From: Blautia sp. Marseille-P3201T
Lineage (GTDB): Bacteria > Bacillota > Clostridia > Lachnospirales > Lachnospiraceae
Length of the DNA stretch: 64,000 nt
NCBI RefSeq assembly: GCF_900120295.1
Contig: NZ_LT635466.1
Coordinates: 62,001-126,000, forward strand
Direction: 5' to 3'
A model generated the notes under the pieces. The model was not told the DNA's origin, did not search any database, and was given only the letters and a program-made list of their open reading frames with translations. Position numbers and translations under genes: made by a program. Shown in pieces: positions 1 to 64,000 of the stretch. The number at the start of each line of letters is the position of its first letter. Position 1 is the first letter of the stretch.

Positions 1-69
1 CCGCTTTCATTGGTAAAGTTTCTTATTTAACTATATTAACATTTTATCCAATATTGCACAAGAAATTTT

Positions 70-1326
70 TCAGCCTTTTCCCAAAGCTTCAAACATCCAT
101 CTTTTATAGGCTTCTACCCCTGGCTGATCAAAGGGATTAACTCCCAAAATACGAGCAGAAACATAGCAGGAAAACAGAAAGAAATAAAATAATTCTCCAA
201 AAGCATACTCATCTAATCTTTCTATTTCCAAGATTAAACACGGCAGTTTTTCCCTGTGAGCTTTTACTGTAGCATGAAAAGAAGCTTTATTAATTTCCCA
301 AAATTCCTTTCCATTTAAATAATCAAATCCATCTGCAACCATGTCTGCCACAGGTGCTAAAGAAGCATTCTTTTCCCGAACATCTAAAAATGTTTCAAAA
401 AGCAACGGCGCTCCGTCCTGAATGTACTGCCCCATAGCATGCAATTCTTCACAAAAATCTCCTGATGACGGAAAAAGTCCTTTGTTATCCTTCCCTTCAC
501 TCTCTCCAAAAAGCTGTATCCACCATTTATAAAACCAACGAAACTGAGGTTCAAAGCTGGCGAGCATTTCTATTTTATATCCTTTTTTATAATATAAATT
601 TCTAAGACAGGCATATTGATATGCAGGATTTCCCATCATTTCTCCACTTGTAAGGTATTTTTGCATATCAAGAGCTCCTGAAACCAGCTTCTCAATATCT
701 ATTCCTGCCACCGCCATAGGAAGAAGCCCTACTGCAGTCATAGCAGAAAATCTCCCCCCTACATCTTCCGGAAATTCCAGAAAAGTATACCCCTGTTCTT
801 GGCATAATTTTTCCAGCGGGCTTCCCTTTGTGCCTGTTGCAATAATTCTTTCATTGGCTTTTTCCTGATACTTATCAGAAAGGAACTTTCTCAGAACACG
901 AAAAGAAGCTCCCGGTTCTAAGGTTTCAAAATTTTTCGCTATACAGTCAATGTATACCGATTTTCCTTCCAACTCTTTCAATGCTTTTTGCAGTTCCCAA
1001 GGGGACAGCGTGTTTCCCATATAGACAATCTTTACTTTATCATCCGACTGCAAAGCTTCAATCACGGATCGGGCAGCATTATTGGAACCACCTACCCCAA
1101 CAATCACAAAAACATCTGCTTTTTCCCGAATATGGACAGCCAGTTCCTGTAATTTTTTCACCTCTTTCGGATTTGCCCACTTATCCACAGAAAACCATCC
1201 TAAAGAGTCCACATATTCACTCTCTCCATCTAATACAGAACGAAAAACAGCCTTGTTTTCCTCCATAATTTCATTTAATTCATCTTTTAAATGAGGATTT
1301 TTATCTTCTATTCTTAAATTCAGCAC
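70..1326 (-). CDS. pgi: Glucose-6-phosphate isomerase (short form)
   Basis: Predicted to interconvert an aldose-6-phosphate and a ketose-6-phosphate (glucose-6-P/fructose-6-P) in the cytoplasm. The 418-aa protein carries the sugar-phosphate-binding loop VGVGGSNNAAR near residue 80, the central block FGESEGKDNKG with its catalytic Glu, ELHAMGQYIQDG, and the C-terminal signature GVNPFDQPGVEAYK with the catalytic Lys. It is shorter than typical 450-550-aa GPIs. The start is a GTG 8 nt after an AGGAG site. It is the last gene of a minus-strand cluster with paralogues of PFK, TPI and class II aldolase, and a palindromic repeat separates it from the larA-like gene. It could be the housekeeping enzyme or a pathway-specific copy; family assignment is secure. 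Confidence 0.93.
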   Translation of the reverse strand: MLNLRIEDKNPHLKDELNEIMEENKAVFRSVLDGESEYVDSLGWFSVDKWANPKEVKKLQELAVHIREKADVFVIVGVGGSNNAARSVIEALQSDDKVKIVYMGNTLSPWELQKALKELEGKSVYIDCIAKNFETLEPGASFRVLRKFLSDKYQEKANERIIATGTKGSPLEKLCQEQGYTFLEFPEDVGGRFSAMTAVGLLPMAVAGIDIEKLVSGALDMQKYLTSGEMMGNPAYQYACLRNLYYKKGYKIEMLASFEPQFRWFYKWWIQLFGESEGKDNKGLFPSSGDFCEELHAMGQYIQDGAPLLFETFLDVREKNASLAPVADMVADGFDYLNGKEFWEINKASFHATVKAHREKLPCLILEIERLDEYAFGELFYFFLFSCYVSARILGVNPFDQPGVEAYKRWMFEALGKG

Positions 1327-1382
1327 GTTTTTATCTCCTTTTATTTTTCATCCGGCGCAACTTCCTATGAAACAATAAAAAC

Positions 1383-1466
1383 TGCCGCACTAAGCGGCAT
1401 TCGGAATATTTGTATCAGACCGAACGTAAAATATACAAATATTCTCGATATACCCCTAATGCGGCA
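1383..1466. repeat. Short palindromic intergenic repeat (copy R1)
   Basis: Two arms (1383-1415 and 1434-1466) pair to form a long imperfect hairpin bounded by TGCCGCA/TGCGGCA and containing GGAATATTTGTAT against ATACAAATATTC. The arm layout (CTAAGC...GGAATATTT...ATATT.TCGATATAC..TAATGC) matches repeat R2 at 5068-5209, but R1 lacks the internal hairpin core. It lies just downstream of the larA-like stop codon and upstream of pgi, so it may act as a terminator or attenuator between them. Confidence 0.7.
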
Positions 1467-1481
1467 ATTGATTAAAACTCC

Positions 1482-2969
1482 TTATTCCATACATGGATGG
1501 CAGTGTCCGTAAGCGTCCATGCAGTCGTCTTCCGGATTTTTCATACAGAGATGAACGGCTGCCTTTTTGAATGTCATTGGTAATGCAAGAATATTTGGAT
1601 TTTCCCCAACGAATTTCTTCTTTGCATCTTCTAATGCTTCTTCAAATGTAGCTCTTGTCTTTAGTCCCATTCCTCTTGCGTATCCCGGTTCCTGTGCACC
1701 TACAATGTAAATTGCGCTTGTATTCATTTCTGCAATATGACCGCAGGAAATCATGCTGAAGCCGTGGAATGGATGGAATGCATTTGTAAAACGATATTTT
1801 CTGATATATTCTTCATTTGTTGCAAAATATTCGCCATAGCGGTTCATATCCGGCAGTGTATTCATATAATCATGCTGGAACATATCATACATTTCTCTTA
1901 AATATGGCCATAATTCTTCATGGAAGAAACCATTGCAAAGAGAAGAACAGATAATAACACAGTTGTCACTCATAACACGTTTATATCTTAATACCTGTGC
2001 GCTTAATGCCTGCATCATCATGATTGGGTTTGTTCCCATTCCATCACCATAGTGGAATTTCTGAGGCATACCAAACACTAAAACATCATACTTCTTCTCT
2101 GCCCAATGTACATAAGTTCTCTTATCCGCTAATTTCCAGCTAATTGGCATCATTTCTTTTGCATATCCGGAATAAATGGCAATCTGTCTGGAATTTGTAT
2201 CTAGAACAGCGTCACAGCAGAAGAATGGATGTCCCATTTTTTCTTCCATGTGCATAGAAATTTCATCAAATTTTGTTCTCATCAAGCTTCCGCCGTTTAC
2301 CGGTGTAAAGTCTTTTCTGTGCATAACAGAAGGAACATGATGGCTTGAAATACTTTTCCAGTTTGTAATACCAGTTGCGCTATGTTTATATCCGCCTGAA
2401 TATCCACCATAAGGATTTCCCTGTACATGACCTACTAAAATAGGAATATCACACTCGAATACATATTTATTCATGTAAACCGGATCACCACGTTTTGTTG
2501 TTCCAAGGTCTACCATGTGGTCTTTATCTTCACTGTCATGGCTGATAATCTGTCCTGTATGCCAGAATTCATTGAATAATTCTTCGCCGAAAATTGCTTT
2601 TGCATCAGACTCTTTACTTCTTGGGTGTAATCCATTGGAAATAATGAATAAAATATCTTTTTTCTCAACACCTGCTGCATATAATTCTTTCAGCATATAT
2701 TTGATACTCATTTTTCTGTGGCTTGTCGGCTGCTCTCCACCTTTTACTCTGTCAGGTACAATAAAAGTAACAGTACTTCCCTTATGTGCCAGTTCAGTAA
2801 GTGTCGGCATTCCGATTGGGTGTGCAAGACTTTCCAGATAAGCTTCTTCCAATTTATCTTCCGGAATATAATCAGGGTCTTTTACTGTTTCTCCCGGAAT
2901 AAAAATATCTGTGCTGTCCGGCAATTCTGCTGCCATAGTACCATGTCCGTATTCAAATTCTAACTTCAT
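1482..2969 (-). CDS. LarA-family nickel-pincer 2-hydroxyacid racemase/epimerase
   Basis: Member of the lactate racemase (LarA, DUF2088) superfamily, which interconverts 2-hydroxyacid stereoisomers using a nickel pincer nucleotide covalently bound to a Lys. From the ATG at 2969 (preceded by AGGAGG; 495 aa) the family residues are all visible: His115 in SNGLHPRS, His181 in VGHVQGN, cofactor Lys195 in YSGGYK and nickel-ligand His211, with the same His-His (66) and Lys-His (16) spacings as Lactobacillus plantarum LarA. The protein is about 70 aa longer than LarA and ends in a Cys/His-rich tail. It lies 16 nt after a TIM-like gene in a sugar-phosphate cluster, and larC is about 10 kb away. The substrate is unknown; a sugar acid or phosphorylated hydroxyacid is an inference. 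The family is certain, the reaction is not. Confidence 0.85.
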   Translation of the reverse strand: MKLEFEYGHGTMAAELPDSTDIFIPGETVKDPDYIPEDKLEEAYLESLAHPIGMPTLTELAHKGSTVTFIVPDRVKGGEQPTSHRKMSIKYMLKELYAAGVEKKDILFIISNGLHPRSKESDAKAIFGEELFNEFWHTGQIISHDSEDKDHMVDLGTTKRGDPVYMNKYVFECDIPILVGHVQGNPYGGYSGGYKHSATGITNWKSISSHHVPSVMHRKDFTPVNGGSLMRTKFDEISMHMEEKMGHPFFCCDAVLDTNSRQIAIYSGYAKEMMPISWKLADKRTYVHWAEKKYDVLVFGMPQKFHYGDGMGTNPIMMMQALSAQVLRYKRVMSDNCVIICSSLCNGFFHEELWPYLREMYDMFQHDYMNTLPDMNRYGEYFATNEEYIRKYRFTNAFHPFHGFSMISCGHIAEMNTSAIYIVGAQEPGYARGMGLKTRATFEEALEDAKKKFVGENPNILALPMTFKKAAVHLCMKNPEDDCMDAYGHCHPCME

Positions 2970-2985
2970 TCTTTTTTCCTCCTTA

Positions 2986-3822
2986 TTATGCATTCATGTA
3001 AAGTGAAATAATTTCCAAATACTCTTCCGGATAATAACCGATTTCCCCTTGAAATCTTGTAAGTGCAATTAAACCACCGTCAATTTCAGGAATAGATGCC
3101 AGCATTGCTGCGTTATCCTGTTTCAGACCTCCGCCATAGACAATGTCCATGCCATCTGTTTTTTCCTTCACAAATTTGGCAATCTTTGTAATATATTCTT
3201 TTCCTGCCGGTGTTTTACCAGGTCCAATAGACCATACAGGCTCATAGGCAATAGTCACCATAGATTTATCCACATCTTTTAATCCCAGTTCAAGCTGTTC
3301 TCCCAGGACTTCCTGCCACTGTTCTAATTCTTCACTTTTTTCACCTATACAGTATAACACTTTCATGCCTCTGTTTACAGCACATTTAATTTCTTTATTC
3401 AAAATAGTATTTACTGCTTTTGTATCTGTCACCCCTGCTTCTGCCAGAATTCCCGCAAGGTTATTTCGTTCTTCACAATGTCCGATAATAACGGTTTCAC
3501 AACCGGCTGCTTTCATAGCTGCTGCCGGACGCCCTGTGGTAAATGCTCCAAAATTTTTACCCGGAGCCACGTCATCTCTGAAAACTCCCTGGCATCCAAT
3601 CTGAACAGGACTGTTTTCTGTTTTTGCTCCACAGGCAGAAAACAGATGAATTTCCGGAAAGAACATTGCAAATTCTACTTCCTCAGGAGAATATTTTTTC
3701 AATTCCTCCTGTGTATTTTCTACAATATATTTTCCCCAGTCTTTCATATCAGCAATTCTGTTAACACCGCCCAGCTCTGCCGGTACATCAAATCTTTTCA
3801 AATTCAAATAAATATGTTTCAT
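2986..3822 (-). CDS. Triose-phosphate-isomerase-like protein
   Basis: A TIM-barrel isomerase of the TPI family, 278 aa against the usual ~250. Catalytic residues are in register: Lys9 in NLK, His115 in IIGHCEER (canonical IGHSERR) and Glu194 in AYEPVWSIGPGKT. The phosphate loop is YGGGL instead of YGGSV, and TGRPAAAM replaces TGEISAAM. These shifts suggest a paralogue acting on a related small ketose/aldose phosphate rather than the housekeeping enzyme. The ATG follows AAAGGAG. It lies 16 nt after the PFK-like gene and is probably cotranscribed with it and the larA-like gene. Fold and active site are clear; substrate is inferred. Confidence 0.85.
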   Translation of the reverse strand: MKHIYLNLKRFDVPAELGGVNRIADMKDWGKYIVENTQEELKKYSPEEVEFAMFFPEIHLFSACGAKTENSPVQIGCQGVFRDDVAPGKNFGAFTTGRPAAAMKAAGCETVIIGHCEERNNLAGILAEAGVTDTKAVNTILNKEIKCAVNRGMKVLYCIGEKSEELEQWQEVLGEQLELGLKDVDKSMVTIAYEPVWSIGPGKTPAGKEYITKIAKFVKEKTDGMDIVYGGGLKQDNAAMLASIPEIDGGLIALTRFQGEIGYYPEEYLEIISLYMNA

Positions 3823-3838
3823 GTTGCTCTCCTTTATT

Positions 3839-5017
3839 TTAATATTTTCCTGACTGTGTATTAAAAGAAATCATATCAGGAAGTTCTTCCCCAATCAAAG
3901 GTCTGCACCAGTCTAAAAATGCCTGTGTAATACCATTTCCTTCTTCATTGATAAATTCATCCGGCATTGTCCGTTCATACATCATAACTTCATCAATATC
4001 CACAAGAAATGGTTTCATTTCATACGGATTTTCAGAAACTCTGGAAAATGCCACCATCTTTCCTGATTCACCATCCAAAGCCGCTCTGCATGCCAGTTCT
4101 CCTGCCAGTTGTGCCTCTTCAATATCAACTTTACTTTGCATAAAAATAGATGCTCTTCCTAAAAGTCCCGGTTTTTCCCCTCTGGCTTTATATCCCAGTT
4201 TCTGGATAACCAGATTTGCCAGATGAGAACTTACATCTCCAAAATAAGTAGCACGCTCTGTTTTAAAAACAGGTTTTACAATAGGTTTTCCCTCTTTATC
4301 TGTCAGGCCTTCGCTGGCAACCACCAGAATTCCTGATTTCTTCTCAAGAAGTTTTTTTACATCTTCAATAAATTTATCTTCATCAAAAGCTCTTTCCGGA
4401 AGATAAATCAAGTCAGGGGCATATCCCTTTTCTCCTGCCAGGGCACTGGAAGCTGTAATCCACCCTGCATTTCTTCCTGATGCTTCCATGACAACCACAT
4501 GAATAGGTAAAGAACGCACATCTGCGGCTAATTCCTGCGTGCAGGCAGCCATATATCTTGCAGCACTTCCAAATCCGGGACTGTGGTCTGTCACTGCAAT
4601 GTCATTGTCTGTTGTTTTAGGAATTCCCATAACTTTCACATCAAGATTGCGCTTCTGACAAGTTTTATGCAGTTTTCCACAAGTATCCATAGTTCCATTT
4701 CCGCCATTAAACAATACATATTTAATGTTTTCTTCTTCCAGAATATCTGCCATTTTTTCATAATGTTCCTGTTCAATGGGATCTCTGGATGTTCCAATCG
4801 CTGTGCCCGGAGTCTGCAGCAATAACTTTAATTTTTCTTCCGGTACATTTTCCAGTTCCAGAAAATCTTTTTTCAAAAATCCGCCTGTGCCATTATTCGC
4901 ACCATAAATATGTCCGATTTTTTCTGATTTTTTTGCTTCCTTTATTGCACCATACAAGGAGCCGTTCATTACTGCTGTAGGACCACCTCCATGCACAATC
5001 AATAAATTTTCTGCCAT
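3839..5017 (-). CDS. 6-phosphofructokinase-family kinase (mixed PPi/ATP signature)
   Basis: A phosphofructokinase-fold kinase of 392 aa from the ATG at 5017, 8 nt after GGAGG. The N-terminal loop HGGGPTAVMNG (residues 9-19), the donor loop GGNGT (105-109), the catalytic PKTTDND (133-139) and the substrate loop MEASGRNAGW are present. Lys134 in PKT is typical of PPi-dependent enzymes, whereas GGNGT has the small Gly of ATP enzymes, with Asn in place of the usual metal-contacting Asp. Donor and acceptor are therefore uncertain. It follows the ABC transporter operon after repeat R2 and precedes the TPI-like and LarA-like genes, suggesting phosphorylation of a ketose-phosphate intermediate in this locus. 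Confidence 0.85.
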   Translation of the reverse strand: MAENLLIVHGGGPTAVMNGSLYGAIKEAKKSEKIGHIYGANNGTGGFLKKDFLELENVPEEKLKLLLQTPGTAIGTSRDPIEQEHYEKMADILEEENIKYVLFNGGNGTMDTCGKLHKTCQKRNLDVKVMGIPKTTDNDIAVTDHSPGFGSAARYMAACTQELAADVRSLPIHVVVMEASGRNAGWITASSALAGEKGYAPDLIYLPERAFDEDKFIEDVKKLLEKKSGILVVASEGLTDKEGKPIVKPVFKTERATYFGDVSSHLANLVIQKLGYKARGEKPGLLGRASIFMQSKVDIEEAQLAGELACRAALDGESGKMVAFSRVSENPYEMKPFLVDIDEVMMYERTMPDEFINEEGNGITQAFLDWCRPLIGEELPDMISFNTQSGKY

Positions 5018-5067
5018 ATTCTTTTCCTCCAAATCTTCCAGTTTTCTATTCAATAAACAGAAAATAG

Positions 5068-5209
5068 AGCTGTCACATTAAGCAGAAATCCGGAATATTT
5101 ATATATTTTCAGCGAATTTGTTGAGCACGCTTTGAGATTATAAGCTCAAAGTGAGCGCAAACTGAGCGTGAAATATATAAACATTTTCGATATACACTTA
5201 ATGCAACAG
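5068..5209. repeat. Long palindromic intergenic repeat (copy R2, full length)
   Basis: An inverted repeat of about 140 bp. The outer arms (GCTGTCACATTAAGC... against ...CTTAATGCAACAGC) enclose AT-rich arms with TTTATATATTT, and an inner core (about 5112-5170) reads GCGAATTTGTTGAGCACGC then a CTTTGAG/CTCAAAG hairpin, then GTGAGCGCAAACTGAGCG. The same core recurs at 13505-13600 (reverse orientation) and 56072-56213. It lies downstream of the substrate-binding-protein gene and upstream of the PFK-like gene. Confidence 0.8.
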
Positions 5210-5281
5210 CCCCATCTCAAAATTTCAACAGCTTAATGTTTTACAGTCATGTCTGGCAATTTTTTCTTGTTGCTGAGTCAA

Positions 5282-6346
5282 TTATTTTCCTGCTTCTGTC
5301 ATAATGTCAAACAATACATAATCTTCAACTGGAGCTTCTTCTGTAATCTTACCGTTGTCTAAGAAGTTTTTCTGCTGGATTTCATAGTATCCTTTTATGC
5401 TTCCGTCTTCAACACCTTTTAACAGTTCTTCTGATGTAATCCATGCACCATCTGTTGTCTGTCCCATTGCTGTTTCAACGTCTGTCTTTGTTTCGTTTGC
5501 TACATATCCTGCAACTTCTTCAAAGTTTTCTTCTTTTGCACCGAAGTCCATTGCTTTGTAGAGTGCTTTTGTAAATCTTACTAATAAATCTTTGTTCTTT
5601 TCTGCATATTCAGGCATACATACCCAGCTTGCAGGGTCTGCTGCGATATCAGAGAAGTCTGCATTACTTACGAATACCTGTGCATCATCACCTAATTCAT
5701 CTGTGATAACTTTTGTATTTGGTGACCATGGAGCACAAGCATCAATAGAACCGGAAATCATAGCACTTGGCATATTAGTAACTTCCATGTTGTAAGCTTC
5801 AATATCATCCATTGTAAGACCAACAGAGTCTAATGCACGTAATAAGATTGTTTCAGATGATGTACCGGAAGCATAAGCTACTTTTTTACCTTTTAAGTCT
5901 TCCAGAGAATTTACTCCATGAGATTTTAATCCCATTACACAGTCAGCATCACCCAGCTGCTGGAAGCAAAATACGTCAACATTTCCCTGAATTGCAAGAG
6001 TATGAGCACCAGGTCCGATGTAAGCTACATCCATAGAACCGGATTCCATAGCAGCGATTTCTGTTGGGCCATCATCGAATTTTGTCATTTTCACTTCGAT
6101 ACCCTGTTCTTCAAAGTATCCTTTTTCTTTTGCTGTTGTTACTACCCATAAGGAAGCGTAGTTTGGCATGTAAGCCACGTTTACTACATCAAGCTCTTTC
6201 TTTTCATCTTTTTTCTCTTCTTTTCCATCTGTTGCTTCTGTTTTTGTTTCTTCCTTTTTTGGTTCTTCAGAGCTTCCACCACAGCCTGCTAACATAGACA
6301 TCGCTGTTACTCCTACTAAAAGCATGGATAATAATTTCTTCTTCAT
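5282..6346 (-). CDS. NitT/TauT-type ABC transporter substrate-binding lipoprotein
   Basis: Extracellular solute receptor of an ABC importer. The start is the ATG at 6346, eight nt after AGGAGG, giving 354 aa; the longer open frame upstream lacks a ribosome site. A lipoprotein signal (KKKLLSMLLVG...) ends in the lipobox LAGC, followed by an acidic Lys/Glu-rich linker and an SsuA/NMT1-like domain beginning VNVAYMPNYASLWVV. Members of this family bind small organic molecules such as sulfonates, taurine or pyrimidine precursors; this ligand is unknown. It is the third gene of a permease-ATPase-receptor operon embedded among sugar-phosphate enzymes, which suggests the ligand feeds that pathway. 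Confidence 0.9.
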   Translation of the reverse strand: MKKKLLSMLLVGVTAMSMLAGCGGSSEEPKKEETKTEATDGKEEKKDEKKELDVVNVAYMPNYASLWVVTTAKEKGYFEEQGIEVKMTKFDDGPTEIAAMESGSMDVAYIGPGAHTLAIQGNVDVFCFQQLGDADCVMGLKSHGVNSLEDLKGKKVAYASGTSSETILLRALDSVGLTMDDIEAYNMEVTNMPSAMISGSIDACAPWSPNTKVITDELGDDAQVFVSNADFSDIAADPASWVCMPEYAEKNKDLLVRFTKALYKAMDFGAKEENFEEVAGYVANETKTDVETAMGQTTDGAWITSEELLKGVEDGSIKGYYEIQQKNFLDNGKITEEAPVEDYVLFDIMTEAGK

Positions 6347-6415
6347 TTTAAGTTCCTCCTTAAAAATAATATAGTTTTTTATTCTCACCGGGCTTACCCC
6401 ATTGTAAGTTCTGAA

Positions 6416-7207
6416 TTATTTTCTTACTTCCAGATATTCCTGATATACCTGTCCCCAGATATGATTTTTCAGTTCAATAAATCTTTCGCTCATTTTTGTT
6501 TCCTGATCTCTTGGATATGGAATATCAATATCTACAACTTCTTTAATACGTCCCGGACGAGCACTCATAATTACAACTCTTGTCGCAAGGACAATTGCTT
6601 CTTCAATATCATGCGTAACGAAGAAACATGTTTTATTTTCTTCCTGCCATGCTTTTAAAAGCTCTGACTGAAGCTGTGTTCTTGTCTGTGCATCCAAAGC
6701 TCCAAATGGTTCATCCATAAGAAGAACTTCCGGGTTCATTGCATAAGCTCTTGCAATAGCTACACGCTGTTTCATACCACCGGATAATTCCTTTGGATAA
6801 GAGTCTGCAAATTTTTCCAGTTCAACCATTTTCAAATATTTCATGGAAATAGCTTCACACTCTTCTTTTGACATTCCCTTTAATTTCAGTCCGAATTCAA
6901 CATTCTTCTTTACTGTCAGCCATGGGAACAATGCATACTGCTGGAAAACAACGCCTCTGTCTGTTCCTGTTCCCTTAATCGGTTTTCCATCCACCAAAAT
7001 CTGACCGCTTGTAGGCTCTAAAAGACCTGCAATAATATTTAATAAGGTAGATTTACCACATCCGGATGGTCCGATTACGCAGATAAATTCATTTTCTTTA
7101 ATATCAAAATCCACACCGTTTAAAGCAACAACCTCACCTTTTCGTGTGTTGTATTTCTTTTCAACGCCCTGAATACTTACTTTTATATTTCCCTCTTTTC
7201 CTGCCAT
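6416..7207 (-). CDS. NitT/TauT-type ABC transporter ATP-binding protein
   Basis: ATPase subunit of the importer, 263 aa. Walker A is GPSGCGKST, the signature is LSGGMKQR, Walker B is VLLMDEPFGALD, and the switch His lies in FFVTHDIEEA. This arrangement is typical of SsuB/TauB-like ATPases. It overlaps the upstream permease gene by 25 nt, indicating translational coupling, and is followed 69 nt later by the receptor gene. Confidence 0.94.
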   Translation of the reverse strand: MAGKEGNIKVSIQGVEKKYNTRKGEVVALNGVDFDIKENEFICVIGPSGCGKSTLLNIIAGLLEPTSGQILVDGKPIKGTGTDRGVVFQQYALFPWLTVKKNVEFGLKLKGMSKEECEAISMKYLKMVELEKFADSYPKELSGGMKQRVAIARAYAMNPEVLLMDEPFGALDAQTRTQLQSELLKAWQEENKTCFFVTHDIEEAIVLATRVVIMSARPGRIKEVVDIDIPYPRDQETKMSERFIELKNHIWGQVYQEYLEVRK

Positions 7208-7977
7208 GATGTTAACTTCCTTTCAAAGTATTTAAGAACTTTCTCAGCCAGCATACCGATAACACCGATAATAATGATGTAAAGCAGCATTGGTGTTGTT
7301 TCATAGGAGTTTGCCAGAGATTTAATTCTCATACCAAGACCTGCAATCGCTCCTGTAGATTCTGCGGCAATCAATGTTGTAAGCGCTGTTGAGATACCAA
7401 GTCTGACTGCTGTAATAATAAATGGTGTTGTTGCCGGGAAGATAACCTTCACGAACAGATTTGCATCATTTGCACCTAATACTCTTGCAGCTTTAATCAA
7501 AGTTTCATCCACATTGATAACACCCTGGAAGATTGTAACTGTCATAATTAAAAATGTTGCAAGACAGATAACAATAATCTGAGGTGTACGACCTACACCT
7601 ACACCGATAACTACCAGTGGTACATAAGCCAGTGGTGGAATATTTCTGATAAACTGGATCCATGGCTCTAAGATAAATCTTACCGGACGATACCATGCCA
7701 TCAAAAACGCTACCGGTACTGAAATCACAAAGCCAAGTAAAAATCCCCAGAATACAGAAATCAAACTGCTTGCAATATCCTCTAAAAGAATTCCTCTCTC
7801 TACCATAAGTCCAATGGATTGTAATACTTTAATCGCATTCGGAAAACATCTGGCAGTCTGTGGAGTAATAGATAAGATTGTCCACACCAGCATCGCTACT
7901 ATAAATGAAATCAGCAGCCATATCCCTTTTGGTATTTTGCCTATGATGTCGGCTCCACCTTTACTTTTTTTCCCCAT
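7183..7977 (-). CDS. NitT/TauT-type ABC transporter permease
   Basis: Inner-membrane permease of the importer, 264 aa with about six hydrophobic segments and the cytoplasmic EAA loop around AARVLGANDANLFVKVIFP that docks on the ATPase. It is first in the operon, preceded by an AGGAGG site and by a good promoter at 8050-8078. The family (SsuC/TauC-like) imports small anions or amino-sulfonates; the substrate here is not determined by sequence. Confidence 0.93.
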   Translation of the reverse strand: MGKKSKGGADIIGKIPKGIWLLISFIVAMLVWTILSITPQTARCFPNAIKVLQSIGLMVERGILLEDIASSLISVFWGFLLGFVISVPVAFLMAWYRPVRFILEPWIQFIRNIPPLAYVPLVVIGVGVGRTPQIIVICLATFLIMTVTIFQGVINVDETLIKAARVLGANDANLFVKVIFPATTPFIITAVRLGISTALTTLIAAESTGAIAGLGMRIKSLANSYETTPMLLYIIIIGVIGMLAEKVLKYFERKLTSWQEKREI

Positions 7978-8049
7978 TTTAATCCTCCTGTTTCTTTTTG
8001 TTTCAGCATTTCGTACTAAAACGTATTTCTTATTCGTTATTGTATGGTT

Positions 8050-8100
8050 ATTATCCCCTATATGGGGTTGAAAATCAATACGATTTTACGCAAACGTTTG
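8050..8100 (-). promoter_or_regulatory. Promoter and operator-like palindrome of the ABC operon
   Basis: On the minus strand, TTGATT (8073-8078) is separated by exactly 17 nt from GATAAT (8050-8055). Just upstream of the -35 lies the perfect palindrome CAAACGTTTG (8091-8100), within TTACGCAAACGTT (8086-8098). That 13-mer matches the site near the lacI/nagB promoters at 12 of 13 positions. It resembles LacI-family/CcpA (cre) operators. Confidence 0.65.
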
Positions 8101-8164
8101 AGTTATTTGTGCATTTTTTAACAACCTTTTGTTTCTATTTCAGTTTTTTTATGCATAAATACAA

Positions 8165-8210
8165 AACAGGACGTTTTGGCATTCATCACTTTTACCTAAA
8201 ACGTCCTGTT
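8165..8210 (-). terminator. Rho-independent terminator after the aldolase gene
   Basis: A perfect 13-bp stem (AACAGGACGTTTT at 8165-8177 with AAAACGTCCTGTT at 8198-8210) and a 20-nt loop, followed on the minus strand by TTTTGTATTT. It ends the nagB-nagA-aldolase transcript before the ABC promoter. Confidence 0.85.
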
Positions 8211-8225
8211 CAAAAGAATATCTAT

Positions 8226-9377
8226 TTACATTTTTTTGTAACGTTCAATCATTTCTTCCAAGGAAACCTGCTCAACCAGAGGTGCTTTTCCGAAAGAACC
8301 AAATTCCACAATCAAAGTTCCGATTGCTTCTTTTACACCTTTTTCAATAACTTCTACCAGCGCTGCTGTATCATCATCTTTAATTGTACCATACATAACG
8401 GTATCCATAATTGGAGGAAGGAAAGCTCTTGGATCAAACTGGTCTTTCTTTTCCTCTAATAACTGATATACTCCGCCAATGGAAGCGCTGTCACGTTTTG
8501 ACGGGTTATTTTTAAAGAACTCTTTCATATTTCTTGTAACAGCCAAACGAATATCTGTATCTACATTGATTTTTCCAATACCGCAAGGAATTGCAGCTTT
8601 TAATTCCTCAATAGAAATACCGTAAGCATTCTGGATATTTCCGCCTAAAGCATTGATTTCATCTACAATGTATTTTGGCACTGTAGAAGAACCATGAGAT
8701 ACTAATACACCGAAAAGATTTTCATGCATCATGCATTCTTTAATAGCAATTGCAATTTCTTTTCTTAATTTTACATCTTTTCCCTTTGATGCTCCATGCA
8801 TAGTTCCGTATGAAATTGCCAACGCATCACAACCTGTCTTTTTGAAAAATTCCACTGCTTTTAATGGGTTTGTGTAAGTAGATGTTGAAGAAAATACATG
8901 ATCCTCAACTCCGGCAAGTACACCTAACTCACCTTCTACTGACACCCCTCTTGCATGGGCATATTTAACAACTTCTCTTGTCAGTTCAACGTTTTCATCA
9001 AAAGGAAGGGAAGAACCATCAATCATAACTGATGTATATCCGCCTTCAATAGCCGCTTTACAAGAGTCAAAATTTTTACCATGATCTAAATGAAGAACTA
9101 CCGGAATAGGTGAGTCTTCCGCAAATTTTTTCACAGCATTTGCGATATTTTTTGCGCCGATTTTCTTATCTTCCAAAGTAGCGTTTAAGAAATCTGTTCT
9201 TCCGCCCATAAATCCGTTTGCTAAATCTGCCCCCTGTAAAATAGCTGCAGAACGGAACATTTCATGAACTTCAATAGCAGCTTTCGCCTGTGCAACTGCA
9301 TTTACATTAAATGCTCCCTGTGCAAAATGGTATTTGTCAACAGTTTCCAATAATGGTCTTAATGGTATTAATGGCAT
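8226..9377 (-). CDS. Class II fructose/tagatose-bisphosphate aldolase-like protein (long form)
   Basis: A zinc-dependent class II aldolase, predicted to cleave a ketose bisphosphate into two three-carbon units. The catalytic and zinc regions are visible: LHLDHGKNF, GVSVEGELG, YGTMHGAS, VSHGSSTVP (canonical HGGSG) and IGKINVDTDIRLA. At 383 aa it is clearly longer than GatY/KbaY/FbaA aldolases (~285 aa), and the altered phosphate-binding HGSST suggests a non-standard substrate or a divergent subfamily. The ATG follows AAAGGAG. It is the third gene after nagB and nagA and is closed by a strong terminator, so it probably acts on a phosphorylated product of those enzymes. Confidence 0.88.
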   Translation of the reverse strand: MPLIPLRPLLETVDKYHFAQGAFNVNAVAQAKAAIEVHEMFRSAAILQGADLANGFMGGRTDFLNATLEDKKIGAKNIANAVKKFAEDSPIPVVLHLDHGKNFDSCKAAIEGGYTSVMIDGSSLPFDENVELTREVVKYAHARGVSVEGELGVLAGVEDHVFSSTSTYTNPLKAVEFFKKTGCDALAISYGTMHGASKGKDVKLRKEIAIAIKECMMHENLFGVLVSHGSSTVPKYIVDEINALGGNIQNAYGISIEELKAAIPCGIGKINVDTDIRLAVTRNMKEFFKNNPSKRDSASIGGVYQLLEEKKDQFDPRAFLPPIMDTVMYGTIKDDDTAALVEVIEKGVKEAIGTLIVEFGSFGKAPLVEQVSLEEMIERYKKM

Positions 9378-9390
9378 AATTTTTCTCCTT

Positions 9391-10545
9391 TTATCTTTCT
9401 ATTTGCTTTCCTTTTACAAAAGTATCTACAATATCATAGCTTTCATCTACAATCAGAATATCCGCATCTTTTCCAGCTTCCAGACTTCCGATTTTATCAT
9501 CTACACCTAAAAGCTTTGCAGGGTTCATTGTTAAGAGAGGAAGCACATCTTCCATTTCTGCCCCTGTAAAATCAATCAGTCTCTTCAGAGCTGTTCCTGT
9601 TGTCAGGGTACTTCCTGCGCGCACACCATTTGATTTTAATTTTGCATCTCCGTCTTCGACTACCACATCATTGACACCCAGCTTATACTCTCCGTCCGGA
9701 AGTCCTGCTGCCATAATAGAGTCGGTTACTGCAACTACTTTATCATATCCTTTTGCTTTCAAAAACAGCCTTACACTGCCCGGATGCAGATGACGTCCGT
9801 CACAAATCGCCTCACAATAAATATCAGACTCCAAAGCAGCTCCCATCATTGACGGAAAGTGCTGATGGAATAACTTCATTGCATTACAGGTATGTGTACA
9901 TGCTGTTGCTCCATTTTCAATACATTTCATAGCAGTCTCATAGTCTGCACCAGAGTGTCCGATTGCAACAGTAATACCCATTTTTTTTATTTCCGGCACA
10001 GCCTCCGGAATACCTTCTACTTCCGGTGAAACTGTAATATAACGAATATTTCCTTCTGCTTCTTCCTGATATTCTTTCAAAAGCTCCATATCTGCTTTTC
10101 TTAGAAGTTCTTCCGGCATAGCGCCTTTAAATTCTACAGAAAGAAATGGTCCTTCCAAATGAATACCCAAAAGATTTGCACAATTTGCGTGATCTTTTTG
10201 GTGTTTTAATGCTTCATGAATACATTTTGTAGTCTGCTCTTTTGTATCTGTCAGAATAGAGCAAAGCCATGAAGTTGTTCCCTGAAGAGCAAAAAAATGA
10301 CCAATTTTCTCAAAATCATCTTTTAAAGCATCATTAACGTCTACACCACATCCACCATGTGTATGAATGTCAATAAAACCCGGAATAACTGATTTCCCTG
10401 AAGCATCATAAATATTTCCTTCTCTTTTCCCTTCTCCAGGACTGCAAATTTCACAGATTTTTCCATCTTCTATACATAAATCTTTTCTCTCCATACGACG
10501 CTTGTCGTATCGATATACATAACCATTGGTAATCCAGGTTTTCAT
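9391..10545 (-). CDS. nagA: N-acetylglucosamine-6-phosphate deacetylase
   Basis: An amidohydrolase predicted to remove acetate from N-acetylglucosamine-6-phosphate or a related amino-sugar phosphate. Metal and active-site motifs occur in order: IDIHTHGG, HLEGPF, AIGHSGADY, HTCNAM (canonical HLFNAM), ICDGRHLHP and VTDSIMAAG, whose Asp is catalytic. The length (384 aa) fits the family. Two ATGs are possible; that at 10545 is 7 nt from GGAGG and preferred over 10551. It directly follows the nagB-like gene and is cotranscribed with it and the aldolase. Confidence 0.92.
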   Translation of the reverse strand: MKTWITNGYVYRYDKRRMERKDLCIEDGKICEICSPGEGKREGNIYDASGKSVIPGFIDIHTHGGCGVDVNDALKDDFEKIGHFFALQGTTSWLCSILTDTKEQTTKCIHEALKHQKDHANCANLLGIHLEGPFLSVEFKGAMPEELLRKADMELLKEYQEEAEGNIRYITVSPEVEGIPEAVPEIKKMGITVAIGHSGADYETAMKCIENGATACTHTCNAMKLFHQHFPSMMGAALESDIYCEAICDGRHLHPGSVRLFLKAKGYDKVVAVTDSIMAAGLPDGEYKLGVNDVVVEDGDAKLKSNGVRAGSTLTTGTALKRLIDFTGAEMEDVLPLLTMNPAKLLGVDDKIGSLEAGKDADILIVDESYDIVDTFVKGKQIER

Positions 10546-10547
10546 TC

Positions 10548-11375
10548 TCATCCCTCCAATGCAGCTACAAACTCTGTAATTTTCAGATTAATATCCTGAT
10601 GATTTGTCAACAGGGATACAGGGAAATCTGAAGTTGCTTCTCCGTAAGCAGTTCTTCTCACAACAGCTCTGTGCCAATTTCTAAAACATCCCAAACGAAT
10701 TTTTCTGGCATGGGCAATTTCATAAATACCGATTGTCACGCAATATTTTGGCATATCTTCCAATGCTCCATTGAAATCTCCAATGGCATTTGCTGTTCTT
10801 GTTTCTTTTGTAATATCTAAAACTCTTGTTTTTTGTGCCAGGAATTCTTCATTGCTTAAAGATGGATCAGCTTCATTAAAAGCAACATGTCCATTAATTC
10901 CAATACCTCCAAAGCAGATATCCACACCACCCAGCTTTTCAATCAACTGTGGGATATATTCTACGTTTTCAGGGTCAGGAAATACTCTCTGTTCTTCTGG
11001 CATAACCAATTCAGGATCAATCTGACTGTACACGGTTCTGTTCATAAAACCACGGAAGCTTAACGGATGTGTTTCCGGAACCCATTTTTTATCATCATCC
11101 AGATATTCGTCCATGTTAATAAACCAAACATTCTTTAAACTGATTTTTTCCTGATTTACCATTTCCACAAAATAAGGATACTGTCCTACAGGACCTACAG
11201 GACAAATAAATACTGTTTTCTTGCCTTCTGCATTATTTTTCTTAATTTCTTCCGCCATTTCTTCTGCCATGGATCTAAATACTGCCGCATTATCTTCCAT
11301 TACAATCACCGGCAGCTTGGCTCCTTTGTTTAAAAGCTCCTCTTTTGTGTAAGTGTAATATTCATGTTTCGTCAT
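10548..11375 (-). CDS. NagB-like glucosamine-6-phosphate isomerase/deaminase
   Basis: A NagB/RpiA-fold enzyme, 275 aa. The motifs WFINMDEYL and FGGIGINGHVAFNE correspond to the active-site Asp/His region of glucosamine-6-phosphate deaminase. It is divergent from NagB proper (the usual NEP is NEA, and the C-terminus differs, KIRLGCFRNWHRAVVR), resembling the AgaI-like isomerase branch. It is first in the nagB-nagA-aldolase operon, with an ATG after GGGAGG and a TTGAAA-17-TATAAT promoter. It probably acts on an amino-sugar or related 6-phosphate; the exact substrate is unresolved. Confidence 0.88.
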   Translation of the reverse strand: MTKHEYYTYTKEELLNKGAKLPVIVMEDNAAVFRSMAEEMAEEIKKNNAEGKKTVFICPVGPVGQYPYFVEMVNQEKISLKNVWFINMDEYLDDDKKWVPETHPLSFRGFMNRTVYSQIDPELVMPEEQRVFPDPENVEYIPQLIEKLGGVDICFGGIGINGHVAFNEADPSLSNEEFLAQKTRVLDITKETRTANAIGDFNGALEDMPKYCVTIGIYEIAHARKIRLGCFRNWHRAVVRRTAYGEATSDFPVSLLTNHQDINLKITEFVAALEG

Positions 11376-11424
11376 TTTAAACTATCCTCCCTTGTTTTTA
11401 CATTATCAAACCTTCATATTTACA

Positions 11425-11453
11425 ATTATACGATAACTATTTTTCATTTTCAA
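11425..11453 (-). promoter_or_regulatory. Promoter of nagB-nagA-aldolase operon
   Basis: On the minus strand, TTGAAA (11448-11453) is followed after 17 nt by TATAAT (11425-11430), 50 nt upstream of the nagB-like start codon. Confidence 0.7.
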
Positions 11454-11491
11454 CAAACCTTTCTCAAATATTGCGTTTTTTTCTACTCAAT

Positions 11492-11546
11492 TTATGCAAA
11501 CGTTGTCTTAAATTCCGTTGTTTTTATTCGTCATTTCGGTTATAAT
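11492..11546 (+). promoter_or_regulatory. Operator-like site and promoter of the lacI-larC unit
   Basis: TTATGCAAACGTT (11492-11504) matches the site upstream of the ABC operon at 12 of 13 positions. It is followed by TTGTTT (11518-11523), a 17-nt spacer and TATAAT (11541-11546), a good promoter for the LacI-type gene at 11584. The site lies between the two divergent promoters and could serve both. Confidence 0.65.
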
Positions 11547-11583
11547 ATATCCATATAGCACTATTGTATTGTGAGGTTTTAAT

Positions 11584-12618
11584 ATGACACTAAAAGAAAT
11601 TGCAAAAGAAGCCAACGTTTCTATTTCTACTGTTTCCAGAGTAATTAACCAAAAAAACACAAAAGCTGCCAGCCCTGAAGTGCAGGAGCGTATCTGGGAA
11701 ATTGTACGAAAAAGCGGATATACCCCTAACTCAACAGCTCGTGCCTTAAAGCTTGGGCCAAAGACTCCTTCTGTAGAAATGCCCGCCCGCACCATTGCCT
11801 GTATTTATGCAAGAGGTGACTCTGCTGTTTCGGACCTTTTCTTTTCCCATATTGCAAAGGCCATTGAACAGGAAGCTTTCAAAAGCAACTTTTTCATCAA
11901 ACATTCCTTTACCGCATTAGATTTAGAAAATCCCGATGTAACCCTTAGAATTGCCAATTCTCCTGTAGATGGAGCAGTTATCTTAGGACGATACGATGAA
12001 CATATCCTGAAACTTTTTACGAAAAATTATAAACACATCATCTATGCCGGACTCAATCCCATGGAAGATAAATATGATCAGGTAGTATGTGACGGAAAAG
12101 AAATTACTTTTAGTGCAGTTTCCTATCTTCATGAACTGGGTCATAATAAAATTGGCTATATTGGAGAACAAAATAATGAAATTCGCTATACTGCATTTAA
12201 GGCTGCCCTAGAAACGTTGGGATTACCTTTTTTACAAAGAAACACTGCCAATGTAAAGCTTTCTCATGAAGGCGGTTATCAAGGTGCGCTTCATTTAATT
12301 AATACCAAGGCAGATATTACTGCTGTTTTTTGTGCCAATGACAATACTGCCATCGGAGCTATCCGAGCATTTCGAGAACACGGCTATCGCATTCCCGAAG
12401 ATATCTCCGTTATCGGCGTTGACGATATTGAAACGGCTCAATATCTTTCACCAATGCTTACCACTGTACATATCCCTTTAGAAGAAATGGGCAGAATGAC
12501 AGCCAAAATTCTCATAGACCGTATTACCGGCGGCCACCGTATTCCTTTAAAAACAGTATTACCTTATTATATAGCCAAAAGGGACACTTGTGGCAAAGCG
12601 CCCAAAAACAGAAAATAA
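11584..12618 (+). CDS. LacI-family transcriptional regulator
   Basis: A 344-aa regulator with an N-terminal helix-turn-helix (MTLKEIAKEANVSISTVSRVIN) and hinge, followed by a periplasmic-binding-protein-like sensor domain with the characteristic VFCANDNTAIGAIRAFREHG and ISVIGVDDIETAQYLSP. It is divergent from the nagB-nagA-aldolase operon and 20 nt upstream of larC. It is the obvious candidate for binding the two TTAYGCAAACGTT sites, thereby controlling both minus-strand operons and itself. The effector is likely a sugar or sugar phosphate from the pathway. Confidence 0.92.
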   Translation: MTLKEIAKEANVSISTVSRVINQKNTKAASPEVQERIWEIVRKSGYTPNSTARALKLGPKTPSVEMPARTIACIYARGDSAVSDLFFSHIAKAIEQEAFKSNFFIKHSFTALDLENPDVTLRIANSPVDGAVILGRYDEHILKLFTKNYKHIIYAGLNPMEDKYDQVVCDGKEITFSAVSYLHELGHNKIGYIGEQNNEIRYTAFKAALETLGLPFLQRNTANVKLSHEGGYQGALHLINTKADITAVFCANDNTAIGAIRAFREHGYRIPEDISVIGVDDIETAQYLSPMLTTVHIPLEEMGRMTAKILIDRITGGHRIPLKTVLPYYIAKRDTCGKAPKNRK

Positions 12619-12638
12619 CATCAGGAGGACTTTTTATT

Positions 12639-13478
12639 ATGAAAAAAGCACTTTATTTTGATTGTGCATCAGGAATTAGCGGAGATATGTCTGTAGCCGC
12701 TTTACTTGATTTAGGTGCAGATAAGAAAATGCTTTTAGACACCCTAGACAGTTTAAACCTTTCCGGATATAAAATTGAAATTTCAGAAGTGGAAAAATCA
12801 GGCATTGCTGCCTGTGACTTCAACGTTTTATTAGATAAAAAACATGAAAACCACGACCACGATATGGAATATCTGCATGGCAAAACACAGGAACACAGCC
12901 ATAAAGAGTGCCAGTGCGAACATGAACATCCACATAATATTCATACACACCATCATCATGAACACCGAAGTTTGCCTGACATTCTCTCTATTTTAGAACA
13001 TAGTGATATGACAGTAGGAGCAAAATCCATGGCTTCTAAAATTTTTGAAATTCTTGCTGAAGGAGAAGCCCATGCTCATCGCGTGCCAAAAGAACAAGTA
13101 CATTTTCACGAAGTCGGTGCTGTAGACTCTATTGTGGATATTGCCGCTTTTGCAATCTGCATGGATTTTCTGGGATATGAAGAAGTTTTCCTGCCTGTAC
13201 TAAAAGAAGGACAAGGCACAATCCGCTGTCAGCATGGTATTCTCCCTATTCCGGTTCCGGCTACTTCCAATATTGTATGTGCACATAATCTTCCGCTCTC
13301 CATTCTGCCTGTACAGGGAGAGCTTGTGACACCTACCGGCGCTGCAATTGCCGCTGCAATTACAACTTCCTTTACCTTGCCTGAAACCTTTCAGATTAAT
13401 AAAATCGGCATAGGTGCAGGGAAAAGAAAATATGAAGTTCCGGGAATTTTGCGGGTGATGGAAATTCAGTATTGTTAA
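12639..13478 (+). CDS. larC: LarC (N-terminal, LarC1-type) nickel-pincer cofactor protein
   Basis: LarC is the CTP-dependent nickel insertase that completes the nickel-pincer cofactor of LarA. The start is the ATG at 12639 after AGGAGG (279 aa). Visible features are FDCASGISGDM at the N-terminus, a His-rich insertion (about residues 68-107) plausibly binding metal, HFHEVGAVDSIVDI, VPATSNIV, PTGAAIAAAI and the end GIGAGKRKYEVPG. The protein stops where the second half (LarC2) normally begins, and no LarC2 frame is visible in the 150 nt beyond. In L. plantarum LarC is made by a frameshift joining LarC1 and LarC2. It is cotranscribed with the LacI-type gene, linking cofactor supply to the larA-like gene at 1482. 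Confidence 0.88.
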   Translation: MKKALYFDCASGISGDMSVAALLDLGADKKMLLDTLDSLNLSGYKIEISEVEKSGIAACDFNVLLDKKHENHDHDMEYLHGKTQEHSHKECQCEHEHPHNIHTHHHHEHRSLPDILSILEHSDMTVGAKSMASKIFEILAEGEAHAHRVPKEQVHFHEVGAVDSIVDIAAFAICMDFLGYEEVFLPVLKEGQGTIRCQHGILPIPVPATSNIVCAHNLPLSILPVQGELVTPTGAAIAAAITTSFTLPETFQINKIGIGAGKRKYEVPGILRVMEIQYC

Positions 13479-13504
13479 GAAATCTTCATTTTAAATACAT
13501 ATAA

Positions 13505-13600
13505 AGAATATCTATACATTTTCTGCTCCGTCTGCACTCACTTTGAGCTTACAGTCTTAAAGCGTGCTCAACAAATTCACTAAAAATGTATAGATATTCC
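13505..13600. repeat. Long palindromic intergenic repeat (copy R3, reverse orientation)
   Basis: Arms AGAATATCTATACATTT and AAAATGTATAGATATTCC pair across the core. Read on the minus strand the core is GTGAATTTGTTGAGCACGC, then TTTAAGACTGTAAGCTCAAAG, then TGAGTGCAGACGGAGC, clearly homologous to R2 and R4. It sits between the convergent larC and HTH genes and probably terminates transcription from both sides. Confidence 0.78.
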
Positions 13601-13633
13601 TGCGTATTGCTTATTGTAATATTTTCTCAATAC

Positions 13634-13873
13634 TCAAGTAGAAGATTTCTTTTTTACAATCTGCAGCTCATATCCCAACGCATTTAATACTGAATAAAAT
13701 AATTTTAGCGATGGACTATGCTCATTTCTTTCAAGACGGGAAATTGCTTGCTGTTTGCTGCCAATCATTTCTGCAAGCTCCGATTGAGAAATATTTTCCC
13801 CTTTTCTGATTTCAATTAAAGAAGCGATTAATTCTGCATCATTTTCCGCAACATAATATGTTCTTGCTTTCAT
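13634..13873 (-). CDS. XRE-family HTH protein, HigA-like antitoxin
   Basis: A 79-aa cytoplasmic DNA-binding protein. After about 25 residues there is a Cro/C1-type helix-turn-helix (ISQSELAEMIGSKQQAISRLERNEHSPSL), and the end ALGYELQIVKK is typical of HigA/RelB-type antitoxins encoded downstream of a RelE/HigB toxin. No complete toxin gene precedes it; the upstream stretch has only an open remnant of about 41 codons. It may be an orphan antitoxin or a stand-alone regulator. Confidence 0.75.
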   Translation of the reverse strand: MKARTYYVAENDAELIASLIEIRKGENISQSELAEMIGSKQQAISRLERNEHSPSLKLFYSVLNALGYELQIVKKKSST

Positions 13874-14187
13874 ATCAGTTTTTTCTGTAAGTGGAATAGC
13901 ACCTTTTTCTATTCCTCCTTTAACATTTTCACAACAGCTTTAAAGGCTTTCTTTTCATCCTCTGTTAAGTTATCTTTTTCATTTTGTACAATCCCTTCCT
14001 CTTTACAACTTTGTAATACATCATATTTGTTGTTAAATCAATAAGAAAGAAAAAATAAATCTCCAATGGAAATAAATGTCTCAAAACATAAAATTCCATT
14101 GAAGATTATTAATTTTAAAACAGGAAAATGCAATCGTTTATAACTGATTTTTCCTTTTTATCTTTCGTTAAATGTATACTTACTTAT
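13874..14187 (-). other. Gene-free stretch with small ORF remnant and folA terminator
   Basis: On the minus strand a start-less open stretch ends in ...LTEDEKKAFKAVVKMLKEE and a stop just upstream of the HTH gene; it may be the tail of a lost partner. Nearer folA, AATCTCCAATGGAA (14058-14071) pairs with TTCCATTGAAGATT (14094-14107); read on the minus strand this hairpin is followed by TTTATTTTTTC and is a likely terminator for thyA-folA. Nothing else is recognisable. Confidence 0.5.
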
Positions 14188-14676
14188 TCATTTCTTCTCG
14201 TAAGTTAAAAATTCATACTCAATATCAAAATAAGTCTGTTCTTCGCTTCTTTCTGTCACCTTCCACTCCGGCATTTCATCTAAATTAGGGAAGAAAGTAT
14301 CTGCTTCATAGGTAAAATCAATTTTTGTCACATGAGCTTTATCACAATATGGTAAAAATTGTTTATAAATACTGTCTCCGCCAATTACATATACATCTTC
14401 TGTATCATATTTTTTTACTTCTTCTAAAACCTCTTCTACACTGTGAAGAACAATGGCATCTTTTGCTTTATAGTTTTTATCTCTTGTAAGTACAATATTT
14501 ACTCTGTTTTTTAAAGGAAGTCCATTGGGAAAAGTTTCTAATGTCTTTCTTCCTAAAATAACCACTTTTCCTGTTGTTGTTGTACGGAAAAATTTCATAT
14601 CTGCAGGAATACTCACTAAAAGCTTATTATCTTTTCCTATTCCCCAGTTTGCATCTGCTGCTACAATTAAATTCAT
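14188..14676 (-). CDS. folA: Dihydrofolate reductase
   Basis: Reduces dihydrofolate to tetrahydrofolate with NADPH, regenerating the cofactor oxidised by thymidylate synthase. The 162-aa sequence has the typical N-terminus MNLIVAADANWGIGKDNKLL, IPADMKFFRTTT with the substrate-binding acidic residue, VVILGRKTLETFP and VYVIGGDSIYKQFLP. It lies 13 nt after thyA and is cotranscribed with it. Confidence 0.96.
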   Translation of the reverse strand: MNLIVAADANWGIGKDNKLLVSIPADMKFFRTTTTGKVVILGRKTLETFPNGLPLKNRVNIVLTRDKNYKAKDAIVLHSVEEVLEEVKKYDTEDVYVIGGDSIYKQFLPYCDKAHVTKIDFTYEADTFFPNLDEMPEWKVTERSEEQTYFDIEYEFLTYEKK

Positions 14677-14689
14677 CTTTTATTCCTCC

Positions 14690-15541
14690 TTATACTGCAA
14701 TTGGTATATCTTTAATCTGTGGTCCTGCCTGATAATTTTCCACCATCAAATCATCAGTGGTAAACTGATAAAAATCTTTCACTTCCGGATTTAGCCAAAC
14801 CTTTGGCGCCGGAAATGTCTCTCTTTTAATAAGCTCTTGAATAACCGGAACATGTCTGTCATAAATATGAGCATCTGCAATCACATGAACCAATTCTCCC
14901 GGTATCATATCATTTACCTGTGCCACCATCATTAACAAAATAGCATACTGGCATACATTCCAGTTATTCGCAGCCAAAATGTCCTGTGAACGCTGGTTCA
15001 ACACTCCGTTCAGCACCAGCTTATCACTGTTTTTTTCTTTTGTTACATTATAGGTCATACTATAACAACATGGGTCTAATGCACCGCTATGAAGATATTC
15101 AAACTGATATAAATTTGTCATAATTCTCCTGCTGTATGGATTTTCTTTCAGTTGTTTTAACACATAATCCATCTGGTCTACTTCTTCACCTTTGTAGAGA
15201 AATTTTCTTCCTACTACATCTCCGTAGCAAGTACCGATAGAACCATCTTCATCTGCCCACGCATCCCATATATGTCCGTTTAAGTCATGAATGTTATTAG
15301 ACTTTCTCTGATATATCCAGAGAATTTCGTCCATACAGGTTTTCAGAGCTGTCTTTCTAAGTGTCAATGCCGGAAATTCTTTCCGCAAATCATAACGGTT
15401 TACCACACCAAATCTCTTAATTGTATATGCGTACTCCCCTGTGTCTTCCCATTTTGGTCTTACTTTTTCTCCTTGGGTATCTGTGCCGTTTTCCAAAATA
15501 TCCTGACACATCCGGATAAATAAATCATCTGCTAAACTCAT
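14690..15541 (-). CDS. thyA: Thymidylate synthase
   Basis: Methylates dUMP to dTMP with methylene-tetrahydrofolate. The start is the ATG at 15541 after AAAGGA (283 aa); the upstream in-frame extension has no support. Recognisable blocks are FPALTLRKTALKTCMDEILW, PYSRRIMTNLY, the catalytic Cys in ALDPCCYSMTYNV, LNQRSQDILAANNWNVCQYA, VIADAHIYDRHVP and the conserved C-terminal PIAV. It forms a two-gene operon with folA. Confidence 0.96.
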   Translation of the reverse strand: MSLADDLFIRMCQDILENGTDTQGEKVRPKWEDTGEYAYTIKRFGVVNRYDLRKEFPALTLRKTALKTCMDEILWIYQRKSNNIHDLNGHIWDAWADEDGSIGTCYGDVVGRKFLYKGEEVDQMDYVLKQLKENPYSRRIMTNLYQFEYLHSGALDPCCYSMTYNVTKEKNSDKLVLNGVLNQRSQDILAANNWNVCQYAILLMMVAQVNDMIPGELVHVIADAHIYDRHVPVIQELIKRETFPAPKVWLNPEVKDFYQFTTDDLMVENYQAGPQIKDIPIAV

Positions 15542-15682
15542 GAATTTTTCCTTTCTTCCCACGTTTTTTATTATTATACCCCATCTTCTCCTCTTTTCCA
15601 ACCAAAAAACACTTTCCCTGGCACTTTACAAATCCCAAAAAAAGTGATACTCTTTTAAAATCTTTACGAAAGGAGATTTTTC

Positions 15683-16177
15683 ATGAAAAAATTTATTATT
15701 TATTGTCTCAAGCCCTTGTCTTTTTTGCCGGCACTTGCTGTTATGTATATAATTTTCAGCTTTTCCGGTCAGACCGGTACAGAGTCCGGAAGTCTGAGTC
15801 ATGAAATCAGTTATCAGATTATCTCAGTTGCAGACAAGGTTTTAAATAAAAATCTGACAGAAAGTGAAAAACAAATCTATACAGACAGAATTGAACATCC
15901 TGTAAGGAAACTGGCTCACATGACAGAATACTGTATTCTGGCTCTTTGTGTTTCTTTTCCCCTCTATATATATGGTGTGAGAGGTTTTCTCCTTTTCCTG
16001 TTTGCAGGACTGTTTTGTGTAGGATTTGCCTGCACAGATGAATTTCATCAATCCTTTGTGGCAGGTCGAGGACCTTCAAAAAAAGATGTGCTGATTGACA
16101 GTACAGGGGCTCTTATCGGCATTCTGGCAGTGCAGATTTTCTGTCATGGGTTTTTACGTTCAAAAAAGCATAGATAA
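15683..16177 (+). CDS. VanZ-like family membrane protein
   Basis: A 164-aa protein with about four hydrophobic segments. The family motifs are VRKLAHMTEYCILAL and DEFHQSFVAGRGPSKKDVLIDSTGALIG. VanZ-like proteins are widespread in Firmicutes membranes; VanZ itself is associated with low-level teicoplanin resistance, but most homologues have no known role and no van genes are nearby. The ATG follows AAAGGAG, and the gene is divergent from thyA and monocistronic. Confidence 0.88.
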   Translation: MKKFIIYCLKPLSFLPALAVMYIIFSFSGQTGTESGSLSHEISYQIISVADKVLNKNLTESEKQIYTDRIEHPVRKLAHMTEYCILALCVSFPLYIYGVRGFLLFLFAGLFCVGFACTDEFHQSFVAGRGPSKKDVLIDSTGALIGILAVQIFCHGFLRSKKHR

Positions 16178-16182
16178 AGGCA

Positions 16183-16219
16183 AAAGGGACTTCTTGCAAA
16201 TTATTGCACCAGTCCCTTT
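16183..16219. terminator. Bidirectional terminator
   Basis: AAAGGGACT (16183-16191) pairs with AGTCCCTTT (16211-16219) between the convergent VanZ-like and yafQ genes. T-rich sequence after the stem is weak on the plus strand. Confidence 0.6.
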
Positions 16220-16242
16220 CCACTATTTTCAAAATACATATC

Positions 16243-16524
16243 TTACATATTAAATAAATCTGCATGTGTTCCTGTATCAACTAACGTGAGTGTCAAAATA
16301 TCATTTTCAATCAAATAAATCAACAGCCACTCTGGTTGTATATGACATTCACGAAAATTTTTATATTTTCCTTTCAGTTCATGGTCACGATATTTTTTAT
16401 CAAGTTCTTCTCCACTTTGAAGTATATTTACTATTTCTTCTAATAAACGAATATTTAGACCTCTTTTTTTAGCAAATTTCAAACTCTTTTTAAATTTTCT
16501 CGTTAAAATCAAGTCATACATCAT
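16243..16524 (-). CDS. YafQ/RelE-family toxin (mRNA interferase)
   Basis: A 93-aa type II toxin of the YafQ branch of RelE. The N-terminus YDLILTRKFKKSLKFAKKRG and DHELKGKYKNFRECHIQPEWLLIYLI match YafQ, with the catalytic His/Asp/Glu region in HELKG, CHI and DTGTHADLF. YafQ enzymes cut mRNA on the ribosome. The gene overlaps the upstream antitoxin gene by 4 nt, the usual arrangement. Confidence 0.88.
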   Translation of the reverse strand: MMYDLILTRKFKKSLKFAKKRGLNIRLLEEIVNILQSGEELDKKYRDHELKGKYKNFRECHIQPEWLLIYLIENDILTLTLVDTGTHADLFNM

Positions 16525-16793
16525 AAATCTATATCCTCTAATGCTTCAGAAAAACTTGAATATTTTTTTGTATTTTGATTTCTGCTCAATGCTTCCGCTT
16601 CTTCCATAGCTTCAAGCACTTCCGGTTTATATTGGGGATATTTTACTTGAAATGGTAATCCTCCTTGTAAGACAACCTGTTTCAAAAAAATATTTACTGC
16701 ACTGCTCAAGTCAAGTCCTAAATCATTTAATAATTCTGTAGCTGCCTGTTTTGTATTACTATCTATTCGAATACTGGTCGTAACATTTTTCAT
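16521..16793 (-). CDS. DinJ/RelB-family antitoxin
   Basis: A 90-aa antitoxin from the ATG at 16793, 10 nt from AGGAG; a GTG at 16802 is too close to that site. The N-terminal ribbon-helix-helix TSIRIDSNTKQAATELLNDLGLDLSSAVNIFLKQVV matches RelB/DinJ, and the C-terminal part should wrap the toxin. The complex normally represses its own promoter. Confidence 0.88.
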   Translation of the reverse strand: MKNVTTSIRIDSNTKQAATELLNDLGLDLSSAVNIFLKQVVLQGGLPFQVKYPQYKPEVLEAMEEAEALSRNQNTKKYSSFSEALEDIDL

Positions 16794-16915
16794 AATCAAC
16801 ACACTCCTTTCTTTATATCAAATATATTATTACATATTAAATACATTGTCAATTATATATGATAATTTCTTATTATAAAAGATTTCATAGGACGAAATTT
16901 CCTAAAATAAAAACG

Positions 16916-16957
16916 CTGTTGTAAGAAACATACCACTATATACATTTCCTACAACAG
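16916..16957 (-). terminator. Terminator after birA
   Basis: CTGTTGTAAGAAA (16916-16928) pairs with TTTCCTACAACAG (16945-16957); on the minus strand the stem is followed by CGTTTTTATTTT. Next to it lies CATAGGACGAAATTTCCTA (16887-16905), related to a short motif seen at other intergenic sites. Confidence 0.78.
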
Positions 16958-16967
16958 CCATATTCAT

Positions 16968-17930
16968 TTACCATTTTACAGAAACATCTCCCGAAGGAAA
17001 TATTTCTTCTTCATTTTTTTCATTAATTGCCAGCAGCTTTCCGTCAGCAAGTATTTCTTTCGCAAGTACTTCCCGCTCTGTTGCTCCAAAAGTAATCTGG
17101 ATTTTCTTCCCCGGAACAATATTTCTGTTAATATATTCTCTGGGAATTCCTGCTCTTTCTGTTTCCTCAAGCAGCCTGTTTACAATTTCTCCCACCAGCT
17201 GGTTTTTATCAACTTTCTGTCCATCCGGTAAAATTGCTCCTGCTTTTTCTTTCAGCTCGTTTGGAAAGCCTCCTGTGGGTTCATATAAGTTCAGTCCTAT
17301 TCCCACAACTACAAATTCAATGTCTCCCGTTTCAAAATCTGTCACTGCCTCTGTGAGAATTCCACATACTTTTTTATTTTCCAAATATAAGTCATTTACC
17401 CACTTAATCCCCAGAGAAATACCACAACAGTTTTCCACTGCCTTGCACACTGCTACAGCCGCAGCCGCAGTAATCTCCAGACTTTTCTGAGCTGTCTTTC
17501 CGGGATATAAGAGAATACTCAGATACAGCCCACTGTCTTTGGGAGAATAAAATTTTCTTCCTTTTCTTCCCTTGCCCTCCGTTTGAAGCTGTGCTGCCAC
17601 CACTGAACCATGGGGAAGCTTTTTTTCCACTGCCAACTGCTTCATGCGTTGATTGGTAGAGGCGGTTTCTTTCCATACCTCCACCAGCACATCTGCATTT
17701 TTAAGCTGTAACCGAACAGCTTCTTCTGACAGAATATTATTGTCTTCTTCCAGCAAATAGCCTTTGTTGGTTACTGCTGTAATGGAATATCCTTCCTCCT
17801 GAAGACTTTTCATTCCTTTCCATACAGCAGTTCTGGAAACCTCCAGCATTTTTGCCAGCTCATTTCCTGACAGATATTTTCCTCTATTTTGTTCTAAAAG
17901 CTCCAGAAGTCTTGATTTTGTAGACATCAC
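16968..17930 (-). CDS. birA: Bifunctional biotin-[acetyl-CoA-carboxylase] ligase/repressor
   Basis: Attaches biotin to carboxylase carrier domains and, through its N-terminal winged helix, can repress biotin genes. The 320-aa protein has a helix-turn-helix (SGNELAKMLEVSRTAVWKGMKSLQEEG), the ligase domain with the biotinyl-AMP loop EGKGRKGRKFYSP (canonical GRGRRGR), GIKWVNDLYLENKKVCGILTE and a C-terminal SH3-like domain. It starts 5 nt after the nucleoside-transporter permease gene and may be read from that operon. No biotin genes are visible nearby. Confidence 0.93.
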   Translation of the reverse strand: MMSTKSRLLELLEQNRGKYLSGNELAKMLEVSRTAVWKGMKSLQEEGYSITAVTNKGYLLEEDNNILSEEAVRLQLKNADVLVEVWKETASTNQRMKQLAVEKKLPHGSVVAAQLQTEGKGRKGRKFYSPKDSGLYLSILLYPGKTAQKSLEITAAAAVAVCKAVENCCGISLGIKWVNDLYLENKKVCGILTEAVTDFETGDIEFVVVGIGLNLYEPTGGFPNELKEKAGAILPDGQKVDKNQLVGEIVNRLLEETERAGIPREYINRNIVPGKKIQITFGATEREVLAKEILADGKLLAINEKNEEEIFPSGDVSVKW

Positions 17931-17935
17931 ATTCC

Positions 17936-18883
17936 CTATCTTTCTTCACGGAAATAATTTACACCACAGGATTTTGGCTGAGAATTCTCCTTTGAAGAAC
18001 GCATAGAAGTAATAATCAGCACTAAAATTGTCATGATAAACGGTATCATATCAAATACAGAGCTTGGAATTACCTGTGGCACATAGTATTTTAATACACT
18101 AAAGCCGCCGAATACCACTGCTGCAATAATTGCTTTATTTGGATCCCACATAGCAAAAATAACGAGAGCTACTGCAATCCAGCCTAAACCGTTTACACAG
18201 CTTGTTACCCATACACCATTACAGATAATCATAGAGCAGTATGCGCCTCCTATGGCACAGATACCGCCGCCCAGCATCAGATTGATGTATTTTAATTTTG
18301 TTACCGGAATTCCTGCCGCATCTGCCGCAGCGGGATTTTCTCCGATTGCACGGATATTTAAACCTGCTTTTGTTCTATGAAGATAAATAGCCGCTAAGAT
18401 AGCAACCACAATTCCAATATATACAAAAATATTATAGTTAAAGAACATTTTTCCAATAACCGGAATATCAGTAAGTACCGGAATTTCTACTTTGCCAAGG
18501 CTTTCCAAAATGTTTTCCGGAAGTTTTAAAGATGTACTTCCACTTTTTTCTCTTACGAAATCTCCTACGAAATTACTAAATCCAATTCCGAAAACAGTAA
18601 GCGTAAGACCTGTAACGTTTTGGTCTGCCATAAAAGTTACCGTAAGCACTGCGTAAATTAAAGCAGAGAGCATACCTGCCACAAATGCTGCCACAAGAGC
18701 AAAAAACAGATTGTCTGTCCAATATCCTACGACAAACCCTGCTACGGCGCCAATGGACATCATTCCTTCAACTCCTAAATTTAAATGTCCTGCTTTTTCG
18801 TTGATAATTTCACCTACAATACCAAATAATAAAGGAGTTCCTGCCAATACTGCAGCCACAAAAAAGTTTACAAAAAAATCCAT
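17936..18883 (-). CDS. nupQ: Nucleoside-type (BMP family) ABC transporter permease 2
   Basis: Second membrane subunit of a NupNOPQ/YufOPQ-like importer for nucleosides. The 315-aa protein shows about 8-9 hydrophobic segments and the family motif INEKAGHLNLGVEGMM, plus AIGENPAAADAAGIPV in the cytoplasmic loop. Its ATG overlaps the stop codon of the upstream permease gene by one base, indicating coupling. Confidence 0.9.
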   Translation of the reverse strand: MDFFVNFFVAAVLAGTPLLFGIVGEIINEKAGHLNLGVEGMMSIGAVAGFVVGYWTDNLFFALVAAFVAGMLSALIYAVLTVTFMADQNVTGLTLTVFGIGFSNFVGDFVREKSGSTSLKLPENILESLGKVEIPVLTDIPVIGKMFFNYNIFVYIGIVVAILAAIYLHRTKAGLNIRAIGENPAAADAAGIPVTKLKYINLMLGGGICAIGGAYCSMIICNGVWVTSCVNGLGWIAVALVIFAMWDPNKAIIAAVVFGGFSVLKYYVPQVIPSSVFDMIPFIMTILVLIITSMRSSKENSQPKSCGVNYFREER

Positions 18884-19971
18884 TATGCTTTTCCTCCCTT
18901 CTTACGTGTGACAAATTTATAGCGTACAAAAAATTCACATCCAAGTACAAAGAAAAGTATAATTCCCTGAAGAACATCTGCTGAATACGCTGATAATCCG
19001 TGAGCAGACTGCATAACCGTACTTCCTTTTTCCAACACCGCAAATAAGAATGATACAATTAAAATGCCTACAGGATTTAACTGTGCCAGCCACGCTACAA
19101 TAATCGCTGTAAATCCTACACCACCGGCTACAGAAGTTGTCAATGTCAAATCAGAACCGCTTGCCTGTACCATACCGGCAATACCACAGATACCTCCTGA
19201 AAACGCCATGGTACGAAGTACAATTTTCTTATAATTCATACCTGCATAATTCGCAGTTGCACGACTTTCTCCAACTACACTGATTTCATATCCCTGTTTT
19301 GTATATTTCAAATAAATATATACAATCACAACTAAAATCAATCCAATCAGCCAGCCTGCATGAACCCCGAAAATTTTATCAAGCTGTGCCGCTTCTCCGA
19401 ATTTCGCAATTTTCGGAAATCCTGAAGAATTCGGGTCCTGCCACGGGCCGTCACGCAAAAAAGAAATTAAATACAGTGCAATATAATTCAGCATCAGAGT
19501 AAATAATGTTTCATTTGTATTAAATTTAGCTTTGAAAAATGCAGGGATAAGTCCCCATAATGCGCCACCCAGCATACCTGCAAGGAACATGCAAATCATC
19601 AAAAGCCAGTGTGGAAAATCCCAGCAAAACAGAGCAAAATAGGTTGCAAAAATTGCCCCCATAATAATCTGTCCTTCTGCACCAATATTCCAGAAACGCA
19701 TTTTAAATGCTAAAGTAATACCTAATGCCGGAATTAATAATGGCACCATAAGCTTAATGGTTGCCTGAAATGCCATGGTACTGCGAAATGCTCCTGAAAC
19801 AATGGTTCCGTATACAGAAAACGGATTATATCCAATAAAAAGAATGAACAAACCACCTGCTACAATTGCCAATACTACAGAAAGCAGACGAAGGCGCATA
19901 ATCTGATTATGAGTTCTTTCGCTTCTCTTTTCAATACGAATGAGAGGCTCTTTTTTCTTCCTGTTTTCCAT
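18883..19971 (-). CDS. nupP: Nucleoside-type (BMP family) ABC transporter permease 1
   Basis: First membrane subunit, 362 aa from the ATG at 19971 (9 nt after GGGGG; an upstream ATG at 19980 overlaps the ATPase gene). It has around nine hydrophobic segments, MRFWNIGAEGQIIMGA and VVGESRATANYAGMNYKKI, typical of YufP/NupP. It sits between the ATPase and second permease genes. Confidence 0.9.
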   Translation of the reverse strand: MENRKKKEPLIRIEKRSERTHNQIMRLRLLSVVLAIVAGGLFILFIGYNPFSVYGTIVSGAFRSTMAFQATIKLMVPLLIPALGITLAFKMRFWNIGAEGQIIMGAIFATYFALFCWDFPHWLLMICMFLAGMLGGALWGLIPAFFKAKFNTNETLFTLMLNYIALYLISFLRDGPWQDPNSSGFPKIAKFGEAAQLDKIFGVHAGWLIGLILVVIVYIYLKYTKQGYEISVVGESRATANYAGMNYKKIVLRTMAFSGGICGIAGMVQASGSDLTLTTSVAGGVGFTAIIVAWLAQLNPVGILIVSFLFAVLEKGSTVMQSAHGLSAYSADVLQGIILFFVLGCEFFVRYKFVTRKKGGKA

Positions 19972-19972
19972 C

Positions 19973-21502
19973 TTATGCATCCCCCTTCTTTTTACCGGCC
20001 ATCATAAGTCCCAGTTCTTCTTTTGTTGTTGTTTTTGCATCTACAACACCAATTGCTTCACCATGACACATAACCATAATTCTGTCGGAAATTTGCAGAA
20101 GCACATCTAAGTCCTCACCAATAAACAGCACTGCAACACCTTTTTTCTTCTGTTCATTTAACAAGTCATAAATTGTATAAGAAGAGTTAATATCCAGACC
20201 ACGTACAGGATATGCTGTTACCAATACAGAAGGATTTGACTCAATTTCCCTTCCCAGCAGAACTTTCTGTACATTACCGCCTGACATAAGACGAACCGGT
20301 GTATCTACACTTGGTGTTACTACACCCAGCTTTTCGACTAAGTCTTCCGCCATCTTTCTTGCCGGCTTTCTGTCAATGAAAATCCCTTTTGTCTTATCAT
20401 AGGTCTTCAATAAAATGTTGTCTACCATTCCCATGGAAGCTACAAGTCCCATACCCAGACGGTCTTCCGGTACAAATCCCAAACTAATGCCCAAATTTGC
20501 AATTTCTCTTGGAGTTTTTCCTACAATATTTTCCTTATTATGTAAAATTGCTCCTGCCTGCACCGGAATAAGTCCTGCAATACTCTCGCAGAGTTCTTTC
20601 TGTCCACTTCCTGCCACACCAGCAACCCCTAGAATTTCCCCTGCTTTAATTTCCAGATTTAAGTCCTTTACAGCCATATTACCATCAGCTGCCTTTACAG
20701 ATAAATCTACAATTTTCAGTCGCGTAAATACATTTTCACACTGCGGTCTCTGAATTTCCAGAGTTACCGGACGTCCTACCATCAGCTCTGTCAGCTGTTT
20801 TTCATTAGTTTCGCTGGTATTTACAGTTTCCACACTCTGTCCTTTTCTCAAAATCGTAACTCTGTCACTGATTTCCATAACCTCATTCAACTTATGGGTG
20901 ATAATAATAATCGCACTTCCCTGTTCTTTCATTTTTCGCAAAATGCGGAACAGTTTCTTCGTTTCCTGAGGCGTAAGTACAGCAGTAGGTTCATCTAAAA
21001 TTAAAATATCTGCATTTCTATACAGAACTTTTAAAATTTCCACTGTCTGTTTTTCGCTGACCGACATATTATATATTTTTTTCTCCGGCTCTACTTCCAG
21101 TCCATATTTTTCTGTCAGTTTTGTCAGTTTTTCTTTTAACTCTTTTGGCTTTACTCTTTTTCCTTCCATGCCCATGGCAACGTTGTCCATAGCAGAAAAA
21201 ACATCCACCAGCTTAAAATGCTGATGAATCATACCAATCCCCAGTTTTCCCGCATCTATCGGGGAATTAATTGTCACTTCTTTTCCATTAATTTTAATGG
21301 TTCCTTCGTCCGGATGATAAATACCTGAAATCATATTCATCAACGTTGTCTTTCCTGAACCATTTTCTCCAAGTAATGCCAGAATTTCTCCTCTGCGAAC
21401 TTCAAGATTGATGTGGTCATTGGCAACCACACTTCCAAAGGTTTTGGTAATTCCCTGAAGCTCTATGGCTTTCTCCTTCTTATCCAAAGCCAACTTGTTC
21501 AC
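19973..21502 (-). CDS. nupO: Nucleoside-type ABC transporter ATP-binding protein (duplicated ATPase)
   Basis: A 509-aa tandem ATPase driving the NupPQ permeases. The first half has Walker A GENGSGKTT, a Q-loop and Walker B ILILDEPTAVLTPQE; the second half has the degenerate GVAGSGQKEL, LMSGGNVQKV and altered Walker B VLVTAYPVRGLD, typical of the catalytically asymmetric YufO/RbsA-type ATPases. The start may be GTG 21502 or, with better spacing from GAGAGG, TTG 21493. The cognate BMP-type binding lipoprotein is not encoded in this operon. Confidence 0.91.
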   Translation of the reverse strand: MNKLALDKKEKAIELQGITKTFGSVVANDHINLEVRRGEILALLGENGSGKTTLMNMISGIYHPDEGTIKINGKEVTINSPIDAGKLGIGMIHQHFKLVDVFSAMDNVAMGMEGKRVKPKELKEKLTKLTEKYGLEVEPEKKIYNMSVSEKQTVEILKVLYRNADILILDEPTAVLTPQETKKLFRILRKMKEQGSAIIIITHKLNEVMEISDRVTILRKGQSVETVNTSETNEKQLTELMVGRPVTLEIQRPQCENVFTRLKIVDLSVKAADGNMAVKDLNLEIKAGEILGVAGVAGSGQKELCESIAGLIPVQAGAILHNKENIVGKTPREIANLGISLGFVPEDRLGMGLVASMGMVDNILLKTYDKTKGIFIDRKPARKMAEDLVEKLGVVTPSVDTPVRLMSGGNVQKVLLGREIESNPSVLVTAYPVRGLDINSSYTIYDLLNEQKKKGVAVLFIGEDLDVLLQISDRIMVMCHGEAIGVVDAKTTTKEELGLMMAGKKKGDA

Positions 21503-21559
21503 CTCTCATTTCCTTTCTTCTGTCTGTTAAAACACTGGATATTGTATCATAGTTTATTT

Positions 21560-22405
21560 CTATTTTCCATATTCATATTCAAAAGAAGCAGTTTTTGTTT
21601 CAAAATCAAAGATGGTTAAACCTGATTTTGTAAATTTATAACGTGCATGACAGGTGACGCTTTCACGAATGTGCCTTACCATACTCCCATTTATTGGAGC
21701 TTGCAGCCTGTATTCTGTATCTTCCAAAAGCTGTGCTTCCAGCTTAATCCCCCTTTGTACAATCTTCACTGTTTTATTTTTTATTTCAGAAGCCTTTGCC
21801 CCTAAATAAGTTGCAATTCTATATTCTCTTCCCTTCCATAAAACTACACCTATAATCCCTGTGAAATGTATACCGAACATGGGAATGTCCGCTACTGCCA
21901 ACATAACAGAACCCTCTTGAAAAAGACATTGTGTCCACACATATTCCCGAGGAAAGGAATACCCTTCATCTCCTTCCCAATATCCCAAACCATCCGAAAA
22001 AATGTATTTCTTCTTATTTATAATTATCTTCCCATTCACAAAGTGCCTCATACTCCATACCTGATGTCTGCATTCCATAAACGGTATACAGGCAAACGGC
22101 CCCATAATATTGTATTTTAAAGGTGACATTTGGCTAAATTTCAACACGCCCTTTATTTTTAACCCTTCTTCATCTATATCCAGCCAAATGCCCTTCTGCC
22201 CAAATCTATTTTTCCCTATAAATAAGTTCTTCTTCCTTTTGCAGAAGTTTTCTGAAGAAAAAGAAACTTTTTGAACTTCTGTATCTGTAATTATCTGAAT
22301 AGAACAGGTTCTCCCTCCTTTTCCCTGATGTATTGCCGGTATTATTGCAAATGTCTGTGTATCTGACTGGCACTTAAAATACCAGCCATAAAAAAAGCTT
22401 TTCAT
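21560..22405 (-). CDS. Tocopherol-cyclase-like family protein
   Basis: A 281-aa protein from the ATG at 22405 after GGAGG. The start MKSFFYGWYFKCQSDTQTFAIIPAIH and later GYWEGDEGYSFPREYVWTQCLF match bacterial proteins annotated as tocopherol cyclase family, a lipocalin-like beta-rich fold. Gut Firmicutes do not make tocopherol, so the annotation is structural only; a role in binding or modifying a hydrophobic molecule is speculative. It follows the broken ArsC-like gene. Confidence 0.7.
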   Translation of the reverse strand: MKSFFYGWYFKCQSDTQTFAIIPAIHQGKGGRTCSIQIITDTEVQKVSFSSENFCKRKKNLFIGKNRFGQKGIWLDIDEEGLKIKGVLKFSQMSPLKYNIMGPFACIPFMECRHQVWSMRHFVNGKIIINKKKYIFSDGLGYWEGDEGYSFPREYVWTQCLFQEGSVMLAVADIPMFGIHFTGIIGVVLWKGREYRIATYLGAKASEIKNKTVKIVQRGIKLEAQLLEDTEYRLQAPINGSMVRHIRESVTCHARYKFTKSGLTIFDFETKTASFEYEYGK

Positions 22406-22475
22406 AATGTTCCTCCGTGAAAAATAATACTTTATTTTCCCCAAAATAACGAAGAACTATTCATGAAAAGCTTTT

Positions 22476-22773
22476 TTATACTAAATAATTTTTCCATATG
22501 TCCGGCACATATCCTACTGTTGCCTGTTTGCCGTTTCTCACAACAGGAAGCTTTATTACCTTCTGGTTTTCCAGAACTTTTTCCATTCTGTCTTCCCTTA
22601 TCAATCAAAGCTTCCAATCCTCCAACTGCTCGACAAACAGATTGCAATTCACCTTTACTCATACCTTTTTCTTTCATGTCGATAAATTGATATTTTATTC
22701 CACGCTCTTTAAAATAACGCTCTGCTTTTTTCGAGTCGAAGGACTTCTTTGTACCAAAAATCTGTATATTCAT
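22476..22773 (-). pseudogene. ArsC/Spx-like thioredoxin-fold protein, broken
   Basis: The first 58 residues (MNIQIFGTKKSFDSKKAERYFKERGIKYQF... to VGGLEALIDKG) match the ArsC/YffB family, here with Ser in place of the N-terminal active-site Cys (GTKKSFD for GTxxC). The continuation in the same frame is nonsense, but another minus-strand frame encodes the expected C-terminus, EKVLENQKVIKLPVVRNGK then QATVGYVPDIWKNY, ending at 22476. The family's usual ~20 residues between the two blocks are absent, so an internal deletion has shifted the frame. The in-frame ORF would run to 22432. Confidence 0.72.
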
Positions 22774-22784
22774 TTCTCGCCTCT

Positions 22785-23099
22785 CTAATCCGCATCCTCT
22801 TCCAAAGCTTCAATGAGAAAGCTCACCGGACGAAATCCGTCATTGCAGGAAATCATTGCAGATTTTTTATTCTTCATCCATCCATTATAAAAATTTTCTC
22901 CTCCGTGTGCCAGTGTCATAACAAAAGGAGAAATACTGTCCCATGCACTGTCGCAAAAGTTATCCGGCTTCTTCCAGCCGTTGGCAATAAAAACCTGTCC
23001 TTCTTCCATATCGCAGGCATGGGAAATGGGGTTTTCATATTGTTCCATCAGGTCTTTATAGCAAGAAATTCTCTTTACTGTAATTCTGCATTTTTTCAT
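22785..23099 (-). CDS. TIGR04076 family protein
   Basis: A 104-aa cytoplasmic protein of the TIGR04076 family, function unknown. The conserved blocks HACDMEEGQVF, GWKKPDNFCDSAW, FVMTLAHGG and SAMISCNDGFRPVSF are present; three conserved Cys suggest metal or redox chemistry. It lies 11 nt before the ArsC-like gene and is probably cotranscribed with it. Confidence 0.8.
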   Translation of the reverse strand: MKKCRITVKRISCYKDLMEQYENPISHACDMEEGQVFIANGWKKPDNFCDSAWDSISPFVMTLAHGGENFYNGWMKNKKSAMISCNDGFRPVSFLIEALEEDAD

Positions 23100-23201
23100 G
23101 TTGGCTCTCCTTGTATTGATATTTTATTCATAGATTTCCTGCTCTATTTTACCATTAATTAAGAAAACTGTTAACCTGCTTTTTCTGTTAATGTTCTTCT
23201 T

Positions 23202-23810
23202 TTATAGCTGCTCCCATGTATCGCTTCGTAAAATATCCCGTATCGTCTGCATGGACAAATCTACGGAAGCAATTTCATCCGCACATCTCTTTAGCTCATT
23301 CCGAATTGTTTCTTCATGATGAACATTTCTCTTATATTTTATCTGATGTTCTAATGTTGCCCAAAAATCAATGGCAATCGTGCGAATTTGGATTTCAGCT
23401 GTCATTCCTTTCAAATTGTTTTTTGTAAACTGTATAATTAAATGAAGACTTCTATAACCATTTGGTTTTGGATAGGCAATGTAGTCTTTTTTCTCAAGAA
23501 TTTGAATATCATCTCTTTGTTGTAACCTTCTTGCAATCCTATATACATCTTCTACAAAAGAGCAGATGACTCTGATCCCTATTGCATCATGCATATTTTC
23601 TAATGCTGTATGACTATCTTCCGCAAATCCACGTTTTCTTAATTTTTCCATCATACTTTCCGGAGTTTTAATTCTCGTTTTAATGTATAAAATCGGCTGC
23701 AAATCATCTTCTGCCCAATCATTGGCATATGTTTCCATTAATGTTTTTAAATACTCTTCTCCCTGTTTTAATAAGGAAAATGTATCACCATAGTACTCTT
23801 CCGGTGTCAA
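23202..23810 (-). CDS. Small alarmone synthetase (RelA/SpoT synthetase domain)
   Basis: A 202-aa stand-alone (p)ppGpp synthetase of the YjbM/SasB (RelQ) type. The synthetase motifs are RIKTPESMMEKLRKRG, DAIGIRVIC, YPKPNGYRSLH and AEIQIRTIAIDFWATLEHQIKYK. No hydrolase or TGS domain is present. Such enzymes make alarmone under envelope or starvation stress, usually under transcriptional control. It follows a small membrane-protein gene with a 15-nt gap. Confidence 0.92.
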   Translation of the reverse strand: MTPEEYYGDTFSLLKQGEEYLKTLMETYANDWAEDDLQPILYIKTRIKTPESMMEKLRKRGFAEDSHTALENMHDAIGIRVICSFVEDVYRIARRLQQRDDIQILEKKDYIAYPKPNGYRSLHLIIQFTKNNLKGMTAEIQIRTIAIDFWATLEHQIKYKRNVHHEETIRNELKRCADEIASVDLSMQTIRDILRSDTWEQL

Positions 23811-23825
23811 ATAGCCACCTCCCCT

Positions 23826-24191
23826 TTATTTTTCCGTATCCTTTTGAAAGAAATACATAAAGATCCCTAGAAGAAAGAAAATTCCACCAACTATAAAATA
23901 TAATATCGTCAGACTGTTGGTCGTACCATAGATTTCCAACGCGCCACAGAACATGGATCCTACCGTTAATGTTGAAATACCAAAGTGCTGAAAACGGCGT
24001 GCTGTACGTCTCGGAAATGCTCCTTGAAAGTATAACCGACAATAAAAAGGGATTACGCCGCCAAGAAGTGGGATCAGGAAAGCATAAATCATATAATAAG
24101 AAAACACTCCATGACTAAACCACTCATAAAGCGCACCAAATACAGCACAAAATATGGTTACCAGCAAGTAAGTAAAAACTATTTTCTCCAT
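23826..24191 (-). CDS. Small membrane protein, unknown function
   Basis: A 121-aa protein (if started at the ATG 24191; the open frame runs to 24233) with about four hydrophobic segments and a basic loop GAFPRRTARRFQHFG. I do not recognise a characterised family. It is encoded between a frameshifted phosphodiester glycosidase gene and the alarmone synthetase and may be cotranscribed with both. The ribosome site (AAAGAG directly before the ATG) is weak, so the start is uncertain. Confidence 0.6.
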   Translation of the reverse strand: MEKIVFTYLLVTIFCAVFGALYEWFSHGVFSYYMIYAFLIPLLGGVIPFYCRLYFQGAFPRRTARRFQHFGISTLTVGSMFCGALEIYGTTNSLTILYFIVGGIFFLLGIFMYFFQKDTEK

Positions 24192-24207
24192 CTCTTTTCT
24201 GTTTTTT

Positions 24208-25094
24208 TTAATACCCGATGTAGACAATGTCACTTACACTCCTTTCTTTTATGTTTCTCCCACTGGTTGTCGGTTTATTAATAACCTCTCCATTAAAGTA
24301 CATAGTGGAAGAACCGCCGCCATCCAAGTTATATGCGGTTTCTACGCCAAGCGTATCCATAAATTCTGCCAGTTCCAAAAGAGATAGTCCTTCGCTTTCC
24401 TCAGTACGTCCATCTGATACAACAAACACATAATGAAATCGTCTATAATTCCAATGGCAGTTCTTGGATTGCTTGCCATCGCTTTTCCCACTTCCTCTTC
24501 TTCTGTCACAGAAATAGCTCCATCTTGTATAAGAGCAGGACCAAAAGACAAAATTTCCTGTGCACCTTGTTCTAAAAGTTCTTCTGCCGTAATATCTTCC
24601 TCCGAAATAATCCCAAACTTCCCATCCTGATAAATAACCAAATCTTCCTGCCCTTCTTCTGCTTCATTTCGATACAAATTTCCATTTCTGAGAACATAGC
24701 CTTTTTCCTGAGCTCCATAATAATCTCCGTTGATTGCTAATATGGCATTTTTTTCTGCTGCAATTTCTGAAGTTTTTTCTGTTACATTTTTCCCATAGCT
24801 GTTTTTTGCAAAAGCAGTCTTGAGATATTCCGGTGAAGAAAGTACAACATCTGCCACATAAATCGTAGTATCTTCCTCACGGTATTCTGTTAACTTGATA
24901 GAAATCTGGTCATCTTCATAAAATGTTTTTGATGTCTCTGTTACATTAGAATATGTCCCTGATGTTTCTTTTTGCTCTGCCAAACGATAAACCTTTGAGA
25001 TCAAAAACGTATCCATTACTAAATATATGGTAAAACCAGTCAGCAAAACACCATACAAGATACCCGGCCAATGTGCTTTTAAATATCTGAACAT
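24208..25094 (-). pseudogene. Phosphodiester glycosidase (NAGPA-domain) protein, frameshifted
   Basis: Two overlapping minus-strand frames encode one protein. The first (24342-25094) begins with a membrane anchor (GILYGVLLTGFTIYLVMDTF) and contains ILAINGDYYGAQEKGYVLRNG, ILSFGPALIQDG and NPRTAIGI; it then runs out of register at GATTTCATTATG (about 24433-24445). The second (to 24208) supplies the rest, HYVFVVSDGRTEESEGLSL and AYNLDGGGSSTMYFNG, both hallmark motifs of the family. One missing T would restore the frame. This is a true frameshift mutation, a sequencing error or, less likely, programmed frameshifting. The family cleaves phosphodiester-linked sugars, for example in exopolysaccharide. 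Confidence 0.82.
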
Positions 25095-25103
25095 TTTAAC
25101 TAT

Positions 25104-26150
25104 CTACTCCTTTTTTTGCTTGAATATAAATGTCCTTTGAACAAACCAGCTCATAATAAAAAACAATAGTTCTATACAAAGTTTTCCAATATACTGGTTC
25201 ATTCCAAGATGCACCAGCAGTTCTAAAGCCAAAGTGTTCCCTAATAAAATTACTGCAGCCAGGAAAACATATTCCACTGCTGATTTCATAGAATTTATTT
25301 CTTTTTGAAAGACCAGTTTTCGATTGACCTGATAATTAAAACATCCGCTTACTATTCTTGCTGCAACATTAGACACTAAGAGGGAAATGCGTTCAGAAAA
25401 CCCTCCCGTAAACCAGAGCAACAGGATATACATTCCATAGTCCAAAAGGAAACTCAAAAAAGATGAGACCGAAAATTTAAAAATTTCTTTATAAATCTGG
25501 TAAGAATCCTTCCACGGATGAAAATGGGAACCTGAATTTTCATTAATATAAATGGTCTCAATCTCGATTTCTTTCATAGGAACCTTTTTTCTGGAACATT
25601 CCAACAGCACGTTCATTTCATATTCATACCTTTCACCCGAAACCTCAATGAGTTCCGGAAGAAGTGTATTGTCAAAAGCCCGAAGACCTGTCTGTGTATC
25701 ATAAAGGTTGATACCTGTAATAAGTACATAGACCATGCGGGTAATCCCATTGCCCAATTTACTTTTTAAAGGTGTTTCTTTTTGCAGTTTTCTGCTTCCC
25801 AAAACTAAACATCCCGGATGCCTCTGCGCTGCCTTACATACCTTTTCTACATCATTTGGACTATGCTGACCGTCTGCATCTGCTGTCACTACAATATAAT
25901 CCCCTGATATATGTTTTTGAATATAAAGCAAACCTGTTTTTAAAGCCCTTCCTTTCCCTTTATTTTGGTTATGGGTAAGCACAAGCACTCTCTCATCCAT
26001 ATCTTGAAAAATTTTTTTATGTTCCTGCGTACTTCCATCATCCACAACTAAAATCCAGAAATCTTTTTCTTTTAATTTCTGTATTAAATCTAACAGACAT
26101 GGTTCCGGATTGTATGCAGGTATCAACGCAATTTTTAAATAGGATCTCAT
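25104..26150 (-). CDS. Family 2 glycosyltransferase fused to GtrA-like membrane domain
   Basis: A 348-aa membrane glycosyltransferase. Residues 1-220 form a GT2 domain of the dolichyl/polyprenyl-phosphate mannose synthase type: ALIPAYNPE, ILVVDDGST, VVTADADGQHSPND and DTQTGLRAFDN. Residues about 225-348 hold four hydrophobic segments with the GtrA motif FNYQVNRKLVFQ. It probably transfers a sugar to undecaprenyl phosphate and/or helps flip the lipid-linked sugar. It overlaps the upstream lipoprotein gene by 4 nt and precedes the phosphodiester glycosidase gene, pointing to surface glycan work. Confidence 0.9.
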   Translation of the reverse strand: MRSYLKIALIPAYNPEPCLLDLIQKLKEKDFWILVVDDGSTQEHKKIFQDMDERVLVLTHNQNKGKGRALKTGLLYIQKHISGDYIVVTADADGQHSPNDVEKVCKAAQRHPGCLVLGSRKLQKETPLKSKLGNGITRMVYVLITGINLYDTQTGLRAFDNTLLPELIEVSGERYEYEMNVLLECSRKKVPMKEIEIETIYINENSGSHFHPWKDSYQIYKEIFKFSVSSFLSFLLDYGMYILLLWFTGGFSERISLLVSNVAARIVSGCFNYQVNRKLVFQKEINSMKSAVEYVFLAAVILLGNTLALELLVHLGMNQYIGKLCIELLFFIMSWFVQRTFIFKQKKE

Positions 26151-28060
26151 AGATCAGTCCTTTCTTCTGCCGTACCATTTTCTATACTGTCATTCTCTGT
26201 CTGATCTGTCGGCGGAGTATTCCCCGGAGGATTTTCCATATTTCCCGGTGCCTGCCCTTTTCCAGGTCCGCCCCGCATACCGTCCTCCGGCATTTCTCCT
26301 CTGTCTCCGCCATCATTTCCATGGCCTCCTCCTGCGGGAGAACCACTTCCGTAAACCAAACTATCCATGGTGATACTTTGCTCTACAGTTTCGCCTTTTA
26401 TCGTATAAGTTTCTCCTTCCTTGATTTCCGGACAGCTTATAATTACTGAAGAATATGTTTTCTCTGCTGTCCAATTTAAAATCTCATTGCCACTAGTGTC
26501 TAAAAGTACAATATCCGTATTTGCCTCCTGTGCATCTACGTTTATCATAATACATCCCTGCGTTGAAGAAGAATCAAAGTTTTCTGTCATACCGGAAGAG
26601 CCAGAAGCCGCAAAAATCCCTCCGGTAACTGTCGCACTTCCATTATAATCTAACGTTCCATTTCCATCATTCGTAGGACCTGAGACATAAGTTTCCCCAC
26701 CGGAAACGGTAATATCTCCATTAGAATCAACACCATCCCCAGAAGCATTAATATGAAGTGTGCCTCCTGCAATATTGATATAAGCACCCTCTGTTGCTGC
26801 AAACTGGTCACCTCCAGGACCTTCAAAACCGCTGCTGTCATTCCCTCCGGCAGCATTTATTCCATCATCAGATGCCAGAACAGAAATCTCACCTTCTGTA
26901 ATATCAATACTTAAACCTTCAATTCCTTCGTAACTTTGAGCAACTGATATATTTCCACCGGAAATCATTACATTCGCATCTGCATGGATCCCATCATCTC
27001 CTGATGACAAGGTATAAGTACCGCCACTAACAGTAAGGTTTCCATTGGAATGCAATGTATCATCTTCTGCATCAATGGTATAGGTTCCGCCTTTTAACAC
27101 CATCTGTGTAGTCGCCTTTATTCCTTTAATACTTGTTGTATTTTCCTCCTCCGTTGACTGTAATGGTTTCTGACTCTGTACACTGCTGCTGCCTTCTCTA
27201 GTTAAAATAGTATAAGTTCCGTCTTCTGCCTGCAGCCATGCGCTTGCGCTAATTCCATCCTGCTGTGAAGTAATATCAAAAGTTCCTCCTGCCAGGTAAA
27301 CAAACCCCGCATTACTGTCATCTGTATTTTCTGCGTGAATTCCATCTTTTCCTGATACAATGGTATAAGAACCATCGGCAATTCGGACACTGTCTTTTCC
27401 TGAAATTCCATGACTTGCACCTGTAATCTCATAGTTACCGCTTGTAAATACAAGATCGTCTTTTGATACAATTCCGTGTCCTTCCTTCGCCAAAACCGTA
27501 AGTGTTCCTTCCCCGTTAAAGGTAATATCTGATTTTGAAAATACCGCTGCATCAATATTGTTATCATCGACAGCAACATAAGCACCTGCATTTTCCAGAC
27601 TATTCTCCGTTCCTGCAGCTGTGGTAACAAATACCTTATCCGCAGAGCGAATATATAAAGCAGCCGACTGAGAGTTGGAAATCATTACACCATTTAATAC
27701 AAGTTGAATTTTGTCTGTATCCTCCGCCTCTACAATCACCATACCATCTGAGAGTGAACCTGAAAGCACATATGTCCCCGCTTCTTTAATTGTCACCGTA
27801 TTTTCTGTAATAGATACAGCATCTGATTTACACACAGATCCAGCATCTGATAACTGAATTTTGACGCTTTCCGTTTCTTCATATCCTGTCTCTTTGTCTC
27901 GTTCTGAGAACATACTCGAAGTATCAATTTCTGTAACAGAATTGCTTTCAGTTGCTTTGGTTTCTGTATTCTGCCGGGTTTCTTGGTCTGTCTTTGTACT
28001 GCATCCCGGCAGCATCAAAGTTCCAATAAGAAAAAGCAGTAAAATTTCTCTTTTTTGCAT
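26147..28060 (-). CDS. Cthe_2159-type carbohydrate-binding surface lipoprotein
   Basis: A 637-aa secreted lipoprotein. The signal peptide ends in LMLPGC. The middle (about residues 70-540) is built of repeated beta-helix-like units with recurring GTY.I.s.DDGIHA/DGI.A patterns, as in the polygalacturonate-binding Cthe_2159 (DUF4353) family. The C-terminal 60 residues are rich in Gly/Pro/Asn and probably disordered. It lies in the frequent VTC-DUF4956-Cthe_2159 gene order and is translationally coupled to the GT2-GtrA gene. Binding of an acidic polysaccharide is a family-based expectation. Confidence 0.85.
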   Translation of the reverse strand: MQKREILLLFLIGTLMLPGCSTKTDQETRQNTETKATESNSVTEIDTSSMFSERDKETGYEETESVKIQLSDAGSVCKSDAVSITENTVTIKEAGTYVLSGSLSDGMVIVEAEDTDKIQLVLNGVMISNSQSAALYIRSADKVFVTTAAGTENSLENAGAYVAVDDNNIDAAVFSKSDITFNGEGTLTVLAKEGHGIVSKDDLVFTSGNYEITGASHGISGKDSVRIADGSYTIVSGKDGIHAENTDDSNAGFVYLAGGTFDITSQQDGISASAWLQAEDGTYTILTREGSSSVQSQKPLQSTEEENTTSIKGIKATTQMVLKGGTYTIDAEDDTLHSNGNLTVSGGTYTLSSGDDGIHADANVMISGGNISVAQSYEGIEGLSIDITEGEISVLASDDGINAAGGNDSSGFEGPGGDQFAATEGAYINIAGGTLHINASGDGVDSNGDITVSGGETYVSGPTNDGNGTLDYNGSATVTGGIFAASGSSGMTENFDSSSTQGCIMINVDAQEANTDIVLLDTSGNEILNWTAEKTYSSVIISCPEIKEGETYTIKGETVEQSITMDSLVYGSGSPAGGGHGNDGGDRGEMPEDGMRGGPGKGQAPGNMENPPGNTPPTDQTENDSIENGTAEERTDL

Positions 28061-28073
28061 CCGTCATCGCCTC

Positions 28074-28676
28074 CTATAATTCTCCGATTATCGTTTCCTG
28101 TCTGCAAATATTAATTTCCAGGTTTCCATTTCTGCAACGGAGTTCATCAATCAATTCTTTTTCCTTTCCTGGATCTTTCAATATCAGATTATAAGTAAGT
28201 TTAAATAAACTTCCCATGTTTGTAGTCTTAATCTGCACAACCTCATACTCTGTCGTATATTTTTTCAATATTTTGTCAAATACTCCACTGTAATCCAAAT
28301 CTTCCGGTATTGTGATATGTAAAGTTTTATAGCGTTCAGCATTCTTTTTTGTTCCAAAATCCATACGGTTATAAATCAGCATAATTCCTCCGAGAATTAC
28401 TGCTGATAACAGCGCATAAGCCAAATATCCCATTCCTGCCACTGCTACTCCGGTTCCCACATTTCCATTGACCATCATGATTACCACGCAGACAACTGCC
28501 GGAAGCAAAGCCAGCGTTGCCACAAAACTCTTGGTATATTTCGTTCCATACATATAAGCTCCCGCCAAAATCAGTCCTATAACAAGAGCGCATCCCACAC
28601 ACAATAAAAAGTCTGAAACGGAAATCACACTAGTCATATCTGTATCAAAAATTCCATGAAATAAAGTATTAAACAT
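28074..28676 (-). CDS. DUF4956 membrane protein with internal deletion
   Basis: A 200-aa protein with N-terminal hydrophobic segments and a soluble C-terminal half (YKTLHITIPEDLDYSGVFDKIL, TNMGSLFKLTYNL) typical of DUF4956, often linked to polyphosphate-polymerase-like VTC genes. The most conserved family block, a segment of about 30 residues around FSLVRFRS, should follow GNVGTGVAVAG but is absent: the sequence jumps straight to MGYLAYALLS. The frame is kept, so a shortened protein could be made but is probably inactive. The ATG follows GGAGG inside the end of the VTC remnant. Confidence 0.75.
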   Translation of the reverse strand: MFNTLFHGIFDTDMTSVISVSDFLLCVGCALVIGLILAGAYMYGTKYTKSFVATLALLPAVVCVVIMMVNGNVGTGVAVAGMGYLAYALLSAVILGGIMLIYNRMDFGTKKNAERYKTLHITIPEDLDYSGVFDKILKKYTTEYEVVQIKTTNMGSLFKLTYNLILKDPGKEKELIDELRCRNGNLEINICRQETIIGEL

Positions 28677-28890
28677 TGCTATATCCTCCCTGTATTGTTT
28701 TTGTCAGCATGCGTCCAAGTGGGCTATTCCACCGGAATGTGTCTGTATCAAAACAAATATTTCTTATAACGCTTCTTCCAAAATGATCCACTTTCATATA
28801 CGGTTTCATTGTAAAAAGAAGCTGTTCTTTTTCCTGCCTGTTAAGCAGATATTTTAATTCGTAATGCTTAAAAGTACTTTGATAGGTCAT
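28669..28890 (-). pseudogene. VTC-domain (polyphosphate polymerase-like) gene remnant
   Basis: The first ~53 residues (TFKHYELKYLLNRQEKEQLL... to RNICFDTDTFR) match the start of VTC-domain proteins, which normally have about 230-250 residues. The sequence then passes directly to a short tail (WNSPLGRMLTKTIQGG) that overlaps the ribosome site of the DUF4956 gene, so the whole catalytic middle is missing by an apparently in-frame deletion. Almost certainly non-functional. Confidence 0.75.
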
Positions 28891-28994
28891 CGTATTCCTC
28901 CCGTGCTTTTGTATTTTACATACACAGAATACTCTCTTAACCTTAATTGAACTTTAAAGCTTTTCTGTTTTTTTATTTTTCCGTCACAAACGCA

Positions 28995-29041
28995 AAAATG
29001 CTTTTGCTAAAAAGTATAAAACAATTTAGCAAAAGCATTTT
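28995..29041 (-). terminator. 17-bp perfect hairpin after the serine recombinase gene
   Basis: AAAATGCTTTTGCTAAA (28995-29011) pairs perfectly with TTTAGCAAAAGCATTTT (29025-29041), loop 13 nt. On the minus strand it is followed by TTTTTGCG, so it probably terminates the recombinase transcript. The rest of the 212-bp gap to the VTC remnant shows nothing recognisable. Confidence 0.65.
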
Positions 29042-29102
29042 AATTCTATATAATCCTGTCCACATAGTAAAACAATATTTACATTATCAAATTACAAAAA
29101 CA

Positions 29103-30785
29103 TCAAGATTTCTTTGACAAAAGACAGATTGTTTCAACGGTACTTTCATTGTCCCAACAAAGTTCCTGTGTTTCCCTGTCTCCAAAATACACTGGGAAGC
29201 GGAACTTTATGTGCTTCAGGAATCTACCATCCGGCTGCTCCTGCTCATAAATATCCACCCGTTCTACAAAGCTGTTAAGAAATTCTTTTTTCTCCAAATC
29301 GGTAAACTTATCGTATAGTTTATCAAAATATAAAAGAAATTGATAGATGTTTTCTTCTGATATTTTCTGCTGCTTAATATTCAGCAAACGCTTCTTAATT
29401 TCTTCTATACTATTTTCCACGCCTTCAATTTCATCATACAACCTATATAAGCGAGTTTCCATATCCTGATATTTCTTTTCATAAAATTTATCTGTAATAT
29501 CCAGACTGTCCATCTGCTGACCAAGCCTTGCTTTTGCTCCCGTCAACTGACGATACTGCTTTTCCAAATTTTCGATTTCTCTTTCAATTTCATTTGTGTC
29601 AATCCTTGAACCAATCTTTTTTCGGATGGCTTCTTCAAATTTAGGATTCTGTACCAGTTTCCGGATAACCTCTTCAACTGCATTATTGACCTTATCCTCA
29701 CTCCATTGCTTATGGTAATCACATCTGTGACCATTCATTAAACGACGGTGTTTGCAGGCATAATAAAAATAATCCTTATACAAAGTTCCATCTTTCTTTT
29801 TCTTTCGGTTCACATTTCCATACATTCCACTTCCACATAGCGGACATTTCAAGATTCCGGATAAAATATGTTCATGATCTAAGCTATGGATCTTCTCATA
29901 TTTCACTCCATTTTTTACCCTTTTCTGATGTGCCAGTTCCCAGTCTGTCTCTGAGATAATCCCTTCATGAATACCATCATATAACATATAATTCTCCTGT
30001 TTTACAATACGGTATTCATTTCGTGTTCCAGCAACCTTTTCATTCTTTCTTCGTCCGTAAGCCAGTTTCCCACAGTAAACCGGATTGTCCAAAACACCTT
30101 TTATAAAAGAAGCGGCAAATGCATCCAGTGTATTATTCTGTCTCTTTTTCTTTTTATATCCATGCTGATTGAGCCATATGGCGATCGCAGCAATTCCCAT
30201 ATTCGTATGAATGAATTTATCATAAATCAGACGTATGACCTCTGCTTCATCCTCTGCGATCTGCAATTCTCCATTTACCAGTTCATAACCATATGGAGCA
30301 AATCCACCATTCCATTTTCCCTCTTTGGCTTTTTGTTTACGTCCCTCCATTGTCTGAACAAGGATATTCTCTCGTTCAATCTCAGCTACCGCAGATAGAA
30401 CGGAAATCATCAGCTTTCCACTATCCTTGGAACTGTCAATCCCATCCTCGACACAAATCAGGTTCACCCCAAAGTCTTGCATCCTCTGCAAAGAATTCAA
30501 AACATCTGCCGCATTACGACCAAATCTGGAAAGTTTGAATACCAGTACAAACTGTATCTCATCTGTGCCATTCTCTATATTATCCAGCATTCTCTGAAAT
30601 TCAGGTCTTCCCTCTACGCTTTTTCCAGATTTACCTTCATCTGAATACTCATTTACAATTTCCATATTTTGAAACTCTGCATAACGCCTTAATTTTTCTT
30701 TCTGAGCATCTAAGCTGTAACCATCTACCTGCATGGTTGTGGATACTCTGGTATAAATATCACATTTAATTTTTTTATTCTTCAT
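29103..30785 (-). CDS. Large serine recombinase (site-specific integrase)
   Basis: A 560-aa phage/transposon-type recombinase from the ATG at 30785, six nt after GGAG (a GTG at 30797 also opens the frame). The resolvase domain has the catalytic Ser in YTRVSTTMQ (about residue 15), then EGKSGKSVEGRPEFQRML and FKLSRFGRNAADVL; next come the recombinase domain (GFAPYGYELV...), a zinc ribbon (CPLCGSGMYGNV...C...C) and a long coiled coil (residues ~405-480). It would integrate and excise its own element by attP/attB recombination. It lies next to the type III toxin-antitoxin remnant. Confidence 0.93.
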   Translation of the reverse strand: MKNKKIKCDIYTRVSTTMQVDGYSLDAQKEKLRRYAEFQNMEIVNEYSDEGKSGKSVEGRPEFQRMLDNIENGTDEIQFVLVFKLSRFGRNAADVLNSLQRMQDFGVNLICVEDGIDSSKDSGKLMISVLSAVAEIERENILVQTMEGRKQKAKEGKWNGGFAPYGYELVNGELQIAEDEAEVIRLIYDKFIHTNMGIAAIAIWLNQHGYKKKKRQNNTLDAFAASFIKGVLDNPVYCGKLAYGRRKNEKVAGTRNEYRIVKQENYMLYDGIHEGIISETDWELAHQKRVKNGVKYEKIHSLDHEHILSGILKCPLCGSGMYGNVNRKKKKDGTLYKDYFYYACKHRRLMNGHRCDYHKQWSEDKVNNAVEEVIRKLVQNPKFEEAIRKKIGSRIDTNEIEREIENLEKQYRQLTGAKARLGQQMDSLDITDKFYEKKYQDMETRLYRLYDEIEGVENSIEEIKKRLLNIKQQKISEENIYQFLLYFDKLYDKFTDLEKKEFLNSFVERVDIYEQEQPDGRFLKHIKFRFPVYFGDRETQELCWDNESTVETICLLSKKS

Positions 30786-30878
30786 TCTCTTCTCCACACT
30801 ATAATAGTTCTGTTTCTTTGTCCCAATTATATTTTAGTACTTATTCCAACTATTATTAATACTTCTTTTTATTTCTTA

Positions 30879-30907
30879 TTGACATATTTTTATTGCAATC
30901 ATATAAT
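30879..30907 (+). promoter_or_regulatory. Perfect consensus promoter for the ToxI-like RNA
   Basis: TTGACA (30879-30884), exactly 17 nt, TATAAT (30902-30907): a full-consensus vegetative promoter. Transcription would begin about 20 nt before the first 46-nt repeat, as expected for a type III antitoxin RNA, which must be made in excess. Confidence 0.8.
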
Positions 30908-30933
30908 AATGATAGAGACAGAACTTCTGTCAT

Positions 30934-31056
30934 CGAAAATATTGTTCGCCCACCGTTGGCGGCTTACAAGTGATCGGCTCGAAAATATTGTTCGCTCACC
31001 GGAAGCGTCTAATAAATATCCGGCTCGAAAATTTCAGCCCTGTCGCATGGCAGGGC
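30934..31056 (+). ncRNA. Type III antitoxin RNA (ToxI-like tandem repeats) with terminator
   Basis: Tandem repeats with a period of exactly 46 nt begin at 30934, 30980 and 31026. The first two share CGAAAATATTGTTCGC(C/T)CACCG and end in CGGCT; the third is cut short after CGAAAATTT. A terminator hairpin follows (GCCCTG 31037-31042 with CAGGGC 31051-31056, then TTATTTTAT). This is the layout of type III antitoxins: short tandem RNA repeats, a leaky terminator, then the endoRNase gene, which cuts the transcript into inhibitory units. Only about 2.3 units are present. Confidence 0.8.
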
Positions 31057-31076
31057 TTATTTTATAGGTGATGAAC

Positions 31077-31278
31077 ATGATATATCAAGAGGGCTACGTT
31101 TACCATATTAAAGATGAATATTTTGAAAAAGTACAGGATACCAACTTAATGCAGAATAAAGAAGGCGGTACATATCGTCCCACTTTTTACTGTCTGCGTG
31201 ACAATAAGACTTCCCTGTTATGGATGGTTCCATTAAGTTCACGTGTAGAAAAGTTTAAAGCAATCCACGATAAGCAAG
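31077..31278 (+). pseudogene. ToxN/AbiQ-family endoribonuclease toxin, truncated by IS3
   Basis: From the ATG at 31077 the 67 encoded residues (MIYQEGYVYHIKDEYFEKVQ..., GGTYRPTFYCLRDN, WMVPLSSRVEKFKAIHDKQ) match the N-terminus of type III toxins (TenpIN/ToxN group), including the WMVPLSS segment. The full protein is about 160-190 aa; here the reading frame runs into the IS3 end and stops at 31328. Toxicity is probably lost. The antitoxin repeats and promoter upstream are intact. Confidence 0.82.
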
Positions 31279-31349
31279 TGTTGTGGTATACTAAAGTTGT
31301 AACATTCCGTTCGGATAAAATAGAATAAAACGAACAAGGAGAACCCACC

Positions 31350-31637
31350 ATGACAAAAAAGTACAGCGAAGAATTTAAAAAGCAGATGGTACAGGAATAT
31401 TTAAAAGGTACCAGCTATCCAAAACTTTCAAAAGAATACCATGTTGCAAAATCCACCCTCGTAGGATGGGTGAAAAAATACAGCGAAGAATGCCAGTTTA
31501 CAAAGCCACAAACCTCTCCCTCTTTTTCAGAAAATGCAAAGGAAATTCACGAACTTCAGAAGCGTATCCACGAACTGGAAAAGGAAAATCTTTTCTTAAA
31601 AAAAGCAGCGGCATTCTTTGCAAAGGAAATCGATTAG
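31350..31637 (+). CDS. IS3-family transposase OrfA
   Basis: A 95-aa DNA-binding subunit. The helix-turn-helix (YSEEFKKQMVQEYLKGTSYPKLSKEYHVAKSTLVGWVKKY) is followed by a leucine-zipper-like helix (residues ~65-90). Near its end, A_AAA_AAA_G (31598-31604) is a classic -1 slippery site, letting ribosomes continue into orfB and make the OrfAB transposase. Confidence 0.92.
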   Translation: MTKKYSEEFKKQMVQEYLKGTSYPKLSKEYHVAKSTLVGWVKKYSEECQFTKPQTSPSFSENAKEIHELQKRIHELEKENLFLKKAAAFFAKEID

Positions 31638-32494
31638 AGGCTTATCGATTTATTGATGAAAATAAGGATTTCTTTGGGCTGCGCTGGTTATTCCAGCGTT
31701 TCCATATTTATCCCAATGCTTATTATAACTACCGGAAAAACCGAAAAAAATCCTTTCTGCAACATCGGCAACAGGTTTTTGAACAGATTAAAACTATTTA
31801 TTATAATAATAACCAAATTTTAGGACATAGACCTATGATGATTTTTCTGAGAAGACAGGGGATTTCTTTAAGTAAAACTACTGTTCATAAATATATGAAC
31901 CAAATCCTGGGGCTTCATGCAATGATTATGAGAAAAAAGCCGACGTATGTCCATGGAATAAAAAATAAGATTTTCCCAAACCTCTTAAAGCAGAACTTCC
32001 ATTGCCCAAAACCAAACCGGATATGGTGTACAGATTTTACCTATATCCGTATGGGGAACGGAAAAATGCGTTATAACTGCTCTATTCTTGACTTATATGA
32101 CCGCAGTGTAGTTGCCAGTTTAAATTCAGACTATATCAATACAGAACTGGCAAAGGCAACTTTAGAGAAAGCACTGCTGACAGAAAAGCCTGCAAAAGGA
32201 TTGATTTTACATAGTGATCAAGGCTGCCAGTTTACATCTTGGGATTTTATCAATTATTGTGAAAGTAAGGGAATTTGTCAAAGCATGAGTAAGGCAGGCT
32301 GTCCTTATGATAACGCACCGATGGAGCGTTTCTATAATACACTAAAAAATGAATTGATATATCCCAATCATTTTTATGATGCAGCCAGCTTAGATGAAGC
32401 ACTAAACCGCTATGTGTATGTATGGTATAATCATGTCCGCCCTCATTCATACAATGATTGGAAAACACCATTTGAAGCCAGATATGCCGGGTGA
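31598..32494 (+). CDS. IS3-family transposase OrfB (via -1 frameshift)
   Basis: The catalytic part of the transposase, in the -1 frame relative to orfA and probably only translated as OrfAB; its open frame extends upstream to 31466 inside orfA. The DDE triad is visible: Asp in RIWCTDFTYI, Asp in LILHSDQGCQFTS and Glu in NAPMERFYNTLKNELI, with the terminal NHVRPHSYNDWKTPFEA block of IS150-like members. No internal stop is seen, so the element may be active. Confidence 0.9.
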   Translation, partial: KKSSGILCKGNRLEAYRFIDENKDFFGLRWLFQRFHIYPNAYYNYRKNRKKSFLQHRQQVFEQIKTIYYNNNQILGHRPMMIFLRRQGISLSKTTVHKYMNQILGLHAMIMRKKPTYVHGIKNKIFPNLLKQNFHCPKPNRIWCTDFTYIRMGNGKMRYNCSILDLYDRSVVASLNSDYINTELAKATLEKALLTEKPAKGLILHSDQGCQFTSWDFINYCESKGICQSMSKAGCPYDNAPMERFYNTLKNELIYPNHFYDAASLDEALNRYVYVWYNHVRPHSYNDWKTPFEARYAG

Positions 32495-32535
32495 ATTTTT
32501 CGAACAAAGTGTTACAAAAATGCTTGACCACTACA

Positions 32536-33102
32536 GTGCGTGTCTATTCTGGTTCTTCCTATACGCTTCGCTTCACCGCTACGGTCAGCGGCTTTTCCGG
32601 AGGCTATGCCGGATACCGGTCAGATAACCGGACGGTCTGCGAACTGCTCCGTCTTGGCGATGCGTGGACTTACGAGCCCTATGAGCGTTTTGATGTTACC
32701 TTCCCGGACGGCACAGTTACGCAGTATGGCAGGATCAGTCGGTCGAATGTCACATGGGATACGGAATTTCAGGTGTTTACGCTGACCTCGGATATTGAGG
32801 AGGATGCGACACGCAGCGAGAGCATTTCGCTGGATTATGAATTCTACCACTCCCATGAGCTTGCTCTGACCTGTGGGAACGATTATACGGTGACCATCAC
32901 GCCAAAGGATATCGACATCTGGATAGCAAGGCTCTTTCTCGGAGACGCAGACGGCTTTTCCATCCTCTACTATCAGGATGTGGATTCGCTCGTTTACTGG
33001 GCAAACGAAGCGGCCTACCGCTGGGGAGTGAGAGGTTTTGCCATGTGGTCGCTGGGACAGGAGGATATGCGGCTCTGGGAAGCGCTGCCGAAACAGATAT
33101 AA
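32536..33102 (+). pseudogene. 3' fragment of phage tail/GH18-like protein, 5' end cut by IS3
   Basis: The open frame is continuous with IS sequence, so the native start is lost. About 188 codons remain. The C-terminal YYQDVDSLVYWANEAAYRW and GVRGFAMWSLGQEDMRLWE resemble the end of GH18-type glycosidase domains; the preceding part is Asp/Thr-rich and beta-like, as in phage tail-tip proteins. GC content is visibly higher than in the neighbouring host genes. A terminator-like hairpin (CTGCA/TGCAG around 33129-33159, then TTTTATTTT) follows. Function of the fragment is unknown. Confidence 0.6.
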
Positions 33103-33181
33103 CTTCATACACGGATTCAGTTCACGAGGCTGTCTGCAAAATGCAGGCGGCTTTTATTTTGCACAAAGGAGGGATTTTCTC

Positions 33182-33595
33182 ATGAAAGAATTCTGGAACA
33201 CGATCCAACTGGTATTTGCCGCTGTCGGAGGCTGGCTTGGCTATTTCCTTGGCGGCTGTGACGGGCTCTTGATTGCACTTGTGATCTTTGTGGTCTGCGA
33301 CTACCTTACCGGCATCATGTGTGCCATCTCAGACAAAAAGCTCTCAAGCGAGGTCGGCTTTAAGGGAATCTGCCGCAAGGTGCTGATCTTTCTACTGGTA
33401 GGCATCGGAAACGTCATTGATGTTCAGGTACTTGGACATCCGGGAGTGCTTCGCACGGCGATCATCTTCTTCTACCTGTCCAATGAAGGCCTGTCACTGA
33501 CGGAGAACGCAGCACATCTCGGCCTGCCGGTACCGGAGAAATTAAAGGAGGTCTTGGAGCAGCTCCACGACCGTCACAATGAGGAGGAAAAATAA
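33182..33595 (+). CDS. Phage holin (toxin secretion/phage lysis, TcdE/Cph1 family)
   Basis: A 137-aa membrane protein from the ATG at 33182, after AAAGGAGGG. Hydrophobic segments (GGWLGYFLGGCDGLLIALVIFVVCDYLTG and VLIFLLVGIGNVIDVQV) and the family motif YLSNEGLSLTENAAHLGLPVPEKLKEVLEQL identify the holin family, which opens the membrane so that endolysin reaches the cell wall. It is followed after one base by the endolysin gene. Confidence 0.9.
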   Translation: MKEFWNTIQLVFAAVGGWLGYFLGGCDGLLIALVIFVVCDYLTGIMCAISDKKLSSEVGFKGICRKVLIFLLVGIGNVIDVQVLGHPGVLRTAIIFFYLSNEGLSLTENAAHLGLPVPEKLKEVLEQLHDRHNEEEK

Positions 33596-33596
33596 T

Positions 33597-34568
33597 ATGA
33601 CGAGAAAAGGAATCGACGTCAGTCATTGGCAGGGAACCATTGACTGGAATAAGGTCAAAAAGGCCGGTATTGAGTTTGCCATCATCAAGGCTGGCGGCTC
33701 CGATGCCGGTTTTTATACGGATAGCAAATGGGAAGCAAATTACAAAGGTGCGAAGGCTGCCGGTATCTCGATCGGCGCTTATTACTTTGTCGGAAAAGAC
33801 TGCGTGACTGCTGCCGCCGGAAAAGCAGATGCCGAGCGCTTCCTGCATATCCTGAAGGGCAAGCAGCTGGAATATCCGGTCTATATGGATAACGAGGCAC
33901 AGCCCGCTTCTGTCAAAGCCGGAATCACTGAGGCCACCATTGCTTTCTGTAAGACGATGGAGGATGCCGGATACTTCGTCGGGATCTATGGCTCCGCTGT
34001 TTCCGGCTTCAAGGAACGCATGGATGACACGAAGCTCACGCCCTACGCTCACTGGGTAGCGCAGTATGCCAGCAAATGTTCTTATAAGGGCGACTACGGC
34101 ATCTGGCAGTATTCTTCCAAGGGCTCTGTTGACGGCATCAGTGGTAATGTGGATATGGACTACGCCTATGTGGATTATCCTGCCATTATCCAGAACGGCG
34201 GCTTCAACGGCTTTACAAAGTCTGCGTCCGATGACAGCAAGCCTGCCACTCCTGCTCCGGTCACTCCGGCAAAGACCGTAGATGAGCTGGCGCAAGAGGT
34301 GCTGGACGGCAAATGGGGAAACGGAACCGACCGCAAAGAACGCCTCACCGCTGCAGGGTATGATTATTCTGCCGTGCAGGCAAAGGTCAATGCTCTGGTG
34401 AAAAAGCAGGAATCTACTCCTGTCTACTACACCGTGAAAAGCGGTGAGACCCTCTCCGGAATTGCTAAGAAATACAGCACCACGGTTTCGGCGATCCAGA
34501 AGCTCAACCCGACGCTCATCAAAAACGTCAACCTTATTCTGACCGGCTGGAAGATCAGAGTGAAATAA
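33597..34568 (+). CDS. Phage endolysin: GH25 muramidase with CW_7 and LysM repeats
   Basis: A 323-aa cell-wall hydrolase (ATG at 33597 after GAGGAGG). Residues 1-~205 are a GH25 lysozyme domain with GIDVSHWQGTIDWNKVK, AIIKAGG and the acidic active-site segments YMDNEA and DMDYAYV; residues ~228-270 are a CW_7 (Cpl-7-like) repeat (VDELAQEVLDGKWGNGTDRKERL); residues ~282-323 are a LysM motif (YYTVKSGETLSGIAKKYSTT). It has no signal peptide, consistent with holin-dependent release. It forms the lysis cassette with the holin. Confidence 0.95.
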   Translation: MTRKGIDVSHWQGTIDWNKVKKAGIEFAIIKAGGSDAGFYTDSKWEANYKGAKAAGISIGAYYFVGKDCVTAAAGKADAERFLHILKGKQLEYPVYMDNEAQPASVKAGITEATIAFCKTMEDAGYFVGIYGSAVSGFKERMDDTKLTPYAHWVAQYASKCSYKGDYGIWQYSSKGSVDGISGNVDMDYAYVDYPAIIQNGGFNGFTKSASDDSKPATPAPVTPAKTVDELAQEVLDGKWGNGTDRKERLTAAGYDYSAVQAKVNALVKKQESTPVYYTVKSGETLSGIAKKYSTTVSAIQKLNPTLIKNVNLILTGWKIRVK

Positions 34569-34588
34569 CTGAATATCCAATCTGCTAT

Positions 34589-34620
34589 GCCTGCGAGTGT
34601 TCTTCGGAATGCCCGCAGGC
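34589..34620 (+). terminator. Terminator after the endolysin gene
   Basis: GCCTGCG (34589-34595) pairs with CGCAGGC (34614-34620), followed by TTTTTTATTTT. Confidence 0.85.
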
Positions 34621-34684
34621 TTTTTTATTTTCCTCCGCTCAAAAAGGCAGTTCATCTCCAGTGGAAACTGGAGGTGGATATGTT

Positions 34685-34891
34685 ATGACAGACGAAATCA
34701 CAAATGTTCAATCTGGATATTTCACGCAGGAGCTGATTCAGGGCGATCTGGACTACCGCAGAGCACAGACAATCGCAAAGAAGATGCTCGATGACGGCCT
34801 CATTTCTGTGGCTGAATTCAACAAATTAACCGCCATCAATCGGGAAACTTTCTCTCCCTTGTTCGCGGAAATAATGCCGAAAATCCCTTGA
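34685..34891 (+). CDS. SHOCT-domain small protein
   Basis: A 68-aa protein from the ATG at 34685 after GGAGG. The segment QGDLDYRRAQTIAKKMLDDGLISVAEFNKL resembles the SHOCT helical motif (short helix, dynamic loop, then LxxxGLITxeEFxxxK). Such proteins often precede clustered serine recombinase genes in Firmicutes mobile elements; a role as a recombination accessory factor is inferred from context only. Confidence 0.72.
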   Translation: MTDEITNVQSGYFTQELIQGDLDYRRAQTIAKKMLDDGLISVAEFNKLTAINRETFSPLFAEIMPKIP

Positions 34892-34943
34892 TATGTAGTC
34901 GCTTTAGAGTGATGTATAGACGTACGGAAAGGAGGGACTTCCC

Positions 34944-36503
34944 TTGAAAAAAGTCACGAAAATCGCAGAAACACCGAGCTCGAAAGTTAAACTCAAGAAG
35001 ATCAGGGTAGCCGCCTACTGCCGCGTCTCTACGGATTCCGATGCCCAGCTTGAAAGCCTTGAGGCACAGAAAACCCACTACGAAAATTACATCACATCCC
35101 GTGATGACTGGGAGTTTGCTGGACTCTATTTCGATGAAGGCATTACTGGCACCAAGAAGGACAAGCGCCCGGAGCTCCTACGACTCATTGACGACTGCAA
35201 GGCCGGTAAAGTGGACTTTGTTATCACAAAATCCATCAGCCGCTTCAGCCGGAACACAACGGACTGCTTAGAGCTGGTAAGAAAACTGCTCGCCCTGCAC
35301 ATTCCGATTTATTTTGAGAAGGAAAACATCAACACCGGCTCAATGGAGAGCGAGCTGTTTCTGGCAATTCTCTCCAGTATGGCCGAAGGCGAGTCTGTTT
35401 CCATATCGGAAAACAACAAGTGGTCAATCCAGAAACGTTTTGAGAGTGGCACCTATAAGGTCAGCTACCCACCCTACGGCTACGATTGGGATGGCGAGCA
35501 GATGGTGATTAATCCGGAGCAGGCGGCTGTGGTAAAGGAAATCTTCGCAGCGCTGCTCTCCGGTAAAGGTACCCACGCCATCGCGGACGACCTGAACCGG
35601 CGAGGCATTCCTACCAAGCGAAACGGACGTTGGACGGCGACAACCATTCGCGGGATGCTCACCAATGAGAAATATGTCGGCGACTGCCTTTTCCAGAAAA
35701 CGTACTCGGATTCACGCTTTGTCCGACACAACAATCACGGCGAGCAGACACAGTACATGGTCAAGGATCATCACGAGGCAATCATCAGCCGGGAGGACTT
35801 TGAAGCCGCTCACGCTTTTATTCACCAGCGGGCAACGGAAAAAGGTGTCGTCAAAGGGAGCGACAAATACCAGAATCGCTACACCTTCTCCGGGAAGATC
35901 ATCTGCGGCGAGTGCGGCGATACCTTTAAGCGCCGGATACACAGCTGCACCGGATACAAATACACCGCATGGTGCTGCAGTACCCACATCAAGGATAAGG
36001 ATAAATGCCACATGCTTTTTGTAAAGGACGATGATCTGAAGCAGGCTTTCATCACCATGATGAACAAGCTGGTCTACGCGCACCGGATCATCCTAAAGCC
36101 ATATGTTGAAGCATTGAAAAACACATCGTCTGATGACTCGCTTCGGCGCATTCAGGAAATACAGACCCTATTGGCGCAGAATACAGAAAAGCGCGAGACG
36201 CTGACAAAGCTCATGACACAGGGCATCATCGACCCGATCCTTTTCAACAAAGAGACGAACGAGCTGCTTTCGCAGGCAGACAGTTTCCGGGATGAGATCA
36301 ACGCCTTAAAAAACGCTGTTTCCGGAGATGTAACAAAGGTTACCGCAGCCACAGCGCTTCTGCACTATACAGAAAAAGGCGGGATACTTCAGGACTTCGA
36401 TGATGACCTGTTTAAAGAATATGTGAACCGCATCATTGTCCGCTCCAGAAATGAAGTGCGCTTTGAACTGAAATGCGGTCTGACGCTTCGAGAAAGGATG
36501 TGA
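34944..36503 (+). CDS. Serine recombinase 1 of tandem trio
   Basis: A 519-aa large serine recombinase. The resolvase domain has the nucleophile Ser29 in [30 protein letters not shown] and TKSISRFSRNTTDCLELVR; then come a recombinase domain (PPYGYDWDG...GIPTKRNGRWTATTIRGML), a zinc ribbon (ICGECGDTFKRRIH...C) and a C-terminal coiled coil. It is one of three adjacent recombinase genes that probably form the integration module of this element. The ATG follows GAAAGGAGGG. Confidence 0.93.
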   Translation: MKKVTKIAETPSSKVKLKKIRVAAYCRVSTDSDAQLESLEAQKTHYENYITSRDDWEFAGLYFDEGITGTKKDKRPELLRLIDDCKAGKVDFVITKSISRFSRNTTDCLELVRKLLALHIPIYFEKENINTGSMESELFLAILSSMAEGESVSISENNKWSIQKRFESGTYKVSYPPYGYDWDGEQMVINPEQAAVVKEIFAALLSGKGTHAIADDLNRRGIPTKRNGRWTATTIRGMLTNEKYVGDCLFQKTYSDSRFVRHNNHGEQTQYMVKDHHEAIISREDFEAAHAFIHQRATEKGVVKGSDKYQNRYTFSGKIICGECGDTFKRRIHSCTGYKYTAWCCSTHIKDKDKCHMLFVKDDDLKQAFITMMNKLVYAHRIILKPYVEALKNTSSDDSLRRIQEIQTLLAQNTEKRETLTKLMTQGIIDPILFNKETNELLSQADSFRDEINALKNAVSGDVTKVTAATALLHYTEKGGILQDFDDDLFKEYVNRIIVRSRNEVRFELKCGLTLRERM

Positions 36504-36507
36504 ATAC

Positions 36508-36924
36508 ATGGGACATACACCCTACGGCTACAGCATTGAAAACGGCTGCGCCACGATTAAAGAGGATGAAGCCAATAAAATACGAAAGCTCTATGAGAAT
36601 TACCTCTCCGGGATGGCACTGGCCAAGGCTGCTGCCGCTGCTGGCATTGAAACCTACCACGGCACGGCAAAGCGCCTGATGGAAAACAGGCACTACCTCG
36701 GAGACGACTTTTACCCGGCTATCATTGATCAGGAAACCTACGATAAAGCTGCCGCCATCCGATTTGAACGCGCCGGGAAACTTGGCAGGCTGAACAGGAA
36801 AAAGAGTGTAAAACCCGCAGCGTCTCCTACCGGCTTTCGTATGGCTGCGGCAGAGCAACACTATGAAGATCCGAGGCTGCAGGCAGAATACCTCTACAGC
36901 CTCATTGAAAGCGAGGTAAGCTAA
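36508..36924 (+). CDS. Serine recombinase 2, recombinase domain only (no catalytic domain)
   Basis: A 138-aa protein with only the recombinase DNA-binding domain: [34 protein letters not shown] and [22 protein letters not shown]. No resolvase domain, catalytic Ser or zinc ribbon is present. It starts 4 nt after recombinase 1 stops and overlaps recombinase 3 by one base. This short middle member is a recurring feature of such trios; it may assist binding at att sites or control directionality (inference). Confidence 0.85.
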
Positions 36925-38492
36925 TGGGAAATGTAATGGTGATTCCGGCCAGACGGCAGGTCGGAAATACAGTAAAGCAATCAGCGCAGAAAAAACTCCG
37001 TGTTGCAGCCTACTGCCGCGTCAGCACGGATTCCGAAGAACAGGAAACAAGCTACGAGGCTCAGGTCACGCACTACACCGAGTACATTCAAAAGAATCCG
37101 GAATGGGAGCTGGCGGGCATATTTGCAGACGACGGTATCTCCGGCACCAACACAAAAAAGCGTGATGAATTCAATCGAATGATCGACGAGTGCATGGCTG
37201 GTAACATCGACATGGTCATCACCAAGTCCATCAGCCGATTTGCTCGAAACACTCTCGACTGCCTGCAATACATCCGGCAGCTGAAGGATAAGAACATACC
37301 TGTTTATTTTGAGAAGGAAGCCATCAACACGCTGGACGCTAAGGGCGAGGTGCTGATCACGATTATGGCGAGCCTTGCCCAGCAGGAAAGCCAGTCAATG
37401 AGCCAGAACATCAAACTGGGACTGCAGTACCGCTACCAGCAAGGTAAGGTGCAGGTCAATCACAATCGATTCCTCGGATACACCAAGGATGAAAATGGGC
37501 ACCTGATCATCGATCCGGAGCAGGCAGAAATCGTAAAGCGCATCTACCGGGAATACCTCGAAGGCTCCAGCATGGATAAGATCGCCGACGGGCTTATGGC
37601 TGACGGTATCCTCACCGGCGCTGGCAAGACAAAATGGCACACCAGCACCATCAACAAGATTCTCCGCAACGAGAAATACATGGGTGACGCACTCCTGCAA
37701 AAGACCTACACCACAGACTTCCTGACAAAGAAGCGCATCAAGAACAACGGCACCGTTCCTCAATACTACGTCGAGGGCGACCATGAAGCGATCATTCCGA
37801 AAGAGCTCTTCATGCAGGTGCAGGCGGAGCTTGTCCGTCGCCGGGTAGTCCACGTCAGCCCGACCGGCAAGAAACGCAGCTTCTCCTGCAATCACTGTTT
37901 TGCACAGATGGTTTTCTGCGGAGACTGCGGCGAGCTTTACAGGCGCGTTCACTGGAACAACCACGGCTGCAAGTCCATCGTCTGGCGTTGCATCAGTCGC
38001 TTGGAGCCCTCCTCCGCTGAAAAGGACTGTACCAACCGGACGGTCAACGAGCTCCTGCTGCAGGAAGTCACGGTCAAGGCCTTCCATCAGATTCTTACTG
38101 AACGGGACTTTTTCCTGAAAACCTTACAGCAGAACATAGCCAAGGCCGTGGTTAACGCTGACACTCTCTCACCGGACGGCATTCAGGCACGGCTGGAGGA
38201 ACTTCAAAAAGAGCTCATCAAGAAGGCAAATAACAAACAGGACTATGACGCCATCGCTGATGAGATTTTCCGGCTCCGTGAACAGAAAGAACAATCAGAG
38301 CTTGACAGCCACCACCGGGAAGAAGCCATGAACCGGATCAAGGAGCTGCAGGACTTCATCTCCGAGCAGGAAACCGACATAACACAGTTTGATGAAGCGC
38401 TGGTCAAAAAGCTCATCGAGAAGATCACCGTCTTTGCCGACCACTTCACCGTGGAATTCAAGTCCGGCATTACAATCGACATAGAATCATAA
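36924..38492 (+). CDS. Serine recombinase 3 of tandem trio
   Basis: A 522-aa complete large serine recombinase: nucleophile Ser34 in [50 protein letters not shown], recombinase domain ([17 protein letters not shown]...), zinc ribbon ([14 protein letters not shown]...) and coiled coil (~405-475). It is related to recombinase 1 but clearly distinct, so the pair may act as a heteromeric system comparable to the paired CcrA/CcrB recombinases (an analogy, not shown). A terminator follows. Confidence 0.93.
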
Positions 38493-38498
38493 AAAGAG

Positions 38499-38531
38499 CA
38501 AGCATCGCAGACTTATTATCTGAGATGCTTG
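38499..38531. terminator. Terminator between recombinase 3 and the convergent unknown gene
   Basis: CAAGCATC (38499-38506) pairs with GATGCTTG (38524-38531); T-rich sequence follows on the plus strand, and the minus-strand side also has TTTTT (from AAAAA at 38491-38495). Confidence 0.75.
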
Positions 38532-38537
38532 TTTGCT

Positions 38538-39365
38538 TTACCTCCAACATGTTAAAGGTTTTATTTCAATTATTCGATCTGGAGAAATCTGAATACCGTT
38601 TTTCATCAGGAGGATATGTTCAAATGGCTCTCCAAAAGCGGTATCGTAAGCCATCGTTAAATACATCAATACTTTGTCCTTATCGCTCTGATCATCGTCC
38701 CCGTCAAAAACAATATCGGAACCGTTTACTTGAGCTACTATTTCATATGGGAAATGCGACTGCTCCCATTCCTCAGATAAATTTAATCTTAATAGGTTGT
38801 CAATATCCCATAGTATTTCCGGGCGACGATGAACCTGACCCCCGTAAGGACTTCTTTCCCATACCGATAAAAACCCGCAAGTCGTAAAATCATAATAGAA
38901 CTTTCTTCCAATCGACCAGCATAAATATTCCTGTGTACCTGTTCTGGGACAATTGCCAGCGTTATAAGAAATATCAAAGACTTTCCCATTATATGTCAAT
39001 AGAGCGTCCTCTATATTTATTATTATCCCGTGCCGGTCTAAAAAAACTCTCAATTCTGATTCGTCACAAAGATATGCTTGCTGTAAATCTAAGATTCCAT
39101 ATTTCTTTATGGCTTCACACTCGTTTGCACTCGTCGTCACGTGAAAATACACAAAATTAAAATCAAGATATGTCCTCGGAAGATGTCCGAATCTTTTTAT
39201 TACATCTTCCACTAAATCATCTGTATATCTGTATTCGCTTTCATGCCCTACGAATTGTTCCCAAGTTGAAATGTCTACTCCGCTTAGTCCTACTAATGTT
39301 TTGCAGGCATTTGCAGAAGATCGTATATCATAAGTACTAAACAAATACAAAACCTCCTCTGACAT
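38538..39365 (-). CDS. Unrecognised 275-aa protein, possible mobile-element cargo
   Basis: I do not recognise a family with confidence. The protein has no signal peptide or membrane segment and is acidic. Its central FVYFHVTTSANECEAIKKYGILDLQQ resembles the opening H-x-T ... I..GI.dL pattern of ADP-ribosyltransferase-fold proteins (DarT, KptA and others), and WERSPYGGQVHRRPEILW could form part of a binding pocket; this likeness is weak. The ATG at 39365 lacks a ribosome site, whereas AGGAGG at about 39353-39358 would suit a TTG start at 39344. It is AT-rich compared with the adjacent recombinases. Its position between an integrase module and a chromosomal gene suggests accessory cargo. Confidence 0.55.
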   Translation of the reverse strand: MSEEVLYLFSTYDIRSSANACKTLVGLSGVDISTWEQFVGHESEYRYTDDLVEDVIKRFGHLPRTYLDFNFVYFHVTTSANECEAIKKYGILDLQQAYLCDESELRVFLDRHGIIINIEDALLTYNGKVFDISYNAGNCPRTGTQEYLCWSIGRKFYYDFTTCGFLSVWERSPYGGQVHRRPEILWDIDNLLRLNLSEEWEQSHFPYEIVAQVNGSDIVFDGDDDQSDKDKVLMYLTMAYDTAFGEPFEHILLMKNGIQISPDRIIEIKPLTCWR

Positions 39366-39555
39366 CTATCTCACAGCCACAACTACCCCAACATCTAACT
39401 CGGCAACTCAACATATTGACATCTATCAAGGCAACTCAACTCTCACACTTTTTGAGCCGGATTGCCCTTGGATAAGTTACCGAGAAGCGTTTGCCCTGCC
39501 CGATGCCAAATTTGTCCGATCGCCCGAAAACCGCAGTATTACTGGGCTTTCGCGC
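39366..39555. other. Junction between mobile region and rlmD, with short direct repeats
   Basis: No gene is visible. GACATCTATC occurs at 39360 and 39419, and GGCAACTCAAC at about 39402 and 39432, giving two imperfect direct repeats such as recombinases or relaxases bind. The stretch nearest rlmD is GC-richer than the flanking host genes. This is a plausible location of an attachment site, but no matching second copy was found in the window. Confidence 0.35.
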
Positions 39556-40953
39556 CTATTTTCCTTCGACCCTTGACATCAAACAGACCGTCTCCACATG
39601 CACCGTCTGACAAAATTGATCCACACAGCAAACCTTCTCCACCTGATATCCTCTTCCCAAAAACATCTCCAAATCCCTTGCCAGACTTGTAGGTTTACAG
39701 GAAATATACACCAGTTTATCCACTCCATAATCAATAATCTTCGGCAATGCCTTTGGATGAATTCCATCTCTTGGAGGGTCCAATACAATAAAGTCCGGTT
39801 TTTCCTGAATATCATCCAACACCTTCAGCACATCCCCTGCAATAAACCTGCAGTTTTCAATTCCGTTCAAATGTGCATTTTCCCCTGCTGCCTTCACTGC
39901 TTCCTCCACAATTTCCACACCAATGACTTCTTTTGCCACAGAAGCCATAATCTGTGAAATGGTACCGGTTCCGCTATAAAGGTCAAATACTGTCATTTCC
40001 TTTGTATCACCGATATATTCTCTGGCAGTTTTGTAAAGCACCTCTGCCCCATAAGAATTAGGCTGGAAAAAGGAAAATGGTGTAATTTTAAACTTCAATC
40101 CTAAAATTTCTTCGTAAAAATAGTCCTGTCCATAGAGAATTCTGGTTTCATCGCTTCTTACCACATCAGAAAGAGAATTGTTGATAATGTGCAGAAAACC
40201 TACGATTTTTCCCTCTAACGGTAACTCTAATAAACGGTTTTGCAGCTCTGCAAAATCTGTTTCAATTTCACTTGTAGTTACCAGATTTACCAGAATTTCC
40301 CCTGTTGTGTTTCCTCTGCGTAAAAGCAAATGGCGCAAAAATCCTGTATGCTGCATTTTATGGTAATAGGAAAATCCTTCTTCTCTGCAATATTCCAAAA
40401 TGCAAGTAAGTATTTTTGTCATATCCTCATGTACCAGCTTACAGTCACAGGCATTTAACACATCATAAGTACTTCCCTTTTTATGAAGTCCTAAGGATAA
40501 CGGACCATCTTTATATTCATCTCCAAAGGAAAACTCCATTTTATTTCGATATGCAAACTCCTGTGGACTTCCTTTAATTCCCTCAAAAATATAATCCGGT
40601 TTGCCTTCTGTATCTACCTGTCCTCCTCTGATTACTGCTTCGTCAATTAACTTCTTGACCTGTGCTGCCTTCATATTTAACTGTTCTTCATAAGACATTG
40701 TCTGATACATACAGCCTCCACAGGCAGGAAAAATGCTGCATACAGGCTCCCTCACTTCCAAAGGAGATTTCTCCAAAACTTCCAACAATCTGCCTTCCAG
40801 ACGTGTTCCCTTCTTTTTATTAATCATAAAGCGAACCTTCTGTCCCGGAATACCGTTTTTTACTACAACTGTTTTTCCTTCTACCTGTACTTTTCCCTTA
40901 TTTGGAAACTCTACTGTTTCAATAATTCCCTCGTAAATTTCTCCCTTTTTCAA
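39556..40953 (-). CDS. rlmD: 23S rRNA (uracil-C5)-methyltransferase, RlmD/RlmCD family
   Basis: A 465-aa SAM-dependent RNA methyltransferase that makes 5-methyluridine in 23S rRNA. It has an N-terminal TRAM domain (GIIETVEFPNKGKVQVEGKTVVVKNGIPGQ), an iron-sulfur cysteine cluster (CSIFPACGGCMYQ ... C), the SAM motif DLYSGTGTIS, DPPRDGIHPKAL and the catalytic YISCKPTSLARDL. Its 3' end adjoins the mobile region; the last codons (SRVEGK) differ from what I would expect of the family and could have been supplied by an inserted element. Confidence 0.93.
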   Translation of the reverse strand: MKKGEIYEGIIETVEFPNKGKVQVEGKTVVVKNGIPGQKVRFMINKKKGTRLEGRLLEVLEKSPLEVREPVCSIFPACGGCMYQTMSYEEQLNMKAAQVKKLIDEAVIRGGQVDTEGKPDYIFEGIKGSPQEFAYRNKMEFSFGDEYKDGPLSLGLHKKGSTYDVLNACDCKLVHEDMTKILTCILEYCREEGFSYYHKMQHTGFLRHLLLRRGNTTGEILVNLVTTSEIETDFAELQNRLLELPLEGKIVGFLHIINNSLSDVVRSDETRILYGQDYFYEEILGLKFKITPFSFFQPNSYGAEVLYKTAREYIGDTKEMTVFDLYSGTGTISQIMASVAKEVIGVEIVEEAVKAAGENAHLNGIENCRFIAGDVLKVLDDIQEKPDFIVLDPPRDGIHPKALPKIIDYGVDKLVYISCKPTSLARDLEMFLGRGYQVEKVCCVDQFCQTVHVETVCLMSRVEGK

Positions 40954-40987
40954 ATTATAATTCCTTTCTGTTTTTCATTACATAAAA

Positions 40988-41136
40988 AGATTGCGCAACA
41001 GCGCAATCTCCGCGTGCGAGCGGTTCACATAGTGATAATTTCATCTCCGCGAGCTGCGCATCCTTGCGAAGCCTTTTTTGTTTCATAGGACGCAATTTCC
41101 TATGAAACAAAAGAAGCTTCGGTCTCCCGAAGCTTC
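40988..41136 (-). terminator. Cluster of three hairpins between small membrane gene and rlmD
   Basis: AGATTGCGC-AACA-GCGCAATCT (40988-41009; TTTTTATG follows on minus), TTTCATAGGA...TCCTATGAAA (about 41086-41108), and GAAGCTTCGG-TCTC-CCGAAGCTTC (41113-41136; TTTTGTTTC follows on minus). The last is a strong terminator for the gene ending at 41148, and the first a second terminator before rlmD. The middle palindrome matches a short motif found at other intergenic sites. Confidence 0.75.
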
Positions 41137-41147
41137 CTGTTTCTTTC

Positions 41148-41381
41148 CTATTTATCTTCTTCGTCCTCATCCTCGTCTTCAAAATAGTCATCGAAATCAT
41201 CATCAAAGTCTTCTTCGAAATCTTCCAGATAATCCGGTGTAAAGAAGCGGTAAACTGCATAAGCAATTCCGGCGATTGCTGCTACTGCACCAATAATTGC
41301 CAATACCCATAATACCGTATTTTTGTTTTTTTCTTCCTCTTTCTTCTGTAATGCTGTGATTAAATTCTCAATACGATTCAT
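41148..41381 (-). CDS. Small membrane protein with acidic tail
   Basis: A 77-aa protein (ATG at 41381; a GTG at 41390 is also possible). It has an N-terminal amphipathic/Lys-Glu-rich helix, one transmembrane segment (NTVLWVLAIIGAVAAIAGIAYAVYRFF) and a tail made almost wholly of Asp/Glu (YLEDFEEDFDDDFDDYFEDE). No enzymatic motif is present. Similar short proteins occur in many Lachnospiraceae; the role is unknown, with ion or protein binding by the tail conceivable. It follows pcrA and is closed by a strong terminator. Confidence 0.75.
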   Translation of the reverse strand: MNRIENLITALQKKEEEKNKNTVLWVLAIIGAVAAIAGIAYAVYRFFTPDYLEDFEEDFDDDFDDYFEDEDEDEEDK

Positions 41382-41535
41382 ATACTGCACCGTCCTCTCT
41401 TTTTACAAGCTATTGTAAAATCTGTTGAAAGCTGTTGTTTACTCAACTTTTTTTCTTCTATTATACCACTGTAATCTGAATTTTACTATCCCTTCTTAAA
41501 TTTTTCAAGGGGAGTTTTCCAATTTCAAAAACTTC

Positions 41536-43746
41536 TTAAATTTTTTTCAATTTTGCAAAGGATGCAAACATTTTCTTCACACCGACTTTATCAAAATTCA
41601 CAGTTACCTCGTAATCTCTGCCGCCTTCTGTAATATCCGTCACCACACCTGCTCCAAACTTAATATGTTTTACCGTGTCACCCACTCCGTAGTCAAGCCC
41701 CTGCGCTTTTTTCACCTCAAACTGTTTTGGTATAAATGCAGGCTGTTTAAATGCCTGTTTCATCTGCTGATAAGATGTTGGCATTGGTATTTCTTTTAAT
41801 TTTTTCTCTGGAAACTCTCTTCCCAGTTCCACTAACTCTCTTGGAATTTCTTTAATAAAGCGGGATACCTTATTATATTGTGTTTCCCCCCTGATCATTC
41901 TCTGCTGTGCACATGTCAAAGTTAAATCTTTCATGGCTCTTGTAATTCCAACATAGCAAAGCCGTCTTTCTTCCTCAATTTCCGTAGGGTCATCTGCTGT
42001 AATTGTCATATAGCTTGGGAAAATACCATCTTCCATACCTGCAAGATACACATAAGGAAATTCCAAACCCTTGGCACTGTGTAAGGTCATTAAAAGTACC
42101 TGATTATCATCGCCATCCACAGAGTCAATATCTGCTACCAGTGCTACTTCCTCTAAAAATCCGGATAAAGTAGGAGTTTCATTTTCTTCCTCATAGGAAA
42201 CTACCTTTGTAATCAACTCGTCAATATTTTCAATTCTAGCCTCTGCTTCATCTGTGCCTTCATTTCGCAGTTCTTCCACATACCCTGTACTTTCTATAAT
42301 ATCCTTTAAAAGCTCGGAAGGTGAAAGAAATTCCTGCTTACTTCTCAATGTTTGAATAAAAGTAACAAAAGGCTCTACTTTCACGGCTGCTCTGCCAATA
42401 GATGGAATTTGTTCTGCCTCCCGAAGTGCATCGTAAAATCCCATTCCTCTTTCGCTGGCATAATCCTGTACACGACTTAAAGTAGTGGCTCCAATTCCTC
42501 TTTTCGGCACATTAATAATTCTTCTCACTGCCAAATCATCTTTTGCATTATCTACTGTTTTTAAATATGCCAGCAAATCTTTAATTTCCTTTCTGGCATA
42601 GAAGTTTACACCACCTACCAGCTTATACGGAATATTCGCCATCAAAAGTTTTTCTTCAAAAAGACGGGACTGGGCATTTGTTCTGTACAATACAGCAAAG
42701 TCACGATACTCTCCATCGCCTTCCCGTACCTTTTTGCTGATTTCTCCGACCACATATTCTGCCTCTTCATAGGCATTCATAAACTGTCTGAAATGAAGCT
42801 TTTCACCTTCTTCATTCTCTGTCCAAAGAGTTTTTCTCTTTCTCTCCATATTATTTTGAATAACCTGATTTGCTGCATTTAAAATATTCTGCGTTGAACG
42901 GTAATTCTGTTCCAGACGAATAACTTTTGCATTGGAAAATACCTTTTCAAATCCTAAAATATTTCCGATATTTGCTCCTCTGAACTTGTAAATCGACTGG
43001 TCATCATCCCCGACTACACAGAGATTTTGATATTTACTTGCTAAAAGGCTTACAAATTTAAACTGTGCTGTATTGGTATCCTGATATTCATCTACCATAA
43101 TATAACGGAAACGCTCCTGAAAATATTCCAGCACATCAGGACAGGACTGAAAAAGCTCTACGGTTTTTACAATTAAATCATCAAAATCCAGTGCATTATT
43201 TTTTTTCAATTCCTTTTGATATTCCTTGTATGCCAAAGTAATTTTCTTCTTAGAAAAATCTGCCATATTTTGTAATTCATATTCTTCCGGACTGATTAAT
43301 TCATCTTTCGCGGAAGAAATCGCTGCCAAAATTGCTTTTTCTTTATAAACTTTTGTATCAATATTGAGACGCTTACAAATATCCTTCATCAATGTTTTCT
43401 GGTCATCTGCATCATAGATCGTAAAATTTGTATCATATCCCAAGCGGTCGATAAAACGGCGAAGCATTCGCACACAGCTGGAATGGAAAGTAGATACCCA
43501 AATACTTTCCGCACCAAATCCCACGATTTTATCCACCCTTTCACGCATCTCACCTGCTGCTTTATTTGTAAAGGTAATTGCCATAATATTCCATGGATTT
43601 ACACCCTTTTCTTCTATTAAATAAGCAATTCTATGTGTAAGAACCCTTGTCTTTCCTGAACCGGCTCCTGCCAGAATAAGTACAGGTCCTTCTGTATGAA
43701 AAACAGCCTCTCTTTGTTCTGTATTTAATGTATCATAGATACTCAT
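41536..43746 (-). CDS. pcrA: ATP-dependent DNA helicase PcrA (UvrD/Rep superfamily 1)
   Basis: A 3'-5' helicase for repair and rolling-circle replication, 736 aa. Motifs in order: Q-motif NTEQREAV, Walker A AGAGSGKT, AITFTNKAAGEMRERV, MVDEYQDTNTAQ, VGDDDQSIYKFRGA, LEQNYRST, MTLHSAKGLEFPYVYL and CYVGITRAMKDLTLT. The C-terminal VGDTVKHIKFGAGVVTDI is the Tudor-like RNA-polymerase-binding domain of PcrA. The length is normal. Confidence 0.96.
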   Translation of the reverse strand: MSIYDTLNTEQREAVFHTEGPVLILAGAGSGKTRVLTHRIAYLIEEKGVNPWNIMAITFTNKAAGEMRERVDKIVGFGAESIWVSTFHSSCVRMLRRFIDRLGYDTNFTIYDADDQKTLMKDICKRLNIDTKVYKEKAILAAISSAKDELISPEEYELQNMADFSKKKITLAYKEYQKELKKNNALDFDDLIVKTVELFQSCPDVLEYFQERFRYIMVDEYQDTNTAQFKFVSLLASKYQNLCVVGDDDQSIYKFRGANIGNILGFEKVFSNAKVIRLEQNYRSTQNILNAANQVIQNNMERKRKTLWTENEEGEKLHFRQFMNAYEEAEYVVGEISKKVREGDGEYRDFAVLYRTNAQSRLFEEKLLMANIPYKLVGGVNFYARKEIKDLLAYLKTVDNAKDDLAVRRIINVPKRGIGATTLSRVQDYASERGMGFYDALREAEQIPSIGRAAVKVEPFVTFIQTLRSKQEFLSPSELLKDIIESTGYVEELRNEGTDEAEARIENIDELITKVVSYEEENETPTLSGFLEEVALVADIDSVDGDDNQVLLMTLHSAKGLEFPYVYLAGMEDGIFPSYMTITADDPTEIEEERRLCYVGITRAMKDLTLTCAQQRMIRGETQYNKVSRFIKEIPRELVELGREFPEKKLKEIPMPTSYQQMKQAFKQPAFIPKQFEVKKAQGLDYGVGDTVKHIKFGAGVVTDITEGGRDYEVTVNFDKVGVKKMFASFAKLKKI

Positions 43747-43927
43747 TTTTATTTATCCTCCATTTAAACTCCTGTTACAATCAAAACATTTGTTCTTCTA
43801 ATATAACATATCTTTTTTTAACAACGCAAGTACAAAAAGTCTGTCAACTTGATTTCTTTTTCAAATCTGAAATACCCTCTTTACAAATAGTATTCAAAAC
43901 CATATAATAGGGAGTAGAGGTGATAAC

Positions 43928-44539
43928 ATGACGATAGACACAAAAGATATTTTAAACAGCATATTAGCCAGTATTTCACGGATTGACTATATCAAACCTG
44001 AAGAAATCCCCGGCATTGATTTATATATGGACCAGGTCACAACATTCATGGAAAACCACTTATCTTCTTCCAAGCGTCATCCTGAAGATAAAGTATTAAC
44101 AAAAACCATGATTAACAACTATGCCAAAAATCATTTGCTTCCCCCTCCTGTAAAGAAAAAATATTCTCGGGAACATATTTTGATGCTGACATTTATCTAT
44201 TATTTTAAAAATATTATGTCCATCAATGACATACAAGTTCTTTTAGGGCCTATTGCCGAGGAATTTTTTCCGGGAAATGGCAGTTTAAAATTAACAGAAG
44301 TATATCAGGAAATTATGGATTTGGAGTTAGAACAGATTGAGCCACTTATAAAGGACGTTACCAGAAAATTCAATAAAGCCCGGTCTTCTTTCTCTGATGC
44401 AGATGAAAAAGAACAGGATTTTCTTCAAAAATTTGCCTTTATCTGTATGTTAAGCTTTGACGTTTATGTAAAAAAACAGGTCATCGAAAATCTCATTGAC
44501 CAGATGGCAACACAAGACCCCTCCAAAAATCAAGACTGA
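43928..44539 (+). CDS. DUF1836 domain-containing protein
   Basis: A 203-aa cytoplasmic protein with the DUF1836 core: LTKTMINNYAKNHLLPPPVKKKYSREHILMLTFIYYFKNIMSINDIQVLL, which resembles a MerR-like winged helix. It is probably a regulator, but no target is known. Divergent from pcrA, it converges on the TrpR-like gene at a shared terminator. Confidence 0.85.
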   Translation: MTIDTKDILNSILASISRIDYIKPEEIPGIDLYMDQVTTFMENHLSSSKRHPEDKVLTKTMINNYAKNHLLPPPVKKKYSREHILMLTFIYYFKNIMSINDIQVLLGPIAEEFFPGNGSLKLTEVYQEIMDLELEQIEPLIKDVTRKFNKARSSFSDADEKEQDFLQKFAFICMLSFDVYVKKQVIENLIDQMATQDPSKNQD

Positions 44540-44563
44540 TTTTCTATATGAAAAGTGTAAAAA

Positions 44564-44610
44564 AGCTGTGACATAAGTCATTCTGTTTACCAGCCACCTA
44601 TGCCACAGCT
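44564..44610. terminator. Bidirectional terminator
   Basis: AGCTGTGACATA (44564-44575) pairs with TATGCCACAGCT (44599-44610) with one mismatch; CCTTTTTTAT follows on plus and TTTTTTACAC on minus. It separates two convergent genes. Confidence 0.82.
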
Positions 44611-44616
44611 CCTTTT

Positions 44617-44907
44617 TTATTTTTCTTCTACTCTTTCAAATACCATGTCATATCCGTCATTTCCATAATTCAGACTTCTATTAACACGGCTGATTGTTGC
44701 GGTAGATGCCCCTGTTTTTTCTGAAATTTCCAGATAGGTTCTCTTTTCTTTCAACATTTTCGCCACTTCAAAACGCTGAGATAAAGATAAAATTTCATTC
44801 ACAGTACAAACATCTTCAAAAAACAGATAACATTCTTCTCTGTTTTTTAAACTTAAAATTGCATCAAACAGTGAATCAACAGCCTCTGTGTGAATTTTTT
44901 TACTCAT
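44617..44907 (-). CDS. YerC/YecD family TrpR-like DNA-binding protein
   Basis: A 96-aa Trp-repressor-fold protein. The helix-turn-helix TYLEISEKTGASTATISRVNRSLNYGNDGY and the preceding ILSLSQRFEVAKMLKEKRTY are diagnostic of the YerC/YecD family (TIGR02531). It is probably a regulator; tryptophan dependence is not established for this branch. Confidence 0.9.
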   Translation of the reverse strand: MSKKIHTEAVDSLFDAILSLKNREECYLFFEDVCTVNEILSLSQRFEVAKMLKEKRTYLEISEKTGASTATISRVNRSLNYGNDGYDMVFERVEEK

Positions 44908-45000
44908 ATTTCAATTCTCCTTACATTTTAGTGTGCACCCCATTCTTCCTATATATAGTAGCACAGTAAATTTTTAAAGTAAAGAAAAGTTACCAATTTT

Positions 45001-45723
45001 TTATAAATTTTTATATTTATTGACGTATTTTTTCAATTCACATACACTCCTGTTCACTACTAAGTCCTCCGGGAAAGCAATTTCGTCAAAAATCTCCTGT
45101 GCATACTTGTGAAATCCCACTAAAGTATCTGTATGTGCATCACTGTTTACCACTACCGGAACCTGATATTCCATACAATAGCCCAGCATAGTTTTTACAT
45201 TCTCTGCTCCGCCTTGTCTTGTACATCTGGGATCCAGAGAATTATTATTCACTTCCAAAAGAATTCCATATTCCTTGGCTGCCTGTACCAATGCCAGATA
45301 ATCCACCGGATACCGCCCATCATCCGGATGCCCGATAATATCCACATAAGGTTTTTTCATAACTTCAATGTATGCCTGTGTATTTTCCTCTCTCGTTCCT
45401 GGTTTTATACAGGGAATATGAAGACTTGCAATAATAATATCCAGCTTTTTTCGAAGATTTTCATCTAAATCCATGTTTCCTCTACTGTCCAAAATATTGA
45501 CTTCGCTTCCAAGTAAGAGCTCTATTCCATACATTTCCCGCTCCACCATTTTCAGGTTTTGAAAATAATATTCGTGGCATGTTCCCGGCATAGCCATAGC
45601 ATGTTCTGTAATCCCTAAAAGCTCCAATCCTTTCTCGGATGCCGCTTTCGCCATTTCCCGCATGGTATTATAAGCATGTCCGCTGGCAATGGTATGTGTA
45701 TGCACATCTAATACATATTTCAT
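45001..45723 (-). CDS. PHP-domain phosphatase, YcdX-like
   Basis: A 240-aa metal-dependent hydrolase. Metal-ligand motifs are VHTHT, ITEH, GSEVNI, ASLH, IIGHPDD, LEVNNNS and NSDAH, matching trinuclear-zinc YcdX-like PHP phosphatases. The in vivo substrate is unknown. It stands alone, with xylB convergent-free upstream sequence and a terminator at 45758-45810 separating it from the pentose operon. Confidence 0.88.
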   Translation of the reverse strand: MKYVLDVHTHTIASGHAYNTMREMAKAASEKGLELLGITEHAMAMPGTCHEYYFQNLKMVEREMYGIELLLGSEVNILDSRGNMDLDENLRKKLDIIIASLHIPCIKPGTREENTQAYIEVMKKPYVDIIGHPDDGRYPVDYLALVQAAKEYGILLEVNNNSLDPRCTRQGGAENVKTMLGYCMEYQVPVVVNSDAHTDTLVGFHKYAQEIFDEIAFPEDLVVNRSVCELKKYVNKYKNL

Positions 45724-45757
45724 TTCCTATTCCTCCCTGCATTTTTCTGATTTTAGA

Positions 45758-45810
45758 AAAAGAGACTATTGCATAAACAGAAATATGCTCTCAATGCAAC
45801 AGCCTCTTTT
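45758..45810 (-). terminator. Terminator of the pentose operon
   Basis: AAAAGAGACTATTGCAT (45758-45774) pairs with ATGCAACAGCCTCTTTT (45794-45810) with two mismatches; TTTTCTAAAATC follows on the minus strand. Confidence 0.75.
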
Positions 45811-45818
45811 ACAAAATT

Positions 45819-47288
45819 TTATACAATTTCTTCAAATAATTCCTTTACTGCCGGATAGATTTTTGCAAATTTACGATATTTTTCCTCGTATTTTGCAGCT
45901 AATTCCGGTTCAGGCTCTATAGTATCAATAACTTTTACAATTTTTTCTGCTGCTTCCTCTACAGACGCAAATTCCCCATTAGCAACTGCCGCCAGCATGG
46001 CTCCGCCTAAAGCAGGTCCTTCTTCTGACTCAATAATATCTACTTTAATATTTAAAACATTTGCAATTATTTTTCTCCAAAGAGGGCTCTTAGCGCCACC
46101 GCCACAGATTTTTGTTCTTTCGATTTTAATCCCCAGAGATTTTGCCACTTCAAAAGAATCACGAATTGCAAAAGCAACTCCTTCTAAAACAGCCTGTGTC
46201 ATGTCAGCTCTTGTTGTATCCATAGTAAGACCAATAAAAGTTCCTCTTGCATTTGGATTGTTGTGAGGAGAACGTTCTCCCATCAGATATGGAAGAAAGT
46301 ATACCTTATTTTCCCCCAGCTTGTCAATCTCTGCCTGTTCTTTTCCGTAATCCTTTGTACCAATAATTTCATCCATCCACCACTTATTACAAGAAGCAGC
46401 GCTTAACATACATCCCATCAAATGATAATTTCCGTCTGCATGAGCAAATGCATGCAGTGCATTGTTTGGGTCAACTCCAAATTCTTTGCTGGAAATAAAA
46501 ATTGTTCCACTTGTTCCAAGAGAAATATTACATCTTCCATCTCCTACAGTACCTGTTCCTACTGCTGCAGCTGCATTATCCCCTGCTCCGGCCACAATTT
46601 TACATGTTTCAGAAATCTGAAGTTCTTCTGCCAGTTCTTTTTTTAATGTCCCCACAGTTTCATAACTCTCAAATAATGTAGGCATCTGTTCTTCTGTGAT
46701 GCCACAGATTTCCAGCATTTCTTTAGACCAGCATCTGTTTTTTACATCAAGGAGTAACATCCCTGATGCGTCAGACATATCACAGCAATGAACACCGGAA
46801 AGTCTGTATGCCAGATAGTCTTTTGGAAGCATGATTTTTCTGATTTTTTTGAAGTTCTCCGGCTCATTTTCTTTTACCCACAAAATTTTAGGAGCTGTAA
46901 ATCCTGCAAAAGCAATATTTGCTGTATAATCAGATAATTTATCTTTTCCAATTACCTGATTTAAATAATCTGTTTCTTTTTGTGTTCTTCCATCATTCCA
47001 CAAAATTGCCGGACGAATAACTTCATCATTCTCATCCAAAATTACAAGGCCATGCATCTGTCCTCCAAAGCTGATACCTGCCACCTGGCTTTTATCACAT
47101 TCTGCCGTCAATTCCTTAATTCCTTCTAAGCTCTGTTTCCACCAGTCCTCCGGGTTCTGCTCAGACCAGCCCGGCTTAGGAAAACACAATGGATATTCCT
47201 TTGATACAATTTTCTCAATTTTCCCTGTTTCATTCATTAAAAGCAACTTTACTGCTGAAGTTCCTAAATCTACTCCAATATATAACAT
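45819..47288 (-). CDS. xylB: Xylulokinase
   Basis: A FGGY-family carbohydrate kinase, 489 aa from the ATG at 47288 (AGGAGG six nt upstream). It has the phosphate-1 motif YIGVDLGTSAVKLLL, GGQMHGLVILD with the substrate-contacting residues, ILWNDGRTQKE, AGAGDNAAAAVGTGTV, SLGTSGTI and ICGGGAKSPLWRKIIANVL. It phosphorylates D-xylulose or a similar ketose. It is third after DUF4867 and a FucI-fold isomerase, whose product it should use. Confidence 0.93.
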   Translation of the reverse strand: MLYIGVDLGTSAVKLLLMNETGKIEKIVSKEYPLCFPKPGWSEQNPEDWWKQSLEGIKELTAECDKSQVAGISFGGQMHGLVILDENDEVIRPAILWNDGRTQKETDYLNQVIGKDKLSDYTANIAFAGFTAPKILWVKENEPENFKKIRKIMLPKDYLAYRLSGVHCCDMSDASGMLLLDVKNRCWSKEMLEICGITEEQMPTLFESYETVGTLKKELAEELQISETCKIVAGAGDNAAAAVGTGTVGDGRCNISLGTSGTIFISSKEFGVDPNNALHAFAHADGNYHLMGCMLSAASCNKWWMDEIIGTKDYGKEQAEIDKLGENKVYFLPYLMGERSPHNNPNARGTFIGLTMDTTRADMTQAVLEGVAFAIRDSFEVAKSLGIKIERTKICGGGAKSPLWRKIIANVLNIKVDIIESEEGPALGGAMLAAVANGEFASVEEAAEKIVKVIDTIEPEPELAAKYEEKYRKFAKIYPAVKELFEEIV

Positions 47289-47311
47289 AACAAACCTCCT
47301 ATGAAACAATG

Positions 47312-47337
47312 GAGGCTGCCCATAGAAAGACAGCCTC
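47312..47337 (-). terminator. Attenuator-like hairpin between isomerase and xylB
   Basis: GAGGCTG (47312-47318) pairs with CAGCCTC (47331-47337). The minus-strand run after it is CATTGTTTCATAGG, with only a weak T-tract, so partial termination or an RNA-stability role is likelier than a full stop. Confidence 0.45.
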
Positions 47338-47377
47338 TGTAATTATGTCAAAATATCAATATGTATTTCCAATTATT

Positions 47378-48856
47378 TTATGCAAATGGGTTTTCTGTTG
47401 GGTATAAAGCGCCTTTTGGCTGGTTATAGTTAATTTCATCAACTTCCACACCTAAGAATTTAAATACTTCAAACAATGTTTTTCCGTAATGTCCGAAAGC
47501 AACTGCTCCATGATGAGGATAATTTTTCTCAATCAGAACATGACGATAAAAACGTCCCATTTCAGGAATTGCAAAAATACCAATTCCTCCAAAGCTCTGT
47601 GTTGCTACCGGCAGAACTTCTCCCTGTGCAATGTATGCACGAAGTTTGCAGTCTGCTGTACTCTGTAAACGATAGAAAGTAATATCTCCAGGAATAATAT
47701 CTCCTTCCAGAGTACCCTGTGTTACTTCTTCCGGCAATGTTCTTGCCATAATCATCTGATACTTCATAGAACATGCTGTCAGCTTACTTGCTGCTGTGTT
47801 TCCACAATGAAATCCCATAAAAGTATCTTTTTGTGTATAGTTATATTTATTTTTGATTTCTTCATCATAAATATAAGCCGGTACTGTATTGTTAATATCC
47901 AGCAATGTAACGGTATCCTGACTGATAACTGTACCAATGTATTCACTTAATGTTCCCCAGATATCTACTTCACAGGAAACAGGAATTCCTCTGTCTGTCA
48001 GACGGCTATTTACATAACATGGTACAAATCCAAACTGTGTCTGGAATGCAGGCCAGCATTTTGTTGTAAGTGTCACATATTTTCTGCTGCCTTTGTGTGC
48101 TTCTACCCAGTCTAATAATGTAATTTCATACTGAGCAAGCTTAGGCAGAATTTCAGGTTTCATATTTCCTTCGCCTAACTCTGCTTCCATTTCTTTTACA
48201 ACGTCAGGAATACGTGGGTCATCTGCATGTTTGTTAAATGCTTCAAATAAATCAAGTTCAGAGTTTTCTTCAATTTCTACACCTAAATCATATAATCTCT
48301 TAATTGGTGCATTACAAGCAAGGAAGTTTGCAGGTCTTGGACCAAAGCTGATGATTTTCAGATTTTTCAGAGCAACAACAGCTCTTGCAATCGGAGCAAA
48401 TTCGTTAATCATTTCTGCAACTTCTTCTGCTGTTCCTACCGGATATTCCGGAATATATGCATGCAGATTACGCAGTTTTAAATTATAGCTGGCATTTAAC
48501 ATACCACAGTAAGCATCACCTCTGCCCTGTACCAGATTTCCTTCTTCTGCTGCAGCAACAACCATAGACGGACCATGAAAAGCTTTTACTAACATAGTTT
48601 CTTCTGTTTCCGGACCAAAGTTTCCAAGATAAACAACCTGTGCATTACAGCCTGCCTCTCTTAATTCCTTTGCTGCCTTTAACATATCTGTTTCACTTTC
48701 TACTACAGTAGGACATTCAAAAATTTCCCCATTAAAGTTTTTCTTATAAGCTTCTACAACTGCTTTTCTTCTGTTTTCAGATAAAGACATAGGGAAACAG
48801 TCACGGCTTACTGCAACAATACCTAATTTTAATTCCGGCATATTTGATAAATTCAT
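47378..48856 (-). CDS. L-fucose/L-arabinose isomerase-fold sugar isomerase
   Basis: A 492-aa protein of the L-fucose isomerase family, which converts aldoses to ketoses with Mn2+. It starts LKLGIVAVSRDCFPMSLSE and has KIISFGPRPANFLACNAP, CWPAFQTQFGFVPCYVNSRLTDRGIPVSCEVDIWG (metal-ligand region), GFHCGNTAASKL and a C-terminal NYPHHGAVAFGHYGKTLFEVFKFLGV. With xylulokinase downstream and no XylA nearby, an aldopentose (xylose, arabinose or lyxose) is the likely substrate. The start has an AAAGGA-type site. Confidence 0.87.
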   Translation of the reverse strand: MNLSNMPELKLGIVAVSRDCFPMSLSENRRKAVVEAYKKNFNGEIFECPTVVESETDMLKAAKELREAGCNAQVVYLGNFGPETEETMLVKAFHGPSMVVAAAEEGNLVQGRGDAYCGMLNASYNLKLRNLHAYIPEYPVGTAEEVAEMINEFAPIARAVVALKNLKIISFGPRPANFLACNAPIKRLYDLGVEIEENSELDLFEAFNKHADDPRIPDVVKEMEAELGEGNMKPEILPKLAQYEITLLDWVEAHKGSRKYVTLTTKCWPAFQTQFGFVPCYVNSRLTDRGIPVSCEVDIWGTLSEYIGTVISQDTVTLLDINNTVPAYIYDEEIKNKYNYTQKDTFMGFHCGNTAASKLTACSMKYQMIMARTLPEEVTQGTLEGDIIPGDITFYRLQSTADCKLRAYIAQGEVLPVATQSFGGIGIFAIPEMGRFYRHVLIEKNYPHHGAVAFGHYGKTLFEVFKFLGVEVDEINYNQPKGALYPTENPFA

Positions 48857-48879
48857 GTTTCTTTCCTCCTGAAAATATT

Positions 48880-49497
48880 TTATTCTACTGAAAGGTTTTC
48901 ACCTTTTAATCCTACAAATGCTCCCTCAATTTTTGCATCTTCATGAGCAATTAACCATTTATTTCTGGCAAATAACAGCTGATCTTCTTTCACATTTTCC
49001 TGCGTTTTTTCAATCTCTGTATTTGTTCCTTTTGGTAAAACAACTGCTGTAGAGAATTTTTCTCCATTTGCGTTACATGGCGCATAGTGCAGTGTAGTTG
49101 CATAAACTTCTACAATCGTTCCTGCCGGAATGAAAAAGGCTTCTATTTTTTCCGTATCGTAACTCTTGTCTTCTTCAATATCCTGTTCCTTTCCCAGCAA
49201 TAAAATCATATCTGTCAGCGCCACATTTACTTCCGAATCTCTGTGATATTCAACAGCATTTAGAAGTACATTACTGCCATTACAATATCCGATTTGTATC
49301 GGCATACCGCCATACAAGCTGTAGGCAATTTTTTTTGCACTTTCACATGCTTCCAGTTTTGCATCAGAAGCCACATAAACTACGTCTTCAGGCTTCGGTG
49401 TTTCTCTTAACACATCCAATAAATCTGATACATCAATACCTGTTATTACCCTTCCGTAAGCTTTAAAGTTCGGGTGGGAAACCTGTAAAATTTCCAT
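48880..49497 (-). CDS. DUF4867 family protein
   Basis: A 205-aa protein of DUF4867. The central region MPIQIGYCNGSNVLLNAVEYHRDSEVNVALTDMILLLGKEQDI and FFIPAGTIVEVYATTLHYAPC read like a cupin or ureidoglycolate-lyase-like barrel with conserved His/Glu residues. It is first in the operon with the isomerase and xylulokinase genes, suggesting a mutarotase, epimerase or isomerase step in the same sugar pathway; this is inference from position. Confidence 0.78.
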   Translation of the reverse strand: MEILQVSHPNFKAYGRVITGIDVSDLLDVLRETPKPEDVVYVASDAKLEACESAKKIAYSLYGGMPIQIGYCNGSNVLLNAVEYHRDSEVNVALTDMILLLGKEQDIEEDKSYDTEKIEAFFIPAGTIVEVYATTLHYAPCNANGEKFSTAVVLPKGTNTEIEKTQENVKEDQLLFARNKWLIAHEDAKIEGAFVGLKGENLSVE

Positions 49498-49520
49498 AAT
49501 ATAACCAAAACCTCCTCACT

Positions 49521-49560
49521 TAGTTTAGTCATTAAACTATATATTTATGCTAACATTATA
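49521..49560 (-). promoter_or_regulatory. Promoter -10 and operator-like palindrome of the pentose operon
   Basis: The minus-strand -10 TATAAT (49555-49560) is followed by the palindrome TAGTTTA-gtcat-TAAACTA (49521-49539) just before the DUF4867 ribosome site. TTAGTTT half-sites resemble Firmicutes XylR (ROK-family) operators. A repressor bound here would block transcription just after initiation. No good -35 was found. Confidence 0.55.
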
Positions 49561-49616
49561 CGTACAAAAAATCAAGTTGTTTTTCTTAAAAATGACATGT
49601 AAATTTCTACAAAAAA

Positions 49617-49656
49617 AGAGAGGATTTTTCAGGCAAATTTCCCTTGTTTCCTCTCT
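49617..49656 (-). terminator. Terminator of the solute-binding-protein gene
   Basis: AGAGAGGA (49617-49624) pairs with TCCTCTCT (49649-49656); TTTTTTTGTAG follows on the minus strand. Confidence 0.85.
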
Positions 49657-49661
49657 ACTTT

Positions 49662-50210
49662 TTATTGAACCGGAATAGTAATATCCTTTTCAAAATATTT
49701 TTTTGAAATTTCTCCAAGACTTCCATCTTTTCTAAGTTCTATCAGCTTTTCATTAATTTTCTCTGCCATAGGGTTGTTTTTCTTTGTAAACGCTGCAATT
49801 TTCGTATTGTCCGTATTTACACCTACAATATCCTCAATTTCTGAAATATCTGCATAAGCATCAGAATGGGAATAATGGCTCTCGTTCCAGTCTGCAAGAC
49901 CTACCGCCGATATTACACAATCATATAAATCCGCATCCAGAGATTTTAAAAGATTATCTTCCGATGTATCCACAATCTCCAGTTTCAATTCTAATCTCTC
50001 TGCTACTTTCTGTGCCACTTCAACTTCAAATCCTTCCGGCATACTGCTTTCCGGCGAAACATAACACATCTTATCCAGCTGCAGGTTCATTCCCACTTTT
50101 AGTGTTCCATTTTCTATAGGTCTGGCCTCACTTTTCCCTATACTGCAGCCGCTGAAACATAGGAGTATGACAGCCATTAAACAAACAAAGCTTTTGTATC
50201 TCTTTTTCAT
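49662..50210 (-). CDS. Amino-acid-type solute-binding lipoprotein, internally shortened
   Basis: A family-3 extracellular solute-binding protein, 182 aa from the ATG at 50210 (the frame extends to 50234). A lipoprotein signal (CLMAVILLCFSGC) precedes GTLKVGMNLQLDKMCYVSPESSMPEGFEVEVAQKVAERL and DCVISAVGLADWNE. After SHSDAYADISEIEDIVGV the sequence passes to NTKIAAFTKKNNPMAEKINEKL, so roughly 50-60 residues of the second lobe are missing compared with the usual ~250 aa. No permease or ATPase gene is adjacent. It may be a decayed or reduced receptor. Confidence 0.75.
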   Translation of the reverse strand: MKKRYKSFVCLMAVILLCFSGCSIGKSEARPIENGTLKVGMNLQLDKMCYVSPESSMPEGFEVEVAQKVAERLELKLEIVDTSEDNLLKSLDADLYDCVISAVGLADWNESHYSHSDAYADISEIEDIVGVNTDNTKIAAFTKKNNPMAEKINEKLIELRKDGSLGEISKKYFEKDITIPVQ

Positions 50211-50427
50211 AAACATTATCCTATTATCTTTCAAATTTATTTAAGTCCACATTAACACAAATAGAAAAGCTTTGTCAATGGCATATAACTTACGCTCTGT
50301 TACATTCCTTCCATAGAAAATTTTCTTTTTCCTCCCCTGATACTGTTATTTTCTGTCGCATTCTTTCTCTTGTAAAAGAATTTTCTTAATGGTATGATAT
50401 AAGAAGAATAAAAAGAGAGGATTTCTT

Positions 50428-51372
50428 ATGGAAAACTGGAATGGAAAACCCTATCATTCTTTTGACTATATGTTAAGAGAAAAATTTGGAGAAAAAATAT
50501 ATAAAGTTGCCTTAAACGGAGGTATGACTTGCCCTAACCGCGATGGAACTTTAGGCAGCCGAGGCTGTATTTTCTGTAGTGCAGGCGGTTCCGGTGATTT
50601 TGCCGGAAACCGGCAGGACTCTATTACAGAACAGATTGAAAAACAGACCGCTTCTATTCGGCAAAAACGAGGAGTTGCAAAATTTATTGCTTATTTTCAG
50701 GCCTATACAAATACCTATGCTCCTGTGGATTACTTACGTAAAATTTATACAGAGGCACTTTCTCATCCTGATATTGTAGCGATTTCTATCGGAACAAGGC
50801 CGGATTGTCTGGATGAGGATATTTTACAGCTTCTGGACGAATTAAATCAAAAAAAGCCTGTATGGGTGGAATTAGGTCTTCAAACCATTCACGAAACTAC
50901 TGCCCAATATATTCGCCGGGGCTATGCCCTTTCCTGCTTTGAAACTGCTGTTTCAGAACTTCGAAAAAGAAATCTGGACGTTATTGTACATACTATTTTA
51001 GGTCTTCCCGGTGAAAGCAAAAACGATATTTTATCTACTATAGAGTATCTCAATCATCAGGATATTCAGGGAATTAAATTACAGCTCCTTCATGTATTAA
51101 AAGGAACAGATTTAGCAGATGATTATTTCAAAGGAAAATTTCAGGTATACACTATGGAAGAATATTTGGATCTTGTCATTGATTGTCTGGAACATCTTAA
51201 TCCGGAAATTGTCATTCACCGTCTCACCGGTGACGGTCCAAAGGACTTGCTTATTGCTCCTTTGTGGAGCAGCGCCAAAAGAACAGTTTTAAATACCCTC
51301 CATCGTGAATGTAAACTTCGCCATTCTTTTCAGGGAAAACAGTATAAAATAATAGAAAATAAGGAGGATTAA
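50428..51372 (+). CDS. TIGR01212 family radical SAM protein (YtqA-like)
   Basis: A 314-aa radical SAM enzyme. The cluster Cys lie in TCPNRDGTLGSRGCIFCSAGGSG (C-x14-C-x2-C style spacing typical of TIGR01212/Elp3-like proteins); later KFIAYFQAYTNTYAP, ISIGTRPDCLDEDIL, VELGLQTIHETTAQYIRRGY and HTILGLPGE fit the barrel. The exact reaction is not known; relation to Elp3 suggests RNA modification. It is followed 3 nt later by the DUF4364 gene. Confidence 0.9.
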   Translation: MENWNGKPYHSFDYMLREKFGEKIYKVALNGGMTCPNRDGTLGSRGCIFCSAGGSGDFAGNRQDSITEQIEKQTASIRQKRGVAKFIAYFQAYTNTYAPVDYLRKIYTEALSHPDIVAISIGTRPDCLDEDILQLLDELNQKKPVWVELGLQTIHETTAQYIRRGYALSCFETAVSELRKRNLDVIVHTILGLPGESKNDILSTIEYLNHQDIQGIKLQLLHVLKGTDLADDYFKGKFQVYTMEEYLDLVIDCLEHLNPEIVIHRLTGDGPKDLLIAPLWSSAKRTVLNTLHRECKLRHSFQGKQYKIIENKED

Positions 51373-51375
51373 GTC

Positions 51376-51888
51376 ATGTCAGAACCCCTCACACTCTATA
51401 AATTAATTATTCTATATATGTTGGAAAAAGTAGATTTTCCACTTACAAATGCTCAAATTTCCGGTTTTGTGTTGGATAAAGGATATACCACCTATTTTCA
51501 TCTGCAGCAGGCGATTTCGGAGCTCATTGACTCAGAATTAATTGAGTCCAAAACAATTCGAAACTCCTCTTACTTTGAAATCACTGCTCAGGGCAGACAG
51601 ACGCTTTCCTACTTTGAAGACCAGATTTCTGATGAAATCAAATCAGACATTTCTACTTTTTTCAAAGAAAATATCATTCAAATGCGGGAAGAGTTATCTG
51701 CTGTTGCCGATTACTATAAAAGCGAAGTGGAAGGTTATCAGGTGCGTTGCCGACTGAAAAAAAATGATTTTTCTGTGGTAGATTTAACAATTGCAGTTCC
51801 TACAGAAGAAGCTGCCGCTGCTGTCTGTATGAACTGGAAAGAAAAGAGTCAGGATATTTATGAAAATCTTATTGAATTCTTAATGTAA
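51376..51888 (+). CDS. DUF4364 family winged-helix protein
   Basis: A 170-aa protein; the N-terminal half (LTLYKLIILYMLEKVDFPLTNAQISGFVLDKGYTTYFHLQQAISELIDSELI) is a winged-helix domain with a wing at YFEITAQGRQTL. DUF4364 is a common uncharacterised regulator-like family of Clostridia. It is cotranscribed with the radical SAM gene. Confidence 0.87.
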   Translation: MSEPLTLYKLIILYMLEKVDFPLTNAQISGFVLDKGYTTYFHLQQAISELIDSELIESKTIRNSSYFEITAQGRQTLSYFEDQISDEIKSDISTFFKENIIQMREELSAVADYYKSEVEGYQVRCRLKKNDFSVVDLTIAVPTEEAAAAVCMNWKEKSQDIYENLIEFLM

Positions 51889-51900
51889 AGTAACAGGTAA

Positions 51901-51969
51901 AAAGAGATGGACCTGTCACATTAAAGATTATTTCTGGATATAAATCGAATGTGACAACTCCATCTCTTT
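51901..51969. terminator. Bidirectional terminator with long stem
   Basis: Outer stem AAAGAGATGG (51901-51910) with CCATCTCTTT (51960-51969), inner stem GTCACATT (51915-51922) with AATGTGAC (51948-51955); T-runs on both strands. It lies between the convergent DUF4364 and nrdR genes. Confidence 0.85.
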
Positions 51970-51970
51970 T

Positions 51971-52420
51971 TTATTTCATCATTTTCTTTAATTCGTCCAT
52001 AAAGGTATCAATATCTTTGAATTCCCTGTATACAGACGCAAATCGGACATAAGCCACTGCATCCAGCTCTTTGAGCTTGTCCATAACAATTTCACCTATA
52101 AGAGTACTTGGTATTTCACGCTCTTCCTTATTGAAGATTTCTGTTTCTATCTCGTCAATTAAAGCCTCTATTCTCTTTACGGAAATTGGCCGTTTATAGC
52201 AGGCACGTGTGACTCCGCCCTGAATTTTGGAGCGATCATACTGTTCTCTGCTCTGATCTTTTTTTATGACCACCAGCGGAATGGTTTCAATTTTTTCGTA
52301 TGTTGTAAAACGTTTCCCACATTCATCACACTGACGTCTTCGTCTTATAGAATTATTATCTGGTACAGGTCTTGAGTCAATGACTCTGGTATTTTCCTGA
52401 CCGCAAAACGGACATTTCAT
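51971..52420 (-). CDS. nrdR: Transcriptional repressor NrdR
   Basis: A 149-aa repressor of ribonucleotide reductase genes. It has an N-terminal zinc ribbon (CPFCGQENTRVIDSRPVPDNNSIRRRRQCDECGKRF) and an ATP-cone domain (VVIKKDQSREQYDRSKIQGGVTRACYKRPIS). No nrd genes are in the window. Confidence 0.95.
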   Translation of the reverse strand: MKCPFCGQENTRVIDSRPVPDNNSIRRRRQCDECGKRFTTYEKIETIPLVVIKKDQSREQYDRSKIQGGVTRACYKRPISVKRIEALIDEIETEIFNKEEREIPSTLIGEIVMDKLKELDAVAYVRFASVYREFKDIDTFMDELKKMMK

Positions 52421-52463
52421 GGCAAAGCCCTCCTGTCTTTTGTAGTTTCATTTCCACTGGTTT

Positions 52464-53627
52464 TTATGCTAAAATTGCCTCTGCCAAAGCTTCCAGATTT
52501 TCCTCATCTGATTTTTTCATCACAGATTTAATACTGACAACCGGCTCACAAATCTGAACATCTTTCATATTTTCCAGATATGCTTTCATCAATTTTCCAG
52601 CCATAGGAGCCCATGAACCATTCTCTACAATTCCCACTGTTCTCTTCTTATAAGTCTTTACTTTTAAATGGTATAAAAAGTCCTCCATACAAGGAAATAA
52701 TGCTCCATCATAAGTTGGGGACATGAGTATCAGTTTGTCATAGCGAAATGCTTCTGCTACTGCTTCTGCCATATCATCTCTTGCCAAGTCAAAACTGCAA
52801 ACTGCTTTTGCACCTTTTGCTTTTAAAATTTCAGAAAGTTTTTCAGCTGCTTTTGCCGTATTTCCATGAATAGATGCATAGGCAATTACCACGCCTTCTT
52901 CTTCCGGTTCATAGCTGCTCCATGTAAGATACTTATCAATATAATATCCCAGATTTTCTTTTAAAACAGGTCCATGCAGCGGACAGATAGTCTGAATATC
53001 TAAAGTTGCTGCTTTCTTTAACAAGTTTTGTACCTGTGTACCATATTTTCCTACAATATTAATGAAATATCTTCTGGCTTCGTCTGTCCATTCTTCTTCC
53101 GCATCAAGAGCGCCAAATTTTCCAAATCCGTCTGCTGAAAACAGGATTTTCTCAGACTGTTCATACTCAACCATAACTTCCGGCCAATGAACCATTGGAG
53201 CCATAAAAAACTGTAGTGTGTGACTTCCAAGGCTTAATGTTTCGCCTTCTTTTACTACAACACTTCTCTCTGAAAGATCCATGGAAAAGAACTGTGGCAG
53301 CATAGAAAAGATTTTTGCATTTCCTACAATTTTCATATCAGGATATAATTCAGCCAATTTCTGAATGTTTGATGCATGATCCGGTTCCAAATGAGAAATC
53401 ACAAGATAATCTACCTTGCGGCCATTTAATGCTTCAGCTAAATTCTCCAGCCACTGCTCTGTAACACGTTTATCTACGGTATCCATAACAGCTACTTTTT
53501 CATCTAAAATCACATAGGAATTGTAAGAAACCCCATTTGGCACCTTATACTGACTTTCAAACAAATCAATCGTTTTATCATTCACTCCAACATAAACAAC
53601 AGAGTCTGAAATTTTCATATCATACAT
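52464..53627 (-). CDS. FprA-family A-type flavoprotein (O2/NO reductase)
   Basis: A 387-aa flavodiiron protein that reduces O2 to water or NO to N2O. The metallo-beta-lactamase-like domain has ISHLEPDHASN (H-x-E-x-D-H), the ligand His in FMAPMVHWPE and ICPLHGPVLKENL; from residue ~250 a flavodoxin domain follows (VVIAYASIHGNTAKAAEKL). It protects strict anaerobes from oxygen, in keeping with a gut Clostridium. The ATG is 10 nt after AAGGAGG. Confidence 0.93.
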   Translation of the reverse strand: MYDMKISDSVVYVGVNDKTIDLFESQYKVPNGVSYNSYVILDEKVAVMDTVDKRVTEQWLENLAEALNGRKVDYLVISHLEPDHASNIQKLAELYPDMKIVGNAKIFSMLPQFFSMDLSERSVVVKEGETLSLGSHTLQFFMAPMVHWPEVMVEYEQSEKILFSADGFGKFGALDAEEEWTDEARRYFINIVGKYGTQVQNLLKKAATLDIQTICPLHGPVLKENLGYYIDKYLTWSSYEPEEEGVVIAYASIHGNTAKAAEKLSEILKAKGAKAVCSFDLARDDMAEAVAEAFRYDKLILMSPTYDGALFPCMEDFLYHLKVKTYKKRTVGIVENGSWAPMAGKLMKAYLENMKDVQICEPVVSIKSVMKKSDEENLEALAEAILA

Positions 53628-53770
53628 GGGTTATATTCCTCCTTATCTTTAATATATCCATACTGTTTCTATTATATATGGAATGAATGAATTTTTCTAC
53701 TACAATTTTCTTTTTCTTGACGTAATATAACGGAAAAGCTACAATGAGAACAACAGGAGGATTAAAAATC

Positions 53771-54802
53771 ATGGAAAAATATACCGGTTATATTTTAAAT
53801 CAATTACAAAAATTATTATCCATCGACAGCCCAACCGGCTATACCAAAAACGTGACGGACTATCTCATGGATGAATATAAGGCAATGGGATATCTGCCAA
53901 AACAAACTGTAAAAGGCGGTGTTTTGGTAGATTTAGGCGGAAAAGATGCTGAAAATGCCGTTTTTCTGGAAGCCCATGTAGATACTCTGGGAGCTATTGT
54001 CACAGAAGTAAAAGCAAATGGAAGACTTGCTGTCTCTCCTTTAGGAGGTATGAATGCCAATAATGCGGAAGGAGAAAACTGCAAAATTGTCACACGTTTT
54101 TCCGGTACTTATGAAGGTACCTGCCAGCTTTGCAATGCTTCTATTCACGTAAATGGAAAATATGATGAAACTTCCAGAAATTTTGACGTTATGGAAATTG
54201 TTCCTGATGAAAAAGTCTTTTCAAAAGCTGATACCGAGGCTCTTGGAATTATGACAGGAGATATTATATGTTTCTGCCCACGTACAACCATCACCAAAAG
54301 TGGATTTATTAAAAGCCGCTTTCTGGATGATAAATTAAGTGCCGCAATTTTAATGGGCTATGCCAAATATTTGAAAGATAATAACCTTTGTCCTGAAAGG
54401 AAGCTTTACCAGCATTTCACTGTATACGAAGAAGTGGGACATGGCGGCTCTGCATCTATTCCTGAAGGTGTCACAGAAGTTTTATCTGTAGATATGGGAT
54501 GTGTAGGAGATGGATTAAGCTGCAAGGAACATCAGGTATCAATATGCGTCAAAGACAGCGGTGGCCCTTATAATTACCAGCTTGTCAGCGATTTAATCTC
54601 CGCTGCCAAAGATGCAGGTGTGGACTTTGCTGTAGATGTTTATCCTCATTACGGCTCAGACGCAGAAGCTGCTCTGCGAGCAGGTTATGATGTTCGTCAC
54701 GGACTTATCGGAGCAGGTGTTTATGCTTCACATGGGTATGAACGCAGCCATGTAGATGGTGTAAAAAATACCTTTTTACTTTTAAAATCCTATTTAGGAT
54801 AA
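53771..54802 (+). CDS. M42 family metallopeptidase
   Basis: A 343-aa dinuclear-metal aminopeptidase of the M42 (FrvX/PepA-like glutamyl aminopeptidase) family, starting at the ATG after AGGAGG. The motifs AHVDTLGAIV (metal His, Asp), SRFLDDKLSA, YEEVGHGGSA (catalytic and metal Glu) and the C-terminal THGYERSH-like SHGYERSHVDG are present. It probably trims peptides in the cytoplasm. Confidence 0.93.
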   Translation: MEKYTGYILNQLQKLLSIDSPTGYTKNVTDYLMDEYKAMGYLPKQTVKGGVLVDLGGKDAENAVFLEAHVDTLGAIVTEVKANGRLAVSPLGGMNANNAEGENCKIVTRFSGTYEGTCQLCNASIHVNGKYDETSRNFDVMEIVPDEKVFSKADTEALGIMTGDIICFCPRTTITKSGFIKSRFLDDKLSAAILMGYAKYLKDNNLCPERKLYQHFTVYEEVGHGGSASIPEGVTEVLSVDMGCVGDGLSCKEHQVSICVKDSGGPYNYQLVSDLISAAKDAGVDFAVDVYPHYGSDAEAALRAGYDVRHGLIGAGVYASHGYERSHVDGVKNTFLLLKSYLG

Positions 54803-54876
54803 TTTTGTTTTAATTTTTCTTAAGAGAGTTTCCATTTTTTTTATAAAACAGACATAATTTCCTCATATTTTATCCG

Positions 54877-54962
54877 TATAATTGAAAATGGATAGTTGAT
54901 AAACCACTCACTATCTCCCCCCTCAAGTTGGAAAGGCCCGATACTTTTGTATCGGGTTTTTT
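54877..54962 (+). ncRNA. Candidate small RNA with strong terminator
   Basis: TATAAT (54877-54882) is followed by about 50 nt lacking an ORF, including CTCCCCCCTC, then CCCGATAC-TTTT-GTATCGGG (54937-54956) and TTTTTT. The terminator could instead end the M42 peptidase transcript, but it lies 135 nt beyond that stop codon and has its own upstream -10. No clear -35 is seen. A small RNA of about 75 nt is possible. Confidence 0.35.
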
Positions 54963-55039
54963 CTGTTGCTTTTCTTTTCTGCAACCGATATAATGATGTA
55001 TATTAGTTATGACAAATAATAGAAAGAAGGATTTATTTT

Positions 55040-55972
55040 ATGGGCAAAAAGAAAGTTGTAGTGGCTTTAGGCCATAGAGCTCTCGGCACAACACTTCCGG
55101 AACAGAAATGTGCCACAAAATCTTCTGCCAAAATTCTGGCTGATTTAATTGAGTGCGGACTCAATCTCGTAATTACACATAGCAATGCTCCTCAAATTGG
55201 CATGATTCACACGGCTATGAATGAATTTGGAAAAGTACATCCTGATTTTACTGCCGTTCCTATGTCTGTATGTTCTGCTATGAGTCAGGGCTATATTGGT
55301 TATGATATTCAAAATGCTTTAAGAGCAGAGCTTCTTCGCAGAGGTATCTATAAACCTGTAAGTACCATTTTAACTCAAGTTACTGTAGATCCTTACGATG
55401 ATGCTTTCCATGAACCGGTAAAAGTAATCGGAAGAACGCTTACAGAAGAAGAAGCTTTTGCCGAAGAGAAAAAAGGAAACTATGTAACAAAAACGGAGCA
55501 GGGATACCGCAGAATTGTAGCCGCTCCAAAACCAGATAAAATTATTGAAATCGATGCCATCAAAACTTTATTTGATGCAGGACAGGTTGTCATTGCTGCC
55601 GGAGGAGGCGGAATTCCTGTTTTAGAGCAGGATGAAGAACTGACTGGTGCAAGTGCAGTCATTGAAAAAGACCTGATTAGTGAAAAACTGGCTGACGAAC
55701 TGGACGCAGACATCCTTTTAATTTTAACAAGTGTAGATTGTGTTTCTGTAAATTACGAAACCACACAGGAAAAAGCGCTCCATAAAGTGACTTCCACTGA
55801 GTTAAAACAATACATGGCAGAAGGACAATTTGAAGATCACACTATGCTTCCAAAAATTCAGGCTGCTATTGACTTCGTAGAAGCAAAACCGGGAAGAAAA
55901 GCCATTATTACTTCTATCGCAAAAGCAAAAGACGGCTATTTAGAAAAAACAGGTACAATTGTAACAGCATAG
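55040..55972 (+). CDS. Carbamate-kinase-like protein with altered active-site loops
   Basis: A 310-aa amino-acid-kinase-fold protein aligning to carbamate kinase (ArcC) along its length: TILTQVTVDPYDDAF, VIGRTLTEEEAFAEE, AAGGGGIPVL, ASAVIEKDLISEKLADELDADILLILTSVD and HTMLPKIQAAIDFVE. Two phosphate/substrate loops are changed: the invariant GGNA is GHRA (residues 11-14) and HGNGPQ is HSNAPQ (47-52). Those residues contact carbamoyl phosphate and ATP, so the substrate may differ. No arginine deiminase genes are adjacent. The ATG follows AGAAAGAAGG. Confidence 0.8.
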   Translation: MGKKKVVVALGHRALGTTLPEQKCATKSSAKILADLIECGLNLVITHSNAPQIGMIHTAMNEFGKVHPDFTAVPMSVCSAMSQGYIGYDIQNALRAELLRRGIYKPVSTILTQVTVDPYDDAFHEPVKVIGRTLTEEEAFAEEKKGNYVTKTEQGYRRIVAAPKPDKIIEIDAIKTLFDAGQVVIAAGGGGIPVLEQDEELTGASAVIEKDLISEKLADELDADILLILTSVDCVSVNYETTQEKALHKVTSTELKQYMAEGQFEDHTMLPKIQAAIDFVEAKPGRKAIITSIAKAKDGYLEKTGTIVTA

Positions 55973-56071
55973 AGTTTTTTATAATGCAAATATGGCACAA
56001 TATTCTGTCATCAAACAATCGGAACATCGAGCCTATACTATCAAAAAACATTATATTTAAAATAGAAAAAG

Positions 56072-56213
56072 AATTGTTGTAGAAAAAACGCATTGGAACT
56101 GTTTATATATTTTGCGAATTTGTCGAGTACGCTTTGAGACCTCAGGCTCAAAGTGAACGCAGACTGAGCATAAATGTATAAACAGTTCCGATATGCGTAC
56201 AAATACAACAACT
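56072..56213. repeat. Long palindromic intergenic repeat (copy R4, full length)
   Basis: Arms AACTGTTTATATATTTT and ATGTATAAACAGTTCC plus outer TTGTTGTAG/ACAACAA pair around a core (about 56114-56171) reading GCGAATTTGTCGAGTACGC, CTTTGAG, ACCTCAGG, CTCAAAG, TGAACGCAGACTGAGC. This is nearly the core of R2. It lies between the convergent arcC-like and thrE genes and fills most of the 245-bp gap. Confidence 0.8.
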
Positions 56214-56217
56214 CTTT

Positions 56218-56685
56218 TTATTTCCTTCCATATAGCGCTTTATCCCCAAATAATCGATTAATGGTTTTCTGGGGAATTTCAAATACCAGAATAATTCCTA
56301 ATACCATAGCAATGGCAATTCCCAATGTTTCTCGTCCATAGTAAAGCCCCATTTCATGATTTTCCTGCACACTGTAATAAATCGTTCTGTATACACCAAT
56401 TCCCGGCACTTCCGGAAAAATTCCTGCAATTAAAAACAAAGTTACCGGACATTTTCTCACAGTACTCCCAATTCTGGATGCTAGTGTAATAAATACAGTC
56501 GCAATAAAATTAGCTTCTACAACTCCTATATGCAGCACATGAATAAGAGCCCAGCATATCAGCCATCCGGTTCCTCCGATTACTCCACACAGAGGATAAT
56601 GCTCTTTTGGTACAGAAAATAATACAGAAAAAGCAATGGTACCAAAAAAGGCAGCCAGAAATTGTAAAACTGCATCTGTAATCAT
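56218..56685 (-). CDS. Threonine/serine exporter, C-terminal subunit (ThrE-C)
   Basis: A 155-aa membrane protein of the ThrE_2 family (DUF3815), the second half of a split threonine/serine exporter: about four to five hydrophobic segments, FPEVPGIGVYRTIYYSVQEN. It overlaps the upstream ThrE-N gene by 4 nt. Confidence 0.88.
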   Translation of the reverse strand: MITDAVLQFLAAFFGTIAFSVLFSVPKEHYPLCGVIGGTGWLICWALIHVLHIGVVEANFIATVFITLASRIGSTVRKCPVTLFLIAGIFPEVPGIGVYRTIYYSVQENHEMGLYYGRETLGIAIAMVLGIILVFEIPQKTINRLFGDKALYGRK

Positions 56686-57467
56686 AATAAGCTTCCTCCT
56701 GTCATTCGAAAGTAGATTACATGCATAAGACTGACACCCAGAGCAATTCCAAGCGCTACCATCAGAGCATCTAAAAATCGGACTCCGCCCCCAATATAAT
56801 TTCCTTCTGCAAAGTCACGTACAGCATTTATCAGAGATACTCCGGGAACTAACGGCATAATAGAACCTACCAGAATGCTGCCCGGTGTATTTCCCAGTCC
56901 CATACGATAAAAAATTACAGCAAAAAAAGATACACAAAAACCGCCAATCAGGTTTAATACAATCTTTGAAGTGGATTTTTCTCTTTTTTCAAAAGCAATA
57001 AGTACCACATATAATAAAAATCCAGACAAAAAAGCAGCCAGCATATCCATAGCCTGTCCCCCCAGAAGATAGCAGAAACCACCGGATCCTACACCGGATG
57101 CAATCATTCTGCTGATATCGGATTTTCCCGGTTCTTTTTTAATCTCTTCCAGCCTTTTTTCAGCCTCCTCAATGGTATATTTTCCTTCTACGATTTCTCT
57201 GGAAAGCTGATTAACTGCTGCAATTCTATGAAGCTTCGCCCCTTGAATAGGAATGTGTTTTACACTGGCATACATCTCTCCTTCTTCGTTTTCAGCTGTA
57301 AGAAAAATCCCTGTACTCATGACAAAGGGACTGCACTTTTCAATTCCAAATGCCATTGCTATCCTTTTAATAGTTTCCTCTACTCTGAAAATTTCTGCCC
57401 CTGCATCCAGCAGAATTCTTCCGGCTTCCATAGACAGATCCAAAACCTTTTTATCTTCGTTCTCCAT
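56682..57467 (-). CDS. Threonine/serine exporter, N-terminal subunit (ThrE-N, DUF1212)
   Basis: A 261-aa protein from the ATG at 57467. The N-terminal cytoplasmic part has the ThrE motif AGRILLDAGAEIFRVEETIKRIAMAFG, followed by five hydrophobic segments including GSIMPLVPGVSLINAVRDFAEGNYIGG. In Corynebacterium ThrE both halves are one protein; here they are two coupled genes. Confidence 0.88.
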   Translation of the reverse strand: MENEDKKVLDLSMEAGRILLDAGAEIFRVEETIKRIAMAFGIEKCSPFVMSTGIFLTAENEEGEMYASVKHIPIQGAKLHRIAAVNQLSREIVEGKYTIEEAEKRLEEIKKEPGKSDISRMIASGVGSGGFCYLLGGQAMDMLAAFLSGFLLYVVLIAFEKREKSTSKIVLNLIGGFCVSFFAVIFYRMGLGNTPGSILVGSIMPLVPGVSLINAVRDFAEGNYIGGGVRFLDALMVALGIALGVSLMHVIYFRMTGGSLL

Positions 57468-57509
57468 CTTAATCCTTCGTTCCTTTCTCAACGTCCCGCA
57501 AAATCAAGA

Positions 57510-57542
57510 ACAAGGGACTGCCACACTGCGACAGCCCCTTGT
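57510..57542 (-). terminator. Terminator after uppP
   Basis: ACAAGGG (57510-57516) pairs with CCCTTGT (57536-57542), with inner CTG/CAG pairing; TTCTTGATTTTG follows on the minus strand. Confidence 0.75.
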
Positions 57543-57544
57543 CA

Positions 57545-58417
57545 TTATCTGAATATTGTAAAGAACAGCATTACGATAATACCTAATACAATTCGGTACC
57601 AGCCAAAAGCTTTAAAATCATGTTTCTTGATGTATCCCATAAGGAATTTAATTGCCAAAATAGACACCACAAAGGATACTACTGTTCCTACACCTAAAAT
57701 TGTAAGTTCCCATGCAGTAAAGTCAAATCCAAATTTTACAATTTTTAAAAGACTTGCCCCAAACATAACAGGAATTGCAAGGAAAAAGGTGTATTCTGCT
57801 GCCACTTTTCTGGATGCTCCCAGGAGAATTCCTCCAATGATAGTAGCACCGGAACGAGATGTTCCCGGAATTAATGCCAGCACCTGAAATACTCCGATTA
57901 ATAACGCTGTTTTCCATGTAATATCTGCAATAGAATGAATTTTTACCTCTCTCTTTTCATTGTAATCTTCCACTACCAAAAAGAGAACACCATATACAAT
58001 CAGCATAACTGCTACTACAAACCAGTTATTAAACTTCTTTTCAATAAAATCATCAAAAGGAAGACCGATTAAAATTGCAGGAAGACAGGATACCATAATC
58101 TTCAGCCACATAATCATCTTATCGATTTTTACAAAACGGCATAAAGTTCCTGCTGCCTTCTCTACTTTCGTCACATTTTCATGTTTTGGCTTTTTATTGC
58201 GGAATGGCCAAATATCCTTCCAGTACAAGACAACTACTGCCAGAATTGCCCCTAACTGGATAACTACCATAAACATTTCCCAGAATGCTTTACTTACATC
58301 CAGTTTTACAAACTCTTCTACCAGAATTAAATGCCCTGTACTACTGATAGGAAGCCATTCTGTAATCCCCTCTACAATTCCTAAAAAAACAACCTTTAAC
58401 AGTTCTATAATATCCAT
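57545..58417 (-). CDS. uppP: Undecaprenyl-diphosphate phosphatase
   Basis: A 290-aa BacA-type membrane enzyme that recycles the undecaprenyl carrier for peptidoglycan synthesis. Motifs: [20 protein letters not shown] near the N-terminus (catalytic Glu) and [17 protein letters not shown] in the second repeat, with about eight hydrophobic segments. It starts 11 nt after carB ends. Confidence 0.95.
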
Positions 58418-58428
58418 ACCTTCTCCTC

Positions 58429-61400
58429 TTAAATTGCTGCGATATCAATCAGCTCCAGCTTTTGAATATCTGTATTTTCCAGACTGGTTACCAGTGCCTC
58501 TGCCGTATCTAATGCTGTTAATACATTTACACCTGTTTCAATAGCATTTCTTCTGATAATAAATCCATCCTTTGCTTTTTCCACACCCTGACTCGGTGTA
58601 TCAATAACAAGGTCAATCTTATGTCCCAGAATTAAATCCATCAGGTTTGGTGACGGCTGCTCAATCTTATTTGTTCTCACTGCCTTCACACCATTTTCAT
58701 TTAATACTTTTGCAGTGCTTCTTGTAGCATAAATCTTATATCCCAGATCAGAGAAACGTTTTGCAATAGGAATAATATCCTGTTTGTCTTCATCTCTTAC
58801 TGTGATAATCATATTTTTATGCTTTGGAAGATTGATACCTGCTCCTAAGAAAGCCTTATAAAGAGCTTCATTAAAGCTTTCTGAAATTCCCAGACATTCA
58901 CCTGTAGATTTCATTTCCGGTCCCAGGCTGATATCTGCACCTCTGATTTTTTCAAAGGAGAATACCGGCATTTTTACTGCGTAATACTTTGCTTCCGGCT
59001 GAAGTCCCGGTGTATATCCTAAGTCCTTTAATTTATGACCTAAAATTACCTTTGCAGCTAACGGAACAATTGGAATGCCTGTTACTTTGCTGATATACGG
59101 TACAGTACGGCTGGAACGTGGATTTACTTCAATCACATATACTTCCTCACCACATACAATAAACTGAATGTTAATCATACCCAGAACATGAAGGGATTTT
59201 GCCAGTCTTCTGGTATATTCTTCAATAGTTTTTTTCGCTGTTTCACTGATTGTTCTTGCAGGATATACAGAAATACTGTCTCCGGAATGGATACCGGCTC
59301 TTTCAATATGCTCCATAATTCCCGGAATTAAGATATCCTCTCCGTCACATACCGCATCTACTTCGATTTCTTTACCCTGTAAATATTTATCTACCAGAAT
59401 TGGATGTTCCTGTGCAATACGGTTAATAATTCCGATGTATTCTTCCACATCCTCATCGTTAATGGCAATCTGCATACCCTGTCCGCCTAATACATAAGAA
59501 GGACGTACTAAAACAGGATATCCCAGTTCATTTGCCGCTTTCTTTGCTTCTTCTGCTGTATATACTGTATGCCCCTTTGGTCTTGGAATATGACATTCCT
59601 CCAAAATACCGTCAAACAGCTCTCTGTCCTCGGCAGCATCTACATTTTCTGCAGAAGTTCCCAGAATTTTCACGCCCATTTTAATCAGAGCTTCTGTCAG
59701 CTTAATGGCAGTCTGTCCACCAAACTGTACCACTGCTCCGTCCGGTTTTTCCACATTTACTACGTTTTCCACATCTTCCGGTGTAAGAGGCTCAAAATAA
59801 AGCTTATCAGCAATATCAAAGTCTGTACTTACTGTCTCAGGATTGTTATTGATAATAATGGTTTCGTATCCTTCTTTTTCAAATGCCCATGTACAGTGTA
59901 CGGAACAGAAATCGAATTCAATTCCCTGACCGATACGGATAGGACCGGAACCTAAAATCAATACTTTTTTCTTATCTGTTTTGCCGTCTGCTTCATTTTC
60001 GCCTCCGTAAACAGAATAGTAATATGGTGTACTTGCCTCAAACTCTGCCGCACAGGTATCTACCATTTTATAAGCTGCTGTAATGCCGTATTCTTTACGC
60101 AGAGCTTTTACTTCATCTTCTGTCTTACCTGTCAGTTTTGCAATCACATGATCCGGAAACTCAATTCTCTTGGCTTCTCTCAAAAGATCTTCTGTCAGTT
60201 CTTTCTTTCTAAGCTCTTCTTCCATTTCTACAAGAATGGCAATTTTATCAATAAACCAATTATCAATCTTTGTAATCTTATGAATGGTTTCGTAGTCAGT
60301 GCCTCTGCGGATTGCCTCAGCAATTCTCCAGATACGCATATCATCCACAATACAAAGCTGTTCTAACAAATCTTCTTTGGAAAGTCCTGTAAAGTCATAA
60401 GACATGAGACTGTCTACATGCTGCTCCAGAGAACGGATTGCTTTCATTAAAGCGCCTTCAAAGTTATTACAGATACTCATAACCTCTCCAGTTGCCTTCA
60501 TCTGTGTTGTCAATGTTCTCTTAGCGCTGATAAATTTATCAAATGGCAGACGAGGAATTTTTACAACACAGTAATCCAGCATTGGTTCAAAACTTGCATA
60601 AGTTTTTCCTGTAATAGCATTCTTAATTTCATCTAAAGTGTATCCCAAAGCAATCTTTGCCGCTACCTTTGCAATCGGATAGCCCGTAGCCTTAGATGCC
60701 AGTGCAGAAGAACGTGATACACGAGGGTTTACCTCGATTACACAGTATTCAAAGCTGTTAGGATTTAAAGCATACTGTACGTTACATCCACCTGTAATTC
60801 CCAACTCTGTAATAATATTTAAAGCAGAGGTACGAAGCATCTGGTATTCTTTATCTCCCAATGTCTGAGAAGGTGCGACTACAATACTGTCTCCTGTATG
60901 AACCCCTACAGGGTCCAGATTTTCCATATTACATACGGTAATGCAGTTTCCTGCACTGTCACGCATTACTTCGTATTCAATTTCTTTCCAGCCCGCAATG
61001 CAACGCTCTACCAGTACCTCGCCTACACGAGACAGGCGAAGTCCGTTTTCCAGAATTTCTACTAATTCTTCTTCGTTATTGGCAATACCGCCGCCGCTTC
61101 CTCCTAATGTATAAGCAGGACGAAGAACTACCGGATAACCGATTTTATTACTGAATGCAATTCCGTCTTCTACATTCTTTACTACCAGAGAAGCTGCAAT
61201 AGGTTCTCCGATTTTTTCCATAGTGTCTTTAAATTCCTGGCGGTCTTCTGCCTTTTTAATTGTCTCAGAGGTTGTTCCGATCAGACGCACGTTATGCTCT
61301 TTTAAGAAGCCTCTTTCTTCCAGTTCCATAGCAAGGTTCAGTCCTGCCTGTCCGCCCAGAGTAGGAAGCACACTGTCCGGTTTTTCCTTTAAAATAAGCT

Positions 61401-61626
61401 GTTCTACCACTTCTACTGTCAAAGGCTCAATATAAACCTTATCTGCAATGTCCTTGTCCGTCATAATGGTAGCCGGATTGGAGTTCAATAAAACGACCTC
61501 TATCCCTTCCTCTTTTAAGGAACGGCATGCCTGTGTACCTGCATAATCAAATTCTGCTGCCTGTCCGATAACAATTGGACCGGAACCTATCATCAATACC
61601 TTTTTAATATCTGGATTTTTCGGCAT
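58429..61626 (-). CDS. carB: Carbamoyl-phosphate synthase large subunit
   Basis: A 1065-aa synthetase making carbamoyl phosphate for pyrimidines and arginine. It has two ATP-grasp halves: [27 protein letters not shown] and [12 protein letters not shown] in the first, [27 protein letters not shown] and [12 protein letters not shown] in the second, and a C-terminal MGS-like allosteric domain ([23 protein letters not shown]). Its ATG overlaps the carA stop by one base. Confidence 0.97.
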
Positions 61627-62699
61627 TATTTGGTCACCTCCATCATTTTTAAAAATCTGTCAAATAAATACCCTGAGTCCTGTGGTCCCGGACAAGCTTC
61701 CGGATGGAACTGCACGGTAAAAATATTCTTTCCTGTATACTTTAAGCCTTCATTTGTCTTATCATTAACATTGATAAATGCCGGAACAGCAATTTCCGGA
61801 TTTAAAGTGTCTGTATCTACTACATAACCATGGTTCTGAGAAGAAATATACACCCTTCCTGTTTCCAAATCTTTTACAGGATGATTTCCTCCTCTGTGTC
61901 CATATTTCATTTTCTTTGTGTCCGCTCCTGTGGCAAGCGCCATGAGCTGATGTCCCAGACAAATAGCAAAAATAGGAACTTCAGAGTCATATAATTTTTT
62001 TATTTCTTCTATAATAGAAGTACATTCTTTCGGATCTCCAGGTCCGTTAGAAAGCATAATTCCATCAGGATTTGTTTTCAGAATTTCCTCTGCTTTTGTG
62101 AAGGCAGGATAAATAGTCACTTCGCAGCCTCTTTCATTTAAGGATTTTGCAATATTATCTTTGGCTCCAAAGTCCATTAAAGCTACCTTCGGACCTTCTC
62201 CCTTTAAAACTGTTTTTTCTTCACAGGTTACACGTTCCACTACTTTTCCTGTGTTATATGCCTTTAATCTTGGAATAATCTCTTCTAATTTATAAGCTGC
62301 ATCTGTTGTAATCATTCCGTTCATTGTGCCTTTTTCTCTCAGCAGCTTCGTCAGAGCTCTTGTATCAATGCCTGCAATTCCCGGAATATCATATTGCTTT
62401 AAGAAGTTCTGAATAGTGTCTTCACTTCTGAAATTACTTGGCATGCGAGATAATTCTCTAACGATATACCCATCCGGCCATGGTCTTAAAGACTCCTGAT
62501 CTTCATGGCAAATACCATAATTTCCGATTAAAGGATAGGTCATACAGACTGCCTGTCCTGCATAAGAAGGATCTGTAAGCACCTCTAAATAGCCTGTCAT
62601 AGATGTATTAAAGACAATTTCACTGATGATTTCCTTTTTAGAACCAATGCTGGTTCCTGTAAAAACAGTTCCGTCTTCCAGTATCAAAAATGCTTTCAT
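61626..62699 (-). CDS. carA: Carbamoyl-phosphate synthase small subunit (glutaminase)
   Basis: A 357-aa glutamine amidotransferase that feeds ammonia to CarB. The N-terminal domain (FLILEDGTVFTGTSIG, EIVFNTSMTGYLEVLTDPSYAGQ) is followed by the class I GATase triad: Cys in AICLGHQLMALA, with His and Glu in FTVQFHPEA. The upstream 170 nt contain no evident riboswitch or attenuator. Confidence 0.97.
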   Translation of the reverse strand: MKAFLILEDGTVFTGTSIGSKKEIISEIVFNTSMTGYLEVLTDPSYAGQAVCMTYPLIGNYGICHEDQESLRPWPDGYIVRELSRMPSNFRSEDTIQNFLKQYDIPGIAGIDTRALTKLLREKGTMNGMITTDAAYKLEEIIPRLKAYNTGKVVERVTCEEKTVLKGEGPKVALMDFGAKDNIAKSLNERGCEVTIYPAFTKAEEILKTNPDGIMLSNGPGDPKECTSIIEEIKKLYDSEVPIFAICLGHQLMALATGADTKKMKYGHRGGNHPVKDLETGRVYISSQNHGYVVDTDTLNPEIAVPAFINVNDKTNEGLKYTGKNIFTVQFHPEACPGPQDSGYLFDRFLKMMEVTK

Positions 62700-62861
62700 G
62701 CTTTCACCTGTCTTCCTTTCTGAGCGGCTCTTTTATAAAGCCCTATTTTTTCCCAAATTGCTAAAAGTTTATCACAACATATAGTAATTTTCAACCTTTT
62801 TTTTCATACTCTTGTGTAGAATATTCTCATAAAAAAGCTTAAATTTTTTTCAAATTTACTG

Positions 62862-62890
62862 TTGACATTTTGAATAACATCATGTATTAT
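62862..62890 (+). promoter_or_regulatory. Promoter of tRNA-Leu
   Basis: TTGACA (62862-62867), 17 nt, TATTAT (62885-62890), 39 nt before the mature tRNA 5' end. Confidence 0.78.
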
Positions 62891-62929
62891 ATACCTTGTG
62901 CTTAAGACAGCACAAACTTAATAAGAAAT

Positions 62930-63013
62930 GCAGGAGTGGCGGAATTGGCAGACGCGCAGGCTTCAGGTGCCTGTGGTAGCAATATCGTGTGGGTTCAAGT
63001 CCCATCTCCTGCA
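62930..63013 (+). tRNA. tRNA-Leu (anticodon CAG)
   Basis: An 84-nt class II tRNA. Acceptor GCAGGAG pairs with CTCCTGC, discriminator A; D-arm GCGG..., anticodon stem CAGGC/GCCTG around loop TTCAGGT giving CAG; long variable arm TGGTAGCAATATCGTG; T-arm with GGTTCAAGTCC. The CCA end is not encoded. TCTTTTTTG follows and may end transcription. Confidence 0.95.
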
Positions 63014-63048
63014 TCTTTTTTGTTTTACAGGATTTTATAAGAGAAGTG

Positions 63049-63150
63049 AAAGCATATCTTTAACCAATATCAGGAATGTCTATTCTCTCTAAAATGCAGT
63101 TCTGCATGAAAGATATAAATATTCCTGATATTTACTTAATGATATGCTTT
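63049..63150. repeat. Palindromic intergenic repeat (copy R5, variant)
   Basis: Outer arms AAAGCATATC (63049-63058) and GATATGCTTT (63141-63150), second arms ATATCAGGAAT and ATTCCTGATAT, inner hairpin ATGCAG-TT-CTGCAT (63093-63106). The layout and ACTTAATG near the end resemble R1-R4, but the core sequence differs. It sits between tRNA-Leu and the convergent clpX and probably terminates both. Confidence 0.6.
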
Positions 63151-63151
63151 T

Positions 63152-64000
63152 TTATTTTGCTTCCAGCATAGGCATTTCCTGACCTCTTAATAAAATTCTC
63201 GGACCGCCTGTATGCTCAATATATTCTTTTGTAATAATCACTTCTCCGATGCTGTCATCCTTTGGAATTTCATACATAATATCCAGCATATATTCTTCCA
63301 AAATAGCACGAAGAGCTCTGGCTCCTGTATGTTTCTCCAGCGCCATATCGGCAATGGCTTCCAGTGCACCATCTTCAAATTCCAATTTTACTTCATCTAA
63401 CGCCAAAAGCTTCTGGTATTGTTTTAAAATCGCATTTTTCGGCTCTTTTAAAATTTCCACCAGCATATCTCTGTTTAATCCCGTTAAAGTGAAAATAATC
63501 GGAAGACGTCCTAAAAATTCCGGTATCATACCGAATTTTTTAATATCATCCACGGTCACTTTTTCCAGCAGAGTGTTGTCATGGTCGTATTTATCTTTTA
63601 AATCAGCCTGAAAACCAATGGATGCGGTTTTATTCAGACGTTCTTTGATAATTTCTTCCAAATCAGGGAAAGCGCCTCCGCAGATGAATAAAATATTCTT
63701 TGTATTCACTGTTGTAAGAGGAACCATAGCGTTTTTACTGTTTGCTCCCACAGGAACTTCAATTTCACTTCCCTCCAGAAGTTTTAACATTCCCTGCTGT
63801 ACAGCCTCGCCGCTTACGTCTCTCTGATTTGTATTCTTTTTCTTGGCAATTTTATCAATTTCATCAATAAAGATAATGCCGTGTTCTGCTCTTTCCACAT
63901 CATTATCTGCCGCTGCCAAAAGTTTGCTTACCACACTTTCAATATCATCGCCGATATAACCTGCTTCTGTCAAAGAAGTTGCGTCTGTAATGGCAAGAGG
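63152..64000 (-). CDS. clpX: ATP-dependent Clp protease ATP-binding subunit ClpX (3' part)
   Basis: The reading frame runs off the window edge; about 282 codons of the expected ~420 are present. It contains the end of the pore/Walker region (AITDATSLTEAGYIGDDIESV), Walker B GIIFIDEIDKIAKK, RDVSGEAVQQGMLKLLEG, the RKH-like/ClpP-binding area (ICGGAFPDLEEII with the GGAF loop), IPEFLGRLPIIFTL and the small AAA domain with sensor 2 HTGARALRAILE. The zinc-binding N-terminus and Walker A lie outside. Confidence 0.95.
   Translation of the reverse strand, partial: PLAITDATSLTEAGYIGDDIESVVSKLLAAADNDVERAEHGIIFIDEIDKIAKKKNTNQRDVSGEAVQQGMLKLLEGSEIEVPVGANSKNAMVPLTTVNTKNILFICGGAFPDLEEIIKERLNKTASIGFQADLKDKYDHDNTLLEKVTVDDIKKFGMIPEFLGRLPIIFTLTGLNRDMLVEILKEPKNAILKQYQKLLALDEVKLEFEDGALEAIADMALEKHTGARALRAILEEYMLDIMYEIPKDDSIGEVIITKEYIEHTGGPRILLRGQEMPMLEAK

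Follow-up and report, generated by a model that had tools for sequence, protein, structure and literature searches.

Altered sugar-enzyme paralogues linked to an Asn-type nickel-pincer protein in Blautia, and their possible role in the catabolism of terminally sulfated or sulfonated sugars

Why should a nickel-pincer protein of the LarA superfamily be encoded among copies of glycolytic and amino-sugar enzymes, and what would such a set of proteins act on? The question is raised by a locus at one end of the window, a stretch of 64,000 nucleotides from Blautia sp. Marseille-P3201T (Table 1). The open reading frames named in a first-pass annotation gave matches to the PGI, Lar_N, TIM, PFK, NMT1-type, class II aldolase, NagA/amidohydrolase, LacI and Ni_insertion (LarC) families. 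The metabolic genes all lie on one strand, with lacI and larC divergent from them; the LarA-like reading frame probably has its true start at 2969, and the NagB-like protein is a divergent relative of its family (23.9 bits in Pfam, cut-off 27).

Table 1. Features of the locus, with positions in the window and the matches behind each name
Feature	Positions	Strand	Evidence
GPI-like sugar isomerase	70..1326	-	Pfam PGI 73.5 bits
LarA-like nickel-pincer enzyme, Asn subfamily	1482..2993	-	Lar_N 135.9 bits
TPI-like isomerase, altered phosphate loops	2986..3822	-	TIM 121.4 bits
PFK-like kinase, PRK14072 (PPi-PFK) subfamily	3839..5053	-	NF010675 416 bits, cut-off 273
NitT/TauT-type solute-binding protein (NMT1-type)	5282..6388	-	SsuA_fam best NCBIfam match, 139.9 bits, cut-off 163.5 not reached
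Importer ABC ATPase	6416..7207	-	ORF, named from sequence; homologue in 14/31 loci (>=65% identity)
Importer ABC permease	7183..7977	-	ORF, named from sequence; homologue in 13/31 loci
Class II aldolase-like, long form	8226..9377	-	F_bP_aldolase 246 bits
NagA-like deacetylase	9391..10551	-	TIGR00221 311.5 bits, cut-off 225.65 passed
NagB-like deaminase/isomerase	10548..11375	-	TIGR00502 108 bits, cut-off 236.9 not reached
LacI-family regulator	11584..12618	+	LacI and Peripla_BP_3 domains
LarC N-terminal half (LarC1)	12588..13478	+	Ni_insertion positions 1-233 of 375; TIGR00299 188 bits
Candidate LacI box GCAAACGTT	8090..8098	+	Upstream of permease gene; weak
Candidate LacI box GCAAACGTT	11496..11504	+	Between nagB-like gene and lacI; weak

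The LarA-like protein had been credited with all key residues of its family, and His115, the cofactor Lys195 and the nickel ligand His211 are indeed invariant among 99 LarA-like copies. However, the His181 listed with them is not the second catalytic histidine, a position held by Asn185 in all 99. A lactate racemase in the strict sense has a pair of catalytic histidines (in L. plantarum, His108 and His174); the window protein shares with the classical lactate/malate racemases the cofactor Lys, the nickel His and one catalytic His, but carries Asn as the second and scores 110 bits with NCBIfam NF033504 (LarA), far under the cut-off of 460, so that a classical racemase identity was dropped. Its C-terminal domain gave no Pfam match. 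By sequence comparison it is placed in the Asn-type (LarA_Bw) group of the superfamily, with 1077 bits over 493 residues to LarA_Bw (PDB 9q3j) and 824 bits over 483 residues to LarA_Sp (PDB 9q2u; also 9q3k). According to the accessible part of Gatreddi et al. 2025 (PMC12611868), both of these proteins share the Asn and have glycolysis-like gene neighbours, LarA_Sp does not racemize lactate, and the substrate is suggested no further than a carbohydrate. The arrangement had thus already been described, contrary to the first-pass annotation, and its proposal that LarA inverts a 2-hydroxyacid is left unsupported because the second His is missing and the close relative LarA_Sp lacks lactate racemization.

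A Ni_insertion match does stand behind the LacI-type regulator, where larC had been placed, but it covers the N-terminal half only. The only other LarC match of the genome spans profile positions 135-375 (C10:431863-432573) and adjoins larE, and larB lies at C10:590408. With larB, larE and two LarC halves all found by profile search, the host should be able, by gene content, to make the NPN cofactor.

The sugar enzymes of the window are paralogues, since further copies were found elsewhere in the genome, so that the refuting condition set by the first-pass annotation for pgi, pfkA, fba and tpiA does not apply: tpi at C10:212589, pgi at C9:73302, fba at C10:108554, nagA at C10:1182531, nagB at C5:28264 and three other PFK matches. 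A housekeeping glycolysis was dropped on account of these other copies of all six enzymes. Furthermore, the suspected shifts at substrate-binding loops proved to be conserved among related copies (copies above identity and length limits were kept, and those with identical last 200 residues dropped). In the GPI-like proteins the phosphate motif SKSGTT is replaced by AKNFET (30 of 32 copies) or AKNFQT (2 of 32), and the NagB-like proteins have lost the TGSTP loop and have VG--P instead in 49 of 49. Loop 7 of the TPI-like proteins changes from GGS to GGG (YGGG) in all 91 copies and loop 8 from GGAA to ALTR in 87 of 91, which brings in a new Arg. The HRDPG motif of NagA becomes QH-x-P-x, with QH and the loss of the usual Arg in 51 of 51 copies, although in 7 of the 51 an Arg is retained at the next position; for all that, the cluster NagA (311 bits with TIGR00221) scores slightly above the other genomic copy (304). 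We take the altered GPI, NagA, NagB and TPI motifs to be those that hold the terminal phosphate. The TPI-like K9, H115 and E194, presumably the catalytic Lys, His and Glu, are invariant among 16 sequences, and the AF2 model predicts a TIM fold (pLDDT 87.9). Compared with the catabolism of GlcNAc-6-phosphate by NagA and NagB, the enzyme families and their deduced order are the same, whereas the window copies lack the phosphate motifs and the genome has another nagA and another nagB outside the cluster.

Conservation of the cluster was followed in two sets of loci, in which gene presence was scored by chosen identity limits. Set A comprises 31 loci, the window's own included, from the 31 of 397 family genomes that carry LarA; neither of the other two congeneric genomes sampled gave a LarA match. 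Set B, which includes Blautia, Roseburia, Coprococcus, Gemmiger and Flavonifractor, leans to close relatives because it holds the best 80 of at least 580 stretches encoding LarA relatives. Since 8 loci are common to both sets, totals over the 111 are not independent; several loci are cut by contig ends, and in 78 of the 111 the sequence extends 7 kb to either side. In set A a TPI gene is present in 31 of 31 loci, PFK in 25, NagB in 19, NagA in 18, FBA in 17 and GPI in 6, a recurrence that excludes a chance linkage of larA with sugar genes. In set B 69 of the 80 loci have a TPI-like gene and 11 do not. The pairing of TPI with larA persists while gene order is shuffled between loci, and hexosamine, hexose, pentose and glycerol-type modules all converge on LarA. 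The initial suggestion that a nickel-pincer protein is linked to a dedicated, paralogous route for amino sugars is supported. Linkage in relatives holds for larA and the sugar genes but seldom for larC, which is near larA in just 3 loci of each set.

Sulfur-tagged sugars were absent from the proposals of the first-pass annotation. Among the extra genes near larA, one for a TauE-type exporter is met most often, in 12 of 31 set A and 28 of 80 set B loci (raw counts). It is missing from most larA loci, and present in 37 of the 78 with 7 kb on both sides. The exporter gene is on the same strand in 39 of 40 loci, lies no more than 400 bp from larA in 17 of the 40, and occurs in 35 of 63 amino-type loci as opposed to 2 of 16 with GPI only. 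In one locus, L064, a sulfofructose-type transaldolase (BmSF-TAL 302 bits, next-best transaldolase 149) takes the place of PFK and aldolase, and TPI-LarA occupies the slot held in sulfoquinovose clusters by sulfolactaldehyde (SLA) reductase. Such a transaldolase is found in 1 of 31 set A and none of 80 set B loci; its relatives in 24 other genomes (50-82% identity) lie within sulfoquinovose-type loci. An ordinary sulfoquinovose cluster was dropped as an explanation, because the GH31 sulfoquinovosidase (sought at 35% identity) and the sulfo-TAL-type SLA reductase are both missing from the 31 and 80 larA loci, as against 19 and 15, respectively, of the 24 sulfoquinovose-type loci. The binding proteins of larA loci do not reach sulfonate-family cut-offs, and the 81 kb made up of the window and L035 gave no TauE, sulfatase, GH3, DUF4838 or SF-transaldolase match.

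Other loci vary the theme. L097 contains DUF4867, a sulfoglycolysis marker, and in L143 and L149, which have no TPI, LarA is accompanied by a paralogue of glycerol-3-phosphate oxidase and a binding protein of the sulfonate family. The pentose/nucleoside loci L052, L154 and L061 match no known sulfo-sugar; in L061 the AraD-like protein scores above the cut-off of an ordinary AraD subfamily, and PDB matches do not tell a sulfo from an ordinary transketolase. Methylthio or deoxy sugars, hinted at by nucleoside-hydrolase loci, were set aside because the TPI of L052 and L154 has the same new Arg.

Since the terminal-phosphate motifs are lost, TauE recurs as a neighbour and an SF-type transaldolase occurs in L064, we propose with moderate confidence that the cluster serves a sulfoglycolysis-like catabolism of sugars that carry a terminal sulfate or sulfonate, with LarA acting on dihydroxyacetone-X. 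Here X, in place of phosphate at the terminal carbon, is most likely a sulfur oxyanion, either an O-sulfate (as in GlcNAc-6-sulfate) or a C-sulfonate. The sugar would enter by the NitT/TauT-type transporter, lose its acetyl group to the NagA-like enzyme and its ammonia to the NagB-like enzyme, giving fructose-6-X, which the GPI-like enzyme could also form from glucose-6-X. Phosphorylation at C1 by the PFK-like kinase and aldolase cleavage would then yield DHAP and glyceraldehyde-3-X, the latter being turned by the TPI-like protein into dihydroxyacetone-X and converted by LarA, presumably without an outside redox partner. The most economical end would be lactate (or methylglyoxal) and sulfate or sulfite, for which TauE, in the loci that have it, would be the exporter. 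On a bolder reading, less likely than not, LarA would be a nickel-pincer desulfatase/desulfonase that eliminates X from dihydroxyacetone-3-sulfate or -3-sulfonate and shifts a hydride internally, leaving lactate or methylglyoxal. The proposed cleavage of a terminal-sulfur sugar to one normal and one sulfo fragment resembles sulfoquinovose sulfoglycolysis (sulfo-EMP, sulfo-TAL, sulfo-TK), as do the TauE-type exporter of some loci and the SF-type transaldolase of one; the differences are NagA/NagB, the PFK-A type enzymes and TPI-LarA as the last module.

Within a sulfo-sugar route, TPI-LarA might merely isomerize the C3 sulfo-compound, for example by inverting sulfolactaldehyde, for export intact by TauE. 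LarA enzymes are isomerases, and TauE-family proteins also export organosulfonates, SqwE being a sulfite/sulfonate transporter in the accessible text of PMC12890257; however, the step would seem pointless without a later dehydrogenase, none of which is common in the loci, and we consider it unlikely. If X were instead a free hydroxyl, unphosphorylated GlcNAc, glucose, ribose or glycerol would give DHAP and glyceraldehyde, and TPI-LarA would turn glyceraldehyde/dihydroxyacetone into the isomer lactate. This would account for the missing phosphate sites, the GH3 and nucleoside-hydrolase loci and the lack of a sugar kinase ahead of PFK in the window, but it leaves TauE, the SF-type transaldolase and the new TPI Arg unexplained, hydroxide should leave poorly and ordinary glycolysis would cost the cell less, which makes it distinctly unlikely. 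A carboxylate as X, with uronic-acid-type sugars giving tartronate semialdehyde, is the strongest form of the original epimerization idea, for it supplies LarA with a 2-hydroxyacid to epimerize or isomerize, a known substrate class going by the available portion of PMC11770544; it is improbable given the missing second His, the unexplained sulfur-gene associations and the fact that a general scan of the neighbours brought no uronate enzymes to notice. A plain duplicated glycolysis, with ordinary phosphorylated sugars and an incidental larA, fits the intact family-level domains and the NagA and PFK scores above canonical and PPi-PFK subfamily cut-offs, but is very improbable in view of the conserved motif loss, the association of TPI with larA (31 of 31 and 69 of 80 loci) despite shuffled order, and the redundancy that the other genomic copies would impose.

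Set beside the accessible part of the LarA_Bw/LarA_Sp study (PMC12611868), the sulfur link, the paralogue test and the survey of upstream modules belong to the present analysis. New here are the conserved motif loss, the TauE association, the SF-type transaldolase locus and the varied modules that converge on LarA; a literature search of open-access papers found no title or abstract with the pathway proposal. For the Asn-type LarA family, which has solved structures and no known reaction, the analysis now offers a pathway with its partner enzymes and a class of substrates, all open to test, and the family seems common in gut bacteria, to judge from the at least 580 stretches that encode relatives. 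Bifidobacterium (B.) bifidum frees GlcNAc-6-sulfate from mucin and does not assimilate it, as stated in the accessible part of PMC11186840. If X is sulfate, a possible consumer of this free sugar would be named; if it is sulfonate, a nickel-dependent branch would be added to gut sulfonate metabolism. Were LarA a desulfatase/desulfonase, sulfur release from sugars would be oxygen-free and non-radical, and gut Bacillota could use GlcNAc-6-sulfate without a 6-O-sulfatase.

As to regulation, the candidate LacI box GCAAACGTT occurs twice in the 64 kb, with 0.44 copies expected, and two or more copies arose in 6 of 100 shuffles, a weak signal.

The genome that holds the window (2.94 Mb in 10 contigs, 99.7% complete) contains tpi, fba, nagB, pfk, nagA and pgi again outside the cluster, as the first-pass annotation had supposed, and the cluster copies are 21-39% identical to those elsewhere. 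In profile searches the other copy scores 324 bits vs 121 for the cluster copy of tpi, 337 vs 246 for fba, 300 vs 108 for nagB and 356 vs 185 for pfk. For nagA (304 vs 311) and pgi (69 vs 71) both copies score alike, so that the profiles do not tell which one is the housekeeping copy; as judged from sequence, the motifs, unlike the profiles, show it.

The residues that bind the terminal phosphate of the substrates are, in GPI, the SxSGTT loop; in NagB, the TGSTP loop and a Lys; in NagA, an Arg; and in TPI, loops 7 and 8. These motifs are intact in the copies elsewhere in the genome. In the cluster-type proteins, the shifts at substrate-binding loops noticed in the first reading were borne out in GPI (32/32; AKNFET in 30, AKNFQT in 2), NagB (VG--P and R.WHR or R.WHK, each 49/49) and TPI (YGGG in 91/91, with ALTR in 87/91), and the HR of NagA is QH in 51/51, with an Arg one position later in 7 of these. 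PFK and the aldolase are also divergent, but they belong to other subfamilies, and thus little is drawn from their differences. Because the phosphate motifs are lost and the catalytic residues of the TPI-like enzyme are kept, the cluster's substrates probably lack a terminal phosphate and retain C1-C2 chemistry. In the proposed route another terminal anion, here called X, takes its place; the likeliest candidates are an O-sulfate or a C-sulfonate.

The cluster-type larA gene occurs in 31 of 397 Lachnospiraceae genomes, the window genome counted (set A), and the sample's two remaining members of that genus gave no larA match. Set B comprises the best 80 of at least 580 stretches with LarA relatives, leans to close relatives and shares 8 loci with set A; the nearest named loci among the matches listed are from Blautia (Blautia sp. 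MAG, 98%; B. hansenii, 95%). TPI accompanies larA in 31/31 and 69/80 loci, with none nearby in the other 11 of set B, and is adjacent (same strand, gap <400 bp) in 28/31 and 67/80. The counts for sets A and B are 25 and 56 for PFK, 19 and 38 for NagB, 18 and 40 for NagA, 17 and 58 for FBA, and 6 and 33 for GPI. Since gene order is shuffled from locus to locus, inheritance of a single block does not explain this linkage. LarC is present in just 3/31 and 3/80.

Features of the cluster and of related larA loci
Feature	Location	Remark
NagB-like, NagA-like, class II aldolase, permease, ATPase, binding protein, PFK-like, TPI-like, LarA-like, GPI-like genes	window, leftward from 11375	in this order
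LacI regulator and LarC1 genes	window; LarC1 (first half of LarC) 12588-13478	divergent from nagB
Second half of LarC	C10:431863-433411 (contig 10)	beside larE
Ferredoxin-like ORF, 128 aa	L035:16605-16991, just left of window	after GPI-like gene, same strand
Partly palindromic interspersed element, ~127 nt	window 5064-5215, 13491-13617, ~1420-1465	between cluster genes
GlmD (sugar deaminase) relative	L088:2704-3762	beside second aldolase
356-aa ORF	L133:6791-7861; L134:6784-7854	between GPI-like and aldolase genes
NagA/NagB		upstream module
GPI + GH3, at times MFS_2 carrier		upstream module
Transaldolase	L064	upstream module
Split transketolase + AraD-like protein	L061	upstream module
Nucleoside hydrolase, RPE, RpiB	L052, L154	upstream module
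E1/E2/E3 complex	L059	upstream module

The modules ahead of TPI-LarA vary among loci, and all of them could lead to glyceraldehyde-3-X; the AraD-like protein scores over the cut-off of an ordinary AraD subfamily. In L143 and L149, which are without TPI, the genes after larA encode an importer and a type 2 glycerol-3-phosphate oxidase paralogue (285 and 295 bits against a cut-off of 460), which could convert glycerol-3-X to dihydroxyacetone-X. Three similar loci (L139, L144, L148) stop at contig edges. The presence of the oxidase alone is no proof, because the GPI-type locus L129 has the same type at a distance of ~7 kb from its larA.

The LarA-like enzyme had been credited with all key residues. 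H115, K195 and H211 are indeed invariant in 99/99 distinct copies, as are H306, Y307, H399 and H402; the second catalytic His (LarA His174) is replaced by the equally invariant Asn185 in an alignment with malate racemase, LarA_Bw (PDB 9q3j) and LarA_Sp (PDB 9q2u). On these residues the enzyme is not a classical LarA and groups with the latter two, which likewise have Asn there. PMC12611868 describes LarA_Bw and LarA_Sp as octamers that do not racemize lactate and contain an unidentified ligand, and also reports their glycolysis-like neighbours, so that a setting first thought undescribed was already in print. LarC1 covers positions 1-233 of the 375 of the Ni_insertion profile, and the genome's other LarC match, on contig 10 adjoining larE, covers 135-375; LarC is split into two distant genes. 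The larB gene is at another place on contig 10. Because the LarA query has a single match in the whole genome, the cluster enzyme may be the sole user of the nickel-pincer cofactor.

In an expectation-free clustering of all neighbours, TauE/SafE was the top family after the window's own genes (12/31 loci). It occurs in 28/80 loci of set B and 40/111 over both sets (which share 8 loci), on the strand of larA in 39/40 and within 400 bp in 17/40, and in 35/63 amino-type loci vs 2/16 GPI-only loci. For the binding proteins the top-scoring family is that of aliphatic sulfonates, with scores below its cut-off. In L064, a transaldolase with 302 bits to the sulfofructose transaldolase BmSF-TAL, vs 149 to the next transaldolase, stands in place of PFK and aldolase, and TPI-LarA takes the usual place of sulfolactaldehyde (SLA) reductase. 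Relatives of this transaldolase in 24 other genomes (50-82% identity) lie in sulfoquinovose-type loci (GH31 and DUF4867 each 19/24, SLA reductase and a fucose-isomerase-like protein each 15/24), none with the cluster's LarA, TPI, PFK, FBA, NagA, NagB or GPI at 45% identity. Unlike these, the 111 larA loci include none with the sulfoquinovose-cluster GH31 or SLA reductase; L064 alone shares the transaldolase, and L097 alone has DUF4867. The 81 kb around the locus itself (window plus L035) gave no TauE, sulfatase, GH3, DUF4838 or SF-transaldolase match. The likeliest reading of the cluster, which rests on its relatives, is a route that resembles sulfoglycolysis and includes a nickel-pincer step.

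For X as sulfate speak the prevalence of NagA/NagB modules, the Sulfatase-family genes with C-x-P-S/A-R motifs in L065 (also with GH20 and GH2), L120, L129, L135 and L138, and the GlcNAc-6-sulfate that B. bifidum frees from mucin and leaves unused (PMC11186840). For sulfonate speak the L064 transaldolase, TauE and the status of DHPS (glycerol-3-sulfonate) as a gut metabolite (PMC12890257). Neither candidate accounts well for the pentose and nucleoside loci.

The first-pass annotation was mostly right in what it observed and mostly not in its mechanism, the inversion of a stereocentre by LarA. In a possible alternative mechanism, the enediolate of dihydroxyacetone-X would expel X and leave methylglyoxal, and the nickel-pincer cofactor would then shift a hydride from C1 to C2, yielding lactate; such a route would need one histidine, not two. 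The TPI-like enzyme itself could also carry out the elimination of X. Sulfite binds the cofactor covalently (PMC12611868).

Further observations concern single loci. L208 has an SF-type transaldolase (50% identity), a split transketolase, a NitT/TauT-type importer and an RPE-like gene, and is possibly another sulfo-sugar route; its genome, G315, also holds the larA locus L049. In L088, a larA locus where PFK was not detected, the GlmD relative scores 154.5 bits (cut-off 580). The 356-aa ORF of L133 matches cupin and mannose-6-phosphate isomerase domains, and the Blautia locus L080 has a ferredoxin-like ORF 96% identical to that beside the window. The arms of the ~127-nt element are 78% complementary, and a 17-nt core is common to 1445 and 5187.
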